Shown piece after piece: positions 1 to 64,000 of a DNA stretch of 64,000 bases. Origin of the DNA: Chloroflexota bacterium (GTDB lineage: Bacteria; Chloroflexota; Dormibacteria; Dormibacterales; Dormibacteraceae); assembly GCA_005881825.1 (NCBI GenBank), contig VBEO01000075.1:1-64000 (forward strand), in the 5' to 3' direction. Both the position numbers and the translations under genes were made by a program. Below the pieces are notes generated by a model, which was not told where the DNA came from, made no database searches, and saw nothing but the letters and a program-made list of their open reading frames with translations. Position 1 is the stretch's first letter. Each line of letters begins with the position of its first letter.

Positions 1-1279
1 GCTTGCCGTGGCCCCACTCGACGGCCGTGACGACGCAGTCCAGGGTCGCCAGCGGGCGCTTGAGCTTGAGCCATGCCATGCCCCTGCGGCCGGGCGAGTA
101 CGCGCTGTCCGGGTCCTTGAGCATCAGGCCCTCGTTCCCCCGTTCTCTCGTCTCGGCGAAGATGCGCTCCAGGTCGGCTTCGCCCGACGCCGACTCCACT
201 CGGGCGAGCAGGAAGGGCGCCTGCAGGTCGAGCGCATCGAGCCGCGCCCGCCGCGCCCGCAGGGGCAGCTCCAACAGCGCCTCGCCGTCCGCCCAGAGCA
301 GGTCGAAGGCCACGAAGACCAGCGGCACCGCCTGGCGCAGGGCGGAACTGACCACCTTGCGGCCGAGCCGGCGCTGCAGCTGCGAGAAGGGCAGCACCTG
401 GTCCCCGGAATGCGCGAGCACCTCGCCGTCCAGGAGCAGGTCGTGGGGCAGGGTCAGCGCTGCCTCGGCGATCTCCGGGAAGGCGGCGGTGGTTTCTTTG
501 AGGTCGCGCGAGAAGAGCTCGACGCGGGCGCCCACCCGGTGCAGCTGGCAGCGCACGCCGTCGTACTTCTCCTCCGTCCACACGGTCTCGGCGGTCGTCC
601 GCTGCACGGCCTCGGCGGGGGTTTCGACCGGACTCGCGAGCATGAAGCGGATGGGCTGGAAGAGCTCGATCTGGGTGTCGCTGAGACGGCCGTGGCGCAC
701 CCGCACCGCGGTCTCACCGATGTCGCCGGTCAGCATGTGCACGCGCTTGACGGCTTCCAGCGGAGTCTCGAAGGCGCGCGCCAGCGCCGCCTCCACGATG
801 CCTTCCTGGAGCCCGATCCGCATCTCTCCGCTCAGCACCTTCACCACGTAGCGGGCCGCCTGCGGGTCGAGCGCGGCCAGCAGCTCCCGCAGGCGCTGCT
901 GCTTCGGGGCCACGCCTTTGGCGGTCCGGATCTCTTCGAACGCCTGCGCTACATCCCCAAGGCCCAGCGGCTCTCGCCGGGTGGCGCCCTCCAGGGCCTC
1001 GCCGGTCCAATCGCCGAGGTCGGAATGCTTGAGGAAGAGCGAGCTCAGCTGCTCCGGCTCCAGCGGGCTGAGCGAGTCGACCGCTCGTCCGATCGCGGCC
1101 CAACCCAGGTTCAGGGTCTTGCGCTCGCTGCGGCCGTAGGCCAGGCCGGAGAACCAGTTGGCCGCCCGCCGCAGGTCGTCGTCGGCGAGCATGCTCAGGT
1201 ACTCGGCCAGCAGCCGCGCCTTCTCCAGCGTGGAGGTCGTCGCCCCGATCGCCCCGGCGGCCCGGGCGAAGTCCAGCAC
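1..1279 (-). CDS. ATP-dependent DNA ligase (C-terminus cut by window edge)
   Basis: Seals DNA nicks through an enzyme-AMP intermediate. Reading the minus strand gives a continuous archaeal/LigB-type ligase: an N-terminal helical domain, the nucleotidyl-lysine motif EEKYDGVR at about residue 236, then LLLDGEVLAH and NEGLMLKDPDSAYSPGRRG typical of motifs III and IV, then WLKLKRP (motif V). The OB domain lies beyond base 1. A TAA lies 12 bases upstream in frame, so GTG at 1279 is the earliest possible start. Ligases of this class are often found with a ligase-associated metallo-beta-lactamase exonuclease, and one is encoded at 3358-4326. The family call is firm; a repair role is inferred. Confidence 0.93.
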   Translation of the reverse strand, partial: MLDFARAAGAIGATTSTLEKARLLAEYLSMLADDDLRRAANWFSGLAYGRSERKTLNLGWAAIGRAVDSLSPLEPEQLSSLFLKHSDLGDWTGEALEGATRREPLGLGDVAQAFEEIRTAKGVAPKQQRLRELLAALDPQAARYVVKVLSGEMRIGLQEGIVEAALARAFETPLEAVKRVHMLTGDIGETAVRVRHGRLSDTQIELFQPIRFMLASPVETPAEAVQRTTAETVWTEEKYDGVRCQLHRVGARVELFSRDLKETTAAFPEIAEAALTLPHDLLLDGEVLAHSGDQVLPFSQLQRRLGRKVVSSALRQAVPLVFVAFDLLWADGEALLELPLRARRARLDALDLQAPFLLARVESASGEADLERIFAETRERGNEGLMLKDPDSAYSPGRRGMAWLKLKRPLATLDCVVTAVEWGHGK

Positions 1280-1299
1280 GGGGTTACTTTAGAGTCGCG

Positions 1300-1665
1300 T
1301 TGCCGAGCTGCACGGTCTGCGGAGCCCCGCCCCTGGCCCGGACCTGCGTCTTCTGCCACACCGAGCAGCGCTCCTTCACGGCGCCGACCGTGGTCGGCCT
1401 GCTCGACTACCTGGCCAGGCACCTGCCCCAGGCCGAGGTCCAGCGCGGCGGCTTCCTGGGCCGCGGCAGCGTGCGCCGGCTGGAGCTGCAGGCCGGCGGG
1501 GAGAGCTTTACCGGCCGCTTCCGGCGCGGCGAGCTCGAGCTCACGCCACGCCTGCCCGCGACCGCCTGGACCGAACGCCTGCTGGTCGCCCTCAGCCGGG
1601 AGGCAGCCGGCGACGCCGACGTCAGACGCGCGGTCAGCCGCTCAGGCTGGGCACTCCGCCAGTAG
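1300..1665 (+). CDS. Small zinc-ribbon-like hypothetical protein
   Basis: A 121-residue protein starting with TTG. It opens with a four-cysteine knuckle, CTVCG near residue 4 and CVFC near residue 16, which fits a zinc ribbon. The rest is an alpha/beta segment with no motif I recognise. It lies head to head with the DNA ligase gene (20 bases between starts), so it may share a promoter region with it. Its last 24 bases overlap the 3' end of the opposite-strand winged-helix gene. The codon pattern looks like real coding sequence. Function unknown. Confidence 0.6.
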   Translation: MPSCTVCGAPPLARTCVFCHTEQRSFTAPTVVGLLDYLARHLPQAEVQRGGFLGRGSVRRLELQAGGESFTGRFRRGELELTPRLPATAWTERLLVALSREAAGDADVRRAVSRSGWALRQ

Positions 1666-2679
1666 CCGCTGGAGGGCGGCCGCGTCGGCTTTGTTCGCTT
1701 TGATGAAGAGCTTCAGCCCGGTCTTGGGACCCCAGGTGCCCGCCACCATGCCGTCCAGCAGCAGCAGGGGCAGCCACTGCAGGTTGGCCCGCACGTAAAC
1801 CCTGTCTCGATATGCATCGGGCAGGATGCGTCCCCGATTGGCGGGCGCGTAGGCGAGGACCACGTTGTCGAACCAGGGCAGCAGGCGCGGCGGCGCCGGT
1901 GTCTCGGGATGGGGGCGCGGGGCATCCGCAAGGTCGAACAGCCGGCGGCCGCGTTCGTCTTCGAAGCGCTCGAGATCCAGGCCCTCGAGGGCGGCGCGCA
2001 CCGGAGGCGTTTTGAAGCCAATCCACTGCGCCACGTCGTCGGCGGCCGCCGGTCCGAAGGCCTGGAGGTGCAGGCGGACCACGTCCCGCAGCGCCGTGTC
2101 GGAATCCGGCCATTGCGCCGGCGCCACCGGAGCTGCCAGTGCCCGGTGCTCACTACGGCGCCCTTCGGGCGCGCGCACCAGCGCGTGCCATCGCAGCAGC
2201 GGGCGCCAGCGGTACTGACGCTGGCGCGCCAGTTCGGCCGCATCGATCTTGCCGCCATGGCCGGTCACCCAACCCTCCACGAAGTCCACCAGCTCGGGCT
2301 GCGTCCGGGGCTCGGCGGCGAATTCGAGCAGCGCCTGCCGCAGCGGCTCGAACTGCGGTTGGGCCCGGGCTCCGGAAGCCTCCACCACCGCGGCGTAGCT
2401 CGGGTACTGGGCGGCGCTGACCAGGTGCAGCGTGCCGCGCAGCAGGGTTCCGTAGAGGAGCCGGCGCCCCTCCAGCGCCGGCGTCAGCTCCGCCTTCCGG
2501 CCGGTCCGGGCCCACAGGCCGACCGGAGGTGCGGCCCAGTTCTGGGCCTGCAGCGGGCCGATCCTTTCCAGGACCTCGACCGGATCCCCCGCCAGCGGCT
2601 CCAGCAGGCCCTGGCGGGCGAGCAGCGCGCGGTTGAGCGCGCGCTCGCTCAGTACCTGCGCGCCCAGATCAGGCTCCAC
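1642..2679 (-). CDS. AlkZ/YcaQ-like winged-helix DNA glycosylase family protein (HTH_42)
   Basis: 345 residues resembling the HTH_42 winged-helix family, which includes the bacterial DNA glycosylases AlkZ and YcaQ/AlkX that unhook alkylated bases and interstrand crosslinks. The N-terminus carries GPLQAQNWAAPPVGLWAR. LQAQ matches the catalytic QxQ motif of AlkZ, placed as expected before a conserved W-R stretch. RGTLHLV and the late GRILPDAYRDRVY and GTW segments are also typical. GTG start at 2679 overlaps the end of the methyltransferase gene by 31 bases, so the two are probably translationally coupled. Many HTH_42 members are uncharacterised, so glycosylase activity is inferred. Confidence 0.82.
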   Translation of the reverse strand: MEPDLGAQVLSERALNRALLARQGLLEPLAGDPVEVLERIGPLQAQNWAAPPVGLWARTGRKAELTPALEGRRLLYGTLLRGTLHLVSAAQYPSYAAVVEASGARAQPQFEPLRQALLEFAAEPRTQPELVDFVEGWVTGHGGKIDAAELARQRQYRWRPLLRWHALVRAPEGRRSEHRALAAPVAPAQWPDSDTALRDVVRLHLQAFGPAAADDVAQWIGFKTPPVRAALEGLDLERFEDERGRRLFDLADAPRPHPETPAPPRLLPWFDNVVLAYAPANRGRILPDAYRDRVYVRANLQWLPLLLLDGMVAGTWGPKTGLKLFIKANKADAAALQRLLAECPA

Positions 2680-3383
2680 TCCATGGAGTAATCGACGCGA
2701 CGCCCTGGCGCGGCGGCCGCCTCACGCTCCAGCCGGCGAAGGCCGGCCCGGTATTCCGCTTCGCTGATGTGGTCGAACGTCGAGAGGTAGCGTTCCCCGA
2801 CTGCGCCGGCCAGCCAGGCCAGCGTGGGGCTGCGGCGGACCCGAAACTGCTCGGCCGCGACGCGGGGAAAGCCCGCTCGGGCCAGCAGCGACATCCACCG
2901 CTCGGGTGGCGGGAACCGTGCGGCGTCGATGGCCCGGAAGCTGGGAAACCAGGCATTGAGCGGAAAGGTTTGCACGTGCTCAGGGGTGGCCGTCCAGATC
3001 GCGGCGTGGCCGCCGGGCCGCAGGACCCGGTGCAGCTCGGCGGCCGCCAGCGCCTTGTCTGGGAAGTGGTGGAAGGCCAGCGAGGCAAAGGCCAGGTCGG
3101 CGCTGCCGCTCTTCAGGGGCAGCGCCTCGGCGACGCCGCGGACGACGCGCAGGCCGCGCGCCTGGCGCAGCATGGGCAGCGCGGGGTCCACGCCGAGCGT
3201 GCGGCAGCCGCGGAATTCCCTCAGCAGGCGCCCGGTGCCGCAGCCGATCTCGACGACCAAGCCGCCCGCCGGCACCGGGCAGCGCTCGAGAGTCAGCCGT
3301 AGGCGGCGGCGATCGCCCGAACGCAGCGGCCGGTAGCGCGCGTAGACGGGTGCGCGTTCAAAGAGCGAGGGCGAGCTGCTCAC
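2649..3383 (-). CDS. Class I SAM-dependent methyltransferase
   Basis: 244 residues with a Rossmann-type methyltransferase fold. Motif I is VVEIGCGTGRLL at about residue 42, an acidic residue follows in TLGVDPALPML, motif IV is DLAFASLAFHHFP and motif VI is HRVLRPGGHAAIW, as in UbiE/Methyltransf_11 proteins. The substrate cannot be read from sequence. The gene starts with GTG, overlaps the end of the nuclease gene by 26 bases and its own end overlaps the AlkZ-like gene, so it sits in the middle of a compact minus-strand operon of repair-like genes. Confidence 0.88.
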   Translation of the reverse strand: MSSSPSLFERAPVYARYRPLRSGDRRRLRLTLERCPVPAGGLVVEIGCGTGRLLREFRGCRTLGVDPALPMLRQARGLRVVRGVAEALPLKSGSADLAFASLAFHHFPDKALAAAELHRVLRPGGHAAIWTATPEHVQTFPLNAWFPSFRAIDAARFPPPERWMSLLARAGFPRVAAEQFRVRRSPTLAWLAGAVGERYLSTFDHISEAEYRAGLRRLEREAAAAPGRRVDYSMEWSLIWARRY

Positions 3384-4326
3384 TGGCGGCCAGCGCGTGT
3401 GCCCTGACGCCCCGCTTGCGCAGGTGCCGGGCCAGCTCTTCGGTGAAGCCGTGCACCGTGTAGACCTTCTCCGCCCCCGAGCGGTCGATCACCGCCAGCA
3501 GCTCGTCGAAGTCGCAGTGGTCGGAGTAGGGGAAGGCGAAGTCGGCGCCGAAGAGCCGCCAGAAGCTGGGTTCCTGGGCCCAGCCCGAGACCAGGGCCGT
3601 GCGATGCCGTGGAAGGCGCCGGACCGCATCCTTGCCGCTGGGCGGCGCCACCACCACCCGGCGGCCGGGCCGCTGGGGATCGAGCTCCGACCAGGGGGGC
3701 AGGCTGGCGCCGGCACGCTCGTAGGCGCGGGCCGGCTCAACGCAGCGCTCCTCGAGGGCGAACTCGAAGCCGTAAGGCGCCAGGGCCAGCATCACCTCCT
3801 GGGCCTTGCCCAAGGCGTGAGTCAGCAGCACCGGGACCACGTTCGCGTCCAGCGCCCGGCGGCAGAACAGGGCCAGCGTCTCCACGACGGAATCCGGGTC
3901 CGGAAACCGGAAATGGGGCTTGCCGTAGGTGCTCTCCAGGACCAGGACCTCGGCCTTGGGCACGGCGGTGTCGGGCCGGCCCCAACCGCGGCGGAGCTTG
4001 ATGTCCCCGGTGTACAGGAGCCGCACGCCGCGGTGTTCGAAAAGCACCTGGGCCGACCCGAGCATGTGGCCCGCGTCGTACAGCGTCACTCTCGCGTCGC
4101 CGAGGGGCACGGTCTGGCCCAAGCCGACCAGCCGCGCACCTCGTGGCTTGCGGGGACCGGGCGAGAGCTCGAGTGTTTCGCTGGTGAGCAGTGCGTGGCG
4201 ATGCCGGCGGGCGTGGTCGGAGTGGGCGTGGGAGACGAAGGCGACCTCCCGGATGGTCTGGGGATCGAACCAAAGGTCGTGCCCGACCAGGCTGATCCCA
4301 CGATCCCAGGTCACGTGATGGGTCAC
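3358..4326 (-). CDS. SNM1-type metallo-beta-lactamase-fold (ligase-associated) DNA exonuclease
   Basis: 322 residues resembling the ligase-associated DNA exonuclease family, related to eukaryotic SNM1/Pso2 and CPSF nucleases. The metal-binding motif SHAHSDH is near residue 33, followed by YDAGHMLGSAQVLFE, LYTGDIKL, VLVLESTYG and a late PYSDHCDFDEL. No lactamase features are present. GTG at 4326 overlaps the TGA of nnrE as GTGA, and the frame upstream of it is noncoding. Known relatives are encoded with an ATP-dependent ligase, as here, and are thought to process DNA ends. The role in this organism is inferred. Confidence 0.87.
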   Translation of the reverse strand: MTHHVTWDRGISLVGHDLWFDPQTIREVAFVSHAHSDHARRHRHALLTSETLELSPGPRKPRGARLVGLGQTVPLGDARVTLYDAGHMLGSAQVLFEHRGVRLLYTGDIKLRRGWGRPDTAVPKAEVLVLESTYGKPHFRFPDPDSVVETLALFCRRALDANVVPVLLTHALGKAQEVMLALAPYGFEFALEERCVEPARAYERAGASLPPWSELDPQRPGRRVVVAPPSGKDAVRRLPRHRTALVSGWAQEPSFWRLFGADFAFPYSDHCDFDELLAVIDRSGAEKVYTVHGFTEELARHLRKRGVRAHALAASEQLALAL

Positions 4327-4940
4327 GGCAGCGCCTCGTTGGGGATGCCGATGTCGGCGATCTCGACATGTCCGGCGAACGCGGGACCGTCGCCCTGCTG
4401 GAGGCCGACCTTGAGGAAGCCGAGCGTGACCGTGACCCGGGCGCGGATACAGGGATCGTAGGCGCGGCCGCTGTCGGCATCCAGCCCCGAAGGCAGGTCG
4501 GCGGACACAATCTCGACGCCGGCCGCGTTGGCGGCGCGGATCCATTCCGCGTATGTGCCCTCGGGTGGACGGCTGAGGCCGGTGCCCAGCAGCGCGTCCA
4601 GGATCACCTCGGCGCCGGCCAGGCGTGGCTCGTTTTCGATGCTTAGGCCGAGCCGCTCGAGCACCTCCGCCTCGCCGGCCGCGGGGCCCTTGAGGCGGTT
4701 GCGGTCGACGCAGGCGACGGCGTGCAGGCGGCCCCAGCGGTGTAGATGGCGGGCCGCGGCCAGGCCGTCGCCGCCGTTGTTGCCGGTCCCGCAGAGCACC
4801 GTGGTCTGGCCGCGGCAGTGGCGGGCCAGCTCCCAACCCGCCGCCTCCATCAGCCATTCCACCGGTAAGTGGAAGCGCTCGGCGCAGACCCGGTCGACCT
4901 CGCGCGCCTGCGCGCTAGTCAGGCTGGGGGCGTTCCACAA
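4323..4940 (-). CDS. nnrE: NAD(P)H-hydrate epimerase (YjeF_N domain only)
   Basis: 205 residues matching the YjeF N-terminal domain, which interconverts R- and S-epimers of damaged NAD(P)HX for repair. Seen motifs are VLCGTGNNGGDGLAAARHL near residue 48, DALLGTGLSRPP and SADLPSGLDADSG, with a metal-binding Asp pattern. The ADP/ATP-dependent dehydratase domain found fused in many bacteria is absent and no separate one is in the window. TTG start at 4940 overlaps the end of the regulator gene by 26 bases; the stop overlaps the nuclease start. It is part of the same minus-strand operon. Confidence 0.9.
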   Translation of the reverse strand: MWNAPSLTSAQAREVDRVCAERFHLPVEWLMEAAGWELARHCRGQTTVLCGTGNNGGDGLAAARHLHRWGRLHAVACVDRNRLKGPAAGEAEVLERLGLSIENEPRLAGAEVILDALLGTGLSRPPEGTYAEWIRAANAAGVEIVSADLPSGLDADSGRAYDPCIRARVTVTLGFLKVGLQQGDGPAFAGHVEIADIGIPNEALP

Positions 4941-5556
4941 CGAAAGAGCAGTGCGGGTCGTGCCGGTGGATGCTGTTTGACTGCGAGACCGAGGCGCCCA
5001 GCAGGTTGTTGAGGAGGTGGGGCGTGATCGTGCACACCTGCGGGAACTTGAGGGCGGTGTTCCGGAAGGGGCAGTTGTGGATGGTCACCCGCACGCAGCC
5101 GTCGCCCAGGTCCTCATGGTCGGCCAGTGTGCCTGCCCGGCCGATCCAGGTGACCACCCGCTCCAGCTTCTGGTCGAAGTCGAGGCCCTCCAGGTCCGGT
5201 TCCATGGCCGTGGCGTGGCGGAGCGCGACCCTGCGGAAGACCTCGTCCAGGGCTTCGGGCCCGCCCATCTCCTGCAGCTCGGTGAGGACCATGGTCGCGA
5301 GCTGGCCGTAGCGCTTGGGGAACGCCGCGTCGGCGCGATCGGTAAGAGAGAAAAGGAGGGAGGGGCGACCACGTTTGTGGCGGACCGGCTCGGAGCGCAC
5401 ATAGCCGTCGCGCTCGAGGTTGGTCAGGTGCTGGCGGACGGCGTTGGGAGTGATGCCCAGCTCGGTGCTGATGGTCTCGGCGCTGGCCGCCTGGCGCCGC
5501 CGCAGGAGTTCGAGGATCTCCATGCGGGTCGAGCGGCCGGCGATCAGGGAGGACAT
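4915..5556 (-). CDS. SufR-like winged-helix regulator with C-terminal cysteine cluster
   Basis: 213 residues. The N-terminal winged helix (residues 10-70) contains ISTELGITPNAVRQHLTNLE and a basic wing KRGRPSLLFSLT. The C-terminal half has cysteines in DGCVRVTIHNCPF, QVCTI and DPHCSF, similar in spacing to SufR-type repressors that bind an Fe-S cluster. It is the first gene of the minus-strand operon leading to nnrE, the nuclease, the methyltransferase and the AlkZ-like gene, so it may control that operon in response to redox or iron state. ATG start at 5556. The Fe-S assignment is inference from the cysteine pattern. Confidence 0.8.
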   Translation of the reverse strand: MSSLIAGRSTRMEILELLRRRQAASAETISTELGITPNAVRQHLTNLERDGYVRSEPVRHKRGRPSLLFSLTDRADAAFPKRYGQLATMVLTELQEMGGPEALDEVFRRVALRHATAMEPDLEGLDFDQKLERVVTWIGRAGTLADHEDLGDGCVRVTIHNCPFRNTALKFPQVCTITPHLLNNLLGASVSQSNSIHRHDPHCSFVVERPQPD

Positions 5557-5624
5557 CTGGGCCTGGCTCGCGGCGAGCTTAGCACAGGGGCGAACACCTC
5601 TTGGTTATTTTTTCAAGTCCATCC

Positions 5625-5652
5625 TTGACAAATTCCCGATGCGTTTTAGAAT
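5625..5652 (+). promoter_or_regulatory. Strong sigma70-type promoter
   Basis: A perfect -35 TTGACA at 5625-5630 and a near-consensus -10 TAGAAT at 5647-5652 are separated by 16 bases in a locally AT-rich stretch, unusual in this GC-rich window. It points at the small gene starting at 5689, which has an AAGGGGAG ribosome site at 5673-5680. The SufR-like gene starts divergently at 5556. Confidence 0.8.
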
Positions 5653-5688
5653 GGCAGCGTCCCGGCTTAGCGAAGGGGAGTGCTTCAG

Positions 5689-5988
5689 ATGATTGAAGAA
5701 GCGTGCGTGGCGATTGATGACCTGTCCGAGCGGGAGCGCAAGCACCGCGAGCTCAAGTACGCCCGCCGCAACAAGATGCGCTACATCGACCGGCTCCTGA
5801 ACGAGCTGGAGATGCTGAACCTGGCCGAGCAGGTCGAGATCCCGGGGGCCCTGGTGGTCGCCGTGGACCAGCTCCTGGAGGACTCCGAGGTGGAGACCGA
5901 GCTGCGCCCGAACACCGTGGTCACGGCCATGGACCTGCTCTACGAGATCCAGGACAGCCTGATGTACAACCAGATCGAGGACGAGTAG
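5689..5988 (+). CDS. Small acidic helical protein of unknown function
   Basis: 99 residues, highly charged and predicted helical, with a basic patch (KHRELKYARRNKMRYIDRLL) followed by an acidic leucine-rich half ending in QIEDE. No family is recognised. ATG at 5689 is preferred over GTG at 5680 because AAGGGGAG sits 8 bases before it. It has the best promoter in the window directly upstream, suggesting high or constitutive expression. Codon use agrees with a real gene. It could be a small regulatory or structural protein; nothing in the sequence decides. Confidence 0.75.
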   Translation: MIEEACVAIDDLSERERKHRELKYARRNKMRYIDRLLNELEMLNLAEQVEIPGALVVAVDQLLEDSEVETELRPNTVVTAMDLLYEIQDSLMYNQIEDE

Positions 5989-6034
5989 CCGGACCGGCTG
6001 TCTCTCTGGGTCGAGCGCCGGCGCCGGAACTGTT

Positions 6035-7162
6035 CTGAGCGCCGAAAAGCGTTCCGCCGCCGGCGCTCGGCTTTGGCTCTCGGCTCTGCTCGCTTTCCTG
6101 GTGACGCGCGCGGGCTACGTGGCGATCACTTTGGCCGTCGGACTCGCCCACGGCCGCCACGATCCTGCGGCCCTGCTCGACAGCTGGCGGCAGTGGGACA
6201 CCGGGTGGTACCTGGACATCTCGCGCCGCGGCTATTTCGATCCCGCGACCGCGGTCTTCTTTCCGCTTTACCCGGCGGCCATAGCCGGCATCGCGGCGGT
6301 CCTGGGCGAGCCTTCTCGGCTGGCCGCAGCCTTGGTACTGGCCAATGGGGGCGCACTGGCGGCGATCGTGGGGATGGTGGCCCTGGGTGTCCAGGAAGTT
6401 GGAGAGGCGGCGGGCCGGCTCAGCGTGCTCCTGTTCCTGTCCTACCCCTTCGCCTTCTACCTGGCCGCCGCTTACACCGAGGGGCCTTTCATAGCGTTCG
6501 CAGTTTGGTCAGTGGTCATGGCCCGGCGCGGCCGTTGGGGACCGGCCGCCGGCCTGGCCTTCCTGGCCGGGCTGACGCGGGTCACGGCCATCATCCTGAT
6601 CCTGCCCCTGGTCTGGGAGCTCGGCCGCCAGCGCGGTTGGTGGAACCCCTGGCTGGCGCCACTCGCCGGAGCGGTACCGGCGGCCGTGCTTCTCTTCATG
6701 GCATACCTCTGGCGGCGCTTCGGCGATCCCCTGCTGTTCTTGAAGGAGCAGTCCCTGGCGTGGCACCGCCACCCGGTTGACATCTTCACGGTGCTGCCGC
6801 GGGCGGCGGCGCGCATCCTCCGGCTGCCGCTCCTCGACGAGACGCGCTGGGTGCAGACGGCGGAGGTCACAGCCGTCCTGCTCTTCGCCGCGCTGACCGT
6901 GATCGCCGTGAGGCGGCAGCCGCTCAGCTTCACCCTTTTCATGGTGGGCCTGCTTTATCTGAGCGTCGCCTCGCCGATCACGACGGGACCGTACTACCTG
7001 CAGAGCGCCGGCCGCTTCCTGCTTGCGGCCGTCCCCGGCTTCCTCTACGCCGCGCGTTTGCTGGCCGGCCGGCGGTACCTGGAGCTGCCGGTGCTGGCGG
7101 CCGGCTCAGGACTGCAGGCTTTTTTCGTTGGGCTCTTCCTGAACGGGCACGTGATCGAGTAG
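6035..7162 (+). CDS. PIG-V-like mannosyltransferase family membrane protein
   Basis: A polytopic membrane protein of about 375 residues. WRQWDTGWYLDISRRGYF followed by AVFFPLYP is the hallmark of the PIG-V/GT-C mannosyltransferase group, which uses lipid-linked sugar donors at the membrane. At least eight hydrophobic segments follow. The first canonical start codon is GTG at 6101, but the open frame continues upstream and supplies the missing half of the first membrane helix (LWLSALLAF), back to a CTG at 6035, which I take as the probable start. Its last 57 bases overlap the 3' end of aceK on the other strand. Confidence 0.78.
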   Translation: MSAEKRSAAGARLWLSALLAFLVTRAGYVAITLAVGLAHGRHDPAALLDSWRQWDTGWYLDISRRGYFDPATAVFFPLYPAAIAGIAAVLGEPSRLAAALVLANGGALAAIVGMVALGVQEVGEAAGRLSVLLFLSYPFAFYLAAAYTEGPFIAFAVWSVVMARRGRWGPAAGLAFLAGLTRVTAIILILPLVWELGRQRGWWNPWLAPLAGAVPAAVLLFMAYLWRRFGDPLLFLKEQSLAWHRHPVDIFTVLPRAAARILRLPLLDETRWVQTAEVTAVLLFAALTVIAVRRQPLSFTLFMVGLLYLSVASPITTGPYYLQSAGRFLLAAVPGFLYAARLLAGRRYLELPVLAAGSGLQAFFVGLFLNGHVIE

Positions 7163-8887
7163 GCGGGTGGCCTGCGGGTAGGGAAAGATGTCGATGATCT
7201 CGCCCTGCTGGATCTGGGACTGCATCTGGTGCCAGAAGTCGACCGTGTAGAGGTCGCCGTGCACCTCGTCCATCACCTTCTGGTGCTCCGGCGGCAGGCC
7301 CATGAAGCGCGGGAACTCCTCCGGGAACACGTCACGCGGACCGACGCCGAACCACGCCTCTGAATCGAAGTCGTCGTCGTCGTGCTGCGCCGCGGGCATG
7401 TCGCGAAACGTGAAATCGGTGAGCAGGCCCAGCTCGTCGTAGTCGTAGCAGACGACGCGGCCGTTGCGGGTCACGCCGAAGTTCTTGGGCAGCAGCTCGC
7501 CGGGAAAGATGCCGTTGGCCGCAAGATCCTTCACGGCCTGCCCGAAGTCGACGACCGCGGCGCGCGCGGCTTCGGGTTCGGCGAAACCGAGATAGACATC
7601 GAGCGGCGCGACGCGCCGCTCCACGTACGCGTGATGCACCACGATCTCGGCGTCGCCAACGCTGACGGTCTTGTCGGCGTCGTGCGCGAACTCCATGATC
7701 AAGTCTTCGCCGAAGCGCGCGCGCTCGAACTTCAAGTGCTCGAATTCCTGCGCCTCCACCAGGCGGCCGGCGCGGTCATGCCGGAAGACGAGCTGATAGT
7801 TGTTGCGCACCGCCAGCGGCGTCACCGGCTTGATCGCGGGGATATGGTCGCGGATCAGCTTGAAGACCACGTCGTATCCGGTCATCGTGAACACCACCAT
7901 CACCATGCCGGGCACCCCGGGCGCCACCTCGAAGCGGCTGTCGCTTTCGCGCAGGTGCCGCAGCAGGTCGCGGTAGAGCTCGGTCTTACCGTGCTTGTGG
8001 TAGCCGAGCGCGATGTACAGCTCGGCCACGGGCTTGCGTGGCAGGAGCCGCTTCAAGTAGCGCACGACCTGGTAAGGCGGATCCAGGTCGACGTGGAAAT
8101 GCGAGCGCGTGAAGCTGAAGAGAACGCTCACGTGGTCGACGTCGGTCAGCACGGCGTCGATCCGCAGTCCGCGCTCGGTGTTGAGCACGGCCAGCACCAG
8201 AGGTCGATGGCCCGCCTCGGCGATCAGTCTTCCAACCAGGTAGGCGCCCTTGCGGCGGAAGAACGGCGCGGCCATCATCTCGGCGCCCCGCAGAGTGCCC
8301 TCTGCGGCGCCCAGCTCTGCCAGCTGCCGCCGCAGAGAGGCGGTGGCCAGGCGGACGTCCCGCGCCCGGTCTTCCCAGGCGGCCGCGAACCAGTTGTCGC
8401 CGAGGATCGCGCCGATCACCGCCTCCAGGTCCTGGCCCGCGTACTGGCGGCACAACGATTCCGGCGGCTCCGGCGTGGGCGGGTCGAAATCGGAGTCGAT
8501 GAACTCGATGTCCGGCTCCACGCCCGCGGTGGCGAAGATGCGGCGGGTCACCGAGTTGAGGAAGGTCTCCGCGATCTCCCAATCCGGACGGCCCGCGATC
8601 AGGCTGGAGTAGCTGCCCTTCACCGCCGCCCAGATCTCCGTCTCACGCAGATGGGTCCAAAGCAGGCGCCGCACCTCGTTCTCGACCTCGTGCACGACCT
8701 CGCCGTAGAGGTCCAGCCGGTCGGTCGCATCATTGAGCGTGCCCTTCCAGTCGCGGCGGTCGAAGCGGCCTCCCGCGCGGCGCGTGACCTCCGCGAAACG
8801 CTTGCGGTAACGCTCGAAGCCGTCCAGGATGGCGGCCGCGGCCGGGCCGGCGTCCTCACTCGGGCGCCGGGCCGCGGGGAGCGACAT
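7106..8887 (-). CDS. aceK: Isocitrate dehydrogenase kinase/phosphatase
   Basis: 593 residues matching AceK, the bifunctional enzyme that phosphorylates and dephosphorylates isocitrate dehydrogenase to switch carbon between the TCA cycle and the glyoxylate shunt. Seen are the N-terminal regulatory half, the ATP-binding segment ALGYHKHGKTELYRDL, the lobe NNYQLVFRHDRAGRLVEAQEFEHL, and LLPKNFGVTRNGRVVCYDYDEL near the catalytic Asp. ATG at 8887 has a GGGAAG site upstream. No isocitrate lyase or malate synthase is nearby. It is divergent from the KamA gene across 91 bases. AceK is mainly proteobacterial, so transfer is likely. Confidence 0.93.
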   Translation of the reverse strand: MSLPAARRPSEDAGPAAAAILDGFERYRKRFAEVTRRAGGRFDRRDWKGTLNDATDRLDLYGEVVHEVENEVRRLLWTHLRETEIWAAVKGSYSSLIAGRPDWEIAETFLNSVTRRIFATAGVEPDIEFIDSDFDPPTPEPPESLCRQYAGQDLEAVIGAILGDNWFAAAWEDRARDVRLATASLRRQLAELGAAEGTLRGAEMMAAPFFRRKGAYLVGRLIAEAGHRPLVLAVLNTERGLRIDAVLTDVDHVSVLFSFTRSHFHVDLDPPYQVVRYLKRLLPRKPVAELYIALGYHKHGKTELYRDLLRHLRESDSRFEVAPGVPGMVMVVFTMTGYDVVFKLIRDHIPAIKPVTPLAVRNNYQLVFRHDRAGRLVEAQEFEHLKFERARFGEDLIMEFAHDADKTVSVGDAEIVVHHAYVERRVAPLDVYLGFAEPEAARAAVVDFGQAVKDLAANGIFPGELLPKNFGVTRNGRVVCYDYDELGLLTDFTFRDMPAAQHDDDDFDSEAWFGVGPRDVFPEEFPRFMGLPPEHQKVMDEVHGDLYTVDFWHQMQSQIQQGEIIDIFPYPQATRLLDHVPVQEEPNEKSLQS

Positions 8888-8909
8888 CCGGTGATCTTCC
8901 CTTATCCGC

Positions 8910-8938
8910 TTGACGACAGGGTCCAGTTCGTCACAATG
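8910..8938 (+). promoter_or_regulatory. Probable promoter of the KamA-ATP-grasp operon
   Basis: TTGACG at 8910-8915 and ACAATG at 8933-8938 are separated by 17 bases in the 91-base gap between the divergent aceK and kamA-like genes. The -35 is good and the -10 is weak. A CCCGGG-rich inverted repeat lies just downstream and could be an operator. Confidence 0.45.
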
Positions 8939-8978
8939 TCCCGGGTCCCCCCGGGCCAAATACGAACCGGAGGTCAGG

Positions 8979-10277
8979 ATGGCAGGCGGAGCGGACAGCG
9001 TTCGGGAAATCGAAAGCGAGGAGCCTCCAGGCCCACAACCGTTCCGTTACCCGCCAGCCCAACCCTTCACCGAGCCCGACTGGCGCCGGCTGCCCGGATT
9101 TCGCAACGTCACTTCCGCCGAGTGGGAGAGCGCGCGCTGGCAGCGCCTGCACAGCATCCGGGACGTACGCGGCCTGCGCGAAGTTTTCGGCACGCGCTTG
9201 AGCGACGACCTGGCCGAGGACATCGCTCAGGACGCGCTGCAGCGCGCGACCATGACCATGCTGGTCCCGCCGCAGATGCTCAACACCATGGACGAGCGCG
9301 ACCTGCGCGCCGACCCGGTGCGCCGCTACATGCTGCCCGCGGTGTCCGAGCGCTGCGCTGAGTTTCCCAGCCATCCCTACGCCATGCGCGACAGCCTGCA
9401 CGAAGCGGAGATGTGGGCGGTCGAAGGTTTGACGCACCGTTATCCGACGAAGGTGCTGGCCGAGGTGGTCGCCACCTGTCCGCAGTACTGCGGTCACTGC
9501 ACACGCATGGACCTCGTCGGGCCCAGCACGGCGCAGGTTAACAAGTACGCGTTCCGCACGCGCTGGGCGGAGCGTGAGCTGGCGATTCTCGATTACCTGC
9601 GCGACACACCGAGCGTGCGCGACGTCGTGGTGTCCGGCGGCGACATCGCCAACGTGCCCATCGCGCGCCTGGAAGCGTTCGTGATGGCGCTGATGGACAT
9701 CGAGCACATCCGCGACATCCGGCTGGCGTCGAAGAGCCTGGTGGCGCTTCCGCAGCATTTCCTGCAGCAGGACGTGCTGGAGGCGCTGGCGCGGACCGCG
9801 TACGTGCTCGAATTCGACTTTCGCGACGTACGCAACCAGGCCGTGCTGCTGCGCGGCGTCAACGCCACCCCGGAAGACCTGCTGGCGCTGTGCTTCCGGC
9901 TGCTCGACGGCGCGCGCATCACGCCTTACTACGCGTACATGTGCGACATGGTCCCCAACACCGAGCACTGGCGCACTCCGTTGTGGGAAGCGCAGCAGCT
10001 GCAGAGCGGGATCATGGGCTACCTGCCCGGCTACGCGACGCCGCGCGTGGTCTGCGACGTGCCCATGTTGGGCAAGGTCTGGGTGCACCAGGTCAGCGAC
10101 TACGACCGCGAGCTGGGCATCAGCCAGTGGACGAAGAACTACCTGACCCCGCTCGACGCCCGCTCCTCTGACGCTCTCGACCGCCGCTTCCGTTACTACG
10201 ACCCCATACACACGCTGCCGGAGTCCGGGCAGGCGTGGTGGCGGCGTGCCGACCGGCGTGAACTAGTTTCGCGCTGA
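8979..10277 (+). CDS. KamA-family radical SAM aminomutase
   Basis: 432 residues related to lysine 2,3-aminomutase. The radical SAM cluster motif CPQYCGHCTRMDLVG lies near residue 170 and SGGDIA, the usual following glycine motif, about 55 residues later. The family uses a [4Fe-4S] cluster, SAM and PLP to move an amino group from the alpha to the beta carbon. The DLVG variant after the cysteines and the long N-terminus differ from classical KamA and from EpmB, so the substrate is open. ATG at 8979 has a GGAGG site. Two ATP-grasp genes and an acetyltransferase follow with 2-base spacing or overlaps, so it heads an operon. Confidence 0.88.
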   Translation: MAGGADSVREIESEEPPGPQPFRYPPAQPFTEPDWRRLPGFRNVTSAEWESARWQRLHSIRDVRGLREVFGTRLSDDLAEDIAQDALQRATMTMLVPPQMLNTMDERDLRADPVRRYMLPAVSERCAEFPSHPYAMRDSLHEAEMWAVEGLTHRYPTKVLAEVVATCPQYCGHCTRMDLVGPSTAQVNKYAFRTRWAERELAILDYLRDTPSVRDVVVSGGDIANVPIARLEAFVMALMDIEHIRDIRLASKSLVALPQHFLQQDVLEALARTAYVLEFDFRDVRNQAVLLRGVNATPEDLLALCFRLLDGARITPYYAYMCDMVPNTEHWRTPLWEAQQLQSGIMGYLPGYATPRVVCDVPMLGKVWVHQVSDYDRELGISQWTKNYLTPLDARSSDALDRRFRYYDPIHTLPESGQAWWRRADRRELVSR

Positions 10278-10279
10278 CC

Positions 10280-11260
10280 TTGGACATCGGGATCGCCTAC
10301 GACCTGGTCAGCGATTTCGACCGCCAGCCGGGCGAACCCGCCGACAGCCTTGCCGAGTACGACTCCGAGGAGACCGTCGCCGCCCTCGAGGCCGCCCTGC
10401 GCGGCGCCGGGCATCGGGCGCGGCGGCTGGGCGGCGGCCGCCACTTCCTGGATGCGATGCTGGCCGGCCCGCCCGATCTGGTCTTCAACCTGGCCGAGGG
10501 GCGCGGCGGCCGCGCCCGCGAGGCCCAGGTGCCGGCGGTTTGCGAGATGCTGGGCGTCCCCTGCACACACAGCGACGCGCTGACCATGGCGGTGACGCTC
10601 GACAAGGCCGCCGCCAAGCGGCTGGTGCGCAGCGCCGGCGTACCCACGCCGGATTTCGAAGTGCTGGACGCACCCGGTCCGGTCGGGCTCGAGTTTCCGG
10701 TGGTGGCCAAGCCGGTGCACGAGGGGTCGAGCATGGGCATCGGCGCCCGCTCCCTGGTCCGGCGTCCGGCCGACCTGCCGGAGGTGGTCACTGAGCTGCG
10801 GGAGCGTTACCGGCAGCCGGTCCTGGTCGAGGAGTTCTGCCCCGGCGCCGAGCTGACGGTGGGCATCTTCGGCACCGGTGAGTGCGCCCGGCCGCTGGCA
10901 GTGATGGAGGTGGCGCCCCAGCGCCGGCCGCTGGAGGCATTTCTGTACTCGGGCCAGGTCAAGCACGACTGGGAAGTCGAGGTCACGTACCACGTGCCGC
11001 CACGAGCCGCACCGGCGATCGCCGCCCGGGCCGAGGAGGTGGCGCTGGCCGCCTACCGCGCCCTGGGCTGCCAGGACGTGGCCCGGATCGACCTCCGCGT
11101 CGACCGCCGGGGGGAGCCCGCCTTTCTGGAGGCCAATCCGCTGCCGGGCCTGCACCCGGTGGTGTCCGACCTGGCCATGATGGCGCGACCCCTGGGCATC
11201 GGCTACGACGATCTGGTCCTGCGCATCCTGGCCTGCGCCCGGGAGCGGCTCGATGTCTGA
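10280..11260 (+). CDS. ATP-grasp ligase, D-Ala-D-Ala ligase-like (first of pair)
   Basis: 326 residues with an ATP-grasp fold. Seen are PDLVFNLAEG, a lysine in TLDKAAAKRLV, FPVVAKPVHEGSSMGIG (ATP-binding lysine and small loop), VLVEEFCPGAELTVGI and FLEANPLPGLHP with the Mg-binding ExN. These are features of the D-alanine-D-alanine ligase group, but the pairing with a second paralogue and a KamA enzyme suggests a special amide- or peptide-bond-forming role rather than cell-wall synthesis. TTG at 10280 is 2 bases after the KamA stop. Its end overlaps the next start by 8 bases. Confidence 0.85.
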   Translation: MDIGIAYDLVSDFDRQPGEPADSLAEYDSEETVAALEAALRGAGHRARRLGGGRHFLDAMLAGPPDLVFNLAEGRGGRAREAQVPAVCEMLGVPCTHSDALTMAVTLDKAAAKRLVRSAGVPTPDFEVLDAPGPVGLEFPVVAKPVHEGSSMGIGARSLVRRPADLPEVVTELRERYRQPVLVEEFCPGAELTVGIFGTGECARPLAVMEVAPQRRPLEAFLYSGQVKHDWEVEVTYHVPPRAAPAIAARAEEVALAAYRALGCQDVARIDLRVDRRGEPAFLEANPLPGLHPVVSDLAMMARPLGIGYDDLVLRILACARERLDV

Positions 11261-12242
11261 ATCAGCCCCGCTGGTCGGCATCCTCTACAACGACGACCAG
11301 ACCCTGGTCGCGGGGGAGGAGCGCGACCGCCTGGCCGTGGAAGGCGTCGACGCGGTAGCTGCCACCGTCGCCGATGCCGTACGCGCGGCCGGCTGGTCCG
11401 AATGGCGGCTGGCGGTCGGCCGCGACCTGCAGCCGGTCATCGACCGACTGCGCGAGCAGCGCCCGGACGTCGTCTTCAACCTGGTCGAATCGATCGGCGG
11501 CCAGCCGCGCCTGGAGGCCGCCATGGCCTGGGTGCTGGAGTGGCTGGAGCTGCCCTATACCGGCAGCCCCCTGGAGGCCATGAGCGCCGGCCTCGACAAG
11601 GCGCATGCCAAGGCCCTGCTCCAGGCGGCGGGGGTGCCGGTGCCCGGCGTCGCCTACCCCGCCATCGTCAAGCCGCGCTGCCAGGACGCCAGCCACGGCA
11701 TCAGCCCTGACAGCGTGGTCCCGGACGCGAACGCGGCGGCGGTGCGCATCGCGTACGTGCGCGCCCGCTACCTCCAGGACGCGGTGGTCGAGGAGTTCAT
11801 CGAGGGCCGCGAGTTCAACCTCTCGCTCCTCGGGACAACTGACAAACCGCTGCTGCTGCCGCCGTCGGAGATCGACTTCAGTGAGTTCGCGCCCGGCCGC
11901 CCGCGGGTGGTCGGTTTCGAGGCGAAGTGGAGCGAGGACAGCCCCGAGTACCGCGGCACCGCCCCCTTCTTCCCCGACCTGCCGCCCGAGCTGCTGGAGA
12001 CGCTGCGAGGAGTGGCCACGGCCGCCTACTCGGCGATCGGCCTGCGCGACTACGGCCGGGTCGACCTGCGCCTGCACGCGCAGCGTGGGCCGTTTGTGGT
12101 CGACGTCAACCCCAACCCCGACCTCAGCACCGATGCCGGTGTGGCCCGGGCGGCGGCCCAAGCTGGCCGGTCCTACGCCGAGCTGGTCCAGCAGATCGTG
12201 CGTATGGCGCTGGCCCGGGCCGGCGTCGCGAGCGCGGCGTGA
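11253..12242 (+). CDS. ATP-grasp ligase, D-Ala-D-Ala ligase-like (second of pair)
   Basis: 329 residues, paralogous to the preceding gene. It shows PDVVFNLVESIGGQPRLEAA, SAGLDKAHAKALL, PAIVKPRCQDASHGI, VVEEFIEGREFNLSLLG and VDVNPNPDLS. The loop after the ATP-binding lysine differs from the first copy (RCQDASHGI rather than VHEGSSMGI), so the two probably act on different substrates or in sequence. ATG at 11253 overlaps the end of the first ATP-grasp gene by 8 bases; its stop overlaps the acetyltransferase start as GTGA. Its product is probably cytosolic. Confidence 0.84.
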   Translation: MSESAPLVGILYNDDQTLVAGEERDRLAVEGVDAVAATVADAVRAAGWSEWRLAVGRDLQPVIDRLREQRPDVVFNLVESIGGQPRLEAAMAWVLEWLELPYTGSPLEAMSAGLDKAHAKALLQAAGVPVPGVAYPAIVKPRCQDASHGISPDSVVPDANAAAVRIAYVRARYLQDAVVEEFIEGREFNLSLLGTTDKPLLLPPSEIDFSEFAPGRPRVVGFEAKWSEDSPEYRGTAPFFPDLPPELLETLRGVATAAYSAIGLRDYGRVDLRLHAQRGPFVVDVNPNPDLSTDAGVARAAAQAGRSYAELVQQIVRMALARAGVASAA

Positions 12243-13378
12243 GCCGCCTCGACGCCTGGCTGGAGGGCGAGTGGCGGGCCTGGGGCGTGCGACTGTCCGA
12301 GTCCGAGCACAAGACCTGGCGAGCGGTGCTGGAGCGGGGCAGCCTCCTCGCCACCGAGGAGGCGGGCCGGATGGTGGCCGGCCTGGCGCACGTCCCGGCG
12401 AGCCTGACCGTGCCCGGATCCGAGGTGCCTACTTCGATCCTGGCCTCGGCCTGGGTGGAGCCCACGCGACGGGGCCGGGGCCTGCTGCGGGGCCTGGTGC
12501 GGGAGTACCTGGACGATCTCCACGCGGACGGCGTGGCGGTGGCCGTTCTGCAACCGGCCGAGTCCGGCATCTATCGAGCGTTCGGCTATGGCATGGGCGT
12601 TGAGGTGGTCACGGCCCGGCTGCCGGCGCGCGCCGGTGGCTTCAGCGGTGAAGGTGCGCTGGAGCTGGTTCGCTGGCCCGAGGGGCGGGCGGCGATGGCC
12701 GCGATCTACGAGCGGGCTCGCAGCGCATTCCCCGGGATGCTGGCGCGCGACGCCGCCTGGTGGGACTACTCGTACCATCGAGCGGCCGAGCTGCCGATCT
12801 TCATCGCCATTCACAAGGACGGCTTCGCCGCCTACAGCGTGGAGCAGCGATGGCGGGACGGCTCGCCGGAGGACCTGGTCACCGTGCACGAGCTGATCGC
12901 AGGCACTCCCGAGGCCTACGCGGCCCTCTGGCGGCACTGCCTCGACCTGGCGCTGGCCGGGCGGGTGATCGCCTACTGCCGGCCACTCGAGGAACCGCTT
13001 CTGCATCTACTGGCGGATCCCCGGCGGCTGCGCCGGCGACCCGTGGACGGCCTGCACGTGCGCTTGGTGGACGTGGGCGCCGCGCTCGCCGCGCGGCGCT
13101 ACGGGGCCGGCGACGGCGTGGTGCTGGAGGTTGAGGACGAGTTCTGCGGCTGGAACCGCGGCCGCTTTCGAGTCGAAGCCGGCGGCTCCGCACCGACTCG
13201 GGGGCCCGCCGACCTCGCGCTCGACGCCGGCGCCCTGGGCGCCGCCTACCTGGGCGGCATCAGCCTGGATTCACTCTGGCGCGCCGGGCGGGTACGGGAA
13301 TGCCGTCCGGGCGGCGTTAAGCGAGCCGACATGCTGTTCGCCTGGTCGCCACGCCCGTGGCTTTCCTGGAGTTACTGA
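12239..13378 (+). CDS. Eis-family GNAT N-acetyltransferase
   Basis: 379 residues with the three-part layout of Eis-type acetyltransferases: an N-terminal GNAT fold with the acetyl-CoA loop (VEPTRRGRGLLRGL) and ESGIYRAFGYG, a second degenerate GNAT region, and a C-terminal sterol-carrier-like domain (LGAAYLGGISLDSL) ending in an aromatic C-terminus. Eis enzymes acetylate amines such as aminoglycosides or lysine side chains. Being the last large gene of the KamA-ATP-grasp operon, it may acetylate the operon's amine product; this is inference. GTG at 12239 overlaps the previous TGA. Confidence 0.85.
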   Translation: MSRLDAWLEGEWRAWGVRLSESEHKTWRAVLERGSLLATEEAGRMVAGLAHVPASLTVPGSEVPTSILASAWVEPTRRGRGLLRGLVREYLDDLHADGVAVAVLQPAESGIYRAFGYGMGVEVVTARLPARAGGFSGEGALELVRWPEGRAAMAAIYERARSAFPGMLARDAAWWDYSYHRAAELPIFIAIHKDGFAAYSVEQRWRDGSPEDLVTVHELIAGTPEAYAALWRHCLDLALAGRVIAYCRPLEEPLLHLLADPRRLRRRPVDGLHVRLVDVGAALAARRYGAGDGVVLEVEDEFCGWNRGRFRVEAGGSAPTRGPADLALDAGALGAAYLGGISLDSLWRAGRVRECRPGGVKRADMLFAWSPRPWLSWSY

Positions 13379-13379
13379 G

Positions 13380-13520
13380 TTGGGCTTCATCCGCGGCCTG
13401 GCCGTGATCGCGCTGCTCTTGGGCGTGGTCTGGGCGGCCTGGTGGATCGCCTGGTACGTCGGCGGCCAGACCGCCGGGACCACCCTGCCGCCGCCGCCCG
13501 GCATCTCGAGCGGGAGCTAG
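13380..13520 (+). CDS. Small single-pass membrane peptide (possible)
   Basis: A 46-residue frame starting with TTG one base after the acetyltransferase stop. It encodes one strong hydrophobic segment (LAVIALLLGVVWAAWWIAW) and a short proline-rich tail. The position immediately behind the operon and the good membrane segment favour a real small protein, but no family is recognised and the start is weak. It ends three bases before the opposite-strand ChrB-domain gene. Confidence 0.45.
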   Translation: MGFIRGLAVIALLLGVVWAAWWIAWYVGGQTAGTTLPPPPGISSGS

Positions 13521-13523
13521 GCC

Positions 13524-13958
13524 TCAGGCGTCGACCCGGCGCCGACACCACTCGTAGAGGGCGTCGTAGAGCGGCGCCTCGGCCTCCAGCTTCTCGAGGT
13601 CACGAGCGCCGTAGAGAGCCGAGAAACCGTGCGCGATGGCCATCAGGCCGCGGCCCTCGGGGACGGTGTCGAGGTCGGCCGCGATGTCGGCCGCGTGCAC
13701 GATCAGGCCGAGGGTCTGCAGGGCCGGGTCGGTGAGGTTGTACTCGCGCAGGATCGACTCGAAGCTGCAGCGTCCATCGACGTGGCCCAGCTTGGCGCCC
13801 GGCACATCAAACGGGATGGCGCTCTCGCGCTCGGCCACGGCCGCGACCTGCTCGGCGGGGACGTACAGGAATTCGGCCTCGGGATCGACGAAACGGCGGA
13901 TCAGCCAGGGGCATGCGATTCGATCGACCTTGGCATCGGCCCGCGTGACCCACTTCAC
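13524..13958 (-). CDS. ChrB C-terminal domain chromate-resistance protein
   Basis: 144 residues matching the Chrome_Resist domain (C-terminal domain of ChrB). It starts KWVTRADAKVDRIACPWLI, has FDVPGAKLGHVDGRCSFE, and ends with an ALYEWCRRR helix. The N-terminal ChrB domain is absent. GTG at 13958 overlaps the TGA of the MFS gene by 4 bases, so it is the last gene of an ArsR-MFS-ChrB operon. In related loci the domain occurs with chromate transporters; here the transporter is an MFS protein instead of ChrA. Confidence 0.87.
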   Translation of the reverse strand: MKWVTRADAKVDRIACPWLIRRFVDPEAEFLYVPAEQVAAVAERESAIPFDVPGAKLGHVDGRCSFESILREYNLTDPALQTLGLIVHAADIAADLDTVPEGRGLMAIAHGFSALYGARDLEKLEAEAPLYDALYEWCRRRVDA

Positions 13959-15190
13959 GACCCGCCACCCCCAGCGTGTGCCAGCTCGACCTTGCGCTCG
14001 ACCGGCGCCGCCTCGCGTTCCCGCAGCCGGGCCAGGAACGGCTCGCTGGGCAGGAGCAGAGCGACAGGAATGGTGATCAGCACCACCAGCACCTGGCTGA
14101 AGAGCGCGGCCTGGATGCCGAAGCGGTCGGCGATGGCGCCGGTCACCGGCACCCCGATGGCGCCGGTCACGAAGCCCAGGCCCATGATCAGGCCGCTGGC
14201 CAGGCCCGCCCGGGCCGACAGCAGCTCCTGGGCCAAGACCAGCATCAGCGGCGCCGTCGAGGCCGCCAGGCTGCCCACCAGAACCGCCCACAGGAAGCCC
14301 TGCACTCCGGGGAAGGCCGCGAACAGCCACACCGCGGGGACGCTCATCACCATCGTGCCCACGATCACCGCGCGCCGGCCGTAGCGGTCGGCCAGCGCCC
14401 CGGTGCCCACGGCGCCCATGGCGCTGGCCAGGATGATGGTGGTGGCCAGCGGCCCGTAGAACCAGGGCTGGTAGCCGAGGTGCTGGTACCAGGTCGGCGT
14501 GAAGGCCTGGAGGGCGACCGTGGTCCAGCTGCGCGATGCCATCACGCCCACGGTCGCCGCCAGCGGGATCAGGGGCAGGGCGCCGGCGGCTGCCACCCGC
14601 CGGCGGGGGCCTCGCGGCACCGCGTAGGCCCGGCTGCGCATCGCCAGCACCAGGTAGGCGGCGATCAGCACGCCCGGCAGCAGCATCAAAGCGGTCCCCT
14701 TGATTCCGGCCAGTCCGAACACCGCTACGCCGATCAGAGGCCCGGCGGCCAGACCGAGCGTGCCGGCGGTGACGTACAGGGACATCGCCATGTTCAGCCC
14801 CCGCGGCGGCAGCAGGGAGCGCACGGTCACCGCCCCCAATGGGTGGAAGGTGCCCGACCCGATGCCGGAGAGCAGCGCGATGCCGACCAGGATCGGGAAG
14901 CTGGGCGCGAAGCCGGCGGCCGCGAAGCTGATTGCCGTCCAGGCCAGGGCCAGGCCGGTGAAGCGGGTGCCCCAGCGGTCGGCCACCAACCCGAACACGG
15001 GCTGGGACACGGCGCCCATGCCCGTGTAGGCGAGGGTGACCAGCCCCACCGTGCGCAGGTTGAGGTCGAAGCGATGGATGAGGAGCGGAAACATGACCGG
15101 CAGCAGGCCGACGTAGCTGTCGACCATGAAGTGGCCGAGCGCCAGCGTCAGCAGCCGGCCGTTGCGGAAAAACTCCTTCAGGACGTCCAA
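13955..15190 (-). CDS. MFS transporter (FSR-like)
   Basis: 411 residues with about twelve hydrophobic segments and the MFS signature between helices 2 and 3 (GLVADRWGTRFTG) and its repeat in the second half (GALADRYGRRAVIVG). GHFMVDSYVGLLPVMFPLL near the start resembles fosmidomycin-resistance-type exporters. The start is probably TTG at 15190, 13 bases inside the ArsR gene; no ATG lies closer to the natural N-terminus. Coupled to a ChrB-domain gene and an ArsR regulator, it may export chromate or another toxic oxyanion; the substrate is inferred. Confidence 0.85.
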   Translation of the reverse strand: MDVLKEFFRNGRLLTLALGHFMVDSYVGLLPVMFPLLIHRFDLNLRTVGLVTLAYTGMGAVSQPVFGLVADRWGTRFTGLALAWTAISFAAAGFAPSFPILVGIALLSGIGSGTFHPLGAVTVRSLLPPRGLNMAMSLYVTAGTLGLAAGPLIGVAVFGLAGIKGTALMLLPGVLIAAYLVLAMRSRAYAVPRGPRRRVAAAGALPLIPLAATVGVMASRSWTTVALQAFTPTWYQHLGYQPWFYGPLATTIILASAMGAVGTGALADRYGRRAVIVGTMVMSVPAVWLFAAFPGVQGFLWAVLVGSLAASTAPLMLVLAQELLSARAGLASGLIMGLGFVTGAIGVPVTGAIADRFGIQAALFSQVLVVLITIPVALLLPSEPFLARLREREAAPVERKVELAHAGGGGS

Positions 15191-15849
15191 ACGGCGTCCG
15201 CTTGCATGTGCACCACCCGGCTGCCCGGTCGCAGCCGGGCCCGGCCCCCCGCGAGGAGCCGGCGCAGCACCGCGGCGCCCAGCGCTCCGCCCAGGTGGTG
15301 CCGGCGCTCGGTCCAGTCCAGACAGCCCACCGCGAATGCGCGCCGGGCTCGGCGGGCTTCGGCCACGTCGACGCCTTCGGCCGCCAGAGCCGCTTCCCCG
15401 GCCGGCGTCAGCTCGAAGCGCTCGCCCTCGGCGCGCAGCCAGCCGCGTTCCAGCAGCTCGTCCAGGACCCGCACGCCGGCCACGCCGGCCAGGTGGTCGT
15501 AGCACGTACGGGCACGGCGGATGGGCGCGTCGTGCTCGACGGCGGCCGCGGCCTGGCGGCTGCGCAGCGGCTTGGGCGAGCCGGCCAGCGTGCGCAGCGT
15601 GGAGAGCGCCAACGTCGGAGCCTCGCCGCGCAGCGCGTAGACGCGGGAGCGGCCGCGGGCGTGGGCGTCGACCAGTCCCGAGCTTCGCAGCAGCTGGAGG
15701 TGGGTGGAGACCCGCGGCTGGTCGAGGCCCAGCCGGCAGGCCAGGTCGCTGACGCTGGCCTCGCCGGAGGTCAGCTCGTCGAGGAGGCGGACACGGGTTT
15801 CGTCGCCCAGCACCCGAGCCAGGCCGGCCACGGCGGCTGCGTCTTGCAT
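15178..15849 (-). CDS. ArsR-family regulator with C-terminal extension
   Basis: 223 residues. The N-terminal 90 residues form an ArsR winged helix (LGDETRVRLLDEL, CRLGLDQPRVSTHLQLLRSSGLV). The rest carries the RTCYDHLAG motif seen in a subgroup of long ArsR proteins, plus a predicted second winged region (RFELTPAGEAAL). Cysteines in the helix and CYDHLAG could bind metal. It is the first gene of the operon with the MFS and ChrB-domain genes and probably represses it. ATG at 15849; an AT-rich TAAGATATAT stretch just upstream may be its -10 element. Confidence 0.86.
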   Translation of the reverse strand: MQDAAAVAGLARVLGDETRVRLLDELTSGEASVSDLACRLGLDQPRVSTHLQLLRSSGLVDAHARGRSRVYALRGEAPTLALSTLRTLAGSPKPLRSRQAAAAVEHDAPIRRARTCYDHLAGVAGVRVLDELLERGWLRAEGERFELTPAGEAALAAEGVDVAEARRARRAFAVGCLDWTERRHHLGGALGAAVLRRLLAGGRARLRPGSRVVHMQADAVWTS

Positions 15850-15859
15850 GCCATATATC

Positions 15860-16849
15860 TTACGCGGGCGACTTGTCGGTTACCAAACCGCTGCGCGTCG
15901 TCAGCAGCTGCTCGGCCTCGGCCGCCACCCGGCGCACTATCTCCGCCGCCGGCTCGATGGCATCGATCAGGCCCGCCACCTGGCCGAAGTTGAGCTCGCC
16001 GTTCTCGGCGTCGTCCTCGGCCACCGCCTGGCGCATGCGTGCGGCGATGGCGTTGCGGTGGCGGCGGACCTCGCCTTCGCGGCCGAGCCAGTCCTCCAGC
16101 AGCCGGTTGCGGCGCACCCGGTCGAAGGCGCCCGGCCAGAGGTTGCCCTTGGCGATGTCGAGGATGTCGCTCAGCAGCGTGTCGTGGCCGTCCGAGGCCA
16201 CGATCGCCTGCTTGAAGGATGCGGGCCAGGGCGATTCCGGCGTGGCCAGGAAGCGCGTCCCCATCAGGACGCCCTCGGCGCCGAGCATCAGAGCCGCAGC
16301 CAGGCCCGAGCCGTCGGCGATGCCGCCGGCCGCCAGCACCGGCACCGGCGCCACGGCCCGGACCACCATCGGCGTCAGGACCAGCGTCGAGATCAGCGCC
16401 ACGTGGCCTCCGCCCTCGGTGCCCTGGGCCACGATCACGTCCGCACCGGCTTCGGCCGCGCGCTCCGCCTCGGGCACCCCGTTGACCATGTGCATGACGC
16501 GCGAGCCTGCCGAATGCGCGCGCTCGAAGAGCGGGCGCAGGTCGTCCTCGGGCATCGGCCAGGAGGTGGAGAAGACCGGCGGCGCCACCTGCAGCAGGGC
16601 CTCGCGCTGCTCGGGTGAGGCCATGAAGAGCAGGAGGTTGACTCCGAACGGCCGGCGCGTCCGCGACCGGATCTCGGCCGCCAGCGAGCCCAGGACTTCG
16701 GGCGGCCGGCCGGCGCCGCCCTGCACACCCAGCCCGCCGGCTTCGGAGACCGCGGCCACCAGCTCCGGCGAGGTGCCGGAGCCCATGCCGCCCAGCACCA
16801 CCGGGTGCTCGATCTCCAACAGGTCGGTGAGCCGGGTCCTAATCGCCAC
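15860..16849 (-). CDS. Nitronate monooxygenase / 2-nitropropane dioxygenase family
   Basis: 329 residues of the FMN-dependent NMO family, a TIM barrel that oxidises nitronates. Seen are HPVVLGGMGSGTSPELVAAV near the N-terminus, GADVIVAQGTEGGGHV with the catalytic-region His, PVLAAGGIADG and LGAEGVLMGTRFLAT (FMN phosphate binding). GTG at 16849 overlaps the recombinase stop by 11 bases. Some family members act as enoyl reductases, so the exact reaction is not certain. Confidence 0.88.
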   Translation of the reverse strand: MAIRTRLTDLLEIEHPVVLGGMGSGTSPELVAAVSEAGGLGVQGGAGRPPEVLGSLAAEIRSRTRRPFGVNLLLFMASPEQREALLQVAPPVFSTSWPMPEDDLRPLFERAHSAGSRVMHMVNGVPEAERAAEAGADVIVAQGTEGGGHVALISTLVLTPMVVRAVAPVPVLAAGGIADGSGLAAALMLGAEGVLMGTRFLATPESPWPASFKQAIVASDGHDTLLSDILDIAKGNLWPGAFDRVRRNRLLEDWLGREGEVRRHRNAIAARMRQAVAEDDAENGELNFGQVAGLIDAIEPAAEIVRRVAAEAEQLLTTRSGLVTDKSPA

Positions 16850-17768
16850 TGACGTTCTTCTCCAGGTAATCCTGGTACTTCCGGTAGGCGTCCTGCTTGC
16901 GGGCGTCCACGATCTTGGTATAGCCCTGCAGGGTGTTCAGGTTGGCGTGGCCCAGCACCTCCTGGACCAGGCGCACGTCGCCGCCGGTGACCTCGAGCAA
17001 GCTGGTGGCCGCGGTATGGCGGGCCACGTGCGGCGATTTGAACGACCAGGCACCGAGCTCCCGGCGCAGGCGTTTCACGACATGGCGCGCACCGGCAGGG
17101 GTGAGGCGGCGGTCACCGGCTTTGCTCGACGTGCGGTCGTAGTTGATGAACAGCGCGAGGGAGGGGTCGTCGCGCCCTTCCAGATACTCCTCCAGGGCCT
17201 GCTTGGCGTCCTCGGTGAGGTAGACCGCGCGCTGCTTGGCGCCCTTGCCGGTGACCACCAGGCGCGTGCCGTGGCGGGGCACGTCGCCGCGGTCCAGCGC
17301 CAGGGCCTCGCTGATCCGGCAGCCGGTGCTGATGAGGAAATAGACCAGCGCGCGGTCGCGCCGGGCGAGCGGGGTGTCGCGGGGGAGGCCCCCCAGCAGC
17401 CGGGCCAGCTCGTCCGGCTGCATGGGCTTGGGCAGCCGCTGCTCCAGCTTGGGCAGCGTGATGCGGTTGGACAGGTCCTTGTCGATCAGCTCTTCCCGGG
17501 CCAGCCAGCGCAGCCAGGAGCGAATCGCCACCAGCGCCCGGGCCCGCGAGGGTGCGGCCTTGAGCGTGGCCGCCAGGTGGCGTTGGTAGGCCCGCAGGTC
17601 CTCTCGGCCGAGGTCGTTCATCTTCAGTGAGTGCCCGCGGGCGGCCAGGAAGCCACCCAGACGGCGCAGCTCGCCCTCATAGGCGCGCACTGTGTTGGGG
17701 CTCCGGTTGGCTTCGTGCTGGAGCCAGCCGAGGTACTCGTCTTGAGCGGCCTGGAAGTCGAGGGGCAT
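16839..17768 (-). CDS. Tyrosine recombinase, Xer type
   Basis: About 309 residues with the SAM-like N-terminal domain (SPNTVRAYEGELRRL) and the catalytic domain. All catalytic residues are visible: Arg in STGCRISEALAL, Lys in VVTGKGAKQR, HVARH, His in LGHANLNTLQGY and the nucleophile Tyr in the same segment. The length fits XerC/XerD. It is embedded between housekeeping genes, with its end overlapping the nitronate monooxygenase gene and no att-like repeats seen, so a chromosome-resolution role is more likely than an integrase. ATG at 17768; TTG at 17786 is an alternative. Confidence 0.88.
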   Translation of the reverse strand: MPLDFQAAQDEYLGWLQHEANRSPNTVRAYEGELRRLGGFLAARGHSLKMNDLGREDLRAYQRHLAATLKAAPSRARALVAIRSWLRWLAREELIDKDLSNRITLPKLEQRLPKPMQPDELARLLGGLPRDTPLARRDRALVYFLISTGCRISEALALDRGDVPRHGTRLVVTGKGAKQRAVYLTEDAKQALEEYLEGRDDPSLALFINYDRTSSKAGDRRLTPAGARHVVKRLRRELGAWSFKSPHVARHTAATSLLEVTGGDVRLVQEVLGHANLNTLQGYTKIVDARKQDAYRKYQDYLEKNVSGD

Positions 17769-17818
17769 GGGCGAGGCCGCCAGCAATCCTACGTCCCGCT
17801 CGCCATAATCGACGGGCG

Positions 17819-18646
17819 ATGGCTGCGTCTCTCCAGTTAGTTCCGCCTGCCCGCCGGGAGGCCTTGGCTCGGCCTCGGGTCGACGAGTTCGGGTTCGATC
17901 CGGCCTTCACGGAGTCGGCCCTGCCGCTCTTCCAGTGGCTCTACGAGAAGTACTGGCGGGTGGAGACCGAGGGCGTGGAGAACGTGCCCGAGTCCGGCCG
18001 CGCGCTGCTCGCGGCCAACCACGCCGGGGTGATCCCCTGGGACGGCGCCATGATCCGGACGGCGATCTGGACGGGCCAGCGGCGGCCGCGGCACGCGCGC
18101 ATGCTGGTCGTCAACTTCGCTTTCGCGATGCCCGGTTTCGCCCCCTTCCTGCTCAAGACCGGGAACGTGCTCGCGCACCCCGACAACGCGGTGACCCTCC
18201 TGGAGCGGGACGAGCTGGTGGGCGTGTTCCCCGAGGGGGTCAAGGGTGCGGCCAAGCTGTACCGCGAGCGCTACAAGGTGCGTCGCTTCGGCCGCGGCGG
18301 CTTCGTGCAGGTGGCGCTGCGGACGGGCGCCCCGATCATCCCGGTGGCCGTGGTCGGCGCCGAGGAAGTGCACCCGGTGGTGGCCGAGCTGCCCGGACTG
18401 GCCCGCCTGATGGGTCTGCCCACGGTCCCCATCACGCCCACCTTCCCGCTACTGGGCGGGTTGGGTCTGTTGCCCCTGCCTTCCAAGTGGTTCATCGCCT
18501 TCGGATCGCCGATCTCCACGTCGTCGTTGGGCCCGGATGCCGCCTCCGACCCGCGCCTCGTGCTGGAGGTCAGCGAGGAGGTGCGGGGCTGGATCCAGGG
18601 CACCATCGACCGGCTCCTACCACGACGCAAAACGCCCTTCTACTAG
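17819..18646 (+). CDS. PlsC-like lysophospholipid acyltransferase
   Basis: 275 residues of the PlsC/LPLAT superfamily. The block NHAGVIPWD is a spaced form of the H(x)nD acyltransferase motif, and VGVFPEGVKG corresponds to the glycerol-phosphate-binding FPEG motif. LALRTGAPIIPVAVVGAEE is the usual block IV. Such enzymes acylate lysophosphatidate or a related lipid at the inner membrane. ATG at 17819, with the recombinase gene starting divergently 50 bases away. Its last 4 bases overlap the end of folE on the other strand. Confidence 0.86.
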   Translation: MAASLQLVPPARREALARPRVDEFGFDPAFTESALPLFQWLYEKYWRVETEGVENVPESGRALLAANHAGVIPWDGAMIRTAIWTGQRRPRHARMLVVNFAFAMPGFAPFLLKTGNVLAHPDNAVTLLERDELVGVFPEGVKGAAKLYRERYKVRRFGRGGFVQVALRTGAPIIPVAVVGAEEVHPVVAELPGLARLMGLPTVPITPTFPLLGGLGLLPLPSKWFIAFGSPISTSSLGPDAASDPRLVLEVSEEVRGWIQGTIDRLLPRRKTPFY

Positions 18647-19293
18647 GCGGTTGCGGCGCACAGGCGCATGAATTCGGCGCGCAGCTCGGGCTCGTGCTCG
18701 TAGTTGCCGCGCCAGAAGGTGGTGCGCGTGCCTGACTCCGTGTCGCGCACGCCTCGCATCTGAGTGCACAGGTGCGTGGCCTGCAGGTATACGGCCACTC
18801 CGTGCGCGCCCAGGATGCTTTCCAGCGCCGTCACGACTTCGTGCCCGATGCGCTCCTGCACCGAGAAGCGCGCCGCGTACATGCGCACCAGTCGCGTCAA
18901 TTTGGAGATGCCGATGATGTGCTCGTGCGCGATGTAGCCCACGTACGCATGCCCGAAGAAGGGGAGCGCGTGGTGCTCGCATAGCGAGTAGAAGGCGATC
19001 GGACCCTCGACCACCTGCGACAGCCGGCAGTCGGGGCCGCCATGGCATTCCGTCGGAAACGCGGTGACCAGCTTGGGGTCGCCCTCGTAGCCGGCGGTCG
19101 CGTCGAAGAGCGCGTGCAGGAAGCGCGCAGGCGTGCGCTCGGTGCCGGGCGTGTCGAGCTCCATGCCGAAGGCTCCGAAGATCTCCCGGATATGAGATTC
19201 GAATCGGGTCCACTGCTCCTCGCTGACATGGCGCGGATGGAGGCGTTCCCAGCTGCGATCGGTTTCATCCGCTTCCAGCCGCACGAAGTTCAT
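18643..19293 (-). CDS. folE: GTP cyclohydrolase I
   Basis: 216 residues of GTP cyclohydrolase I, which converts GTP to dihydroneopterin triphosphate for folate or pterin cofactors. The zinc site is visible in YSLCEHHALPFFG and QATHLCTQMRG, and GISKLTRLVRMYAARFSVQERIG is the usual core. The N-terminus is longer than usual. ATG at 19293 overlaps the stop of the upstream regulator gene, so the two are co-transcribed from the palindrome-containing promoter. No other folate genes are adjacent. Confidence 0.93.
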   Translation of the reverse strand: MNFVRLEADETDRSWERLHPRHVSEEQWTRFESHIREIFGAFGMELDTPGTERTPARFLHALFDATAGYEGDPKLVTAFPTECHGGPDCRLSQVVEGPIAFYSLCEHHALPFFGHAYVGYIAHEHIIGISKLTRLVRMYAARFSVQERIGHEVVTALESILGAHGVAVYLQATHLCTQMRGVRDTESGTRTTFWRGNYEHEPELRAEFMRLCAATA

Positions 19294-19871
19294 CAACTGC
19301 GCTTCTCCTTGATCACAAACCGGCAGCCGGCGCTGCCGAAAGGGCCCGTGGGTTCGACGCGCCCCAGGCCCAAGGCGGTTTCCAGCATGCCGGCGTGCAG
19401 GTCGCACACCACCTCGCGCGCGGCGTCGCAGGCCTCGCGGAAGACGCAGTTGTGCGCCGTGATCACCCCGGTCTCGCGGTCGTAGCGCGCGCCCAGCTCG
19501 TCCAGACGCCCCATCTGCGCGCCCAGCCTGTGGCCGGCGTCCCGGGCGGCCAGCCGTCCCCGCGGGCCAAGCGTCCGGAGGGCTCGCGCCAGCTCGGGTG
19601 CGAGCTCCGCGAAACGACGGCGGGGATGGCTGAAGTCGAAGTGGCCGGCCCCTCGGTACAGCTTGGCCGGCTTTCCTGGGAGCCCCCGTCGCAGGTCGCT
19701 CTCCAGCAGGCCCAGCCCGACCAGCCGCTCCAGGTGGTTGAAGGCGACCGTGCGGTGCACGCCGGCCGCCGCGGCCACCTCATCCACGGTGCGCGGCGCC
19801 GGGTCGTCGAGAAATCCGCGCAGGATCCGGCGCCGGGTGCGTTCGCCGACAGCCTCGGCGAGATCGTCCAG
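19293..19871 (-). CDS. Winged-helix regulator with cysteine-rich C-terminus
   Basis: The winged helix contains ERTRRRILRGFL and VDEVAAAAGVHRTVAFNHLERL. The C-terminal half has cysteines in HNCVFREACDAAREVVCDLH and SAGCRF, suggesting a metal- or Fe-S-sensing pocket. The first canonical start is GTG at 19787, but that would remove the first DNA-binding-domain helix. The open frame and conserved-looking residues reach a CTG at 19871, which I use; only a TAG lies further upstream. It is followed by folE with overlapping stop and start, and preceded by a perfect palindrome, so it probably autoregulates the pair. Confidence 0.75.
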   Translation of the reverse strand: MDDLAEAVGERTRRRILRGFLDDPAPRTVDEVAAAAGVHRTVAFNHLERLVGLGLLESDLRRGLPGKPAKLYRGAGHFDFSHPRRRFAELAPELARALRTLGPRGRLAARDAGHRLGAQMGRLDELGARYDRETGVITAHNCVFREACDAAREVVCDLHAGMLETALGLGRVEPTGPFGSAGCRFVIKEKRS

Positions 19872-19880
19872 AGTTTGGGT

Positions 19881-19906
19881 GTTTATAGTGTCTGGACACT
19901 ATAAAC
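19881..19906. promoter_or_regulatory. Perfect 12-bp inverted repeat, probable operator of the regulator-folE operon
   Basis: Two arms, GTTTATAGTGTC and GACACTATAAAC, are exact reverse complements separated by TG. The element lies about 10 bases before the probable start of the winged-helix regulator gene and 10 bases after the end of hsp20. Its AT-rich outer arms include a TATA-like sequence that could serve as a -10. The position and symmetry fit a dimeric winged-helix repressor site. Confidence 0.8.
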
Positions 19907-19915
19907 GGTCGGCGG

Positions 19916-20404
19916 TCAGCGCCGGGGCTTCTTGGGCTTCACCTCGGAATAGCTGCCGGGCTTGGCGTCGATCGTCTTGGCGTCCCCGCCACGGCGGGCG
20001 ACCTGGATCTTGATCTTCTCGGGCGTGCGCGGGCGCGACTTCGGGATCCGGATCGTGAGGATGCCGTTCTCGGCCTCGGCGCGGGCATCCTCGAAACGGC
20101 AGTCGGCCGGCAGGGCCAGCTGCCGCAGGTACTCCACGGGCCGAATCTCCTGGTGCATGAACTCGCGCTCGGGGACCTGGCTGCGGGCGCGAATCGTGAG
20201 CACACCCTCGGCGCACTGAATGTCGACGTCGTCCGGCCCGGCGCCCGGAACCGCGGCGTCGATCACCACGCCGTCGTCCGTCTCATAGACGTTCACCGGC
20301 ATCGGCTCCCCGCGGGGGCCGCCGCCGCGCTGGCGCTCCTCGCTCAGGAGCTGCTCCAGGAGCGGGCGCAGTGGACTCGACTCGAAGTACGGCCAGCGGA
20401 TCAT
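19916..20404 (-). CDS. Hsp20/alpha-crystallin small heat shock protein
   Basis: 162 residues. A proline- and charge-rich N-terminus is followed by the alpha-crystallin domain (PVNVYETDDGVVIDAAVPG to GILTIRIPKS, residues 35-125), with the A-x-x-x-n-GvLtI/Ri signature at its end, and a basic C-terminal tail. It acts as an ATP-independent holdase. ATG at 20404, 29 bases from the divergent acyl-CoA synthetase start. It is separated from the next minus-strand gene by the palindrome at 19881-19906. Confidence 0.92.
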   Translation of the reverse strand: MIRWPYFESSPLRPLLEQLLSEERQRGGGPRGEPMPVNVYETDDGVVIDAAVPGAGPDDVDIQCAEGVLTIRARSQVPEREFMHQEIRPVEYLRQLALPADCRFEDARAEAENGILTIRIPKSRPRTPEKIKIQVARRGGDAKTIDAKPGSYSEVKPKKPRR

Positions 20405-20433
20405 GCCCCGCCGACTAATTTAGCGAGGGTCTC

Positions 20434-21897
20434 ATGCGTTACGCCACGGTTCCGCAGCTGCTCGCCGGCGCTGCCCGCCGCTTCGGGGCGGCGCCGGCGG
20501 TGGTCACCGCCGAGAGCACGCTGTCCTTCGCCGAGCTGCTGGAAGGCGTGGCGGCCATGGCGGCCGGCCTGCGGACGCGCGGTGTCCGCGCCGGCGACCG
20601 CATCCTCATGGCCGCCGGCAACTCGGCGGCCACGGTGCAGGCCTGGCTCGGCGCGATCTACACGGGGGCGCTGCCGGCTCTGGTCAACCCGCAGCTCACG
20701 GAGCCCGAGCTGGCCTACCTCAAGCAGGACCTGGAGCCGGTGCTGACGCTCCTGGGCGAAGCCGAGCTCGCCGAGCTGCCGGCCGGCGGGCAGCCGGATC
20801 CCCATCCCGCCGGCGCCCTGGACCCGGCGGCCATCGTCTACACCTCGGGCACCACCAGCCGGCCCAAGGGCGTGCTCGTCCGGCATGCGGCGTACACGGA
20901 GACCGGGCTGTCCTTCCCGGGCTGGATCGGCCTGGCCGCCGAGGAGCGGCTGTGGGCCTGCCTGCCGCTCTTTCACATCAACGCCCAGGCCTACTCCCTG
21001 ATGTCTGCGCTCGCGCACGGCTATGCCCTGGCCCTGAGTCCGCGCTTTCACGCCTCGACGTTCTGGCGGGAGGCCGCGGCCCTGGAGGTGACCTCAGTGA
21101 ACGTGGTGGGGGCCATGCTCGCGATGCTGGAGCGCCAGCCCGTGGCGACCTGGCAGGCGTCGCGGCTGCGCACCATCTACGCGGCGCCGGCCCCACGAAC
21201 GGCGGCGGAGCGAGCCGCCCTGGAAGAGCGCTTTGGCGTTCGCATCGTGGGCGGTTACGGGATGAGCGAGAACACCTTCGGCTGCGCCGAGAGCCCGACC
21301 TCGCGTGCCAAGCCGGGCTCCATCGGCCGTCCTCGCCAGCCGGCCTCCGGCCGCTTCGCAAACGAGCTGCGCGTGGTCGATCCCGACAGCGGCGCGGAAG
21401 TCGCCGCCGGGGTCACCGGGGAGCTCCGGTTCCGAAACCCGGTGCTGACCGCCGGCTACTGGCGCGCGCCCGACCTCACGGCCCAGCTCCTGGAGGGCGG
21501 CTGGCTGCACACGGGCGACGCCGGTCTCGTCGACGCCGACGGCGACGTCACGCTGGCCGGCCGCTACAAGGAGATGATCCGGCGGCGAGGCGAGAACATC
21601 GCCCCCGGCGAGGTCGAGGACGCGCTGCTCGGCCATCCGGCCGTCGCCGCGGCGGCGGCTTTCGGGGTTCCCTCGGAGCTCAGCGAGGACGAGGTGGTGG
21701 CCGCGGTGGTCCTGCGGGGGGGCCAGGCAGTGGGCGAGGACGAGCTGCGGCGGTTCGCGGCCCGCAGCCTGGCTCCCTACAAGGTTCCGAGCCGGGTCGT
21801 GTTCAGGGAATCCCTGCCCATGACCCCCACCCAGCGCGTCGCCCGGGACGCGCTGCGCCGGGAGTACTCAGCGGGCGAGGGCTCGGGCCAGCTCTGA
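20434..21897 (+). CDS. AMP-binding acyl-CoA synthetase
   Basis: 487 residues of the ANL adenylating family, forming an acyl-AMP and then an acyl-CoA. The P-loop is AIVYTSGTTSRPKGVLV near residue 135, followed by GGYGMSENTFG (A5), GWLHTGDAGLVDADGDV (A7), GRYKEMIRRRGENIAPGEVE (A8) and a late PTQRVARDALR with the position of the catalytic Lys shifted. The substrate class is not clear. Its last 30 bases overlap the opposite-strand small gene. Confidence 0.88.
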   Translation: MRYATVPQLLAGAARRFGAAPAVVTAESTLSFAELLEGVAAMAAGLRTRGVRAGDRILMAAGNSAATVQAWLGAIYTGALPALVNPQLTEPELAYLKQDLEPVLTLLGEAELAELPAGGQPDPHPAGALDPAAIVYTSGTTSRPKGVLVRHAAYTETGLSFPGWIGLAAEERLWACLPLFHINAQAYSLMSALAHGYALALSPRFHASTFWREAAALEVTSVNVVGAMLAMLERQPVATWQASRLRTIYAAPAPRTAAERAALEERFGVRIVGGYGMSENTFGCAESPTSRAKPGSIGRPRQPASGRFANELRVVDPDSGAEVAAGVTGELRFRNPVLTAGYWRAPDLTAQLLEGGWLHTGDAGLVDADGDVTLAGRYKEMIRRRGENIAPGEVEDALLGHPAVAAAAAFGVPSELSEDEVVAAVVLRGGQAVGEDELRRFAARSLAPYKVPSRVVFRESLPMTPTQRVARDALRREYSAGEGSGQL

Positions 21898-22194
21898 CTT
21901 GTTCATCCGGGAGCGCCCCCGGATCCCGCGCTGGCGGGCCTCGTTGCGCAGCTGGTCATAGGTGCGGCCGCCCGACCCCGAGTGGGAACGCAGGCCGCCG
22001 CGGCGTCCCGAAGAGATGTCCTCCAGCGAGGTGCGGCTCGCCTGCTTGGCTTCACCCGCGCGCGCACGTTCCTTGTTGACCGTGCGGGCGGCGATCTCTT
22101 CGGCCTTTTCCTCGCCCATGCCGCGCTCGCGTAAGCCTTCCTTGATGTGGTCGTACTGGCGCTCGCGTTTGGCGCTCCAGGCACGTTGTGGCAT
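21868..22194 (-). CDS. Plasmid-stabilization/SAP-like small basic protein
   Basis: 108 residues, very basic. It begins PQRAWSAKRERQYDHIKEGL and contains IAARTVNKERARAGEAK, SSGRRGGLRSHSG and a C-terminal SAP/Rho-N-like helix pair (TYDQLRNEARQRGIRGRSRMNKSEL). This architecture is common in actinobacteria, where it is annotated as a plasmid stabilization protein without strong evidence of function; it probably binds nucleic acid. The start chosen is the internal ATG at 22194, matching the usual N-terminus. Confidence 0.8.
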   Translation of the reverse strand: MPQRAWSAKRERQYDHIKEGLRERGMGEEKAEEIAARTVNKERARAGEAKQASRTSLEDISSGRRGGLRSHSGSGGRTYDQLRNEARQRGIRGRSRMNKSELARALAR

Positions 22195-22204
22195 GCCTTG
22201 GAAT

Positions 22205-22831
22205 CTACGACGCGGGTTCGACGGCCTCCAGCTCGCCCGCCTCCTCGCCAAAACGCCGGCCGAACCAGTAGATGAGCGCGATCACCACCACCGCCACGAT
22301 CACCATCGGGATGCGCAGCGGGCCGAGCAGGCGGCCGATGTCCTCGTAATGCTGGCCGAGCTTGTACCCGGCGAAGGTCAGGGCCAGGTTCCAGGGGATA
22401 GCGCCCGCCAGGGTGGCGCCGATGAAGGTGCCCAGGCGGATGCTCGAGAGGCCGGCCGGGAAGGAGATGTAGGTGCGGATAACCGGCAGCAGCCGCCCCA
22501 GGAACACCGCCCAGACCCCGTAGCGGTTGAAGAAGCGGTTGGCCAGCAGCACGTGGCCGGGCCGGATGCCCAGCCGCCGGCCGGGGCCGAGCAGGATGCG
22601 CTCCCCGTAGCGCTTGGTCACCCAGAAGGCGACCAGGGAGCCCACCAAGTTGCCCAGGGTGGCGGCTGCCACCACGCCCGCGAAGGAGAGCTTGCCGGCT
22701 GCGGCCAGGGCGCCGCCCAGCGGCACCACGATCTCGCTGGAGATGGGGAGGCCGGCGCTCTCGCCGGCCATGGTGACCAGAATGGCGAGCAGGCCCCACG
22801 TTTCGACGAGGTGGGTGAGCCAGCCCGTCAT
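22205..22831 (-). CDS. DedA-family membrane protein
   Basis: 208 residues with four or five membrane segments. AGESAGLPISSEIVVPLGGALA resembles the E-x-(x)-P-xP re-entrant loop of DedA, and the second loop FFNRYGVWAVFLGRLLPVIRTYISFPAG carries the conserved F-x-x-x-G-R-x-x-P-x-x-R motif. DedA proteins act as lipid (undecaprenyl-phosphate or phospholipid) translocases or support proton-coupled transport. ATG at 22831, 10 bases upstream of the small basic protein gene, which probably lies in the same transcript. Confidence 0.9.
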   Translation of the reverse strand: MTGWLTHLVETWGLLAILVTMAGESAGLPISSEIVVPLGGALAAAGKLSFAGVVAAATLGNLVGSLVAFWVTKRYGERILLGPGRRLGIRPGHVLLANRFFNRYGVWAVFLGRLLPVIRTYISFPAGLSSIRLGTFIGATLAGAIPWNLALTFAGYKLGQHYEDIGRLLGPLRIPMVIVAVVVIALIYWFGRRFGEEAGELEAVEPAS

Positions 22832-22852
22832 CGGGTTAGAGACTAGCGGCTG

Positions 22853-23362
22853 ATGGAGCGCGCCCTGCTGTTCACGGGCACCGTGGGCGTCGGCAAAACC
22901 GCGATGGCGCTGGCGGTCGGCGAAGCCCTATCCGCCCAGGGCCGGAGTGTCGCCGTGATCGACCTGGATTGGCTGGGCTGGTTGTGGCCCGCAGGTCGCG
23001 CTGACCAGCTCATGGCCGCCAACCTGGCGGCCATCGCCGACAACTATCGCGCCGCCGGGGTTCAGGATCTCGTGCTGGCGCGGCTGCTGCTCCGCGGGGA
23101 CGCGCTGGTCGCTCTGCGCGCTGCCCTCCCGGGGATTCCGATGCCGGTCGTTCGGCTGACCGCGTCAACAGCCACCGTCCAGGCGCGCCTGCGCCGGCGC
23201 GACTCGGGTCGGGAGCTGGAGGAACACCTGGGGGAGTTCGAGCACTACGCCGAGCTCGAGACCGCTGTGCCTGCAGATGTTGTCGTTGCCAACGACGGTC
23301 GTCCCCTGGAGGAGGTGGCCCGGGAGATCCTGTGCCAATTGCAGAGTTTTGGTTGGGTTTGA
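22853..23362 (+). CDS. P-loop NTPase, small-molecule-kinase-like
   Basis: 169 residues with a Walker A motif at the N-terminus (FTGTVGVGKTAMALAVGEAL) and DLDWLG as a Walker B-like segment. VRLTASTATVQARLRRRDSG looks like a lid of the gluconate/shikimate/adenylylsulfate kinase group, ahead of a DVVVANDGRPLEEV strand typical of such kinases. The exact substrate is unknown. It is opposite to the 6-phosphogluconate dehydrogenase gene, and a hairpin overlaps its stop codon. Confidence 0.78.
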   Translation: MERALLFTGTVGVGKTAMALAVGEALSAQGRSVAVIDLDWLGWLWPAGRADQLMAANLAAIADNYRAAGVQDLVLARLLLRGDALVALRAALPGIPMPVVRLTASTATVQARLRRRDSGRELEEHLGEFEHYAELETAVPADVVVANDGRPLEEVAREILCQLQSFGWV

Positions 23363-23385
23363 GTCGCAAAAACCAACCGAAACTC
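23344..23385. terminator. Bidirectional terminator hairpin
   Basis: A long inverted repeat: 17-base left arm 23344-23360 and right arm to 23385 with a 7-base loop, 16 of 17 positions pairing including one G-T. The inner stem is T-rich on one strand and A-rich on the other. It spans the stop of the plus-strand NTPase and lies 15 bases before the stop of the minus-strand gnd, as expected between convergent genes. Confidence 0.75.
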
Positions 23386-23399
23386 GGCGAATCCGAACT

Positions 23400-24833
23400 T
23401 TAGGTCTGGACTTCGGCGCCGTCCTCCGACCAGCGTGTGTGGAACGAACCCTCGGCGTCGATTCGCTTGTAGGTGTGGGCGCCGAAGTAGTCGCGCAGGC
23501 CCTGAATCAGGTTGGCCGGCGCGCGCTCCCGGCGATAGCCGTCGTAGTAGGCCAGCGCCGAGGAGAAGGCGGGCGTGGGCACGCCCATGGCGACGGCGTG
23601 TCCCACCACCGCGCGCCAGGCCGCCTGGGTGCGGTCTATGCCCTCCTTGAAGTAGCCGCTCAAGAGCAGGCTCTCCAGCTCCGGCTCCTCCGCGTAAGCG
23701 TCGGCGATGCGGTCCAGGAAGCGCGCCCGGATGATGCAGCCGCCGCGCCAGATCCGCGAGAGCGCGCCCAGGTCTAAGCCCCAACCGTGCTCCTCCGAGG
23801 CCGCCCGCATCTGCTCGAAGCCCTGCGCGTAGGCCACGATCTTGGACGCGTACAGCGCATCTCGAACCTGCTCCACGAAGCCGTCGCGTGCATCGGCGGA
23901 GAGCTTGCCGTCCGGTCCGCTCAGCAGCTCCGACGCCCGCACCCGTGCCGGCTTCATGGCCGACAGGTAGCGCGCGAAGACGGCCTCGGAGATGGCGGTC
24001 GTGGGGATGCCCAGGTCGAGCGCCAGCTGCGAGCTCCACTTGCCGGTGCCCTTCTGGGCCGCTTCGTCGAGGATCACGTCGACCAGAGGCTTGCCGGTGC
24101 GGCCATCCTGCTTGGCCAGCACCTGGGCCGTGATCTGGATCAAGTAGGAATCCAGGTCGCCCTGGTTCCACTCCTGGAAGATCTCGGCCAGGGCCGGCGG
24201 CTCCAATCCCAGCGCCTGGCGCAGGAGGTCGTAGGCCTCCGCGATCAGCTGCATGTCGGCGTACTCGATGCCGTTGTGGACCATCTTCACGTAGTGGCCG
24301 GCGCCGCCCGGGCCGATGTAGGTGCAGCACGGCTCGCCCTGCACCTGGGCGGCGATCCGGGTCAGCACCGGCGCCACCTCGTCGTAGGCGTCGCGGGGGC
24401 CGCCGGGCATGATGCTGGGCCCGTGCAGGGCGCCCTCCTCGCCGCCGGAGATCCCGCTGCCGATGAAGCGCACCCGCCGGGCTTCCAACTCGGCTCCCCG
24501 GCGTTCGGTGTCGGCGAAGTGTGAGTTGCCGCCGTCGATCAGGATGTCGCCGTCCTCCAGCAGCGGCGCCAGCTCGCGGATGGTGGCGTCGACCGGGTCG
24601 CCGGCCTTGACCATGAGCAGGATCCGCCGCGGACGGGCCAGCGCGCCCACGAACTCCTCCACGCTGCGCGGACCGGTGAAGTCGCCCTCGGAACCGTGCG
24701 CGTCCAGGAAATCCTGGGTGCGGGCAGCGGTCCGGTTGTAGACCGCTACCGGGATTCCGCGCGAGGCCACGTTGCGGGCCAGGTTCATGCCCATCACCGC
24801 AAGCCCGTAGACGCCGAACTCGGCTTCACCCAT
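23400..24833 (-). CDS. gnd: 6-phosphogluconate dehydrogenase (decarboxylating, NADP-type)
   Basis: 477 residues, full length. The dinucleotide fold starts FGVYGLAVMGMNLARNVASRG-like near the N-terminus, with NRTAART following. ILIDGGNSHFADTERR, FIGSGISGGEEGALHGPSIMPGG and KMVHNGIEYADMQLIAEAY are the substrate and catalytic signatures (Lys and Asn-Gly). It oxidises 6-phosphogluconate to ribulose 5-phosphate and CO2. The length and the two-domain helical C-terminus fit the long, E. coli-type enzyme. ATG at 24833, divergent from the cation-exchanger gene. Confidence 0.95.
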   Translation of the reverse strand: MGEAEFGVYGLAVMGMNLARNVASRGIPVAVYNRTAARTQDFLDAHGSEGDFTGPRSVEEFVGALARPRRILLMVKAGDPVDATIRELAPLLEDGDILIDGGNSHFADTERRGAELEARRVRFIGSGISGGEEGALHGPSIMPGGPRDAYDEVAPVLTRIAAQVQGEPCCTYIGPGGAGHYVKMVHNGIEYADMQLIAEAYDLLRQALGLEPPALAEIFQEWNQGDLDSYLIQITAQVLAKQDGRTGKPLVDVILDEAAQKGTGKWSSQLALDLGIPTTAISEAVFARYLSAMKPARVRASELLSGPDGKLSADARDGFVEQVRDALYASKIVAYAQGFEQMRAASEEHGWGLDLGALSRIWRGGCIIRARFLDRIADAYAEEPELESLLLSGYFKEGIDRTQAAWRAVVGHAVAMGVPTPAFSSALAYYDGYRRERAPANLIQGLRDYFGAHTYKRIDAEGSFHTRWSEDGAEVQT

Positions 24834-24854
24834 CAGCCGTTACTATGCCGCCCC

Positions 24855-25960
24855 GTGCGCTGGGCCATCGTCACCAAGGAGCAACGGGTCCTGGGCGCGC
24901 TGCTGGCCTTCGTCGCCGCCACCCTGCTCTCGACGCTGCTGCCCATCCCGGCCTGGATCCGCTTCTTCATGGCCGTGGCCGCGATCGTGCCCCTGGCCGG
25001 CTTCATCGGGGCCGCCACCGAGGCCCTGGCCGACCGTCTGGGAGCGCGCGTGGGCGGGCTCTTCAACGCCACCTTCGGCAACTCGCCGGACCTTCTGGTC
25101 GGTGTGATCGGCGTCCAGAAGAACCTGATCCCCCTGGTCAAGGCCACCCTGGTGGGCGCCCTGATCAGCAACTCGGCGTTGATCATGGGACTCTGCTACC
25201 TGGCCGCGGGTCTCAAGTACGGACGGCCACGCTTCAACCGCCACGAAGCAGGCCACCACAGCGTGCTCATGATGCTCACGGTGGCGGCGGTGCTCTTTCC
25301 CTCGCTGGGCTCCTTCGTGACCTGCGGGGTGCGCGGTGGCTGCAATGGAGCCTCGGAAGGTCCCATCCAGGAGATCAGCATCGGGATCGGGCTGGTTCTC
25401 CTGGTGGCCTACGTCGCCTACCTGCTCTACGGCGTGCTCGGCATAGAGGGGATCGGCAAGCGCGCCCAGCCCAGCGAGACGCACTTCCTGACCGAGGAGG
25501 CGGCGGCGCCGGCCCACCGCACGGCCTGGCCGGTCTGGCTGGCGGTGGCGGTGCTGGGGGCGGCCACCCTGCTCCTGATCCCGGTCATCAACATCCTCAC
25601 CGACAGCGTGGCTCCGGTGACCCAGGCCTTGGGCCTCACCGAGGTCTTCGTGGGCATGGTGATCGTCGGCAACGCGGGCAACGTGGCCGAGGCCTACGCG
25701 GCAATCCGCTTCGCGGTAGCCCGTCCGGGCTCGCCGCGAACCGGCGTGCACGGCGACTCGGGGCTCGACCTGGCGCTGGGCATCGCCTCCGCCTCCTCGA
25801 TCCAGATCGCCGCGTTCGTGGCGCCGGTGGGCTGCTGATGCTGATCTTCACGTACACCGCCCAGGACGGCGAGTCGAACTGGCTGGAGGGCGCGCAGCTG
25901 GTGGCGCTCTATGCGATGGCGGCGGTGGTCTTCTACGCGCTGCCGGCGTCAGCGTTCTAG
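24855..25960 (+). pseudogene. Ca2+/H+ antiporter (CaCA family), frame broken near the 3' end
   Basis: An integral membrane exchanger with the two CaCA alpha repeats: GFIGAATEALADRLGARVGGLFNATFGN and FVGMVIVGNAGNVAEAY. The first frame ends SSIQIAAFVAPVGC with TGA at 25836-25838. The expected C-terminus, with DGESNWLEGAQLVALY, continues in another frame to 25960. About 30 residues normally found between the two parts are missing, so this looks like an internal deletion with a frameshift. An ATG at 25838 could start the last part separately (40 residues). Start GTG at 24855. Whether this is decay or an assembly error cannot be told from one sequence. Confidence 0.82.
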
Positions 25961-25963
25961 CGC

Positions 25964-26770
25964 ATGAACATCCTGGTCGCCATCGACGAGCTCGATCCCT
26001 CCTGCCACCACCACCTGGAGATCGCAACCCAGCTGGCGCGGGCCTACGGCGGCGGGCTGATCGCCTTCCACGCGGCCGCCGCGGCCGACCTGGTCCACGC
26101 CGGCCGCACGCTGCAGCAGCTGGCCGGCGGTGTCAGCAGCGAGGTCGCGGCCTACGGCGAGTCCGGTCGGGCGATGGCCATCCTGGAGGCGGCCGACCGG
26201 CACGGCTGCGACCTGGTCGTGATCGGCACCCAGGGTCTCGACCCCTTCGTCGGCCGCTTCCTGGACAGCCCGGCGCACATGGTGCTGGCGGCCGGCCGGC
26301 ACGCGGTGCTGGTGGTGCACCCCGAGCACGGGTTGCGCAAGCGTGGCCCGCGCACCGTCCTAGCGGCCATGGCCGACCCGGACTTCTCCACCCGCGTGCT
26401 CCAGCACGGCTTGCACCTGGCCAAAGCCCTGAACGCCCAGCTCAAAGTCGTTCACGTGGGCTCGCGCGAGGAGGACCCGGTGGCCGTCCTGCTGCACCCG
26501 CGCGAGCCTCACTCCAGCCAGCGCATGGTCGCCGAGGCCGCGGCCGAGCTAACCCGCGCCGGCGTGCCCAGCGAAGGGTTGGTGGTTCCCAACTACGCCG
26601 GCCTGGCGGACGAGCTGGCGCAGGCGGCGGACCGCCTGGACGCGGACGTGATCGTGATCGGCTCCTCGGGGAAGCTCGACCTTGCGCAGTGGATGCTGGG
26701 CAGCATCGCCGAGGCGGTGCTGCACCGCAGCCGGCGACCGGTACTGGTGGTGCCTAACCTGACTTTGTGA
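25964..26770 (+). CDS. Tandem UspA universal stress protein
   Basis: 268 residues made of two UspA domains (1-130 and 131-268). Each has the strand-loop start and the final glycine-rich ATP-binding region: CDLVVIGTQGLDPFVGRFLDSPAH in the first and ADVIVIGSSGKLDLAQWMLGSIAEAVL in the second, the latter close to G-2x-G-9x-G(S/T). It probably binds nucleotides and supports survival under stress. ATG at 25964, 4 bases after the broken exchanger gene. Confidence 0.9.
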   Translation: MNILVAIDELDPSCHHHLEIATQLARAYGGGLIAFHAAAAADLVHAGRTLQQLAGGVSSEVAAYGESGRAMAILEAADRHGCDLVVIGTQGLDPFVGRFLDSPAHMVLAAGRHAVLVVHPEHGLRKRGPRTVLAAMADPDFSTRVLQHGLHLAKALNAQLKVVHVGSREEDPVAVLLHPREPHSSQRMVAEAAAELTRAGVPSEGLVVPNYAGLADELAQAADRLDADVIVIGSSGKLDLAQWMLGSIAEAVLHRSRRPVLVVPNLTL

Positions 26771-26921
26771 TCGGGGCGGGCGGGGCGTCCTGGACCCCCC
26801 GCTCCTCCGGCGGCTGCTCCTCGACCGGCTTGGCGTGGTCACCGACGAGCTTGTCCATCGAGTGGCGCAGCTTGTCGCGCACCTCCTCGCGGGCTTCCTC
26901 GTCGTTTTCGCGCTCTGACAT
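26754..26921 (-). CDS. Short charged hypothetical protein (55 residues)
   Basis: A short reading frame on the minus strand, MSERENDEEAREEVRDKLRH onward, ending ITKSG. It is rich in Glu, Asp, Arg and Lys and probably helical in its first half, with a proline-rich tail. GAGGTAG lies upstream of the ATG as a possible ribosome site. The codon pattern is like that of its neighbours, and it fills an otherwise empty gap, overlapping the UspA 3' end by 17 bases. No family recognised. Confidence 0.6.
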   Translation of the reverse strand: MSERENDEEAREEVRDKLRHSMDKLVGDHAKPVEEQPPEERGVQDAPPAPITKSG

Positions 26922-26993
26922 GGATCCAATCTACCTCACTTTCTCGTACAGCGGGACTATCAATATCGAGGTCCGATCTGTCATCTTGGGGGT

Positions 26994-27218
26994 ATGCCAG
27001 AACTGGATGCCAAGAAGCGCGAGAAGCTGCCGGACAGCGCCTTCGCGTTCCCCAAGGAGCGCAAGATGCCGCTGAACGACGCCAGCCATGTCCGCAACGC
27101 GGCGGCCCGGTTCAACCAGGTCGAGGACGTGAGCGCGTCGGAGAAGAAGACGGCCAAGTGGCGCATCGAGCGCGCGGCCAAAAAGAAAGGGGTGAAGCTC
27201 TCCAAGGAGCCGGACTGA
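26994..27218 (+). CDS. DUF6582-type small protein
   Basis: 74 residues, basic, with KLPDSAFAFPKERKMPLNDA followed by SHVRNAAARFNQVEDVSASE and a KWRIERAAKKKGVKL tail. This pattern is widespread in actinobacterial genomes and in phage head proteins as the DUF6582 domain; the function is unknown. GGGGG lies 4 bases before the ATG. The adjacent LLM gene starts 2 bases after the stop. Confidence 0.78.
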   Translation: MPELDAKKREKLPDSAFAFPKERKMPLNDASHVRNAAARFNQVEDVSASEKKTAKWRIERAAKKKGVKLSKEPD

Positions 27219-27220
27219 GC

Positions 27221-28095
27221 ATGGAGCTCGGCTACACCCTCTCGTCGGAGGAGACCGGGCCGCGGCAGCTCGTCCGCTACGCGGCCCGGGCGGAAGAGGT
27301 GGGATTCGGCTTCGCCATGATCTCCGACCACTTCCATCCCTGGATCGACCAGATGGGCCACAGCCCCTTCGTGTGGTCGGTCCTGGGCGCCGTGGCCGAG
27401 GCCACCCAGCGCTTGCGGGTCGGGACCGCGGTGACCTGCCCCACCATGCGCACCCACCCGGCCGTGATCGCCCAGGCGGCCGCCACCACGGCGCTCCTGT
27501 TCGAGGGCCGCTTCCTGCTCGGCGTGGGCAGCGGGGAGAACCTCAACGAGCACGTGATCGGCGGGCGCTGGCCGACCACCGCGGAGCGCCAGGAGATGCT
27601 GCGCGAGGCGGTCGGGGTCATCCGCCACCTCTGGGAAGGCGGCGAGCGGGACTGGTCGGGCAAGCACTACACCGTCGAGGACGCCCGCATCTACGACCTG
27701 CCGCAGCCACTGCCCCAGATCCTGGTGGCGGCGGCAGGCCCCCAGTCCGCCCGACTGGCGGCCGAGGTGGGCGACGGGCTGATCGGCACCGACCCCGACT
27801 CCGAGCTGGTGACGGCGTTCACGGAGGCCGGCGGGCGGGGCCGGCCTGTCTACGGTCAGCTGGCGGTCTGCTGGGCCGAAACCGAGGACAGGGCGCGGGA
27901 GGTGGCGCACCAGGCCTGGCCCCTGGCCGGGATCCCCGGCCCGATCCGCTCCGAGCTGCGGCGGCCGAAGGAGTTCGAGGCCCTGACCGACCTGGTAACG
28001 CCTGAGCAGGTGGCGGAGAAGATGCCGCTGGGCCCCGACCCGGCCCGGCACGCGGCGAGCATCAGGTCCTGCCTCAGCTGCGGCGGGCGGCGTGA
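27221..28095 (+). pseudogene. LLM-class (F420-dependent-type) oxidoreductase, 3' part deleted/frameshifted
   Basis: A TIM-barrel flavin/F420 oxidoreductase starting MELGYTLSSEE. It has FAMISDHFHPW, VGTAVTCPTMRTHPAVIAQAAAT, GRFLLGVGSGENLNEHV and ARIYDLPQPLPQILVAAAGP, as in F420-dependent glucose-6-phosphate dehydrogenase-like enzymes. After GPDPARHAASI the natural frame is lost. The normal ending appears as QVLPQLRRAA plus stop in another frame, reaching TGA at 28093-28095. About 30 residues usually present (the DHVYVHQ-type strand) are absent, so an internal deletion is likely. ATG start 27221. Confidence 0.78.
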
Positions 28096-28778
28096 TGCCG
28101 CGGGTCGCCGGTCGCGAGCAGGTGCAGGAGCTGCTGGCGGGTGGCGCCCAGTTGGTCGAGGTGCTGCCGGCGGAGGATTTCCGCGACCGTCACCTGAAAG
28201 GGGCGGTGAACCTTCCCCTCAAGAAGCTCGATGCCGCCGCCGCCGCCCGCCTCGACCGCAGTCAGGCCGTCGTCGTCTACTGCTACGACTTCCAATGAGA
28301 CCTGAGCCCAAGGGCCGCGGCGCGGCTCGAGCAGCTCGGTTTCACCAAGGTCCACGACTATGCCGGCGGCAAGCTGGACTGGCTCGACTACGAGCTGCCT
28401 TGGGAGGGCAGCGGCGGGCCGCTGGTCGCCAACGCCTACGACGCCGCCGTGCCCACCTGCGGGCCTGAGGAACCCATCGGCCGGGTTCGCCGGCTCTTCA
28501 CTACCGGCTGGAGCTGGGTGGTGGTGGTCAACGAGGCGCGCGTGGTGCTGGGCCGGCTCCGCCGGGAGCGTCTCGGCGACAACTCCGAAGCCAGGGCGGC
28601 GGAGGTCATGGAGCTGGGGCCGAGCACCTACCGGCCCAGCGTCCCACTGGCCGAGCTGGTGCCCAAGATGAAGGCCGGCGGCTTCGAAAACGCGCTGGTC
28701 ACCGACCCCGACGGCCGCCTGCGCGGCCTGCTCAACCGGGCCGCGGCCGAAGCGGCACTCAACGGCTATCAAAAGTAG
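28095..28778 (+). pseudogene. Rhodanese-like/CBS-domain protein with in-frame TGA
   Basis: The frame from 28095 to 28778 reads as one protein: an N-terminal rhodanese-like domain (residues 1-110, VVVYCYDFQ then DLSPRAAARLEQLGF and KLDW), followed by a CBS-type pair. It is interrupted only by TGA at 28296-28298, directly after CYDFQ, at a position where relatives usually carry Cys (CYDxxCDLSPRAA). The downstream part continues in the same frame with no other stop. It may be a nonsense mutation, an error or, less likely, selenocysteine; no clear SECIS hairpin is visible. A short 67-residue product would otherwise result. Confidence 0.75.
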
Positions 28779-28825
28779 CTTGACTGGACCAGTCCCGGGG
28801 TCTATGACAGCGGCGGAGCTACTGG

Positions 28826-29068
28826 ATGCGACCGGGCCTGAAGCCGGCCTTTCCGCTGCTCGAGGGTGAGACTGAGAGCGGCGCCGCCGACGCTGCCCAT
28901 TGGTCGAACGTCTACGAGCAGCTGGTCACCTTCTGTCGGTCGGTCCTGGCCGAGGACGACGTAGCCACACTGGATCGAGACAGGCTGCGCCGCCGGCTCC
29001 GGCACTTCGAGCAGAGGCGCGATTACTGGGAGCGGGAAAGCCGGTTCGCCGGCGGCCACTCCGCCTAG
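28826..29068 (+). CDS. Small hypothetical protein (80 residues)
   Basis: A helical, charged protein with WSNVYEQLVTFCRSVLAED and RLRRRLRHFEQRRDYWERE. A GGAG site is found about 11 bases before ATG 28826. No named family is recalled, although short proteins with this Y-x-x-L...R-x-x-x-W-x-x pattern are common in actinobacteria. Its stop overlaps the stop of the opposite-strand glycosyltransferase (CTAG). Confidence 0.55.
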   Translation: MRPGLKPAFPLLEGETESGAADAAHWSNVYEQLVTFCRSVLAEDDVATLDRDRLRRRLRHFEQRRDYWERESRFAGGHSA

Positions 29069-30561
29069 CAGCTGGTGATCGCGATCGCCGGGCCCGGCCG
29101 GTCCAGCCCCTCCAGGTTCCACAGCGGCAGGTAGAAGGAGTCCAGCTGGTCATACACCGCCCCTGCTGAGGGCCGCCCGGGCGTGAACTCCGCCGCCGCG
29201 CCGGGGTTGTGGGCGCCGCCGGCCTGCCAGGGCGGTCCCGACTCGACGAGGTCGTAGCAGGGGGTGCCGCCGCGGTTGATCGTGAAGCGGGTGGTGTAGA
29301 GGCCCTGCTGGAAGCTGTCGGCGATCGGGTCGCCGGCGCGGTAGAGCGGGTGCAGCGGATTGGCGCCCAGCTCCTGGGAGTCGTACAAAGGCTGACCCCA
29401 GTACGAGTGGACCTGGAGGTCGGCGCCCGTCGCGGCATTGGCGTTGAGCCACTCGGCCGCCTGCTGACGGGTGTCGGTGGCGCCCAGCACCAGGTCGCTC
29501 AGGGCGGAGTTGTAGAGCGAGGGCAGGAGCAGGAGGAAACCCAAGCCCAGCGCCCAGCGCCGGCTTCGGTGCGGCGCCAGGGACAGGGCACCGGCGCCCA
29601 GGATGCAGAGCGGCGGCAGCAGGGGCAGCACGTACCGGAAGAACACCTCGTGGCTGAAGGCAAGGGGTAGGGCGGCGACGACCAGGTAGGACAGCAGGCA
29701 GAGGTCCTCGCGCCCGCGGCGCCACAGCGCCGCCGCGACGCCGGCCAGCGCCAGCGCGAAGGCGCCCAGGCCGAGGCCGAAGGGCAGGCTGCGGGTGGCG
29801 TGATACCACCAGCCGGGCGGCATGTAGGCGAACTCCCGCGAGCGTCCGAGGAGAAAGCCGAGCCCGTCCCAATAGCCGCCCAGATGGCCGGCCGGCAGCA
29901 TCACGAGTGCGATGGCCAGCAGGCAGCCCAGCAGGGCGCTGAGCGCGGAAGCTGCTCGTCTCGGACCTGTTAACGCCCGGATCAGCACGTAGGCCAGGGC
30001 CGCGCCCGCGGTGTACTTGGAGGCGCCGGCGAGCCCGGCCAGCGCTCCGGCTGCCAGGTAGCTGCGTCGGGAATCCGCGCGCTGGGCGGCCCACACCGCA
30101 GCCGCGGCCAGGGCAGTGGCAACCCCGTCGGTGGTCGCAAAATGCGCCTGGCGCACGGCCAGCGGCGCCACCGCCAGGGCGGAGCTCGCGAGAACCCCTG
30201 CCGCCAAGCCGTAGGCGCGCCTGGCGATGGCGTAGGTCAGCAGAACGGTAAGGACCGCGGCCGCCGCCGAGACCAGCCGGGCGGCCAGGATCTCGGCGCC
30301 GGGCGAGACGGCCGTGGCCGGACCCAGGTGCTGGCCCGGCACCGCCGCCAGTACCGCTTCGGCGGCCGCGAAGAGGTCGAAGACGAAGGGCGGATAGATG
30401 TAGAAGAGCGGGTCCAGGCTGTGGCCGGCGGCCATGTGCACCGCCCGCCCCACCATCACGTCCTCGTCCGGCCGGAAGAGGTAAGGCAGCCCGAACGCCA
30501 GGTTCCAGGCCGCCAGCAGGGCGGCTAGTACTAGCGGCGGGAGGCGGGCTAGCGCTGCCAG
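29065..30561 (-). CDS. GT-C/PMT-type (ArnT-like) glycosyltransferase
   Basis: About 498 residues and ten or more membrane segments. FRPDEDVMVGRAVHMAAGHS in the first loop matches the acidic pair of GT-C dolichyl/polyprenyl-phosphate-sugar mannosyltransferases. AARLVSAAAAVLTVLLTYAIARR and LAGLAGASKYTAGAALAY are the following helices. A soluble-looking C-terminal domain follows. No ATG/GTG/TTG is available before the essential first loop; a CTG at 30561 fits the expected N-terminus and is used here. The start overlaps the PAP2-like gene by 13 bases, so both are in one transcript. Confidence 0.75.
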   Translation of the reverse strand: MAALARLPPLVLAALLAAWNLAFGLPYLFRPDEDVMVGRAVHMAAGHSLDPLFYIYPPFVFDLFAAAEAVLAAVPGQHLGPATAVSPGAEILAARLVSAAAAVLTVLLTYAIARRAYGLAAGVLASSALAVAPLAVRQAHFATTDGVATALAAAAVWAAQRADSRRSYLAAGALAGLAGASKYTAGAALAYVLIRALTGPRRAASALSALLGCLLAIALVMLPAGHLGGYWDGLGFLLGRSREFAYMPPGWWYHATRSLPFGLGLGAFALALAGVAAALWRRGREDLCLLSYLVVAALPLAFSHEVFFRYVLPLLPPLCILGAGALSLAPHRSRRWALGLGFLLLLPSLYNSALSDLVLGATDTRQQAAEWLNANAATGADLQVHSYWGQPLYDSQELGANPLHPLYRAGDPIADSFQQGLYTTRFTINRGGTPCYDLVESGPPWQAGGAHNPGAAAEFTPGRPSAGAVYDQLDSFYLPLWNLEGLDRPGPAIAITSC

Positions 30562-31442
30562 CCGGGGGCGCGGGCGGGCACGCTGAGCGCCCGGCTCGCC
30601 AGCGCGACGGCGCCCCAAGCCAGGAGAGCGAAGCCGATTCCGGTCACCACGTCCAGCACATAGTGCTCCCCGAGGTAGACCACGCTCACCCAGACGAGTC
30701 CGCACCAGGCCAGCGCCGCCCAGCCCAGGCGCGGCCGCAGCGTGCGCAGCGCCAGGTAGCCCAGGAAGGGCAGCGCGCTGTGCAGCGAGGGATCGGCGGC
30801 GACCGGATTCGGATCCAGCGAACCGTAGTAGTAGCTCCAGCGCATGGGCATGACCTCGGTCATGACGTGGCGCAGCCCATGGATCAGGCCGTGTTCGGCC
30901 GCGTACCAGGGCGGGGCGGTGGGGAGCAGGACGAAGATGAGCAAGGCGGCCACGGCGGTCGCGAAAAAGGCCGCCGAGTAGCGCAGGAACTGCTCGCGGC
31001 CGCTCAGCCAGATCAGCAGCGCCAGCGTGAGCGTGGCCGGGAAGTGGAGGAGGTCGACGCCCGAAGCGAGCCGGTCGGCCAGGCCGGCGACATGGCCGGC
31101 GGCGGCCAGCTGCTGGAGGGCGATGCCGGGTAGGTGGCCGCCGAACAGCGCCAGCTCCGGCCGCAGGTTGCCCCAATGCACGCCGGTGGCGGCGAAGCGA
31201 TAGGCAACGCTGCGCATGCCTTCCCAGAGCAGGAGGAGTGCGATGAAGGGCACCCAATCCGTCAACCAGGCCTTGAACCGGCCCGCCAGCAGCGCGATCG
31301 GAGCCAGCAGCAGGAGCAGGTAGTCGGGGGTGGCGACGATCCCGCGCCAGAGCATGCCCCCCACGATCAGCGCGATGTAAGCCAGGGTCGCCGCCAGCAT
31401 CAAAGTGGAGGGGCGGGCGGCGGCCCTCACGACCGGGGGCAC
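30549..31442 (-). CDS. PAP2-family membrane phosphatase / inositol-phosphorylceramide-synthase-like
   Basis: About 297 residues with six membrane segments. The late part has DPSLHSALPFLGYLAL and YLGEHYVLDVVTG, matching the PAP2 motifs (SxH in C2 and HYxxD in C3) of the AUR1-type subgroup (PAP2_3). These proteins move phospho-head groups between lipids. Starts at GTG 31442, with GTG 31430 as a close alternative. It is upstream of the PMT-type glycosyltransferase in the same operon, suggesting envelope lipid or glycan work. Confidence 0.82.
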   Translation of the reverse strand: MPPVVRAAARPSTLMLAATLAYIALIVGGMLWRGIVATPDYLLLLLAPIALLAGRFKAWLTDWVPFIALLLLWEGMRSVAYRFAATGVHWGNLRPELALFGGHLPGIALQQLAAAGHVAGLADRLASGVDLLHFPATLTLALLIWLSGREQFLRYSAAFFATAVAALLIFVLLPTAPPWYAAEHGLIHGLRHVMTEVMPMRWSYYYGSLDPNPVAADPSLHSALPFLGYLALRTLRPRLGWAALAWCGLVWVSVVYLGEHYVLDVVTGIGFALLAWGAVALASRALSVPARAPGWQR

Positions 31443-31508
31443 CGCCAATTCATAAGGCGGGCGGCTATGGGATTTATCAGAGAACTGCAAGAAACGCCTG
31501 GGAGCAAC

Positions 31509-31572
31509 GGCGTTGCGCCGGCGCAAGGCCTTGGTGCCGGCACTTCCAGGGGCACTGCGCCGGCGCAACGCC
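31509..31572. repeat. Long perfect inverted repeat with nested hairpins
   Basis: Arms of 17 bases at 31509-31525 and 31556-31572 are exact reverse complements (core TTGCGCCGGCGCAA-like) with a 30-base loop, and the loop itself holds a GTGCCGGCAC palindrome. CGGCACTT in the loop also pairs with AAGTGCCG at 31575-31582. It lies between the TPR membrane gene and the PAP2 gene. A transcription terminator or REP-like element is possible; no T-run follows. Confidence 0.7.
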
Positions 31573-31586
31573 CAAGTGCCGAGTGG

Positions 31587-32783
31587 CTAAACCGCCGCGC
31601 TGGCCTGCTCGGGAGCCGCCGGCAAGGGGTGCACCAGCGCCTCCACGTGGAGATCCTCGTAGGCCGGCCTGATGCTGGGGTCGGCCGCATGGGCGGCCAC
31701 CGTGGAGAGGATCGGGTGGCCGGCCAGCAGCCGCGTGGCCAGCGTGGCGAACCCGTTGGCGTCCGCCGGCCGGTTCAGGCGGCGGGCGGCGAAGCTCATG
31801 CCCGCGGCCAGGACGCCGGCGAGCCGGCGGGACTGGATCGGCAGCTTGCCCGCCGACTGCTCCTCGATCATCTGGCCGCCGCTCTCGTACAACCCTTCCA
31901 GGTACTGCACGCAGCCGAGCAGGAAGCGGCCGGTCGTCTCCTGGCCGACGTCCTTCACCTGGCCTGAGACGCGGGTTCCGTCTTCGGCCGCGGGGCGGGC
32001 GGTCTCCAGCCGGCCCTCCGCCAGGCGGAAGGCGGCGGCCAGCAGCATCAGGGAGCCGGTCAGCCGCAGGTCGGCCTCGCCGATATCGAGGTTGGCCGCC
32101 CAGGCGAAGTAGTCGCGCGCCAGCTCCGGATCGCCCGCGATGTGCTCCATCCAGCCCAGCCGGGCCAGGGCGTGGCCGACCAGGACCGGACTTGCCAGCG
32201 CCTGCCCCGAGTTCGCGGCCTCCCAGTAGAAGCTGCGGGACCGCTGGCGGTCGCCCAGCTCGAAAGCGGCATCGCCGGACCAGCGCAGAGCGCGCGCCTC
32301 GGTGACCACGTCGCCGTAGGCCTTGGCCTTGTTGCCGAGCCTGGCGAAGCACTCGGCGGCCTGGGCGGCCTGGCCGGCCTCCAGCCGCATGTGGCCCTCC
32401 TCGGCGATCGCCTTCAGCTCCGACACCCGCTTCCAGGCGCTGCCCAGGTGCGAGGCGGCTTTCCCATAAGCGTCCGCGGCCCCGGCCGTATTGCCAGACT
32501 CGCGAGCCTTGCGGGCGCGCGCCAGCTGGCGTCGGGCGGGCAGCGCGCGGGCTGCGCGGGCTCCGATCACGAGCAGGAACAGGCCGTCCACGGCGGCCGT
32601 GAGCCCCACCACCACGGCGCCGCCGGTCGGCGCCTTCGGCGCCAGAGCGAGGTCGACACCGACGCCGACCACGGCCAGGGCGATGCAGGTCCAGATCAGC
32701 CCGGTCCAGCGGCGGCCGTCGTCGGCCCGCAGCCACCGGGCCACCCACCACGAGCCGTTGAGCAGGGCGCCCTCGGCGAGCAT
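31587..32783 (-). CDS. TPR-containing membrane protein
   Basis: 398 residues. Two membrane segments near residues 25-45 and 55-75 are followed by a long helical region rich in alternating Ala/Leu/Gly helix pairs typical of TPR-like repeats (AADAYGKAASHLGSAWKRV, MRLEAGQAAQAAECFARLG, GEADLRLTGSLMLLAAAFRLAEG). No catalytic motif is seen. ATG at 32783 would overlap the natural stop (TGA) of the upstream receiver/MinD-like gene by a TGATG, so the two are probably co-translated. It may be a partner of that regulatory ATPase. Confidence 0.78.
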   Translation of the reverse strand: MLAEGALLNGSWWVARWLRADDGRRWTGLIWTCIALAVVGVGVDLALAPKAPTGGAVVVGLTAAVDGLFLLVIGARAARALPARRQLARARKARESGNTAGAADAYGKAASHLGSAWKRVSELKAIAEEGHMRLEAGQAAQAAECFARLGNKAKAYGDVVTEARALRWSGDAAFELGDRQRSRSFYWEAANSGQALASPVLVGHALARLGWMEHIAGDPELARDYFAWAANLDIGEADLRLTGSLMLLAAAFRLAEGRLETARPAAEDGTRVSGQVKDVGQETTGRFLLGCVQYLEGLYESGGQMIEEQSAGKLPIQSRRLAGVLAAGMSFAARRLNRPADANGFATLATRLLAGHPILSTVAAHAADPSIRPAYEDLHVEALVHPLPAAPEQASAAV

Positions 32784-34350
32784 CAAGCTGGCGCGCGAGC
32801 AGGGCCATGGCCTGGCCCAGCTGACCGTGGGGGTCGTCGTAAGCGGGCAGCTTGCCCTCCAGCGCGGATTGTTCGAGCCGGGCGCCCTGGTAGCGGATCT
32901 CGGCCGCGACCGGGTAGTTGACCAGGGCTTCGATCTCCTGCCGGTTCATCGTGGAGTGCGGCGTGCGGTGGTTGATCACCACGTGGAGGTGGCCGGCTGC
33001 CACCTGGAGCACGTCCTGCAGGATCCTCGACAGCTGGGTGAACGCTTTCAGCGAGGAGAGCTCCGGCGTCAGCACCACCAGCACCTGGTCGGACCGCTCC
33101 AGGATCGTGAGAGCGGCATCCGACAGCGTGATCCCGAGATCGACGACCAGGAACTGGAACTCCAACCGGAGGGCCTCCAGGGCGCGCTCCACCAGCTGGG
33201 GGCTGACCAGGTCGGCCTCCTCGGGCCGGATGGCGGCCGAGAGCACGTTCAGTGAGGAGCCGGGATGGCTGAGCACCGCGCTGCTGAGCAGCTCCCCGAA
33301 CTCGGGGCCGGCGTCGGCGAAGCGCGCCAGGCAGGTGGTCGGGGTGAGGCGCGTCAGCAGCGCGCAATCGTTGTAGGGGAGGGCCAGGTCGAAGAGGAGG
33401 ACATGGCCGGGCGCCCTGCGCGCCAGCAGGCCGGCCAGGTTGACGGCCACCGTCGACTTGCCGCTGCCACCCTTGGGCGAGTAGACGGCAATCGTCCGCG
33501 CGCTGCCCCGAGGCACCTCGGCCGAGGCCCGGTCGGCAAGGTGGCGAAGCTTGGCCTGGCGCTGGGTGGCGACGTTGCGGAGGTCGTCCAGTTGCTTGGA
33601 TCCGGGCGGCATCGTCCCGTGCAGGTCGCGGCGCTCCAGGATCACGACTTCGCTGCTCTCGAGCGCGCGCACGGTGGCCAGCGAGGGCTCGCCCGAGAAG
33701 AGCGATTCCGCGCCGAAGAAGTCTCCCGGCCCAATCACGGTCACGGGCAGGGCATGGCCGGACTGCGACTCCACCTCGACCTGGAAGAGGCCGCTGCGCA
33801 CGATGTGCAGCTGCGCGTTGCGATCGCCCTGCCGGAGCGGCAGGTCGCCGCGCTTGAGCTTGGCCGAGCGAGCCGCGGCGGCCAGCTTGCGCAGGGTCGC
33901 GGCCGGCACCGCGAAGAAGATCGCCGTGCTCTGCAGGATCTCCAGGAACGTGCTCAGCTCCCGAATGCCGGGTTCGTGGACGAGGACTGCCCGCCGCATC
34001 TGGGCGGCCAGCCGGGCCGCCAGCTCCTTGTTGTCGACCGGCTTGACGATGTAGTCGTCGGCGCCGACTTCGAGGCCCAGCACCACGTCGGCCTTGCCGG
34101 CCCGCCCCGTCAGCATCAGGATCGGGCAGGTCACGCCCTTGCTGCGCATCTCCCGGCAGAGGTCGGGCCCGGCCCTGTCCGGCAGCTCCCAGTCCAGGAG
34201 GATGGCGTCCGGTGCCGCCTCCAGGGCGAGGTCCAGACCTTCGGCCGCGGTCGCCGCCTCGTGCACCACGTAGCCCTGGAGCTGGCAGACGCTGGCCGCC
34301 AGCAGGCGCTGCCCCGGGTCGTCGTCGACGATCAGGACGCGCTTGGCCAC
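32783..34350 (-). CDS. Receiver + cyclic-nucleotide-binding + MinD/CpaE-like ATPase fusion (frame problem at its end)
   Basis: Domain order: response-regulator receiver (1-120; VDDD, phospho-Asp in LLDWEL at 53, Lys in IVKPVD), a cNMP-binding/CRP-like effector domain (about 130-250; GDLPLRQGDRNAQLHIV), then a MinD/ParA-type ATPase with deviant Walker A YSPKGGSGKSTVAVNL near 290. CpaE-like proteins of this kind guide pilus or secretion machines. GTG start at 34350. The frame runs on without a stop through the TPR gene in noncoding-looking sequence. A natural TGA overlapping the TPR start at 32783-32785 is two bases out of frame, so a small indel near 32800 is suspected. Confidence 0.8.
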
Positions 34351-34357
34351 CGGCCGC

Positions 34358-35896
34358 CTATGTTCGCAGCAATCTCCGCAGGATCTTGCCGGAGGGCGAT
34401 TTTGGAATCTCGCGGACGAACGCGACCTCGCGCACCTTCTTATAGGGCGCGACCCGCGCGGCCACGAAGTCCATCAGGTCCTGGGCGCTGACCGTGGCGT
34501 CTGGCACCGGCACCACGAAGGCCTTGGGAATCTCGCCGGCCTCGGTGTCGGCGCGCCCGATCACGGCCGCATCCGCCACCTGGGGGTGCGTCAGCAGCAG
34601 CGCCTCCAGCTCGGCCGGCGCCACCTGATACCCCTTGTACTTGATCAGCTCCTTGAGGCGGTCGACCACGTACAGGTAGCCGCGCTCGTCGACCCGGCCG
34701 ATGTCCCCGGTGCGCAGCCAACCGTCGGGCGTGATCATCTCCGCGGTCGCCTCGGGCTGGTTGAGGTAGCCCTTCATCACCTGCGGACCCCGCACCCAGA
34801 TCTCGCCTGTGTGGGGGGAGGGCCCCCCTTCCGGCGGGCCGGGCGAAGCCCTTCCCCCCGCCGCCCCCCCGCCCTCGACGATCCGGCACTCGGTGTTGGG
34901 ATGCAGCAGGCCGACCGAGCCCGGCGGCGGCGTGCCCTGGTCCTCGGGATGCATGTGGCTGCCCGGGCTGAGCTCCGTGAGGCCGTAGCCCTGCTTGACC
35001 AGGCAGCCGAAACGCTGCCCGACCTCGTCCGCCAGCGCCGGCGCCAGCGGGGCCGCGCCCGAGATGATCGTGCGCACGCTGGAGAGGTCGTACTTGTCGA
35101 CCAATGGATCGCGGGCCAGGCGCAGCAGCAGCGGCGGGACCAGGGGCAGGCGCGTGATCCGGTAGCGCTGGACGGCGGACAGGAAGGTCTCCATCTCGAA
35201 GCGCGGAAACACGACCAGAGTGGCGCCCCGGTAGAGGCCGAGGGCCAGGATCACCGAAAACCCGTAGATGTGGAAGAAGGGCAGCACGGCGGCGGTCACG
35301 TCGCGCTCGGTGGTGCCCTCGACCGGTCCCATCAGGAGCTGCATGGCGACCAGGTTGCGGTGGGTGAGCATCACGCCCTTGGGCACCCCGGTGGTGCCGC
35401 TGGAGTAGGGCAGGGCGACCACGTCCGAGGCCGGGTCGATCGCGACCTCTGGCGGCGGCCGGGAGCCGGCCGGGAGCACGGCGCCGAGCTCGTAGATGGC
35501 GCGCAGGCCTTCGAAGCGCGGCGCCAGCTCGTGCGTGGTGAAGGCGATGACGGCGCCCGAGTCGTCCAGCTGGCGCCGCGTCTCCTCGGCCGTGAAGGCC
35601 GGGTTGAGCGTAGTGACGATGCCGCCCAGCCGGGCGACGGCATAGGCGGCGACCGGGAAATCGACCCGGTTGGGCGTGCATAGAGCCGCCACCTCGCCCT
35701 TCGCAAAGCCGTCTTCGTGCAGCCTCGCGGCAAGGCGGTCGACGGCCTCGGCCAGCTGTGCATAGGTCATCATCCCGCCGGTTTCGGCGTCGATCAGCGC
35801 CGGGTGGTCACCCCGCTCCCGGGCCCGGCCCAAGATCAGCTCGGGCAGCGTAAGGCCCGGAATCTCGACGTCGGGGTACGGACTGCGATATATCAA
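34358..35896 (-). CDS. 4-coumarate-CoA-ligase-like acyl/aryl-CoA ligase
   Basis: 512 residues of the ANL family. Seen are ALPYSSGTTGVPKGVMLTH (P-loop), GYGLTELSPGSHMHP (A5), GWLRTGDIGRVDERGYL (A7), VDRLKELIKYKGYQVAPAELE (A8) and the catalytic Lys in PKSPSGKILRRLL. The closest resemblance is to plant-type 4CL, activating aromatic or fatty acids. Between NTECRIVEGG and TGEIWVRG there is a glycine/proline-rich insert of about 20 residues encoded by a palindromic GC-rich repeat. Probable TTG start at 35896, only 18 bases from the divergent livK ATG. It fits the aromatic island that follows. Confidence 0.88.
   Translation of the reverse strand: MIYRSPYPDVEIPGLTLPELILGRARERGDHPALIDAETGGMMTYAQLAEAVDRLAARLHEDGFAKGEVAALCTPNRVDFPVAAYAVARLGGIVTTLNPAFTAEETRRQLDDSGAVIAFTTHELAPRFEGLRAIYELGAVLPAGSRPPPEVAIDPASDVVALPYSSGTTGVPKGVMLTHRNLVAMQLLMGPVEGTTERDVTAAVLPFFHIYGFSVILALGLYRGATLVVFPRFEMETFLSAVQRYRITRLPLVPPLLLRLARDPLVDKYDLSSVRTIISGAAPLAPALADEVGQRFGCLVKQGYGLTELSPGSHMHPEDQGTPPPGSVGLLHPNTECRIVEGGGAAGGRASPGPPEGGPSPHTGEIWVRGPQVMKGYLNQPEATAEMITPDGWLRTGDIGRVDERGYLYVVDRLKELIKYKGYQVAPAELEALLLTHPQVADAAVIGRADTEAGEIPKAFVVPVPDATVSAQDLMDFVAARVAPYKKVREVAFVREIPKSPSGKILRRLLRT
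34808..34872. repeat. GC-rich palindromic repeat inside the CoA-ligase gene
   Basis: A stretch of G/C runs with internal dyads (GGGGGAGGGCCCCCC, GGCGGGCC and GAAGGGGG-like arms) that encodes a low-complexity Gly/Pro/Ser insert, and that stands in place of the usual short loop before GEIWVRG. Its CCTCCC/GGGAGG style matches the repeats at 38568, 46581 and 59565. Confidence 0.45.
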
Positions 35897-35914
35897 TGGG
35901 CAGAGGGGGTGCTC

Positions 35915-37117
35915 ATGCGAAAACTCACGCTACTAATCACGGCCATCGCCACCGCCGCCTGTGCGGGCGGAGCGGCGCCGCAGTCGCAAGCCAGTCCCGG
36001 GGCACCGATCAAGATCGGGCTGCTCACCTCCCTGACCGGCAACTACGCGCCACTGGGGACCAACGACAAGCTGGCGGCGCAGCAGATGGTCGACGCCGTC
36101 AACGCCAAGGGCGGCGTGGCCGGGCACCACATCGACCTGATCATCGAGGACGACCAGTCCAACCCGACCCAGACCATCATCTCCTACAACAAGCTGATCG
36201 ACGAGGGCGTCGTCGCCATCGAAGGACCGCCCCAGTCGACCGCCGAGCTGGCCCTGAAGCCGATCGTCGGGCAGAAGAAGATTCCCGACGTCTCGGTGGG
36301 CGCCAGCGACGACCAGGTGATCCCGGTCGAGCCTTACATGTTCCAGACCACGCCGCTGGCCTCGCAGGTGTCGAAGGCCTGCCTCAAGCAGATCCAGGCC
36401 CTGAAGTTCACCAAGCTGGCGATGCTGACCGACACCAAGAACGCCTACGCGATCAAGGGCCACGACGTCACCAAGAACCTGGTCTCCCAGTTCGGCATCA
36501 CGATCGTCGATGACGAATCCTTCGAGACCACGCAGACCAACTTCGCCACCCAGATCGCCAAGATCGTGGCCGCCAAGCCGGACATCCTCCTGGTCTGGGC
36601 GACGGGCGCGCCCCCGGTGATCATCACCAAGCAGTGGGGCGGTGCCAAGACGGGTATCCCGCTGATGATGACCGCGGCCGAGGCTTCGCCCCTGTACGTC
36701 AACCCCGCCGAACCCGAGGTGGAGGGGGTCTACGTGCAGGCCACGCTGGGCGTGCTCGGCCAGAACGTCCCCTCCTCCAACAAGTTCAAGAAGCTGATCG
36801 ACGATTTCGCCCAGCCCTTCCAGACCGCCAACGGCACCTGGCCGCCGCAGTTCGCCTGGGACTCGATGCTGGCGATGACCTTCATCTTCGACGCCATCAA
36901 GCGCAAGGGGACCAACCCCGACCAGATCCAGGCCGGGCTGGAGAGCATCAACCTGGACACGCCGCAGGGCCACTACACCTACGGCAAGGACAAGCACTAC
37001 GGGATGCCCGACTCCTCGAACCTGATGGCCACGGTGCAGAGCAAGGGATTCGTCCCCACGCCGGAGACACAGGCCGTCCTCGCCTCCGCGGGGACGGGCG
37101 CCAGCACCCAGTCCTGA
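35915..37117 (+). CDS. livK: Branched-chain amino acid-type ABC transporter substrate-binding lipoprotein
   Basis: 400 residues. A lipoprotein signal (LLITAIATAACAGG) anchors a periplasmic-type binding protein with IKIGLLTSLTGNYAPLG at its N-terminus and the LivK pattern LAAQQMVDAVNAKGGVAGH. In aromatic catabolism loci such proteins bind aromatic acids. ATG at 35915 has AGAGGGGG upstream. LivG, LivF, LivH and LivM genes follow in order, forming a complete importer. The ligand is inferred from the surrounding aromatic genes. Confidence 0.9.
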   Translation: MRKLTLLITAIATAACAGGAAPQSQASPGAPIKIGLLTSLTGNYAPLGTNDKLAAQQMVDAVNAKGGVAGHHIDLIIEDDQSNPTQTIISYNKLIDEGVVAIEGPPQSTAELALKPIVGQKKIPDVSVGASDDQVIPVEPYMFQTTPLASQVSKACLKQIQALKFTKLAMLTDTKNAYAIKGHDVTKNLVSQFGITIVDDESFETTQTNFATQIAKIVAAKPDILLVWATGAPPVIITKQWGGAKTGIPLMMTAAEASPLYVNPAEPEVEGVYVQATLGVLGQNVPSSNKFKKLIDDFAQPFQTANGTWPPQFAWDSMLAMTFIFDAIKRKGTNPDQIQAGLESINLDTPQGHYTYGKDKHYGMPDSSNLMATVQSKGFVPTPETQAVLASAGTGASTQS

Positions 37118-37118
37118 C

Positions 37119-37883
37119 CTGCTCGAGACCCAGGGGCTGACCCGCCGCTTCGGCGGCGTGGTCGCGGTCAACCAGGTCTCGATCCGGGTCGCCGGCGGAG
37201 AGCTGCACGGCGTGATCGGGCCCAACGGGGCCGGCAAGTCCACGCTTTTCCACCTGGTCACCGGCCACCTGCGGCCTACCGCGGGCGAGGTCCTCTTCGA
37301 AGGCCGCGCCATCAGCCGCCTGCCCGCCCACCGCCGGGCGCGGCTGGGCATCGCGATCGCTTTCCAGGCCGTTCGCCTGTTCCGGGGCATGACCGTCCTC
37401 GAGAACGTGATGGTGGGCGCCCACGCGCGCACCCGGACCAGCTTCGCCGAAGCCGCGCTGCGGGTCGGCCGCACCCGGCGCGAGGAGCGTGAGATCCGGT
37501 CGGCTGCCGAGGCCGCGCTAGAGCGCGTAGGCCTGACGCCGGTGGCGGGGAGGGCGGCGGAATCGCTGCCGTTGGGCCAGCAGCGTGCTGTGCAGGTGGC
37601 GCGGGCGCTTTGCGGGCGGCCCCGGCTGCTGCTGCTCGACGAGCCCGCGTCCGGGCTGCGCGGCTTTGAGCGCCAGCAGCTCTCGGACCTCTTCGCGGAT
37701 CTGCGCGCCGAGGGCCTGACCATGCTCCTGGTCGAGCACGACGTCGGCTTCGTGACCCGGCTGGCCACGGCCATCACGGTCCTCGACCGCGGGCGCGTGA
37801 TCGCCGAGGGGCCGCCCGCGGAGATCCGCCGCGACCCCGCGGTGATCGCGGCGTACCTGGGCCAGGAGGCGCAGTCCGCGTGA
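37119..37883 (+). CDS. livG: Liv-type ABC transporter ATPase (LivG-like)
   Basis: About 254 residues with GVIGPNGAGKSTLFHLVTG (Walker A), ESLPLGQQRAVQVARAL (signature variant), LLLLDEPASGL (Walker B) and a switch His in LLVEHDVGFV. FQAVRLFRGMTVLENVMVG is the LivG Q-loop region. The first canonical start is GTG 37158, but the family N-terminus (LLETQGLTRRFGG) extends to a CTG at 37119, one base after the livK stop. It overlaps livF by GTGA. Confidence 0.88.
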   Translation: MLETQGLTRRFGGVVAVNQVSIRVAGGELHGVIGPNGAGKSTLFHLVTGHLRPTAGEVLFEGRAISRLPAHRRARLGIAIAFQAVRLFRGMTVLENVMVGAHARTRTSFAEAALRVGRTRREEREIRSAAEAALERVGLTPVAGRAAESLPLGQQRAVQVARALCGRPRLLLLDEPASGLRGFERQQLSDLFADLRAEGLTMLLVEHDVGFVTRLATAITVLDRGRVIAEGPPAEIRRDPAVIAAYLGQEAQSA

Positions 37884-38617
37884 TCCTGGAGGTGCGCGAG
37901 CTGGTCGTCCGCTACGGCCAGGCCACCGCCCTGGACGGCGTGAGCCTTGAGGTCGGCGAGGGCGAGATGGTCGCGCTGGTGGGCCCCAACGGGGCCGGCA
38001 AGACGACGCTGCTCAACACCATCTCGGGCCTGATCCGGCCGGCCTCCGGAAGCATCCGCACCGCCGGGCGGGTGGTGCAGGTGCCCGAGGGCAGGCAGCT
38101 CTTCGGCGATATGACGGTAGAGGACAACCTGCGCCTGGGCGCCTGGCGGGTCCGGGACCGGAACCTGAGCCACATCTACGAGCTGTTTCCGCCGCTGTCA
38201 GAGATGCGCCGGCGGCGGGCTTACACGCTCTCCGGCGGCGAGCAGCAGATGGTGGCGGTGGGCCGCGCGCTCATGGGCGGCCCCCAGCTGCTGGCGGTCG
38301 ACGAGCTGTCGCTGGGCCTGGCGCCGCTGGTGGTGCAGAACCTGGCCGAGCACGTGGTCCGCCTCAACCGCGAGTCGGGCATGGCAGTCCTCCTGGTCGA
38401 GCAGAACGCGCGCCTGGCCCTGGATATCTGCGCCCGCGCCTACGTGCTGGAGGCCGGGCGGCTGGCGATGGCCGGCCAGAGCGCCGAGCTCCGCCGCAGC
38501 CCGGCCGTGCAGGCCGCCTATCTCGGCGGTGCCGTGGGGGAGGGCGAGGCGGTTCGCGCGCCAGCGACCTCCCCCCGCACCGCGGGGGGAGGCGAAGGAG
38601 GGGGGACCGCGCCATGA
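37880..38617 (+). CDS. livF: Liv-type ABC transporter ATPase (LivF-like), with short internal gap
   Basis: 245 residues with ALVGPNGAGKTTLLNTISGL, TLSGGEQQMVAVGRAL, LLAVDELSLGLAPL and VLLVEQNARLAL. Between SGSIRTAG and RVVQVPEGRQLF it is about 14 residues shorter than the second LivF in this window (54090-54694), lacking the usual loop before VPEGR, an in-frame gap. The last 30 residues (GEGEAVRAPATSPRTAGGGE onward) are encoded by a palindromic repeat, so the natural C-terminus probably ended near AAYLGG. The end overlaps livH by 4 bases. Confidence 0.88.
   Translation: MILEVRELVVRYGQATALDGVSLEVGEGEMVALVGPNGAGKTTLLNTISGLIRPASGSIRTAGRVVQVPEGRQLFGDMTVEDNLRLGAWRVRDRNLSHIYELFPPLSEMRRRRAYTLSGGEQQMVAVGRALMGGPQLLAVDELSLGLAPLVVQNLAEHVVRLNRESGMAVLLVEQNARLALDICARAYVLEAGRLAMAGQSAELRRSPAVQAAYLGGAVGEGEAVRAPATSPRTAGGGEGGGTAP
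38568..38592. repeat. CCTCCCCCC palindromic repeat at the 3' end of livF
   Basis: Perfect 11-base arms CCTCCCCCCGC and GCGGGGGGAGG around a 3-base loop. The repeat extends the livF reading frame and reaches almost to the livH start. It matches the style of the repeats at 46581 and 59565. It may form a hairpin modulating translation of livH. Confidence 0.75.
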
Positions 38618-39468
38618 GCTTCTTCCTGGGCGTCGTCTCCTCGGGAGTGGCCACCGGCGCCGCCTTTGCCCTGGTGGCTACCGGCTTCGTGGTCATCCAC
38701 CGGGTGACGCGCGTCGTCAACTTCGCGCAGGGCGTCTTCTCTGTCGTGGCCGGGATGCTGTGCGCGGCGCTCTTGACCCTGGGCCTGCCGCACTTCCTGG
38801 CGGAGGTAGTCGCAATCCTGGCTGCCATCGCGGCGGGATTCGGCGTGGGGCTGGTCGCGATCGGGCGCCGGGGCACGCCGCCGCTGGCGTCGCTGATCAT
38901 CACTCTCGGGGTGGGGGTCCTCTCCTACGCCGTCGTGATCCTGCTCTGGGGTGACGGGCCGGTGTCGTTCTCCATGCTGCAGGGCCAGGTCGACGTCGGC
39001 GGGGTGACCATGCTCTGGCAGTACGTGCTGATCGTGGCCGCCACCGCGGTCACCTTCGGTGCCCTGATGCTGTTCTTCAACCTCACCTACGTCGGCAAGG
39101 CGCTGACCGCCTGCTACAGCAACCCCCACGCCGCCCGGCTGGTCGGCATCGACGTACGCCGCATGGGCCTGCTCGCCTTCGCGATCGGCGGCGGCCTGGG
39201 CGGCCTGGCGGGGGTGCTCCTGACCCCGCTGCAGCCGGTCGAGTTCGACTCCGACGTCAGCATCGCCATCAACGGATTCGCGGCGGCCATCTTCGGCGGC
39301 CTGCTGCGGCCGGGCACGGCCCTTGTCGGCGGGTTGGTGCTGGGGGTCGCCGAGGCGCTGGTCTCGGGCTACTCGCGCTACGCCTCCCTGCAGAGCGGCG
39401 TGGCCCTGGTCCTGATCCTGGGGATCATGGTCTACCAGGCCGGGCGCCGCCCCGAGGGCGCGGAATGA
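38614..39468 (+). CDS. livH: Liv-type ABC permease (LivH-like)
   Basis: 284 residues with eight or nine membrane helices and the LivH signature: VATGAAFALVATGFVVIHRVTRVVNFAQG near the N-terminus and GGGLGGLAGVLLTP in the cytoplasmic loop. It forms the translocation pore with LivM. ATG at 38614 overlaps livF by 4 bases and its end overlaps livM by 4 bases. Confidence 0.9.
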   Translation: MSFFLGVVSSGVATGAAFALVATGFVVIHRVTRVVNFAQGVFSVVAGMLCAALLTLGLPHFLAEVVAILAAIAAGFGVGLVAIGRRGTPPLASLIITLGVGVLSYAVVILLWGDGPVSFSMLQGQVDVGGVTMLWQYVLIVAATAVTFGALMLFFNLTYVGKALTACYSNPHAARLVGIDVRRMGLLAFAIGGGLGGLAGVLLTPLQPVEFDSDVSIAINGFAAAIFGGLLRPGTALVGGLVLGVAEALVSGYSRYASLQSGVALVLILGIMVYQAGRRPEGAE

Positions 39469-40514
39469 GGCTCGGCTTCTGGCTTGGGTTGGCGGCGGCT
39501 GTAGGTTCGCTGCTGCTGCCGCTCCTGCTCTACGACGCGGAGCTGACCATCTACGTCTTCATCGGTCTCTCGATCATCGTGGTCGCGGGCCTCAACCTGC
39601 TTTACGGCTTCGCCGGCCAGGTCTCCTTGGGCCAGGGCGCCTTCTACGCGATAGGCGCCTACTGCGCGGGGATCCTGGCCCGGCGGGGGATCCCACCGCT
39701 GGCCGCGCTGCTGCTGGCGCCGGTGCTGACGGCGGCGGTGGCTGTGGTGGTCGGCCTGCCCGTGCTGCGCCTGCGCGGCCATTACCTGGCCTTCGCCACC
39801 CTGGCCTTCCAGCTGATCGTGCTCTCGATCGCCGGCCAGTTCCGGGAGCTGACCGGCGGCGACACCGGTCTCACCGGGATTCCCGACCTCACCGTGGCCG
39901 GCGTCGGCTTTCCGCTCGAGCGGCGGGCGTTCGGCTACGCCTACCTGACCTGGGTCCTCACCGCGCTGGCCCTGCTCCTGGTGCACAACCTGGTCGCCAG
40001 CCGGCCGGGCCGCGGCCTGCGGGCGCTGGCCACCTCCGAGGCGGCGGCCCGCGGCTCAGGGGTGCCGGTGGGGCGCTACAAGCTGCAGGTTTTCGCCCTG
40101 GCCGCCGCCTTCGCCGGCCTGGCCGGAGGCGTCTACGCGTTCTTCCTCTCCTATATCGCCCCCGGCTCGTTCCCGATCCTGCTCTCCATCCAGTTCCTGG
40201 TCATGTCCGCGGTGGGCGGGGTGGCCGTGGTCTGGGGGCCGGTGCTGGGGGCCGTGCTGATCTACATCCTGGCGCAGGTGCTGCAGACCATCGGCTCGCA
40301 GCCCGGGATGCCCCTGCACGCGCCCGCCGAGCTGAACTACGCGGTCTACGGGCTGGTGCTGATCCTGATCATGCTGCTGCTGCCAGAGGGCATCGTGCCG
40401 GCGCTCAGGTCGGCAGTGGCGTCAGGCCGGCTTCGATCTCCTGGCGGCGCGGCTCCAGGAATGGCGGCAGGGCCAGGTGGTGCCCCAGTTCCGCCGCCGG
40501 CTCGTCGGCAGTGA
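39465..40514 (+). CDS. livM: Liv-type ABC permease (LivM-like)
   Basis: About 349 residues, with the LivM pattern NLLYGFAGQVSLGQGAFYAIGAY, GLPVLRLRGHYLAFATLAF and AAAFAGLAGGVYAFF. The natural C-terminus LLLPEGIVPALRS is followed by a low-complexity tail that overlaps the opposite-strand VOC gene by 110 bases. A stop would be expected near 40420, so the tail is probably artificial or the result of a lost stop. Confidence 0.86.
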   Translation: MRLGFWLGLAAAVGSLLLPLLLYDAELTIYVFIGLSIIVVAGLNLLYGFAGQVSLGQGAFYAIGAYCAGILARRGIPPLAALLLAPVLTAAVAVVVGLPVLRLRGHYLAFATLAFQLIVLSIAGQFRELTGGDTGLTGIPDLTVAGVGFPLERRAFGYAYLTWVLTALALLLVHNLVASRPGRGLRALATSEAAARGSGVPVGRYKLQVFALAAAFAGLAGGVYAFFLSYIAPGSFPILLSIQFLVMSAVGGVAVVWGPVLGAVLIYILAQVLQTIGSQPGMPLHAPAELNYAVYGLVLILIMLLLPEGIVPALRSAVASGRLRSPGGAAPGMAAGPGGAPVPPPARRQ

Positions 40515-41337
40515 AGCCGGGGCCGTCCGTGGCCAGCTCGAAAAGGTTGCCGCCGGGCTCCCGGAAGTAGACCGATTTGAAGTAGAAGCGGTCGATGACC
40601 GGTGTCGGTTGGAGGCCGGCCTCGGCCACGCGCTCACGCCACCCCTTCTGCTGCGCCTCGTCGCCCACCCGGAAAGCGACGTGGTGGACGCCGCCGCGGC
40701 CCTGTTGCGAGCGCTTGGGCTCCCGCGGCAGCAGCAGCGAGACTTCCGAGCCCGAGTCCCGGCCCTCCAACCCGAAGGTGTATAGCCGGTCGCCGCCCTC
40801 CAGCTCGGTCTCGGCGACGGGCTCGAACCCCATGACCAGTCGCAGCAGGTCCGCGGTGGCCTGCGGGTTGGCGCTGGCCAGCCGCACCGCGTGCAGCCCC
40901 CGCACCTGGTGCTCGGCCGGCACCGGGCTCTCCGGCCAGGCCTCGAAACGGGTGGCGCCGGCGTGCCCGGCCAGCTCGAGGCGCTGACCCTCGGGGTCCG
41001 TCAAAGCGAGCCTGCCGTCGACACGCTCGGCGGCGACCTGGTGCTCGGCCAGCCGCGCCGTCCACCACTCGAGGCTGTCTTCAGGCACGCGCAGCGTGAT
41101 GGGCGCGATCTCGGGCACGCCCGGCTGGTTGGGCACGGCGAAGGGCCAGTCGAAGAAGGTGAGGTCCGTGCCGGGGTTGCCGGTGCGGTCGGCATAGAAG
41201 AGGTGATAAGCGGAGACGTCGTCCTGGTTGACCGTCTTCTTGACCAGGCGCATGCCCAGGACGCGGGTGTAGAAGTCGACGTTGGCCGGCGCCCGACCGG
41301 TGATGGCCGTGACGTGGTGCAGCCCGCCGAGCTCCAT
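40405..41337 (-). CDS. VOC-family ring-cleaving dioxygenase (MhqO/LinE-like)
   Basis: 310 residues in two paired-beta-alpha-beta domains. GLHHVTAITG and NVDFYTRVLGMRLVKKTVNQDD open the first; VHHVAFRVGDE and the Glu in YFREPGGNLFELATDGPGF close the second, giving the His-His-Glu metal site. The full layout fits hydroquinone-cleaving or related extradiol dioxygenases. ATG chosen at 41337. It is paralogous to the gene at 62726-63697. It converges on the livM gene, with a suspicious overlap. Confidence 0.88.
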   Translation of the reverse strand: MELGGLHHVTAITGRAPANVDFYTRVLGMRLVKKTVNQDDVSAYHLFYADRTGNPGTDLTFFDWPFAVPNQPGVPEIAPITLRVPEDSLEWWTARLAEHQVAAERVDGRLALTDPEGQRLELAGHAGATRFEAWPESPVPAEHQVRGLHAVRLASANPQATADLLRLVMGFEPVAETELEGGDRLYTFGLEGRDSGSEVSLLLPREPKRSQQGRGGVHHVAFRVGDEAQQKGWRERVAEAGLQPTPVIDRFYFKSVYFREPGGNLFELATDGPGFTADEPAAELGHHLALPPFLEPRRQEIEAGLTPLPT

Positions 41338-41343
41338 CACGCT

Positions 41344-42225
41344 CTAGGCCAGGACCGCCTCTTGGTAGGTCTTCTCGGCCAGCGGCTCCAGCGGCAGGAT
41401 GCCGCTGTTCGCCACCCAGCGATAGGTCGACTCGAAGGCGTCGCGGGTGTAGGGCTCGACCACGATCCGCTCGCCGAGGCCGAACGTGCGCACGTCGACC
41501 AGCGGATGGAACTCGGGCGGCAGCTCGCGCAGGTAGTAGTGCTTGTACAGGTGCGGCTCGAGGTCGATGTCGCGCAGCGCCCGCTCCAGCGCGCGCACGT
41601 AGCGCTCGACGTCCTGGGGGGTGGCGTCGCCGGTGACCAGCATGGCCACGATGAACGTGCTGTCCACCACCTTGCGGAAGCCCTGCTGCTCGACCACGTA
41701 GCTGGAGGGGCCGAACAGGTTGGCGGCGGGCAGCTGGCGGTCGAGCAGAAGGCGCAGCCGGTCATGGGGGATGCCGACGAAGCGCAGCCTGACCTGGTCT
41801 GGCGCCAGGATGCCCTCCAGGGCCTGAACAGTTGCAAAGTGGCTGCCCGAGCGCAGACCTACGCCGATCTCGACGCCGGCCAGGTCCTCGGCGCGTTTGA
41901 CCTTCGACTCGGGCGGGACGTAGATGCCGCCCGGCGCCACCGCGTAGGCCTTGCCCCACATGCGCCCGTGGTCGCCGGCGGCGGCCGCGTTGATGGCCCA
42001 GTGGCAGGCGCCGCTGACCTCGCACTGGCGGCCCTGGCGCATCGAGTCGAAAGCTCCGTAGAGGACCTGGTCGGGGCCGCCGTCCACGGCCGCTTGAGCG
42101 CCCGCGGCGCGAAAGTCGACGTCGTGGACGAACTCGTAGTCGAGCCCTTCCTCGCTGAAGTAGCCCTTCTCCTCGGCCACCCACTCCTGCAGGCGGTTGT
42201 GGGGAACGATCCGGAACTTCGCCAT
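41344..42225 (-). CDS. Periplasmic-binding-fold protein without signal peptide (NMT1/Pht5-like)
   Basis: 293 residues resembling NMT1/ThiY-type binding proteins: EWVAEEKGYFSEEGLDYEFV, GAFDSMRQG, AEDLAGVEIGVGLRSGSHFATVQALE and ANLFGPSSYVVEQQGFRKVVDS. It begins AKFRIVPHNRLQEW with no signal sequence or lipobox. Members of this fold without signals include aromatic decarboxylases (4,5-dihydroxyphthalate decarboxylase type), which would suit the setting. ATG 42225 is chosen because GGAGGTGG lies just upstream. Confidence 0.72.
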   Translation of the reverse strand: MAKFRIVPHNRLQEWVAEEKGYFSEEGLDYEFVHDVDFRAAGAQAAVDGGPDQVLYGAFDSMRQGRQCEVSGACHWAINAAAAGDHGRMWGKAYAVAPGGIYVPPESKVKRAEDLAGVEIGVGLRSGSHFATVQALEGILAPDQVRLRFVGIPHDRLRLLLDRQLPAANLFGPSSYVVEQQGFRKVVDSTFIVAMLVTGDATPQDVERYVRALERALRDIDLEPHLYKHYYLRELPPEFHPLVDVRTFGLGERIVVEPYTRDAFESTYRWVANSGILPLEPLAEKTYQEAVLA

Positions 42226-42257
42226 GGCCACCTCCACACTCATCATATGGAGGCGCC

Positions 42258-43274
42258 ATGAAGCTCGATGTCTTCACGCACGTCTTTCCGCGGCGCTTCT
42301 TCGACCGCATGCTGGAGGTGGCCGGCGAGCTCGGGGACATGGGCAAGCGGGTGCGCGGCCTGACCACCCTGTACGACCTGGACCGCCGCTTCCGGGTGAT
42401 GGATGAGTTCGGGGACGACTACCGCCAGGTCCTCTCGCTGGCCTCTCCGCCCATCGAGTCTTACGCCTCGCCGTCTCAGGCGGTGGAGCTGGCGCGGCTG
42501 GCCAACGAGGGCATGGCCGAGCTGGTCGAGAAGCACCGCGACCGCTTTCCCGCCTTCGTGGCGGCGCTGCCCATGAACGACGTCGAGGCCGCGCTGCGCG
42601 AACTGGAGCGGGCCGCCGGTGAGCTGGGCGCGCGCGGCGTGCAGCTTTTCACCAACGTGCGCGGCCGCCCGCTCGACGAACCCGAGTTCTTTCCGGTCTT
42701 CGAGGCGCTGGCCGAACGCGACCTGGCGATCTGGCTGCACCCCGCGCGCGGCGCCGGCTCCTCCGATTACGCCAGCGAGCCGAAGTCGCGATTCGAGATC
42801 TGGTGGACTTTGGGCTGGCCATACGAGACCAGCGCCGCCATGGCGCGCCTGGTCTTCTCCAGGGTGTTCGACCGCCTGCCGGGCCTGAAGGTGATCACGC
42901 ATCACATGGGCGGGCTGGTCCCCTACCTGGAGGGTCGCGTTGCCTACGGCTGGGACGTGCTCGGCGAGCGCACGACCGACGAGGATTACTTCGCGCTCCG
43001 CGCTTCTCTCGAAAAGCGTCCGTTCGATTACTTCAAGCAGAACTTCTATGCGGACACCGCGCTTTTCGGCGCGCGCGCCGCGACCGTCTGCGGGCTCGAC
43101 TTCTTCGGCGAGGATCGCGTCCTGTTCGCGTCGGACTGCCCGTTCGATCCGGAGGGCGGCTCGCTTTATCCGCGTCTCACCATCGGCATCCTCGACGGGC
43201 TGGAGATCAGCGACGACGCGCGCGCCAAGATCTATCACCGCAACGCGGAGCGGCTGCTGAAGCTAGAGCCCTGA
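42258..43274 (+). CDS. Amidohydrolase-family protein (ACMSD-like)
   Basis: 338 residues of the amidohydrolase-2 (PF04909) family with FTHVFPRRFFD at the N-terminus, LHPARG, VITHHMGGLVPYLEGR and LFASDCPFDPEGG at the catalytic Asp. ACMSD-like enzymes decarboxylate or hydrate aromatic-derived acids. It starts head to head with the binding-fold gene (32 bases apart) and converges on the PIG-L gene. The substrate is inferred to come from the surrounding aromatic pathway. Confidence 0.86.
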   Translation: MKLDVFTHVFPRRFFDRMLEVAGELGDMGKRVRGLTTLYDLDRRFRVMDEFGDDYRQVLSLASPPIESYASPSQAVELARLANEGMAELVEKHRDRFPAFVAALPMNDVEAALRELERAAGELGARGVQLFTNVRGRPLDEPEFFPVFEALAERDLAIWLHPARGAGSSDYASEPKSRFEIWWTLGWPYETSAAMARLVFSRVFDRLPGLKVITHHMGGLVPYLEGRVAYGWDVLGERTTDEDYFALRASLEKRPFDYFKQNFYADTALFGARAATVCGLDFFGEDRVLFASDCPFDPEGGSLYPRLTIGILDGLEISDDARAKIYHRNAERLLKLEP

Positions 43275-43976
43275 CGTGAGCCGCGGGGTCGTCAGCTGGA
43301 AGGCCTCCGCCAGCTTGGTCTCCGGTCCGGCGCCGAAATAGCGCGCCTGCACCGCGCGCTGCGCGCCGCGTTCCCGGTAGTGGTCGCGCAGGTATGACTG
43401 CGCAGCCATCGCCGCCATCGCGGCCTCTTTGCGGTCGGCGACGGCCGTGTAGTCGACGAAGGTGTTGGGCTGGAACCCGCACTGCTCCGGATGGTGCGGC
43501 TCGAACAGGTACAAGCGCGGCGGCTTGATGGTCTTGAACGCGCTGGCCACGCCGGCGGCGCCCATCGCGAGCTTGCGCGCGCGATCGGCCGCGGTGAAGG
43601 CGACCGGGTGATCGGGGTTGAAGGGGTCGACCGGCGTATGCGTGACCAGGATCTCCGGCTGCAGCTCGCGCATCAGCGCAACCAGCCGCTCCAACGCCGC
43701 CGCCGGGACCTCGAGCGGGTAGTCGCCGAGGTCGAAGGGCACGAACTCCGCCCCGACCGCGGCCGCGGCCCGCGTGCACTCCTCGTGACGCATCCGCTTC
43801 ACCTTCTCGACCGTCTGTCCGGGCTCCTTCCAGAGGTCGCCGGACTCCCCGCGCTCGCCGTAGGAGAGCGCCACCACCGCCGCGCGGCCGCCGGCCGCCG
43901 TGTGGAGCGCGATCGCGCCGGCGGCGCGCCAGACGAAGTCGGCCGCGTGCGCGCCCACCACCAGCAGCGCGGACAC
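43263..43976 (-). CDS. PIG-L-family hydrolase (GalB/4-oxalomesaconate hydratase-like candidate)
   Basis: 237 residues matching the PIG-L/LmbE family. VVGAHAADFVWRAAGA carries a HxxD position (A-H-A-A-D, a variant of A-H-P-D-D), and VTHTPVDPFNPDHPVAF the distal histidines. YGERGESGDLW is the family loop. GalB, a 4-oxalomesaconate hydratase, belongs to this family, and an LigJ-like gene is next door, so a role in protocatechuate/gallate breakdown is plausible. GTG at 43976. The second residue of the HPDD motif departs from most deacetylases. Confidence 0.78.
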   Translation of the reverse strand: MSALLVVGAHAADFVWRAAGAIALHTAAGGRAAVVALSYGERGESGDLWKEPGQTVEKVKRMRHEECTRAAAAVGAEFVPFDLGDYPLEVPAAALERLVALMRELQPEILVTHTPVDPFNPDHPVAFTAADRARKLAMGAAGVASAFKTIKPPRLYLFEPHHPEQCGFQPNTFVDYTAVADRKEAAMAAMAAQSYLRDHYRERGAQRAVQARYFGAGPETKLAEAFQLTTPRLTSGL

Positions 43977-43997
43977 GGGTCCTAATATGAACCAGGC

Positions 43998-44384
43998 GTG
44001 GGCAGGCGGCAGCGGCTGGAAGTGCCCGGCGTGACGCACAACGCTCCGATACCCATGGGCGTCCGCCTGGGCAACCTGGTCTTCTCCTCCGGGATCTCGG
44101 GCAAGGACCCCGCCGACGGCTCCCTCCCGCCCGACGCCGCGCGCCAGGCGGAGCTCATGTTCCAACACGTGCGCACGCTGCTCGAGGAGGCGGGCGCCGG
44201 CCTCGACGACGTGGCCCGGATGACGGTGTACATCAAGGACGATGCCTACCGCGACGACCTGAATCGGGAATGGCTCAAAGCCTTCCCCGACGAGTCGGAC
44301 CGGCCGGCGCGGCACACGCTGGTGTGGGACCTGCGCGGCGGGATGCTGCTGCAGTGCGAGCTGGTAGCCGTGGTCGGATCGTGA
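43998..44384 (+). CDS. RidA-family protein
   Basis: 128 residues of the YjgF/RidA fold. VRLGNLVFSSGISGKDPADG and VARMTVYIKDDAYRDDLNREW are typical, ending with LLQCELVAVVGS. RidA proteins deaminate reactive enamines or, in catabolic loci, act on ring-cleavage products. The start (GTG 43998) is weakly supported, and a later GTG is possible. It lies 21 bases from the divergent PIG-L start and 26 bases before the LigJ-like gene. Confidence 0.82.
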   Translation: MGRRQRLEVPGVTHNAPIPMGVRLGNLVFSSGISGKDPADGSLPPDAARQAELMFQHVRTLLEEAGAGLDDVARMTVYIKDDAYRDDLNREWLKAFPDESDRPARHTLVWDLRGGMLLQCELVAVVGS

Positions 44385-44410
44385 GCCGGCAGAAGCTGGA
44401 GGACGGATAA

Positions 44411-45433
44411 ATGATCATCGACGTCCACGGGCATGTCTCGGCCCCGCCCGAGCTCTACGCGTACAAGTCGAACCTGATCGCCAGCCGCGGTTACCACGGT
44501 CGCGGGAACCCCGGCATCAGCGACGAGAAGATGCAGCAGGCGGCGCTGAAACACATCGATCTGCTGAAGTCGGTGGGCACCGACGTGCAGTTCCTGTCAC
44601 CGCGTCCTTTTCAACTGATGCACTCCGAATCTCCCGAGTCGATCGTGCGCTGGTGGGTGCAGGCGAACAACGACATCATCGCGCGCAACTGCAAAGCGTT
44701 TCCGGATGTGTTCCGCGGTGTTTGCGGACTTCCGCAAACACCCGGCGCCGACATTCGCGCGTGCGTCGAAGAGCTGGAGCGCTGCGTGACCGAGCACGCC
44801 TTCATCGGCTGCCTGATCAATCCCGATCCCACCGAGGGCACCGGCCTGATGCCCACCCTCGACGACGAGTACTGGTTTCCGCTGTACGAGAAGATGGTCG
44901 AGCTCGATGTGCCGGGCCTCGTGCACTCGACGTCGTGCCGCAACTTTCGCGAGTCTTACAGCGCGCACTTCATCACCGAAGAGAGCATCGCCGTCATCAA
45001 CCTTTGCAAGGTCGAGAGCCGCGTGTTCCAGGTCTTCCCGCGGCTGCGGCTGATCGTTTCACATGGCGGCGGATCCGTGCCCTACCAGATCGGCCGCTGG
45101 CGCGCGCACCGGATCCGCGAGCGGGATGCGCAACCGCAGCTGGAATCCTTCGACGACAGCCTGCGCAAGCTGTACTTCGACACCGTGCTCTACAACCAGG
45201 AGTCGCTCGACCTGCTGTTCCGCATCGTGGGCACCGACCGCTGCCTGTTCGGGACCGAGAACCCGGGGTCGGGGTCAGCCAAGGATCCGGAGACGGGCAG
45301 ATGGCTCGACGACCTGAGGCCGGTCATCGAGTCCATCTCCTGGCTCACCGACGACGACCGGCGGCGGATATTCGAGGAGAACCCCAGGACCGTCTTCCCG
45401 CGCTATCGGGCCGCGGTGGGAGTGCCGTCATGA
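44411..45433 (+). CDS. LigJ-like 4-oxalomesaconate hydratase candidate (amidohydrolase)
   Basis: 340 residues beginning MIIDVHGHVSAPPELYAYK, with the HGH metal motif. FLSPRPFQLMH, CLINPDPTEGTGLMPTLDDE, LVHSTSC, LIVSHGGGSVPYQIGRWR and LFGTENPG agree with 4-oxalomesaconate hydratase LigJ, which acts in protocatechuate 4,5-cleavage after the ring is opened. GGAGGACG precedes the ATG. It overlaps pcaH by ATGA. The presence of this gene in one operon with intradiol PcaHG is unusual. Confidence 0.82.
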   Translation: MIIDVHGHVSAPPELYAYKSNLIASRGYHGRGNPGISDEKMQQAALKHIDLLKSVGTDVQFLSPRPFQLMHSESPESIVRWWVQANNDIIARNCKAFPDVFRGVCGLPQTPGADIRACVEELERCVTEHAFIGCLINPDPTEGTGLMPTLDDEYWFPLYEKMVELDVPGLVHSTSCRNFRESYSAHFITEESIAVINLCKVESRVFQVFPRLRLIVSHGGGSVPYQIGRWRAHRIRERDAQPQLESFDDSLRKLYFDTVLYNQESLDLLFRIVGTDRCLFGTENPGSGSAKDPETGRWLDDLRPVIESISWLTDDDRRRIFEENPRTVFPRYRAAVGVPS

Positions 45434-46125
45434 GCGCCCAGACCACGGAAGAGGCCTTCGAGCCGCCGTACCTGTGGCCGGCCTATCGGTCGACCGTCCT
45501 ACGGGCACCCAAGCAGCCGTTGGTCCGGCTGCCGTCGGAGTGGTTCCACACGATCCCGGGCCCGGTGTACGGCCGTGTTCCAGTGCGGCCGGAGGACGCC
45601 GACCTCACCCGCCAGCACGCGGGCGAGCCGCTGGGCGAGCGCATCATCCTGACCGGCCGCGTCCTGGACTCGGACGGGCGGCCGGTGCGGGGCACGCTGG
45701 TCGAGATCTGGCAGGCCAACGCGGCCGGCCGTTACGTGGACCCCTCCGATCAGCACCCGGCGCCTCTCGACCCCAACTTCACAGGCGCCGGCCGCTGCCT
45801 GACCGACGCGGAGGGCCGGTACCGGTTCGTGACCGTCAAACCCGGCGCCTACCCTTGGCGCAACGACCACAACGCCTGGCGGCCGGCGCACGTCCACTTC
45901 TCGCTCTTCGGATCGCAGCTGTCGAGCCGCCTGGTGACGCAGATGTATTTCCCCGGCGACCCGTTGATCCCCCAGGATCCGATCCTGGAGGCCATCCCCG
46001 ACCCGCGCGGACGCGAGCGCCTGGTGGCCGCGTTCGACCGCGAGGTGACCCAGCCCGAGTGGGCGCTGGGCTACCGCTGGGACATCGTCCTGCGGGGTCG
46101 CGACGCCACGCCGATGGAAGCCTGA
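45430..46125 (+). CDS. pcaH: Protocatechuate 3,4-dioxygenase beta subunit
   Basis: 231 residues. RAPKQPLVRLPSEW near the N-terminus, ILTGRVLDSDGRPVRGTLVE and YPWRNDHNAWRPAHVHFSLFG contain the Tyr-Tyr-His-His iron ligands of the intradiol family. FPGDPLIPQDPILEAIPD is also typical. With PcaG it cleaves protocatechuate between the hydroxyls to beta-carboxymuconate. ATG at 45430, overlapping the LigJ-like gene. No pcaB/C/D genes are visible nearby. Confidence 0.93.
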   Translation: MSAQTTEEAFEPPYLWPAYRSTVLRAPKQPLVRLPSEWFHTIPGPVYGRVPVRPEDADLTRQHAGEPLGERIILTGRVLDSDGRPVRGTLVEIWQANAAGRYVDPSDQHPAPLDPNFTGAGRCLTDAEGRYRFVTVKPGAYPWRNDHNAWRPAHVHFSLFGSQLSSRLVTQMYFPGDPLIPQDPILEAIPDPRGRERLVAAFDREVTQPEWALGYRWDIVLRGRDATPMEA

Positions 46126-46130
46126 GCTTC

Positions 46131-46604
46131 TTGGCCGGGCAGGGTCCGACGCCGTCGCAGACGGTGGGGCCGTTCTTTGGGTTCGCGATGCCTTTCCCTG
46201 ATGACACCAGGGCCGTGTCCGGGGATGGGGTGCGCATCGAAGGCCAGCTGCTGGACGGCGCCGGGGAGCCCGTGCCGGATGGGCTGATCGAGGTCTGGCA
46301 GGGGGAGGAGTTCGCGCGCTGCCGGACCGATCCGGAGGGGGTCTTCCACTTCGTGGTCAGCAAGCCGCCGGCCAACGGCTCGCACGCCCCCCACCTCGAG
46401 CTCTACGTGTTCGCGCGCGGGCTGCTGCGCCAGCTGGCGACCAGGCTCTACTTCCCTGACGAGGAGGCAGCCAACGCCGCCGACCCTGCGCTGGAGCTGG
46501 CCGGTGACCGGCGCGGCACCCTGGTCGCGCGCGACGAAGGTGGCATCTTGCGCTTCGACATCCGGCTGCAGGGCGAGGGGGAGACGGTCTTCTTCGAGCT
46601 CTGA
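46131..46604 (+). CDS. pcaG: Protocatechuate 3,4-dioxygenase alpha subunit
   Basis: 157 residues. TPSQTVGPFFGFAMPF, IEGQLLDGAGEPVPDGLIEVWQ and PHLELYVFARGLLRQLATRLYFPDE are PcaG hallmarks, and the end GETVFFEL matches the family. It is shorter than typical (about 190), mainly because the loop after EVWQ is brief. TTG at 46131, five bases after pcaH. Its last codons lie at the start of a 161-bp tandem duplication. Confidence 0.88.
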   Translation: MAGQGPTPSQTVGPFFGFAMPFPDDTRAVSGDGVRIEGQLLDGAGEPVPDGLIEVWQGEEFARCRTDPEGVFHFVVSKPPANGSHAPHLELYVFARGLLRQLATRLYFPDEEAANAADPALELAGDRRGTLVARDEGGILRFDIRLQGEGETVFFEL

Positions 46605-46873
46605 CCGGACTCCTCCCCATTTGTGGGGAGGTCCGCCCGAAGGGCGGGGAGGGGGTCGACCATCCCGTCCGCCTCGCTGCGCTCGGCACCTCCCCGCGCA
46701 GCGGGGAGGAGACCTCCCCGCGCAGCGGGGAGGAGTTGTGGGAGACGGTCTTCTTCGAGCTCCGACCGGACTCCTCCCCACTTGTGGGGAGGTCCGCCCG
46801 AAGGGCGGGGAGGGGGTCGATCGTCCCCTCCGCCTCGCTGCGCTCGGCACCTCCCCGCGCAGCGGGGAGGAGT
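46581..46873. repeat. Tandem 161-bp repeat with CCTCCCC...GGGGAGG palindromes
   Basis: The sequence from GAGACGGTCTTCTTCGAGCT (46581) recurs at 46742, giving two copies with only a few differences; the first carries an extra 30-bp CCTCCCCGC-GCA-GCGGGGAGG unit. The copy includes the last codons of pcaG, so the pcaG tail was duplicated along with the repeat. Each unit holds two to three hairpins. It fills the pcaG to RraA gap of 269 bases, and no gene is seen in it. Confidence 0.9.
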
Positions 46874-47476
46874 TCACCCAGGCCGCAGGCCGAGCAGGTC
46901 GAGCGTCAGCTCGCCCTCGCGCAGGCGCGCCATCATCTCGAGCTCGCGCTCGGCGCGGGCGCGCGACTTCTCGAGCACCTCGGCCGCGCGATCGCGGGCG
47001 ACCACCACCACGCCGTCGGAGTCCGCGACCACGACGTCACCGGGCCCCACGAGCACCCCGCTGCAGACGACCGGCTCGCCATAGCGCCCCGGCTCGTGCT
47101 TGACCGTGCGCTGGATGGAGATGCCGCGGGCGAAGACAGGGAACCGGTGCCGTTCCAGCGCCTCCACGTCCCGCACCCCGCCATCGATCACCAGCCCGGC
47201 AACGCCGCGGGCCAGGGCCGCCACCGTCAGCACCTCGCCCCAGTAGCCCGCCAGGTGGCCCTGCGCGGCCACCACCAGGACCTCCCCGCCGGAGCACGCC
47301 GCCACCGCGCGGTGGATCGCCAGGTTGTCGCCGGCGGCGCATTCCACGGGCAGCGCCGGACCGCAGCAGGCCGCGCCCTTCCAGACCGCGCGCACTCCGG
47401 CATCCAGCCCGCCGGCGGCGCCGGCGGCCTCGAAGACGGTGGCCGCTCCGAACCCGGCGAGCTCCCTCAGCTCCAA
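46874..47476 (-). CDS. RraA-family aldolase (LigK/CHA-aldolase-like)
   Basis: 200 residues of the RraA/HMG aldolase family. The acidic metal/substrate site is seen in AAQGHLAGYWGEVLTVAA and the catalytic pattern GLVIDGGVRDVEALE, with VGPGDVVVADSDGVVVVARD late. This family includes 4-carboxy-4-hydroxy-2-oxoadipate aldolase (LigK), which splits the last intermediate into pyruvate and oxaloacetate. TTG start at 47476 overlaps the LigB-type gene end by 10 bases, so they are co-expressed. Confidence 0.86.
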   Translation of the reverse strand: MELRELAGFGAATVFEAAGAAGGLDAGVRAVWKGAACCGPALPVECAAGDNLAIHRAVAACSGGEVLVVAAQGHLAGYWGEVLTVAALARGVAGLVIDGGVRDVEALERHRFPVFARGISIQRTVKHEPGRYGEPVVCSGVLVGPGDVVVADSDGVVVVARDRAAEVLEKSRARAERELEMMARLREGELTLDLLGLRPG

Positions 47477-48450
47477 CGGGCGAAGCCCATGCCGCAGCCG
47501 GTGCCGGCCGGGCTGCGGTAGGTGGGCACGTAGTCCAGCACCTCCAGCTCGAGGTGCTCGGTGGCTCCCGCCACCACCACCCAGTTGCGGATCTCGGAGG
47601 TGCCCGACATCAGCTCCTCCTGTGGGATGGCGGCCAGCCGCGCCGAGTCCCGCGCCCGGAAGGCCTCGAGGACGCGCTGGTCCAGCTCCTCGTCGATCAC
47701 GAAGTGGCTGAGCCCGCCCGAGGCGGCGATCGCCACCCGCGACCCGTCGTCCCAGGACTCGACCGCGCGCCGGATCGCCTGGCCGAAGGCGTAGCAGCGC
47801 GCGGCGGTGGGCTGGTTGGGCGGGAAGTAGGTGTTGACCAGGACCGGGACCATCGGCACGGCGTGGTCCCGCATCAGCCGGATCCTGACGAAGTTGAACG
47901 CGTGCCCGATCGAGCGGCCCGCCGGCTGCTCCCGCAGCTGCGCCACGTCGAAGCCCTCGATCATCATCCGCTCGACCATGTGGCGGCCGAGCTCGGGCAC
48001 GCAGCGGTAGCTCTCGCGCTGTTCGCCGTAGTTGGCCCAGCGCGCCGGGCGCAGCGAGGGCGGCAGCTCCTCCTCCGGCTTGGGGATGCTCTCCACGCTC
48101 TCACCCCAGAAGATGGCCAGCGTGGGCATGCCGTCGTCCAGGAAGAGTTCGCGCTGGTCGTCGCCGATGATGACCACCAGATCGGGCGCGGTCTCGGCCA
48201 GTGTCTCGGCCAGGGCGTCGATCGCCCGGTCGCAGCGGGCGTGCTTCTCGGCCCAGACCGCGTCATCGATCTGGGCGTCGAGGTGCTCGCCCTGGCGCGC
48301 TTGCAGGAGCCCTTCGTAGTCATAGACCTGCCCGCGAAAGCGCAGGTCCCGGTTCTGGCGGTCGCGCTCCTGGTGCAGGCGCCAGAGTTCGGCCGGCGTG
48401 CTCAGCTGCGGGCTGTGCGAGGCGGCGACGCCGAGCACGATCTCTGCCAT
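47467..48450 (-). CDS. Class III extradiol dioxygenase catalytic subunit (LigB-like)
   Basis: 327 residues of the LigB superfamily, which uses Fe(II) with His/His/Glu. The first metal His lies in GVAASHSPQLS, SGGLSHFVIDEEL holds the conserved general-acid His region, and GTSEIRNWVVVAGA the Glu. Family members cleave protocatechuate (4,5), gallate or related catechols. No separate LigA-type subunit gene is next to it. It is followed by the RraA aldolase and preceded by a DUF6282 gene, all on the minus strand. Confidence 0.87.
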   Translation of the reverse strand: MAEIVLGVAASHSPQLSTPAELWRLHQERDRQNRDLRFRGQVYDYEGLLQARQGEHLDAQIDDAVWAEKHARCDRAIDALAETLAETAPDLVVIIGDDQRELFLDDGMPTLAIFWGESVESIPKPEEELPPSLRPARWANYGEQRESYRCVPELGRHMVERMMIEGFDVAQLREQPAGRSIGHAFNFVRIRLMRDHAVPMVPVLVNTYFPPNQPTAARCYAFGQAIRRAVESWDDGSRVAIAASGGLSHFVIDEELDQRVLEAFRARDSARLAAIPQEELMSGTSEIRNWVVVAGATEHLELEVLDYVPTYRSPAGTGCGMGFARWS

Positions 48451-48454
48451 CGCG

Positions 48455-49360
48455 TCAAACCTCCTGAACTATCCCGATGCCGAGAAGCTGGCACGGGTTG
48501 GTCACCGCCATCCGCGTCACCGCGGCCGACGAGAAACCGGCGGCCAGCAGGCGCTCGGCGAACTCGGCCAGGCCGGCGGCCACCGGCGGGTTGGTCGTCT
48601 GGCCGAGGTCGGTGGAGATGACCACCTGCTGCGGCCCGGTCGCCCGGATGTTGGAGATCAAAGTGTCCCAGGTCGTCTTGCCGGTGTGCGCGGTCGTGAA
48701 GCAGTGCTCGATGAAGGCCCCGCGCCGGGTCAGCTCCAGCTGCTCGCCCGCGCTCAAGTTGAGGCTGGGGAACTCGGCGTGCGTGACCACCACGGCGCCG
48801 TCGCCCGCCTGCACCCGCTCGACGAGCGCGAACACCTCCGCCCGCCCGATGTGACCTGTGGCCACCACCATCCCGTGGGCGAGCGCCAGCTCCAGGCACT
48901 CGGAGGCGGGCGCCGTGAGCTGGCCGGCCGGATCGAGCAGCGAGATCGGGGCGGGATAGCCGGCCCGCGCCATCAGCTCCGCCTGCACCGCGCCCCAGGC
49001 CGGCGGGGGAGCGTTCACGGGCCGAGCCGTCCACTCGTTGGCGGCGTCCACCGTCGGCATCCAGACCACCCGGGCGCCCAGCCGCGCCGAGATCTCCAGG
49101 GCCGCCGGGTTGAGGCCGCCCACCGCGTGGTTGAGCGTGATCGAGCCGACGGCTTCGATGCCGGGCCGGACCTGCCGCACCACGGCCGCCCGCTCGGCCG
49201 TGGGGACGTAGTGCGACTTGAGCACGAAACCGCGGAGGCCGTGCGTCAAGAACTCTGACGCCAGGTCGAGGTCGCTGAGGCGCCGCTCGATGACATCCGG
49301 CGCCACGTGCACGTGCATGTCGACAGCGCCGGCGATGGCTCGCCAAGCCTCTTCAGGCAT
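48455..49360 (-). CDS. DUF6282 amidohydrolase-like protein
   Basis: 301 residues with an N-terminal AVDMHVHVAPDVIERR (HxH) and later histidines in VVATGHIGRAEV and VVVTHAEFPSL, and VISTDLGQ as the distal acidic position. These are features of metal-dependent amidohydrolase-like barrels (DUF6282). The reaction is unknown; a lactonase or hydratase step in ring breakdown is plausible. ATG at 49360, 4 bases upstream of the LigB-type gene and 3 bases after the epimerase. Confidence 0.8.
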   Translation of the reverse strand: MPEEAWRAIAGAVDMHVHVAPDVIERRLSDLDLASEFLTHGLRGFVLKSHYVPTAERAAVVRQVRPGIEAVGSITLNHAVGGLNPAALEISARLGARVVWMPTVDAANEWTARPVNAPPPAWGAVQAELMARAGYPAPISLLDPAGQLTAPASECLELALAHGMVVATGHIGRAEVFALVERVQAGDGAVVVTHAEFPSLNLSAGEQLELTRRGAFIEHCFTTAHTGKTTWDTLISNIRATGPQQVVISTDLGQTTNPPVAAGLAEFAERLLAAGFSSAAVTRMAVTNPCQLLGIGIVQEV

Positions 49361-49363
49361 TCG

Positions 49364-50284
49364 TCACTCAGTGTGCCCCTTGAGCCAGGCGATGTAGTCG
49401 GCGACCCCCGCGTCGAGGTCGTATCCCGGCTTGTAATCGGCGTCGCGCTGAGCGCGCGAGATGTCCATCCAGCCTGCGGCCGGCGGATCCTCTGCATGGA
49501 GCTCGAAATGAGCCTCGGGCGCCGCCCGCGCCACCGCCGCGACCAGCTCTTGGGTGGTAGCGGCGCGCCCCGAGCCCAGGTTGTAGATCGGGTAGTGCAG
49601 CCGCGTCGCGGCGTGCAGCCGCTGGATGCCGGCCGCCGCGTCCTTGACGTAGCAGAGGTCGGCGGCCGGGCGCACGTCGCGCAGGTCCGGCTGCCGGCCG
49701 GCCACGGCCGCGTGGCAGAGCCGGCTGGGCAGGTTGGCCATGCTGTGGTAGAGCGGGCCGTAGATTCCGGCCAGCCGGATCACGCGCACGTCCAGGCCGG
49801 TGTGGGAGCCATAGTCCAGGGCCAGCGCCTCGACCGCCTTCTTGATGGCCCCGACCTGATTACTGGAGGCCTCGGGTAGCGGCTGCTCCTCGCGCCAGGG
49901 TCCGGGACCGGCGCCGGCGTACACCGCGATCGAGCTGGCGACGGTGACCCTCTCCAGGCCCTGCTGGCGCGCCGCTTCCAGGACGTTGATCAGGCCGGTG
50001 AGAGCGGCGGTGTAGGCCGCCGCGGGCGGCGTGTCCAGGGGCGGGCCGGCCAGGTGCAAGAGGCTGCGGACCCCGTACCGGCGCACCACCTCCAGCAGCG
50101 CCCAGCCATCCGCCAGGTCGACCTGCTCGACCGCCAGGTGGTCGCCGCCAAGCTCCGCGGCCAGGATGTCGGGCGCCCGCCAGGTCCGATATCGGGTCAG
50201 CAGGACACGGCTGCCAGCGTCCAGGAAGCAGCGGGCGGCGTGCAGGCCGACGAAGCCCATCCCGCCGGTGATCAGGACCGCCAA
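49364..50284 (-). CDS. NAD-dependent epimerase/dehydratase-like protein lacking the catalytic Tyr
   Basis: 306 residues of the extended SDR family with LITGGMGFVGLHAARCFLDAG (NAD binding), LLHLAGPPLDTPPA and VTVASSIAVYAG. The usual YxxxK is replaced by VGAIK in SSNQVGAIKKAVEAL, so Tyr is missing while Lys remains. GIYGPLYHSMANLPSRL follows as in a known subgroup. Probable TTG start 50284. It may be a redox or isomerising enzyme for pathway intermediates, or only a binding protein; activity is unclear. Confidence 0.84.
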   Translation of the reverse strand: MAVLITGGMGFVGLHAARCFLDAGSRVLLTRYRTWRAPDILAAELGGDHLAVEQVDLADGWALLEVVRRYGVRSLLHLAGPPLDTPPAAAYTAALTGLINVLEAARQQGLERVTVASSIAVYAGAGPGPWREEQPLPEASSNQVGAIKKAVEALALDYGSHTGLDVRVIRLAGIYGPLYHSMANLPSRLCHAAVAGRQPDLRDVRPAADLCYVKDAAAGIQRLHAATRLHYPIYNLGSGRAATTQELVAAVARAAPEAHFELHAEDPPAAGWMDISRAQRDADYKPGYDLDAGVADYIAWLKGHTE

Positions 50285-50293
50285 TGATGCTGT

Positions 50294-50926
50294 CTAGCCG
50301 CGGCTCTGGAGCTGGAAGTAGCGGTGCCGCTGGCGGGCGTCGGCCAGCCGCTCCCCCTTCTCGATCTCCTCGCGGATGCGGGTCTCCATCTCCGCGATCT
50401 CGGCGGCCAGCGCCAGCACCTCCTCCTCGCGGCTGCGAGGGATGACCACCAGCCCGTCGGCGTCGCCGACCAGGAGATCGCCCGGCTCCACGCGCACCTC
50501 GCCCAGCGAGACCGGCACCTGCAGGCCGTCGAACTGCACCCGCCCGCGGCCGGTGCGCATGTAGACGCCGCGGCTGAAGATCGGGTAGCCAAGCTCCAGG
50601 CTCCGCTCGGAATCGCGGCACACGCCGTGGATGACGGTGCCGCCCAGCCGCCGGCGGTGGGCCGCGATCGTGAGCAGGTCGCCCCATACGGTGCCATCCA
50701 GGCGGCCGGCGTTGTCGAGCACCACGACCTCGCCGGCCGGCACGTCGTCGATGTAGTCGCCGACCGAGGCGCCGCTCACCGCGGTGGGCGCCGTGCGGAC
50801 CGTGAAAGCGCGCCCGGCGACCCGAAAGCTGCGGTCCAGCGGCCGGATGCCCAGGACCTGCCCGGCGATGCCGAGCCGGTCCAGGGCGTCGCTCAGAGTG
50901 GTGGTCGGCTGTGCAGCCTCATTCAT
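50294..50926 (-). CDS. RraA-family protein (second copy)
   Basis: 210 residues. VVLDNAGRLDGTVWGDLLTIAA and GTVIHGVCRDSERSLEL are the RraA metal and substrate positions, and VRVEPGDLLVGDADGLVVIP is the typical closing strand. RraA proteins are aldolases or, as in E. coli RraA, RNase E regulators; the catabolic setting favours the former. ATG at 50926 overlaps the stop of the second livK by ATGA, tying it to that transporter operon. Confidence 0.85.
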   Translation of the reverse strand: MNEAAQPTTTLSDALDRLGIAGQVLGIRPLDRSFRVAGRAFTVRTAPTAVSGASVGDYIDDVPAGEVVVLDNAGRLDGTVWGDLLTIAAHRRRLGGTVIHGVCRDSERSLELGYPIFSRGVYMRTGRGRVQFDGLQVPVSLGEVRVEPGDLLVGDADGLVVIPRSREEEVLALAAEIAEMETRIREEIEKGERLADARQRHRYFQLQSRG

Positions 50927-52188
50927 TTGACCTGGCAGTTGCCGATGGGGGGCATCTTGTCGGCCGTGATCGTGGAGATGACCTGCTCCTGCTGGCCGTT
51001 GATCTTGACGATGTAGATGCTCTGCACGGCCTGGTGGTCGCTGGCATTCATCACGATGTCGCCTGCCGGCGCGTCGGGGCCCTGTTTCATCTTCAGGGTG
51101 GAGAGCGACTTGATCAGGGCCTGGGTGTTGGCCTTGCCCGTGAAGTTGGACGCGATCATGGCCTCCTTCAAGGCCATGATCCCGGTGAAGGCCTGGTAGC
51201 CGAGCTGGCCGGGAACCGCCTTGTCGGCGCCCCCCAGCGTCGTCACGATGTTGGCGGGCTCGCTCGCCAGCTGCTTGCGGAAGGCGGCGTGGTAGGCGAT
51301 GTCGGCCTTGTTGTCGGACGGCGAGTCGGAGAGCTCGGGCAGGTAGCCCACGGCGCCTGTCAGCGAGTCCGGGTAGACGCCCGCGAAGCGGTCCTTGCCC
51401 AGGAACATGACGACCGGCAGCTTGCCGCTGATCCCGAACTGCGAGATCACCTGCGACGAGCGGACCAGGTCGGCCGAGACCTCGCTGTTGATCAACCCGC
51501 TGATGGAGCCATCGGTGGCGATCTTGCTGATGTAGGGGGTCATGTTGGACTCGGGGTAGGGGATGGGGATGGTCTGGTTCGACACCAGGTCACCGCCCGC
51601 CGCCTGTAGCCCGACCTTGAACGCCGCCAGGTTCGACTGCCCAAGCGCGTAGTCCGGATAGATGATCCCCCAGTGCTTGCCGTAGGTGTTGACCATGTAG
51701 GTCGCCAGCGGGATGGTGGTCTGGCGGCCGGTGGCATTGAATCGGAAGCTGTAGCTGTTGCACTGCATGCTGGTGAACGCCTCGGCGGCGCAGCCGGTCG
51801 AGGACAGGTAGACGACCTGGAGCCGCGGCACCAGGTTCTCCACGCCCAGGCACTCGCTGCTCAGCACGCCGCCCATCAGCACGTCCACGTTCTGCTGCTG
51901 GACCAGGCTCTGGGCCTGGCTGACGGCCTGGTCGGGGGCGGCCTGAGGGTCCGCGTAGACCACCTTGAGCGGGTGGCCGTGGACGCCGCCGGCGGCGTTG
52001 ACCTGCGCCACCGCGAGGTCGGTGTTGACCTGCATCTCGGCGCCCTCGACGGCGGTGCTGGCCGCGTGGTCGTCGAGCACCCCGATCGTGATGGGCGACC
52101 CGTTGGCCTGGGTGGGACCGGCCGGGGTGCTGCCGCCGCACGCGGCTACCAGCAGACCCGCCACGGCCGCGATCACAGTGGGCTTCAT
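50923..52188 (-). CDS. livK: Second Liv-type substrate-binding lipoprotein
   Basis: 421 residues. A lipoprotein signal (VIAAVAGLLVAACGG) is followed by a LivK-type fold: ITIGVLDDHAAS, LAVAQVNAAGGVHGHPLKVV and YPDYALGQSNLAAFKVG. It probably binds an aromatic or small organic ligand. ATG 52188. It is the last transporter gene of a minus-strand set, downstream of livM/livH/livF/livG, and overlaps RraA-2. Confidence 0.88.
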   Translation of the reverse strand: MKPTVIAAVAGLLVAACGGSTPAGPTQANGSPITIGVLDDHAASTAVEGAEMQVNTDLAVAQVNAAGGVHGHPLKVVYADPQAAPDQAVSQAQSLVQQQNVDVLMGGVLSSECLGVENLVPRLQVVYLSSTGCAAEAFTSMQCNSYSFRFNATGRQTTIPLATYMVNTYGKHWGIIYPDYALGQSNLAAFKVGLQAAGGDLVSNQTIPIPYPESNMTPYISKIATDGSISGLINSEVSADLVRSSQVISQFGISGKLPVVMFLGKDRFAGVYPDSLTGAVGYLPELSDSPSDNKADIAYHAAFRKQLASEPANIVTTLGGADKAVPGQLGYQAFTGIMALKEAMIASNFTGKANTQALIKSLSTLKMKQGPDAPAGDIVMNASDHQAVQSIYIVKINGQQEQVISTITADKMPPIGNCQVK

Positions 52189-52192
52189 GCGT

Positions 52193-53233
52193 CTACCTCC
52201 CAAGTTCCAGATTCTGGACGCCTTCGGTCTCTTCCACGGTCTTCAGGGTCGCACCCGTCTCCGGCACCTCCACCATCTCCTCCAGATGGCGCGCCCGGCG
52301 CAGGTGCAGCAGCTGCCGCAGGCGTCCGGTGACGCCGTCCGGCAGCAGGTAGACGACCAGCAGCAGGGCGATCCCGATATAGATCTGCGACTGGGTCGTC
52401 TGCTGGCCGGCCTCCTCGGCCAGGAAGCGCAGGCCGGCGGTCCCCAGCAGCGGCCCCAGCACGTAGTCCACCCCGCCCACCAGCGAGTAGAGCACCGCGT
52501 TCAGCGAGTTGGCCAGCCCCAGCAGGTCGGGGAAGACGAACGCGTGGGCCAGCGCGTAGAGCCACCCGCCGCTGGCCGCGATCAGCCCGGAGAAGAGCGT
52601 CACCCAGACCCGATAGGCGTGGACCGAATAGCCCATCGCCGCGGCGCGCACCGGGTTGCGTCCGATCGCGATGGTGGCGCGCCCGACCCGGGCCGAGAGC
52701 AGGTACCAAGAGAGGCCACACCAGAAGACGGTGACGATGCAGAGAAGCCAATAGAAGCCGCTGCCCTGCAGCGGGTCAAGTCCGAACGAGACCTGCACCG
52801 GGCCCTCCACCCCCAGGCCGTTCTCGCCGCCGGTCACGGTGACCGCGAGCAGCGGCAGGGTGAAGAAGGCCGAGGTGGTCAGCAGCGTCAGCAGCAGGTA
52901 CTCGAGGCCGGTGGCCACCACCGCGTAGATCGCGAACAGGCCAGAGACCAGCACCCCGCTGGCCAGGGCCGCCAGCATCAGCTCGAACGGGTTGAGGACG
53001 CCGCGGTGGGAGAGCATGGCGACCACGTAGGCGGCGACCCCGAAGGTGGCGCCCACGCCGATGTTCAGCAGCCGGGCCTGGCCCGCGATCAGCCCCACGG
53101 CGAGGGCGGGCAGCCCGAAGACCAGGTAGTCGGCGAGCCGCTGCGGCAGGTACTGGCCGTAAACCGGCGGCACGACCAGGAGCGCCAGCACGAGCACCAC
53201 CACCACGGCCGCCAGCGACCGAGCTCGGGTCAC
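52193..53233 (-). CDS. livM: Second Liv-type permease (LivM-like)
   Basis: 346 residues with a GLPALAVGLIAGQARLLNIGVGATFGVAAYV start and the later GGWLYALAHAFVFPDLLGL and SLVGGVDYVLGP segments, typical of LivM. GTG 53233 overlaps the livH stop by 4 bases. The C-terminus extends with a long hydrophilic tail (EEMVEVPETG...) not usual for LivM; it may interact with regulators. Confidence 0.87.
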   Translation of the reverse strand: MTRARSLAAVVVVLVLALLVVPPVYGQYLPQRLADYLVFGLPALAVGLIAGQARLLNIGVGATFGVAAYVVAMLSHRGVLNPFELMLAALASGVLVSGLFAIYAVVATGLEYLLLTLLTTSAFFTLPLLAVTVTGGENGLGVEGPVQVSFGLDPLQGSGFYWLLCIVTVFWCGLSWYLLSARVGRATIAIGRNPVRAAAMGYSVHAYRVWVTLFSGLIAASGGWLYALAHAFVFPDLLGLANSLNAVLYSLVGGVDYVLGPLLGTAGLRFLAEEAGQQTTQSQIYIGIALLLVVYLLPDGVTGRLRQLLHLRRARHLEEMVEVPETGATLKTVEETEGVQNLELGR

Positions 53234-54090
53234 AGTCTCACCGTCACCGGCCGCAGCCGGGCCCGGCCGATCACCAGCAGGATGACCAGCGCGAAGACGG
53301 CCACCTGGACCCCGGCGCCGGGGATGAAGATCGAGCCCAGCGACTCGGCCACGCCCAGGCCGAGCGCGATCAGCGCGGCGCCCCGGAAATTGCCCAGCCC
53401 GCCCGCGATCACCACGATGAAGGCGTTGAGCGTGATGTCCAGCCCCACGGTCGGGTAGACGCCGGTCAGCGGCACCAGCAGCGAGCCGGCGACGGCGGCC
53501 AGGGCGGCGCTGACCACGAAGGCGACGGCATATATGCGGGGCACGGGCAGGCCGAGGGCGCTGGCCATCCGCTGGTTCTGCGCCACCGCCCGCAGCCAGA
53601 TCCCGTAGCGCATGTACTTCAGGAACAGGAAGCCGCCCGCCAGCACCAGGGCGGCTGCCAGCACCACGAAGAGGTCGTAGGCGGGGTACTGGGTGCCGCC
53701 GACGGCGATCCGCATCCCGATCGGCGCCGCCACCGGCTTGGCGTCGGCGCCGACCAGGCCGGCCGCCAGCTGCTCGACGATCAGGCTGAAGCCGATGGTG
53801 GCCAGCAGGACCAGTGCTTGCGGGCGGTCGCGGAGCGGCCAGAGCGCCCCCATCAGGGCCAGACCGCCGACCAGCCCGACCACCACCACCGCGATCACCA
53901 GCGCCAGCCAGAAGCTGATGCCCTGGCGGACGCTCAGCCACAGGATGTAGGCGCCGATCATGAAAAAGTCGCCCTGCGCGAAGTTGAGAATGCCGAGCAC
54001 GCCGAACAGCAGCGCCAGCCCGGCGGCCACCAGCGCGATCGAGGCCCCGACCACCAGCCCGTTGAGGCAGGCCACGATGACGTGCTCCAT
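53230..54090 (-). CDS. livH: Second Liv-type permease (LivH-like)
   Basis: 286 residues with nine membrane segments and NGLVVGASIALVAAGLALLFGVLGILNFAQGDF near the N-terminus and ALAAVAGSLLVP in the loop, as in LivH. Its ATG at 54090 overlaps the natural TGA of the broken livF; a GTG three bases upstream is an alternative. It ends overlapping livM by 4 bases. Confidence 0.9.
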   Translation of the reverse strand: MEHVIVACLNGLVVGASIALVAAGLALLFGVLGILNFAQGDFFMIGAYILWLSVRQGISFWLALVIAVVVVGLVGGLALMGALWPLRDRPQALVLLATIGFSLIVEQLAAGLVGADAKPVAAPIGMRIAVGGTQYPAYDLFVVLAAALVLAGGFLFLKYMRYGIWLRAVAQNQRMASALGLPVPRIYAVAFVVSAALAAVAGSLLVPLTGVYPTVGLDITLNAFIVVIAGGLGNFRGAALIALGLGVAESLGSIFIPGAGVQVAVFALVILLVIGRARLRPVTVRL

Positions 54091-54694
54091 CACCTCTCGC
54101 CGCCCGTCAGGTAGGCGCCCACCAGCCGGTCCGCGGTCGGGAACTCGTCCAGGCCGTAGGCGCCGTGTGCAGCGCCTGTGCCACCACGTCGACGTTCCTC
54201 GGCATCAGGCCCTCGCTTGGCTCGTCGACCAATATCAGGCGCGGCTTGAGCGCCAGGCCGCGGGCCAGCGTGAGCGCCTTCTGCTCGCCGCCCGAGAGCG
54301 TTCCCGCGAACTGCCGGCGGCGAGCCTCCAGCATCGGGAACAGCGCGTAGGCCGCGTCCAGGCAGGCCTGCTGGTCGCCGTTGCGGTGGACCATGGCCGC
54401 GGCCCGGATGTTCTCCTCGACCGTCATGTCGGCGAAGACGGCCTCGGCGTCGGGCACGAAGCCGAGTCCCAGCCGGGCCCTGCGGTGGGCCGGGCCGCGC
54501 AGCTCGCGGCCGGCGAAGGCGATGCGGCCGGCCGTCCGCGGGCCCATGCCCATGATCGCCTTCAGGGTGGTGGTCTTGCCCACGCCGTTGTGACCGACCA
54601 GGCCCACGCCCTCCCCTGCCTCCACCCGCAGCGAGACGCCCTGCACGACGTGGCTGCGGCCGTAGAAGGCGTGGAGGTCCTCGATCTCAAGCAA
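54090..54694 (-). pseudogene. livF: Second LivF-like ABC ATPase, internal deletion and frameshift
   Basis: The first frame has GLVGHNGVGKTTTLKAIMG, TLSGGEQKALTLARGL and LILVDEPSEGLMPRNVDVVAQAL. It then turns into a short unrelated tail with a stop at 54107. The normal LivF ending (AYGLDEFPTADRLVGAYLTG, then TGA at 54090-54092) is found in another frame. About 50 residues between VAQAL and AYGLDEF, which should carry the switch His and the VLLVEQ strand, are missing. The remaining chain could not cycle normally. Either deletion or a mis-assembly explains it. Confidence 0.8.
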
Positions 54695-55448
54695 CCGCCG
54701 CCGCTCCTCTCAGGAAGACCTCCTTGACGGTCGGGTCTTCGAAAACCTGGTCGGGAGATCCCTCGGCGATCTTGCGGCCCAGGTTGAAGGCGGTGACCCG
54801 GGTCGCCACCCGGCGCACGAACTCCACGTCGTGCTCGGCCATCACGATCGTCGAGCGTCCGGCCACGCGTTGGAGCAGGCCGCCCAGCGACTGGCGCTCG
54901 TGCTCGGTGAGGCCCGACGTGGGCTCGTCCAGGAGCAGGATGCGCGGACCGCGGCCGAGCGCCATCGCCACCTCCAGCTGCTTCTGCTGGCCGTGGCCCA
55001 GCTCGTCGGCCGGGACCTCGGCCCGGCTGCCCAGCCCCACCAGGTCCAGCAGCTCGCGCGCTCGCTGGGCGTCCTCACCGCGGGGCCGCGCCCGCAGCAT
55101 GCCCAGCATGCCGTGGCGTGCCTCGACCGCCAGCACCACGTTCTCCAGGCAGCTGAAGCCCGCGATCACCGAGGTCAGCTGGAAGGAGCGGCCGATGCCG
55201 ATGCGGGCCCGGCGGTGGGGGGTCGTGCGGCCCAGCGGCCGGCCCAGGAACTCGATCTCGCCCGCCGTCTGCAGGATCTGCCCCCCGAGCACGTTCAGGA
55301 ACGTGCTCTTGCCGGCGCCGTTGGGACCGACCAGCGCGTGCAGCTCTCCCTCCCGGACCTCGAAGTCGACAGCGGCCACGGCCAGGAAGCGGCCGAACGC
55401 CACCGTGATGCCGCGCGCGGTGAGCAGGACCGGGCCGGGTTCCGTCAC
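54687..55448 (-). CDS. livG: Second Liv-type ABC ATPase (LivG-like)
   Basis: 253 residues with ALVGPNGAGKSTFLNVLGGQ, GIGRSFQLTSVIAGFSCLENV, ADELGHGQQKQLEVAMAL (signature variant) and ILLLDEPTSGLTEHE. GTG at 55448 overlaps the MetE-like stop by 4 bases; its end overlaps livF by 8 bases. Complete and apparently intact. It links the MetE-like gene to the transporter operon. Confidence 0.9.
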   Translation of the reverse strand: MTEPGPVLLTARGITVAFGRFLAVAAVDFEVREGELHALVGPNGAGKSTFLNVLGGQILQTAGEIEFLGRPLGRTTPHRRARIGIGRSFQLTSVIAGFSCLENVVLAVEARHGMLGMLRARPRGEDAQRARELLDLVGLGSRAEVPADELGHGQQKQLEVAMALGRGPRILLLDEPTSGLTEHERQSLGGLLQRVAGRSTIVMAEHDVEFVRRVATRVTAFNLGRKIAEGSPDQVFEDPTVKEVFLRGAAAVA

Positions 55449-56533
55449 GGCCACACGCGGCGGGCCACCTGGCCGACCAGCTCCAGTTTGGCTCGCTGCT
55501 CCTCCGGCGTGACCGGGTTCCCCACCGCAACCGAGGCGAAGCCGCACTGCGGGCTCAGCGCCAGCTCCGCCAGCGGCTTGATCCGCGCGGCTTCCTGGAT
55601 CCGCGCCTCCACCTCCGCCGCATCCTCGAGGCGGCCGGTCTTGGTGGTGAGCAGGCCGAGCACGGCGACCGTGCTTGGGCGCACATGGCGCAGCGGCTCG
55701 AAGTCGCCGGCGCGTTCGGAGTCGTACTCGAGCAGCAGCGCGTCCACGTCGAGGCCGGAGAAGAGCTGCGGCGCGATGGTCGCGTAGCCGCCCGTCGAGT
55801 GCCATTTGCCGGCGGCGTTGCCGCGGCAGACGTGGAGCGCGCGGGTGATGCCGGTAAAGCCGGCGAAGAGTGAGTTGTCGAGCGCGATGTCGAAGGCCAG
55901 CTCAGCGTCGAGGTCGTGGCCCCGCGCCTCCATCATCCGGCGATTGTCGGTGTCGCAGAGCGTGCCGTAGTTGGGCGCGTCCAGCTGCAGATAGTCGCAG
56001 CCGAGGTCGATCAGTTTCGCGACCAGCCCGCGCTGAAAATCGCGCACGTCTTCCAGAAACTCCTCGCAGGTCGCGTACGCGGCGGCCGAGTGCTCGCCGT
56101 ACCAGAAGCGGCGGTGGTAGCTGGGCGCGGGCAGCGAGAACTTGGTGCGCGCCCGAGCGTGCTCGCGCAGGAAGGTGTAGTCGCAAGTGACGTCGCGCGG
56201 CGCCGGGCGCACTCGGCGCACGACGGTCGGATAGCCGTCGGGGCCGAAGATCGCCTCGCCGGCCTCTCCCTCTTCGTCGCGCCATCTGAGCCCGGGACCG
56301 CCCGGGCGCGGCTCGAAGCCGTCCAGCGCCTCGGTGGTCACCGCCCAGCCGCGCCGCCGCAGCTCGCCGTCGGTGATCACGTCCAGCCCCGCCTCCTGCT
56401 GCAGCCGGATGGCGTCCAGCACCGCCGCGTCTTCGAGCTCCCGCAATCCGGCCTCTGCGGCGCGTCGAGCCTCCAGCAGCGCCGACGGTCGCAGCAGGCT
56501 ACCGACGGTTTCCGCGCGCGGAACGCCGCTCAC
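55445..56533 (-). CDS. MetE-like (cobalamin-independent methionine synthase family) protein
   Basis: 362 residues of the MetE C-terminal-type TIM barrel. Zinc ligand positions are visible: His and Cys in RALHVCRGN, Glu in DALLLEYDSER and Cys in LALSPQCGFAS. ETVGSLLRPSALLE and DVITDGELRR are the conserved entrance. It transfers methyl groups or uses a related thiol chemistry. The full-length copy shows what is missing from the paralogue at 58584. GTG start at 56533. It heads the minus-strand operon with the second ABC transporter. Confidence 0.88.
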   Translation of the reverse strand: MSGVPRAETVGSLLRPSALLEARRAAEAGLRELEDAAVLDAIRLQQEAGLDVITDGELRRRGWAVTTEALDGFEPRPGGPGLRWRDEEGEAGEAIFGPDGYPTVVRRVRPAPRDVTCDYTFLREHARARTKFSLPAPSYHRRFWYGEHSAAAYATCEEFLEDVRDFQRGLVAKLIDLGCDYLQLDAPNYGTLCDTDNRRMMEARGHDLDAELAFDIALDNSLFAGFTGITRALHVCRGNAAGKWHSTGGYATIAPQLFSGLDVDALLLEYDSERAGDFEPLRHVRPSTVAVLGLLTTKTGRLEDAAEVEARIQEAARIKPLAELALSPQCGFASVAVGNPVTPEEQRAKLELVGQVARRVWP

Positions 56534-56564
56534 CCTAACTTGCGATCGTAGGGCAGGATTGTGT

Positions 56565-58574
56565 TTGCCGCTGGCCAGCCCGGAGAGCGCGTTCCGCGTG
56601 ATGGCGGCCAACCTCGGCGACCGCCTGCGCCGGTTGCCCGACGGCGAGACCGGGCCGCGCTCCGACTGGATCGTCTGGCAGTACCCGGTACTCAGCTCGC
56701 GGCCCGAGTTCGAGGTGGGCCCCCCGGTGGCCGGCTTCTACCGGCCGCTGCCGCGCCTGCAGTTGCGCCCGGGCGTGGACCCGGCCGGGCTGCATTTCGG
56801 ATCCCTCGGCTACGCGGCGGCGGCGCGCGCGTCCTACAGAGAGTTCGCCGTCCTGAAGCGCGACGGGGTGGTGCCGGCGGGCTGCCGCTTCCAGGTCTGC
56901 CTGCCCACCCCGCTGGCGCCGATCAGCGCCTTCGTGGCGCTGCCCGACCAGGCCCGGGTGGAGCCTCCGTATGAGGCGCGCATGATGGCCGAGCTGGACG
57001 AGATCCTGGCCGGCATTCCGGCCGACCAGCTGGGGATCCAGTGGGACACCAACTTCGAGTTCGGCATGCTGGAGGGCGCTTTCCCGACCTGGTTCGAGGA
57101 CGTCAAAGCCGGCATCCTGGAACGGCTGCTCCGGATCAGCCGCCGGGTGCCTGCCGAGGTCGAGCTGGGCTTCCACCTGTGCTACGGCGACACCCTGCAA
57201 GGTTTCCACCGCGAGCCCCGCGACCTGGGCCGGCTGGTGGAGATCGCCAACGCGCTGTCTGCGAGCCTGGGCCGGCCGCTGAGCTGGATCCACATGCCCA
57301 TCTCGCGGGAGCGCACCGACACCAAGTTCTACGCGCCCCTCGAGCAGCTGAACCTGCGGCCGGAGACCGAGCTCTACCTGGGGCTCCTGTATCCCGAGGA
57401 CGGGCCGGACGGCGCCCGGCGCCGGGTGGCCGCCGCGCGCGAATTCCTGGGCGGCTTCGGGGTGGCTACCGAGTGCGGCTGGGGACGGCGGGCACCGGCC
57501 ATGGTGGACACGCTCGTCAACCTGCACCGGGAGCTGAGCCGTCCGGTCGCGGCGCCATCGCGAGGGCGGCGCCGGCGGCCCTTCCGCTGGCCGCCGGGCT
57601 TCGCCCGAATCCCCGACGAGGAGTGGGTGCGGCAGGACGTCGACCCCTCCGGCCGCCAGTACGACAGCGTGGACAACCACGGCTGGTATCGGAACCTCGA
57701 CCCCACCGTCGAGCAGCTGGCGGGCGCACTCGAGGAGGGCGACGTGCTGGTCGACTACTCGGGCGGCACCGGGATCCTGCTCGACCGGCTGCGGCTGCGC
57801 ATCTTCGACCGCCAGGTCGGGATGATCATCGTGGACAGCTCGCCCAAGTTCCTGCGGGTGGCGCTTGACCGCCTGCGCGATGATCCGCGGGTCGCCTACA
57901 GGTGGCTGCGATTCCTCAAAGAGGAAGGGCGCCTGCAGGCTCTGGACGAGGTGCTGGACGTGCCGCTGCGCGAGCGGCGGGTGGATGCCCTGGTGTCGAC
58001 CAACGCCATCCACCTCTACGCCGACCTGGCGCCGACGCTGCGCTCCTGGGCGCGCGTCCTGCGGCCGGGCGGCCAGGTCTTCATCAATTCCGGCAACATC
58101 CGCAACCCGCGGGCACGGCCCGGCGAGTGGATCCTGGACGAGACCGTGTACGTGGTGCACGAGGTCGCCACCGGCCTGGTGCGCACCGATCCCAAGTACG
58201 CGGCCTATCGGGAGGTGCTGGACGACCCCGAGCGCATGGGCAGGCATCTCGAGTTCCGCGACCGCGTCTTCGTGGCGCCGCGGCCCCTCGACTTCTACGT
58301 CGATGAGCTGGCGAAGGTCGGTTTCGCGGCGCCCGAGGTGACCGAGACGACCATCGTGGCCGACGTCGACGACTGGTTCGAGTTTCTGCGCGCCTACCAC
58401 GAGGCGGTGCTGGGCTGGGTCGGCGGCTCGGCCAGGGTGGAGGGGCGGGCTCCCACTGTGGAGGCCGAGGGGGACCGGCTGGCCCTGATCCGCAAGGCGA
58501 TGGACGTGATCTTCGGCGGGCGGCCGACCTTCCGCTGCTGCTGGACTTACATTCAGGCCATTCTTGAAGGCTGA
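56565..58574 (+). CDS. Fusion of a MetE-like barrel and a SAM methyltransferase
   Basis: 669 residues. Residues 1-330 resemble the MetE-like family (LPDGETGPRSDW entrance, ELGFHLCYGDT with His-x-Cys, VATECGWGRR with Cys). Residues 370-600 are a class I methyltransferase with DVLVDYSGGTGILLDRL (motif I), DALVSTNAIHLYADL (motif IV) and VLRPGGQVFINSG (motif VI). The two halves in one chain suggest a methyl relay. The upstream SAM domain and downstream barrel-type paralogues support a shared path. TTG at 56565 has AGGA six bases before it; TTG 56559 is an alternative. Confidence 0.84.
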   Translation: MPLASPESAFRVMAANLGDRLRRLPDGETGPRSDWIVWQYPVLSSRPEFEVGPPVAGFYRPLPRLQLRPGVDPAGLHFGSLGYAAAARASYREFAVLKRDGVVPAGCRFQVCLPTPLAPISAFVALPDQARVEPPYEARMMAELDEILAGIPADQLGIQWDTNFEFGMLEGAFPTWFEDVKAGILERLLRISRRVPAEVELGFHLCYGDTLQGFHREPRDLGRLVEIANALSASLGRPLSWIHMPISRERTDTKFYAPLEQLNLRPETELYLGLLYPEDGPDGARRRVAAAREFLGGFGVATECGWGRRAPAMVDTLVNLHRELSRPVAAPSRGRRRRPFRWPPGFARIPDEEWVRQDVDPSGRQYDSVDNHGWYRNLDPTVEQLAGALEEGDVLVDYSGGTGILLDRLRLRIFDRQVGMIIVDSSPKFLRVALDRLRDDPRVAYRWLRFLKEEGRLQALDEVLDVPLRERRVDALVSTNAIHLYADLAPTLRSWARVLRPGGQVFINSGNIRNPRARPGEWILDETVYVVHEVATGLVRTDPKYAAYREVLDDPERMGRHLEFRDRVFVAPRPLDFYVDELAKVGFAAPEVTETTIVADVDDWFEFLRAYHEAVLGWVGGSARVEGRAPTVEAEGDRLALIRKAMDVIFGGRPTFRCCWTYIQAILEG

Positions 58575-58583
58575 GGTGAACAG

Positions 58584-59554
58584 ATGAGCATTCGCGCCGA
58601 GGTGGTGGGCAGCCTGCTACGACCGGACTCTTTGAAGGAGGCGCGGAGCCGCGTCGAGAGCGGCCAGATGAGCGCGGCCGATTTCAAGCGTGAGGAGGAC
58701 CGGGAGGTGGTCGCCGCGATCCGGCTGCAGGAGGACGCCGGCATCGACGTGATCACCGACGGCGAGCTGCGCCGTTACGCGTTCTACGGGCACCTGGTCG
58801 AGTCGTTCGACGGCTTCGACAGGGAGGGCGGCTGGGCGATTCCCTTCCGTGACGAAAAGGGCGACGAGCTGGTCTTCAAGCGCCCGGTGGTGGTCGAGAA
58901 GCTGCGCTGGCGGCGGAGCATGTGCGGCGAGGAGTGGGTCTTCCTGCGCGCGGTTGCCGCCAAGGCGGGCAAGGTCACCATGATCAGCGCGCAGCAGGCG
59001 GCCGCCTACTACGACCCCAAGCAGTCGGCCGGCGCTTACCCGACCAGGGACGCGTTCCTGGCGGACATCGTGGACGTCTCGCGGCGCGAGGTGGAGGAGC
59101 TGGTGCGCCTGGGCTGCACCTACATCCAGATCGACGGGCCGCAGTACGGTGCGCTGCTCGACGCGAAGATGCGCGAGGGCTACCGGCAGCGCGGCAGCGA
59201 TCCCGAGAAGGTGATCGACCTCTGCATCGAGCTGGACAACCCGATCATCGAGGGGCACCCGGGCGTGACCGCTCGGGTGGCTTCGAGCCGCTCCAGCACC
59301 TTCCCGAAGACCGCGTCGCGGTGCTTGGGCTGGTGACCACCAAGAAGCCGCGGTTGGAAAGCGATGAGGAGCTCAAGCGCAGGATCGAGGAGGCGTCGCG
59401 GTACGTGCCGATGGAACGTTTGGCGCTCAGCCCGCAGTGCGGGTTCGCCTCCACCTTGGAAGGCAACAAGGTCACGCCCGACGACCAGCGCGCCAAGCTG
59501 GAGCTGGTCGGCAAAGTGGCGCGCGAGCTCTGGGGCGCCGGGGTGCCGGTGTAA
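58584..59554 (+). pseudogene. MetE-like protein, internal deletion and frameshift
   Basis: The start is intact (AEVVGSLLRPDSLKEARSR, ITDGELRRYAFYGHLVE). After EGHPGVT the frame is lost and the stop comes at 59336. In another frame the normal end resumes (SGGFEPLQHLPEDRVAVLGL onward, LSPQCGFAS, ending GAGVPV at 59554). By comparison with the gene at 55445, about 45 residues between these parts are missing, including the HxC and LLLEYD zinc positions. ATG 58584 has GGTGA upstream. A deletion or assembly error is probable. Confidence 0.83.
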
Positions 59555-59564
59555 CACGTCCACC

Positions 59565-59648
59565 TCCCCTCCGGGGAGGTCGCGCTCGGAGAGCGCGGGT
59601 GGGGGTCAGGTGTCCCCCACCCCAACCCTCCCCGTTGGGGAGGGGGAT
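59565..59648. repeat. CCTCCCC...GGGGAGG palindromic repeat
   Basis: Contains ACCTCCCC-TCC-GGGGAGGT at its start and CCCTCCCC-GTT-GGGGAGGG at its end, with GCGCTC...GAGCGC in the middle. It sits between the convergent ends of two MetE-like genes and could terminate both. Same style as the repeats at 38568 and 46581. Confidence 0.75.
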
Positions 59649-59657
59649 TCTCTTTAG

Positions 59658-60698
59658 TTAAACCTCTCCGCGCACCTCGGCCGCGGCCTGCGCGAGCACC
59701 CTCAGCTTGGCGAAGGCCTTCGCGCGGGGCAGGTACTTCATGCCGCAGTCCGGCGCCAGCACCAGGCGTTCCGGCGGCACGATGTCGAGGGCGCGCCGGA
59801 TGCGCGCGGCCACGGTCGCCACGTCCTCGACCGGGCTCTCATCGGCGAGGTCCAGGACGCCGACGATCAGCGTCTTCTCGGGCAGGTCGCGCAGGATCGC
59901 CAGGTCGACGTTCTGCTGCGCGGATTCCAGCGAGATCTGGTCGACGTCCGTCTCGGCAAGCTCGGCCAGGAACGGGTAGCCGTGCGGCCGGTCGTGCACG
60001 ATATGCGCGTATCCGAAGCAGGTGTGCAGCGCGGTCACGCCGGGCGCGCCCTGCACCGCGCGGTTGATGGCGCGCACCGCGAAGCGCTGTGCTTTCTCGG
60101 CGCGCGCCTGCAGGTAAGGCTCATCGATCTGCACGATGTCGGCGCCGGCCGCGAACAGGTCGTGCATCTCTTCGTTGACCGCGGCGGCCAGGTCCATCGC
60201 CAGCGCCGCTTCGTCGTGGTAGTGGTCGTCCTGCGCCTGCTGCGACATCGTGAAGGGTCCCGGCAGCGTCGCCTTGATGACGCGGTCGGTGTTCGCCCGC
60301 AGGAACTCGACATCTCGCACCTGCACGGGCCGCGTGCGCCGGATCTGCCCCACCACCCGCGGAACCGGATTGGGGTGACCGGTGCGGTCGAGAGCGCTGC
60401 CCGGATGTTCCAGGTCCATGCCCTCGAGCGCCGTCGCGAAGCGGTTGGAGTAGCTCTCGCGGCGCATCTCGCCGTCGGTCACGATGTCGATGCCGGCGTG
60501 CTCCTGGTCGCGCAGCGCGAGCAGGGTCGCGTCGTCCTGGGCCTGCTCCAGCAGGTCGGGCGGAATCCGCCACAGCTCCTGGGCGCGCACCCGCGGCGGC
60601 AGCCGGCTGCCCAGGCGCGCTCGGTCGATGAGCCACTCCGGCTGCGGGTAGCTGCCGACCATGGTGGTGGGCAGTCGCCGCTGGATAGACTCAGCCAC
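59658..60698 (-). CDS. MetE-like (methionine synthase II-type) protein
   Basis: 346 residues. RLPTTMVGSYPQPEWLIDRARLG start, IDIVTDGEMRRESYSN and the zinc positions His and Cys in TALHTCFGYAH, Glu in DQISLESAQQN and Cys in LAPDCGMKYL are intact. It differs from the 55445 paralogue in length and entrance sequence. GTG at 60698 preferred; the alternative ATG at 60707 would overlap the ATG of the divergent PaaK-like gene (CATG). Methyl donor and acceptor unknown. Confidence 0.88.
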   Translation of the reverse strand: MAESIQRRLPTTMVGSYPQPEWLIDRARLGSRLPPRVRAQELWRIPPDLLEQAQDDATLLALRDQEHAGIDIVTDGEMRRESYSNRFATALEGMDLEHPGSALDRTGHPNPVPRVVGQIRRTRPVQVRDVEFLRANTDRVIKATLPGPFTMSQQAQDDHYHDEAALAMDLAAAVNEEMHDLFAAGADIVQIDEPYLQARAEKAQRFAVRAINRAVQGAPGVTALHTCFGYAHIVHDRPHGYPFLAELAETDVDQISLESAQQNVDLAILRDLPEKTLIVGVLDLADESPVEDVATVAARIRRALDIVPPERLVLAPDCGMKYLPRAKAFAKLRVLAQAAAEVRGEV

Positions 60699-60705
60699 GG
60701 CCCAC

Positions 60706-61965
60706 ATGATCTGGGATCGGGAGCTGGAGACGGCGCCGCCTGCCGATGTGCGCGCGCTGGCGGAGGCCGCCTGGCAGAGCCAGCTGGCGCACCTGCGCGA
60801 GAACTCCGCTTTTCACCGGCCCAACCTCGGCTCCGGGGATCTGCGGCTCGCCGACCTGGCCGGCCTTCCGTTCACGACCAAGGAAGACCTGAAGCGGGCG
60901 ATCGAAGCCAACCCGCCGTTCGGCAGCAACCTATGCGTGCCCGAAGCCCAGGTCAAGCGCGTCTACCAGACCAGCGGCACCACCGGCGCCCCCAGCGTGC
61001 TGGCCTTGACCCTCGCCGACGCCGACGTCTGGACCGAGGTCGGCACCCGCAGCTACTACGCGACCGGGATCCACGAGGAGCACTCCGTGCTCAGCACCTT
61101 CGGCGCCGGTCCCTTCGTGGCCGGCCACACGCATTTCGTGCTGCTGCGGATCGGCTCGCGGGTGGTGCCGGTGGGACCCGGTGACACCGAGCGCGTCCTC
61201 TTCGCGCTGCGTGCGGGGCTGGTGGACACGCTGCTCGTCACGCCGTCGTTCGCGCAGTACCTCGCCAACCAGAGCGATCCGCCCCAGGTGGCCCACGTGG
61301 TCACGGGCGGCGAGCCCGGTGGCGGCATCCCCGAGATCCGCGACCACATCCAGTCCGCCCTGGGGGCGGTGGTCACCGAGGTGATGGGCATCGGCGACAT
61401 CGCGCCCTCGCTCTTCGGCGAGTGCCGCCACCAGCAGGGCATGCATTTTTGCGGGACCGGCCACGTCTGGCCGGAGCTCGTCGACCCGGACAGCCGGCAG
61501 CCGATGGAGATCGAGACCGGCGCCGTGGGCGAGCTGGTCTACACGCACCTGACGCGACAGGCGATGCCGATGCTGCGCTTCCTGGGCGGCGACATCGTGC
61601 GCATCGAGGGCACGTCCTGCGAGTGCGGGCGCACCTCGTTTCGGATGCGCTGCCTGGGCCGCCGCGACGACATGTTCATCGTGCGCGGAGTCAACGTGTA
61701 CCCCTCGGCGATCCTGGCCGTGGTCGGCGGTTTCAAACCGCGCGTCACGGGCCGGGCGCGGGTGGTGCGCAATGGCGACGGCGTGAGCGTGGAGCCGCCG
61801 GTGCCGGTCGAGGTCGAGGTGCCCACGGGCGGGGACGAGCGCCTGGGCGCCGAGCTCGAGCAGGCCATCCGCGCCCGGCTCACTTTTCGAGCCAGCGTTA
61901 GCCTGGTCCCGGAAGCCGAGTTCGGCGATGCCGGGTACAAGACGCGGCTGACCCTGCGCCGGTGA
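60706..61965 (+). CDS. PaaK-like aryl/acyl-CoA ligase
   Basis: 419 residues of the phenylacetate-CoA-ligase group. VYQTSGTTGAPSVLALT is the P-loop region, EVMGIGDIAPSLFGEC the A5 region and LGGDIVRIEGTSCECGRTSFRMRCLGRRDDMFIVRGVNVYPS the usual D-x-x-x-IEG...CxCGR...RxDD-M ending. It probably activates an aromatic acid to its CoA thioester. It overlaps the next gene by GTGA. ATG 60706. Confidence 0.88.
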   Translation: MIWDRELETAPPADVRALAEAAWQSQLAHLRENSAFHRPNLGSGDLRLADLAGLPFTTKEDLKRAIEANPPFGSNLCVPEAQVKRVYQTSGTTGAPSVLALTLADADVWTEVGTRSYYATGIHEEHSVLSTFGAGPFVAGHTHFVLLRIGSRVVPVGPGDTERVLFALRAGLVDTLLVTPSFAQYLANQSDPPQVAHVVTGGEPGGGIPEIRDHIQSALGAVVTEVMGIGDIAPSLFGECRHQQGMHFCGTGHVWPELVDPDSRQPMEIETGAVGELVYTHLTRQAMPMLRFLGGDIVRIEGTSCECGRTSFRMRCLGRRDDMFIVRGVNVYPSAILAVVGGFKPRVTGRARVVRNGDGVSVEPPVPVEVEVPTGGDERLGAELEQAIRARLTFRASVSLVPEAEFGDAGYKTRLTLRR

Positions 61966-62711
61966 GCAAGCGGCTGCGCTCGGAGATGGGCTCGAGCACG
62001 GCCGACCGCATCGTGGTCCGCGGCTTCGATCTCAGCCAGGACCTGATCGGCAACGTGAGCCTGGGCGCCATGGCTTTCCTGGAGCTCAAGGGCCGGCTGC
62101 CCGCCGACCGCGAGCTGGCTGTCTTCGACGCCATCCTGGTCACGCTCGTGGAGCACGGCATGACGCCCAGCGCCATCGCCACCCGCATGACCTACCTGGG
62201 CGCGCCGGAATCGGTCCAGGCGGCGGTGGCCGCGGGACTGCTGGGCCTCGGCGGGCGCTTCGGAGGCACAGTCGAGGATGCGGCCCGCATGCTCCAGGTG
62301 GGCGGCTCGGCGGCGGAGATCGTGAGCGATTACCGCGCCCGCAAGCAGCAGATCCCCGGCCTCGGCCATCCCATCCACAAGCCCATCGACCCTCGCGTGC
62401 CCCGGCTCTACGAGGTCGCCGCTGCGAACGGCTTTTCCGGCCGGTACGTGCGGCTCATGGACGAGATCGCGGAACAGGCCAAGCAGGCGCTGGGCAAGGC
62501 GCTGCCCGTCAACGCCACCGGCGCCATCGGCGCCCTGGCCAGCGAGCTGGAGATCCCCTGGCAGGTGACCCGGGGACTGGCGGTGATCGCGCGCGCCATC
62601 GGGCTGGTCGGCCATCTCCAGGAAGAGATGCGGGAGCCGCTGGCCACCGAGATCTGGGAGCGCGTCGACGCCGAAGCTTCGGGCGGGGCAGGCCCGGCCC
62701 CTACGGAATAA
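61962..62711 (+). CDS. Citryl-CoA-lyase/citrate-synthase-like short protein
   Basis: 249 residues. It keeps part of the citrate synthase core: DLIGNVSLGAMAFLELKGR, GLGHPIHKPIDPRVPRL (catalytic His region) and PVNATGAIGALASELEIPW. It is shorter than full citrate synthases, as in citryl-CoA lyase/CcsC-like proteins. In this setting it may cleave or form a CoA thioester made by the PaaK-like ligase. The last residues (SGGAGPAPTE) come from a GC-rich repeat-like tail. GTG 61962 overlaps the ligase stop. Confidence 0.82.
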   Translation: MSKRLRSEMGSSTADRIVVRGFDLSQDLIGNVSLGAMAFLELKGRLPADRELAVFDAILVTLVEHGMTPSAIATRMTYLGAPESVQAAVAAGLLGLGGRFGGTVEDAARMLQVGGSAAEIVSDYRARKQQIPGLGHPIHKPIDPRVPRLYEVAAANGFSGRYVRLMDEIAEQAKQALGKALPVNATGAIGALASELEIPWQVTRGLAVIARAIGLVGHLQEEMREPLATEIWERVDAEASGGAGPAPTE

Positions 62712-62725
62712 GATCGGCCGAGGTC

Positions 62726-63697
62726 ATGCCCGAGAGCCCGCCGGGTATCCACCACGTCACCTGCATCACCGGCGACGTGCAGAAGAACGTCGACTTCTAC
62801 GTCGGCGTGCTCGGCCTTCGCTTCATCAAGAAGACCGTCAACTTCGACGTCCCCGACACGTACCACCTCTACTTCGCCGACTACCTGGGCACGCCGGGCA
62901 CCGCCATGACCTTCTTCGGCTGGCCGCACCTGCCCTGGGGTCCACAGGGCACCGGCCAGGTGCTCACCGTCGCCTTCGCCGTGCCCGAGGGCTCGCTGGG
63001 AGCCTGGTCTCAGCGGCTGAGCCGAGCCGGCCTGGAGGTCGAACCGGTCCGGCGTTTCGGAGCCGAGGCGCTGATGCTGCGCGACCCCGACCAGATCGAG
63101 CTGGCGCTGGTCGGTGACGCCCGTGACGACCGCTGGGTGCCCTGGGCTGAAAGCCCGGTCCCCGAAGCCGAGCAGATCCGCGGCTTCCACTCGATCACGC
63201 TGAACCTGCGCCAGGCGGAGCCCAGCGCCCGCTTCCTCACAGAGACCTTCGGCTTCGTCCAGGACGACACCGACGGCGCCCGCACCCGCTACCGCACAGG
63301 GGCCGGGGGTCCGGGCGCGCTGGTCGACGTGCTCGAGTCACCCGCGGGGCGGCAGGGCGAGGAGACCACCGGAACCGTTCACCATGTGGCCTGGCGTGCA
63401 CGTGATGACGCGCACGAGCTGGACTGGCGGGAAAGTCTGGTCACGGCCGGGCGCAGCGTCACGCCGGTGATCGAGCGCAAGTACTTCCGCTCGATCTACT
63501 TCCGGGAGCCGGGCGGTGTCCTGTTCGAGATCGCCACCGATCAGCCGGGCTTCACCGTCGACGAGCCGCCCGAGGCGCTGGGCTCGGCCCTGCAGCTGCC
63601 GCCGCAGTACGAGGACCGCCGCGAGAACCTGAAGTTCAACCTGCCGCCGATCGTCGTCCCGACGGTCGAAAAACTCACTTCTGGAGGGGCTGTATGA
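62726..63697 (+). CDS. VOC-family ring-cleaving dioxygenase (second copy)
   Basis: 323 residues, paralogous to 40405-41337. GIHHVTCITGDVQKNVDFYVGVLGLRF, RGFHSITLNLRQAEP, GTVHHVAWRARDD and YFREPGGVLFEIATDQPGF carry the His-His-Glu metal site. It probably opens a hydroquinone-like or catechol-like ring after CoA-independent steps. ATG 62726. Its end overlaps the next gene by 4 bases. Confidence 0.88.
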   Translation: MPESPPGIHHVTCITGDVQKNVDFYVGVLGLRFIKKTVNFDVPDTYHLYFADYLGTPGTAMTFFGWPHLPWGPQGTGQVLTVAFAVPEGSLGAWSQRLSRAGLEVEPVRRFGAEALMLRDPDQIELALVGDARDDRWVPWAESPVPEAEQIRGFHSITLNLRQAEPSARFLTETFGFVQDDTDGARTRYRTGAGGPGALVDVLESPAGRQGEETTGTVHHVAWRARDDAHELDWRESLVTAGRSVTPVIERKYFRSIYFREPGGVLFEIATDQPGFTVDEPPEALGSALQLPPQYEDRRENLKFNLPPIVVPTVEKLTSGGAV

Positions 63698-64000
63698 GCA
63701 CGATGACGCCGATCCGGCCGGTCAATCCCATGGCCGCGGAGGGCAAGGACACGGTCATGACCGTGCTGCGCCGCGACCAGGAGAAATTCTTCCGGCTGGT
63801 CGAGGATTCGAAGAACTGGAACGTCCAGACGCGCTGCACCGAGTGGGAGGTGCGCGACCTGGTCGGGCACATGATCGATGTCACGGAGGGCTACCTCGGC
63901 CGCTGGGAGGTCGCCAAGCGCGGCGACAGCGCTGACGCGCTGGGGCTGACCGTGATGGGCGAGACGCTCAACGACCACGCCCTCGACTTCCGCAAGCTCT
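63694..64000 (+). CDS. Mycothiol-dependent maleylpyruvate isomerase-like protein (C-terminus cut)
   Basis: At least 102 residues seen; the gene runs past the window end. EKFFRLVEDSKNWNVQTRCTEWEVRDLVGHMIDVTEGYLG matches the N-terminal DinB-like domain of maleylpyruvate isomerases (TRCTEWEVRDLVGHM is the W-x-V-x-D-L-x-x-H motif). GGAGG precedes ATG 63694, which overlaps the dioxygenase TGA. Following a ring-cleaving dioxygenase, it may isomerise the cleavage product. Confidence 0.82.
   Translation, partial: MSTMTPIRPVNPMAAEGKDTVMTVLRRDQEKFFRLVEDSKNWNVQTRCTEWEVRDLVGHMIDVTEGYLGRWEVAKRGDSADALGLTVMGETLNDHALDFRKL

Follow-up and report, generated by a model that had tools for sequence, protein, structure and literature searches.

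Gene organization and context of the locus

Four co-directional open reading frames occupy positions 8979–13378 on the + strand of the window, the 64,000-nucleotide stretch of a Chloroflexota genome that was analysed as a whole. They encode a KamA-type enzyme (kam), two ATP-grasp ligases (lig1 and lig2) and a GNAT-type acetyltransferase. The gap between kam and lig1 is 2 bp, lig1 and lig2 overlap by 8 bp, and lig2 and the GNAT gene overlap by 4 bp. These spacings (+2, −8 and −4 bp) bear out the tight packing described in an initial annotation of this DNA. The features of the locus are as follows.

8910..8937, + strand: weak sigma-70-like promoter match TTGACG-16-CACAAT at the divergent AceK/kam boundary (consensus match only)
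8979..10277, + strand: kam, ATG start; KamA-type radical SAM/PLP aminomutase, lysine 2,3-aminomutase-like, of the lysine-degradation clade (TIGR03820, PDB 2A5H, tree)
9477..9506, + strand: [4Fe-4S]/SAM motif C167-x3-C171-x2-C174 and R176, equivalent to C125, C129, C132 and R134 of 2A5H (alignment with 2A5H)
9794..9802, + strand: approximate site of a 31-residue in-frame deletion in KamA (compared with all 80 clade relatives)
9945..10076, + strand: lysine-side-chain and PLP residues D323 (D293), D360 (D330) and K366 (K337), 2A5H numbers in brackets (alignment with 2A5H)
10280..11260, + strand: lig1, TTG start; Ddl-fold ATP-grasp carboxylate-amine ligase with predicted change of specificity (PF07478, AF2 model, orthologues in four phyla)
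11253..12242, + strand: lig2, ATG start; second, distinct Ddl-fold ATP-grasp ligase with the motif NPNPDLSTDAG (PF07478, AF2 model)
12239..13378, + strand: Eis-type N-acetyltransferase, GTG start; GNAT + GNAT + SCP2 (PF13527/PF17668/PF13530, NF002367)
13380..13521, + strand: possible fifth open reading frame, TTG start 1 bp past the GNAT stop codon; single-span membrane protein of 46 amino acids (sequence only)

The promoter-like match was seen once, compared with 0.2 expected in shuffled sequences. To the left of kam lies the divergent gene for AceK (7106–8959), assigned at the level of an NCBIfam equivalog. AceK is native to the family, with 58–66% identity in five relatives, but its neighbours are not conserved, so that no empty site could be compared. 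The genes to the right of the cassette encode a ChrB C-terminal domain protein, an MFS transporter, an ArsR-type regulator, a nitronate monooxygenase and a tyrosine recombinase. The GC3 values of the four cassette genes (0.87–0.91) are similar to those of the neighbouring genes, and the composition gives no sign of a recent transfer of the cassette.

The enzymes encoded by the cassette

The window KamA matched the lysine 2,3-aminomutase profile TIGR03820 with E = 2.9e-51 and 174.5 bits, well below the cut-off of 525.4; the KamAs of other cassettes scored 441–497 bits against the same cut-off. A Pfam search with the window protein gave no match at E ≤ 0.01. Its sole relative in the PDB by sequence is lysine 2,3-aminomutase (2A5H, E = 1.1e-43), and the cassette KamAs score best as lysine 2,3-aminomutase, not as glutamate or arginine 2,3-aminomutase. 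The equivalents of C125, C129, C132, R134, D293 and D330 are invariant in the window KamA and in all 148 other aligned KamAs, so that the CX3CX2C motif, Arg134, Asp293 and Asp330 are kept alike in the lysine-degradation clade and in the clade of the other cassettes. In lysine 2,3-aminomutase, Asp293 and Asp330 hold the lysine side chain. K366, the equivalent of the PLP lysine K337, lies one residue nearer to the D330-equivalent aspartate than in 2A5H, and this is the same throughout the clade. The initial annotation regarded CGHCTRMDLVG as a non-classical motif. This label is wrong because the first cysteine of TCPQYCGHC was overlooked; the cluster motif is a classical CX3CX2C.

The window copy differs from its relatives in another respect. 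Between LARTA and YVLEF, 31 residues are missing in frame that are present in 80 of 80 clade relatives, and the lost segment includes the strand with the HTHxNH motif (HTHxNHA...TPLV). The barrel of lysine 2,3-aminomutase is complete in the relatives and incomplete in the window KamA. At 163 near-invariant positions, the window KamA carries 9 changes, and the relatives carry a median of 0 and a maximum of 6. Its tree branch is 0.64 long, compared with 0.16–0.22 for the nearest rows. It is therefore doubtful whether this KamA still works: the protein may have lost its activity, or the deletion may be an assembly error. A decaying or misassembled operon, in which a KamA without its barrel strand is inactive and the ligases and a broad Eis-type GNAT work on a different amine or none at all, would account for these features. 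It would also fit the finding that no second KamA was detected in the genome (a search with KamA returned no protein but KamA itself, and the six PF04055 proteins are all unlike KamA) and that no orthologous cassette occurs in 110 members of the class. However, the KamA frame is open with all catalytic residues kept, the GC3 of the coding sequence resembles that of the neighbours, and both ligases retain the invariant residues of their own families. We consider this explanation unlikely on balance, but a serious candidate. It concerns the window copy only and can be true alongside the pathway proposed below for cassettes of this type in general.

Lig1 and Lig2 both match PF07478 (Dala_Dala_lig_C), with E = 3e-28 and 4.6e-20, respectively. 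Their AF2 models (pLDDT 94.9 for Lig1 and 92.4 for Lig2) both have DdlA (8EVX) as the top PDB match, and their best scores against NCBIfam Ddl models, 160.9 and 109.5, are below the cut-off of 243. Lig1 and Lig2 share their fold and ATP-binding core with Ddl and with Ddl-like enzymes, of which MysD is an example: the Lys-Pro of the ATP site, the arginine in (A/G)RxD and the metal-site Asn are kept in both proteins. In contrast to those ligases, both proteins lack the D-Ala-binding motifs GGxSxERxxS (Glu15) and AKY (Tyr216), they are two paralogues with different signatures, and their linkage is with KamA and a GNAT rather than with the cell wall. At the position of NTVPGLTELSL in Ddl, Lig2 has NPNPDLSTDAG. 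The initial annotation spoke of two differing ATP-grasp ligases, and they are indeed paralogues with distinct signatures on one fold.

A separate, true Ddl with a score of 184.7 bits, GGRSAEREVS and the AKY loop is encoded elsewhere in the genome, and a cell-wall role of the two ligases was rejected for this reason. A related proposal is that the ligases and KamA attach beta-lysine to a protein or to the cell wall. EpmB, a relative of KamA, acts in this manner together with EpmA on EF-P, and the ligases share the fold of cell-wall ligases. However, the window KamA scored only 109.9 against the EpmB profile, for which the cut-off is 369.3, and the ligases are of small-molecule Ddl types in a genome that has its own Ddl. 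Moreover, kam-lig1 is kept in Dehalococcoides-like genomes, and the known members of that group have no peptidoglycan. Modification of a macromolecule is thus very improbable.

The acetyltransferase of the window consists of two GNAT domains and an SCP2 domain (PF13527/PF17668/PF13530). It scored 316.2 bits against the subfamily model NF002367 (cut-off 259) and stayed below the cut-offs of the Eis equivalogs NF002368 and NF002364. This Eis-type protein stands where other cassettes have a short RimI-like GNAT. The AblB model TIGR03827 gave no match for the window GNAT, and one RimI-like cassette GNAT reached 15.4 bits against a cut-off of 205.1.

Recurrence and history of the cassette

Loci in other genomes were chosen by ligase similarity alone, not by KamA, and they are mostly best matches, not a random sample. 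Since KamA played no part in the choice, its presence beside the ligases is an independent outcome. KamA adjoins the ligases at 34 of 40 Gemmatimonadota loci and 12 of 18 Chloroflexota loci. All four enzyme types occur together at 44 other loci (10 in Chloroflexota, 29 in Gemmatimonadota, 4 in Myxococcota and 1 in Actinomycetota), and the flanking genes differ between families. This co-occurrence exceeds chance and is no local accident. The proposal that KamA, the two ligases and the acetyltransferase form one functional unit is supported by this recurrence in four phyla, and the search suggested earlier for the same gene order elsewhere led to kam-lig1-lig2-GNAT in the Myxococcota genome G691.

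The composition of the unit varies between phyla. Among the 18 Chloroflexota loci, ten have kam-lig1-lig2-GNAT and two have kam-lig1, the only part retained by Dehalococcoides-like genomes; three carry the ligase pair and GNAT without KamA, each with an extra ligase. In Gemmatimonadota, lig1 was found in 92 of 298 genomes, and the order is lig1-lig2-GNAT-kam at 29 of 40 examined loci. Homologues of lig1 occur in 143 of 193 Myxococcota genomes, mostly as a fused double protein, with all four types at 4 of 19 examined loci. The parts are spread over three loci in a Myxococcus xanthus genome: a tandem KamA, a double Lig1 and Lig2-GNAT. Actinomycetota have lig1 in 3 of 297 genomes and all four types at one examined locus. 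Lig1 is most closely tied to KamA and Lig2 to the acetyltransferase; where KamA is unlinked, in M. xanthus and at Chloroflexota loci, lig2 remains paired with the GNAT gene. The lig1 homologue on pNGR234a adjoins a CapA gene, with no link to KamA.

These patterns bear on the proposal that the cassette makes plain N-epsilon-acetyl-beta-lysine as an osmolyte through KamA and GNAT, with the ligases as mere neighbours serving another step. The two enzymes match the AblA/AblB pair, and lysine 2,3-aminomutase genes are linked to Na+ and c-di-AMP riboswitches in another bacterium (PMC9337991). Rfam scans linked no riboswitch to kam in positions 7000–14500 of the window or at 18 cassette loci. Against this proposal, no part of the unit is as constant across phyla as the ligases, the GNAT stays with Lig2 even when KamA is elsewhere, and the GNATs are not AblB by score. 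Such a simple route therefore appears decidedly improbable.

Another possibility is that the product is a peptide-like secondary metabolite or a metal chelator, in which beta-lysine amides serve outside the cell or help to take up metals. Beta-lysine is a component of known antibiotics. Two Dehalococcoides-like loci, which are closely related, have genes for a regulator of the Fur/Zur type and an ABC transporter of the zinc type directly downstream of kam-lig1. However, the zinc genes are limited to these two loci and lie approximately 134 bp away. No conserved exporter, NRPS or peptidase was found beside the cassettes, and neither a receptor nor a resistance gene recurs there. The breadth of lig1 in Gemmatimonadota also resembles core or stress metabolism more than a secondary pathway. 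We regard a secondary metabolite or metal chelator as unlikely.

In the trees, the ligases and KamA of the window have different relatives. Lig1 and Lig2 are sisters of the ligases of Myxococcota G691 (SH-aLRT 95 and 93; identity 55% and 49%, respectively). The window KamA groups with two Actinomycetota rows (99/93) inside the lysine-degradation clade and is far removed from nearly all other cassette KamAs. A second cassette with a KamA of this clade is found in Gemmatimonadales (L204/L047), elsewhere in the clade. Because these two KamAs occupy separate places, KamA was exchanged at least twice, and GNAT at least once, giving the Eis-type protein of the window. Replacement of KamA by an enzyme of the same type is consistent with the shared activity being the selected trait.

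KamAs approximately 60% identical to that of the window are common in many phyla, mostly with no ligase in the fetched flanks, and lig2 is absent from 44 of 50 genomes with a KamA of the lysine-degradation clade. Several of these KamAs adjoin genes resembling those of 3,5-diaminohexanoate lysine degradation (families judged by eye from the sequence), and lysine 5,6-aminomutase was confirmed by PF09043 in 3 of 6 such genomes. The initial annotation had named two findings that would speak against its idea, namely genes unlinked in relatives and a KamA clade that is a known subgroup with unrelated partners. The latter applies to the window KamA, whose clade is the known lysine-degradation subgroup, usually without ligases. 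The former does not apply to the ligase pair, which is linked to a KamA of the other clade and to GNAT in four phyla.

The window KamA belongs to the clade of the 3,5-diaminohexanoate pathway (KamDE, Kdd, Kal), but the source genome differs from that pathway in having ligases instead and a KamA with the 31-residue deletion. Lysine fermentation in this organism was rejected: no lysine 5,6-aminomutase was found in the genome, which is approximately 92% complete, and the control was positive in 3 of 6 relatives. In 110 genomes of the class, the cassette was not found and the lig1 matches were only at the Ddl level; the window KamA is absent from the genomes of 60 relatives. The cassette was likely acquired by transfer, which by composition was not recent.

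Proposed pathway and related systems

We infer the substrates, the order of the steps, the product and its role from these observations. The cassette may be a self-contained biosynthetic operon for a small N-acetylated amide or peptide containing beta-lysine, a reading that we hold with about even confidence. KamA would convert L-lysine to beta-lysine (3,6-diaminohexanoate). Lig1 and Lig2 would turn a carboxylate into an acyl phosphate and thereby couple beta-lysine through amide bonds to one or two other amino acids, and GNAT would cap a free amine by acetylation. The product would most likely be retained inside the cell, and a role as a compatible solute or in stress is our first guess. The order of the steps is hinted at by kam-lig1 alone in Dehalococcoides-like genomes and by lig2-GNAT alone at other loci, including that of M. 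xanthus. The lack of a kam-linked riboswitch in the Rfam scans speaks against this reading, as do the missing segment, the excess changes and the low TIGR03820 score of the window KamA.

The closest known systems share parts of this design. The AblA/AblB pathway for N-epsilon-acetyl-beta-lysine in methanogens and some bacteria also combines lysine 2,3-aminomutase with a GNAT and has the same logic of an acetylated beta-lysine. The cassette differs from it by the two added Ddl-like ligases and by GNATs that are Eis-type in the window, RimI-like elsewhere and in neither case AblB; the contrast with this route drawn in the initial annotation holds. The NAGGN (N-acetylglutaminylglutamine amide) cassette is likewise a compact operon that combines an ATP-grasp with a GNAT function, and it makes an acetylated dipeptide solute. 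However, it has no KamA, the window cassette has no amidotransferase or M42 peptidase, and NAGGN families are absent from the listed NCBIfam matches. The titles and opening parts of the abstracts in the literature searched gave no description of a cassette of KamA, two ligases and GNAT.

The co-occurrence first noticed at this locus is confirmed and generalised, and the interpretation given to it at that time is partly supported. We tentatively suggest, with somewhat less than even confidence, that a radical SAM lysine 2,3-aminomutase feeding two Ddl-derived ligases and a swappable acetyltransferase constitutes a widespread pathway that has not been described before and spans at least four phyla, in cultured as well as uncultured bacteria, and that its products are N-acetylated beta-lysine peptides of a new class, serving as an intracellular protectant. 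If this is right, a widely distributed small-molecule pathway would be added whose parts are likely annotated as cell-wall ligases and a stray aminomutase. The cassette would offer a direct test of the function of Ddl-like orphan ligases in tractable hosts such as M. xanthus, and the replacement of KamA and of the type of acetyltransferase while the ligase pair stays conserved amounts to a natural experiment that bears on which activities are essential. The ligase pair and GNAT occur without KamA at some loci; therefore, not all versions of the ligase/GNAT module would require beta-lysine.

Small ORF downstream of the GNAT gene

A small open reading frame starts 1 bp past the stop codon of the acetyltransferase (GNAT) gene in the window:
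13380-13521, + strand, single-span membrane ORF of 46 codons
The operon may thus extend to a fifth gene, this ORF.

Neighbours of kam at three loci

In the Dehalococcoides-like loci L124 and L132, kam-lig1 is followed, after approximately 134 bp, by a regulator of the Fur/Zur type and by the substrate-binding protein, ATPase, and permease of a zinc-type ABC transporter. A TPP riboswitch was observed at L126, upstream of the gene adjoining kam:
L126:11467-11571, - strand, TPP riboswitch
The riboswitch probably belongs to this adjoining gene and not to the cassette.

Variant arrangements

KamA is absent from L133, L134, and L135, which carry lig1-lig2-GNAT and an additional Lig2 paralogue. Lig1 homologues fused head-to-tail (roughly 700-900 residues) were found at nine Myxococcota loci (L264, L266, L267, L270, L272, L273, L274, L278, and L279), with no KamA nearby. 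Two tandem KamA paralogues, which share about 30% identity, are present at L021, L023, L027, L031, L037, L039, L043, and other Myxococcaceae loci. In the Myxococcus xanthus AM003 genome, the tandem KamA (L039) and a double Lig1 are located apart from a lig2-GNAT pair:
L300:7344-8853, lig2-GNAT pair
The organism is cultured and genetically tractable.
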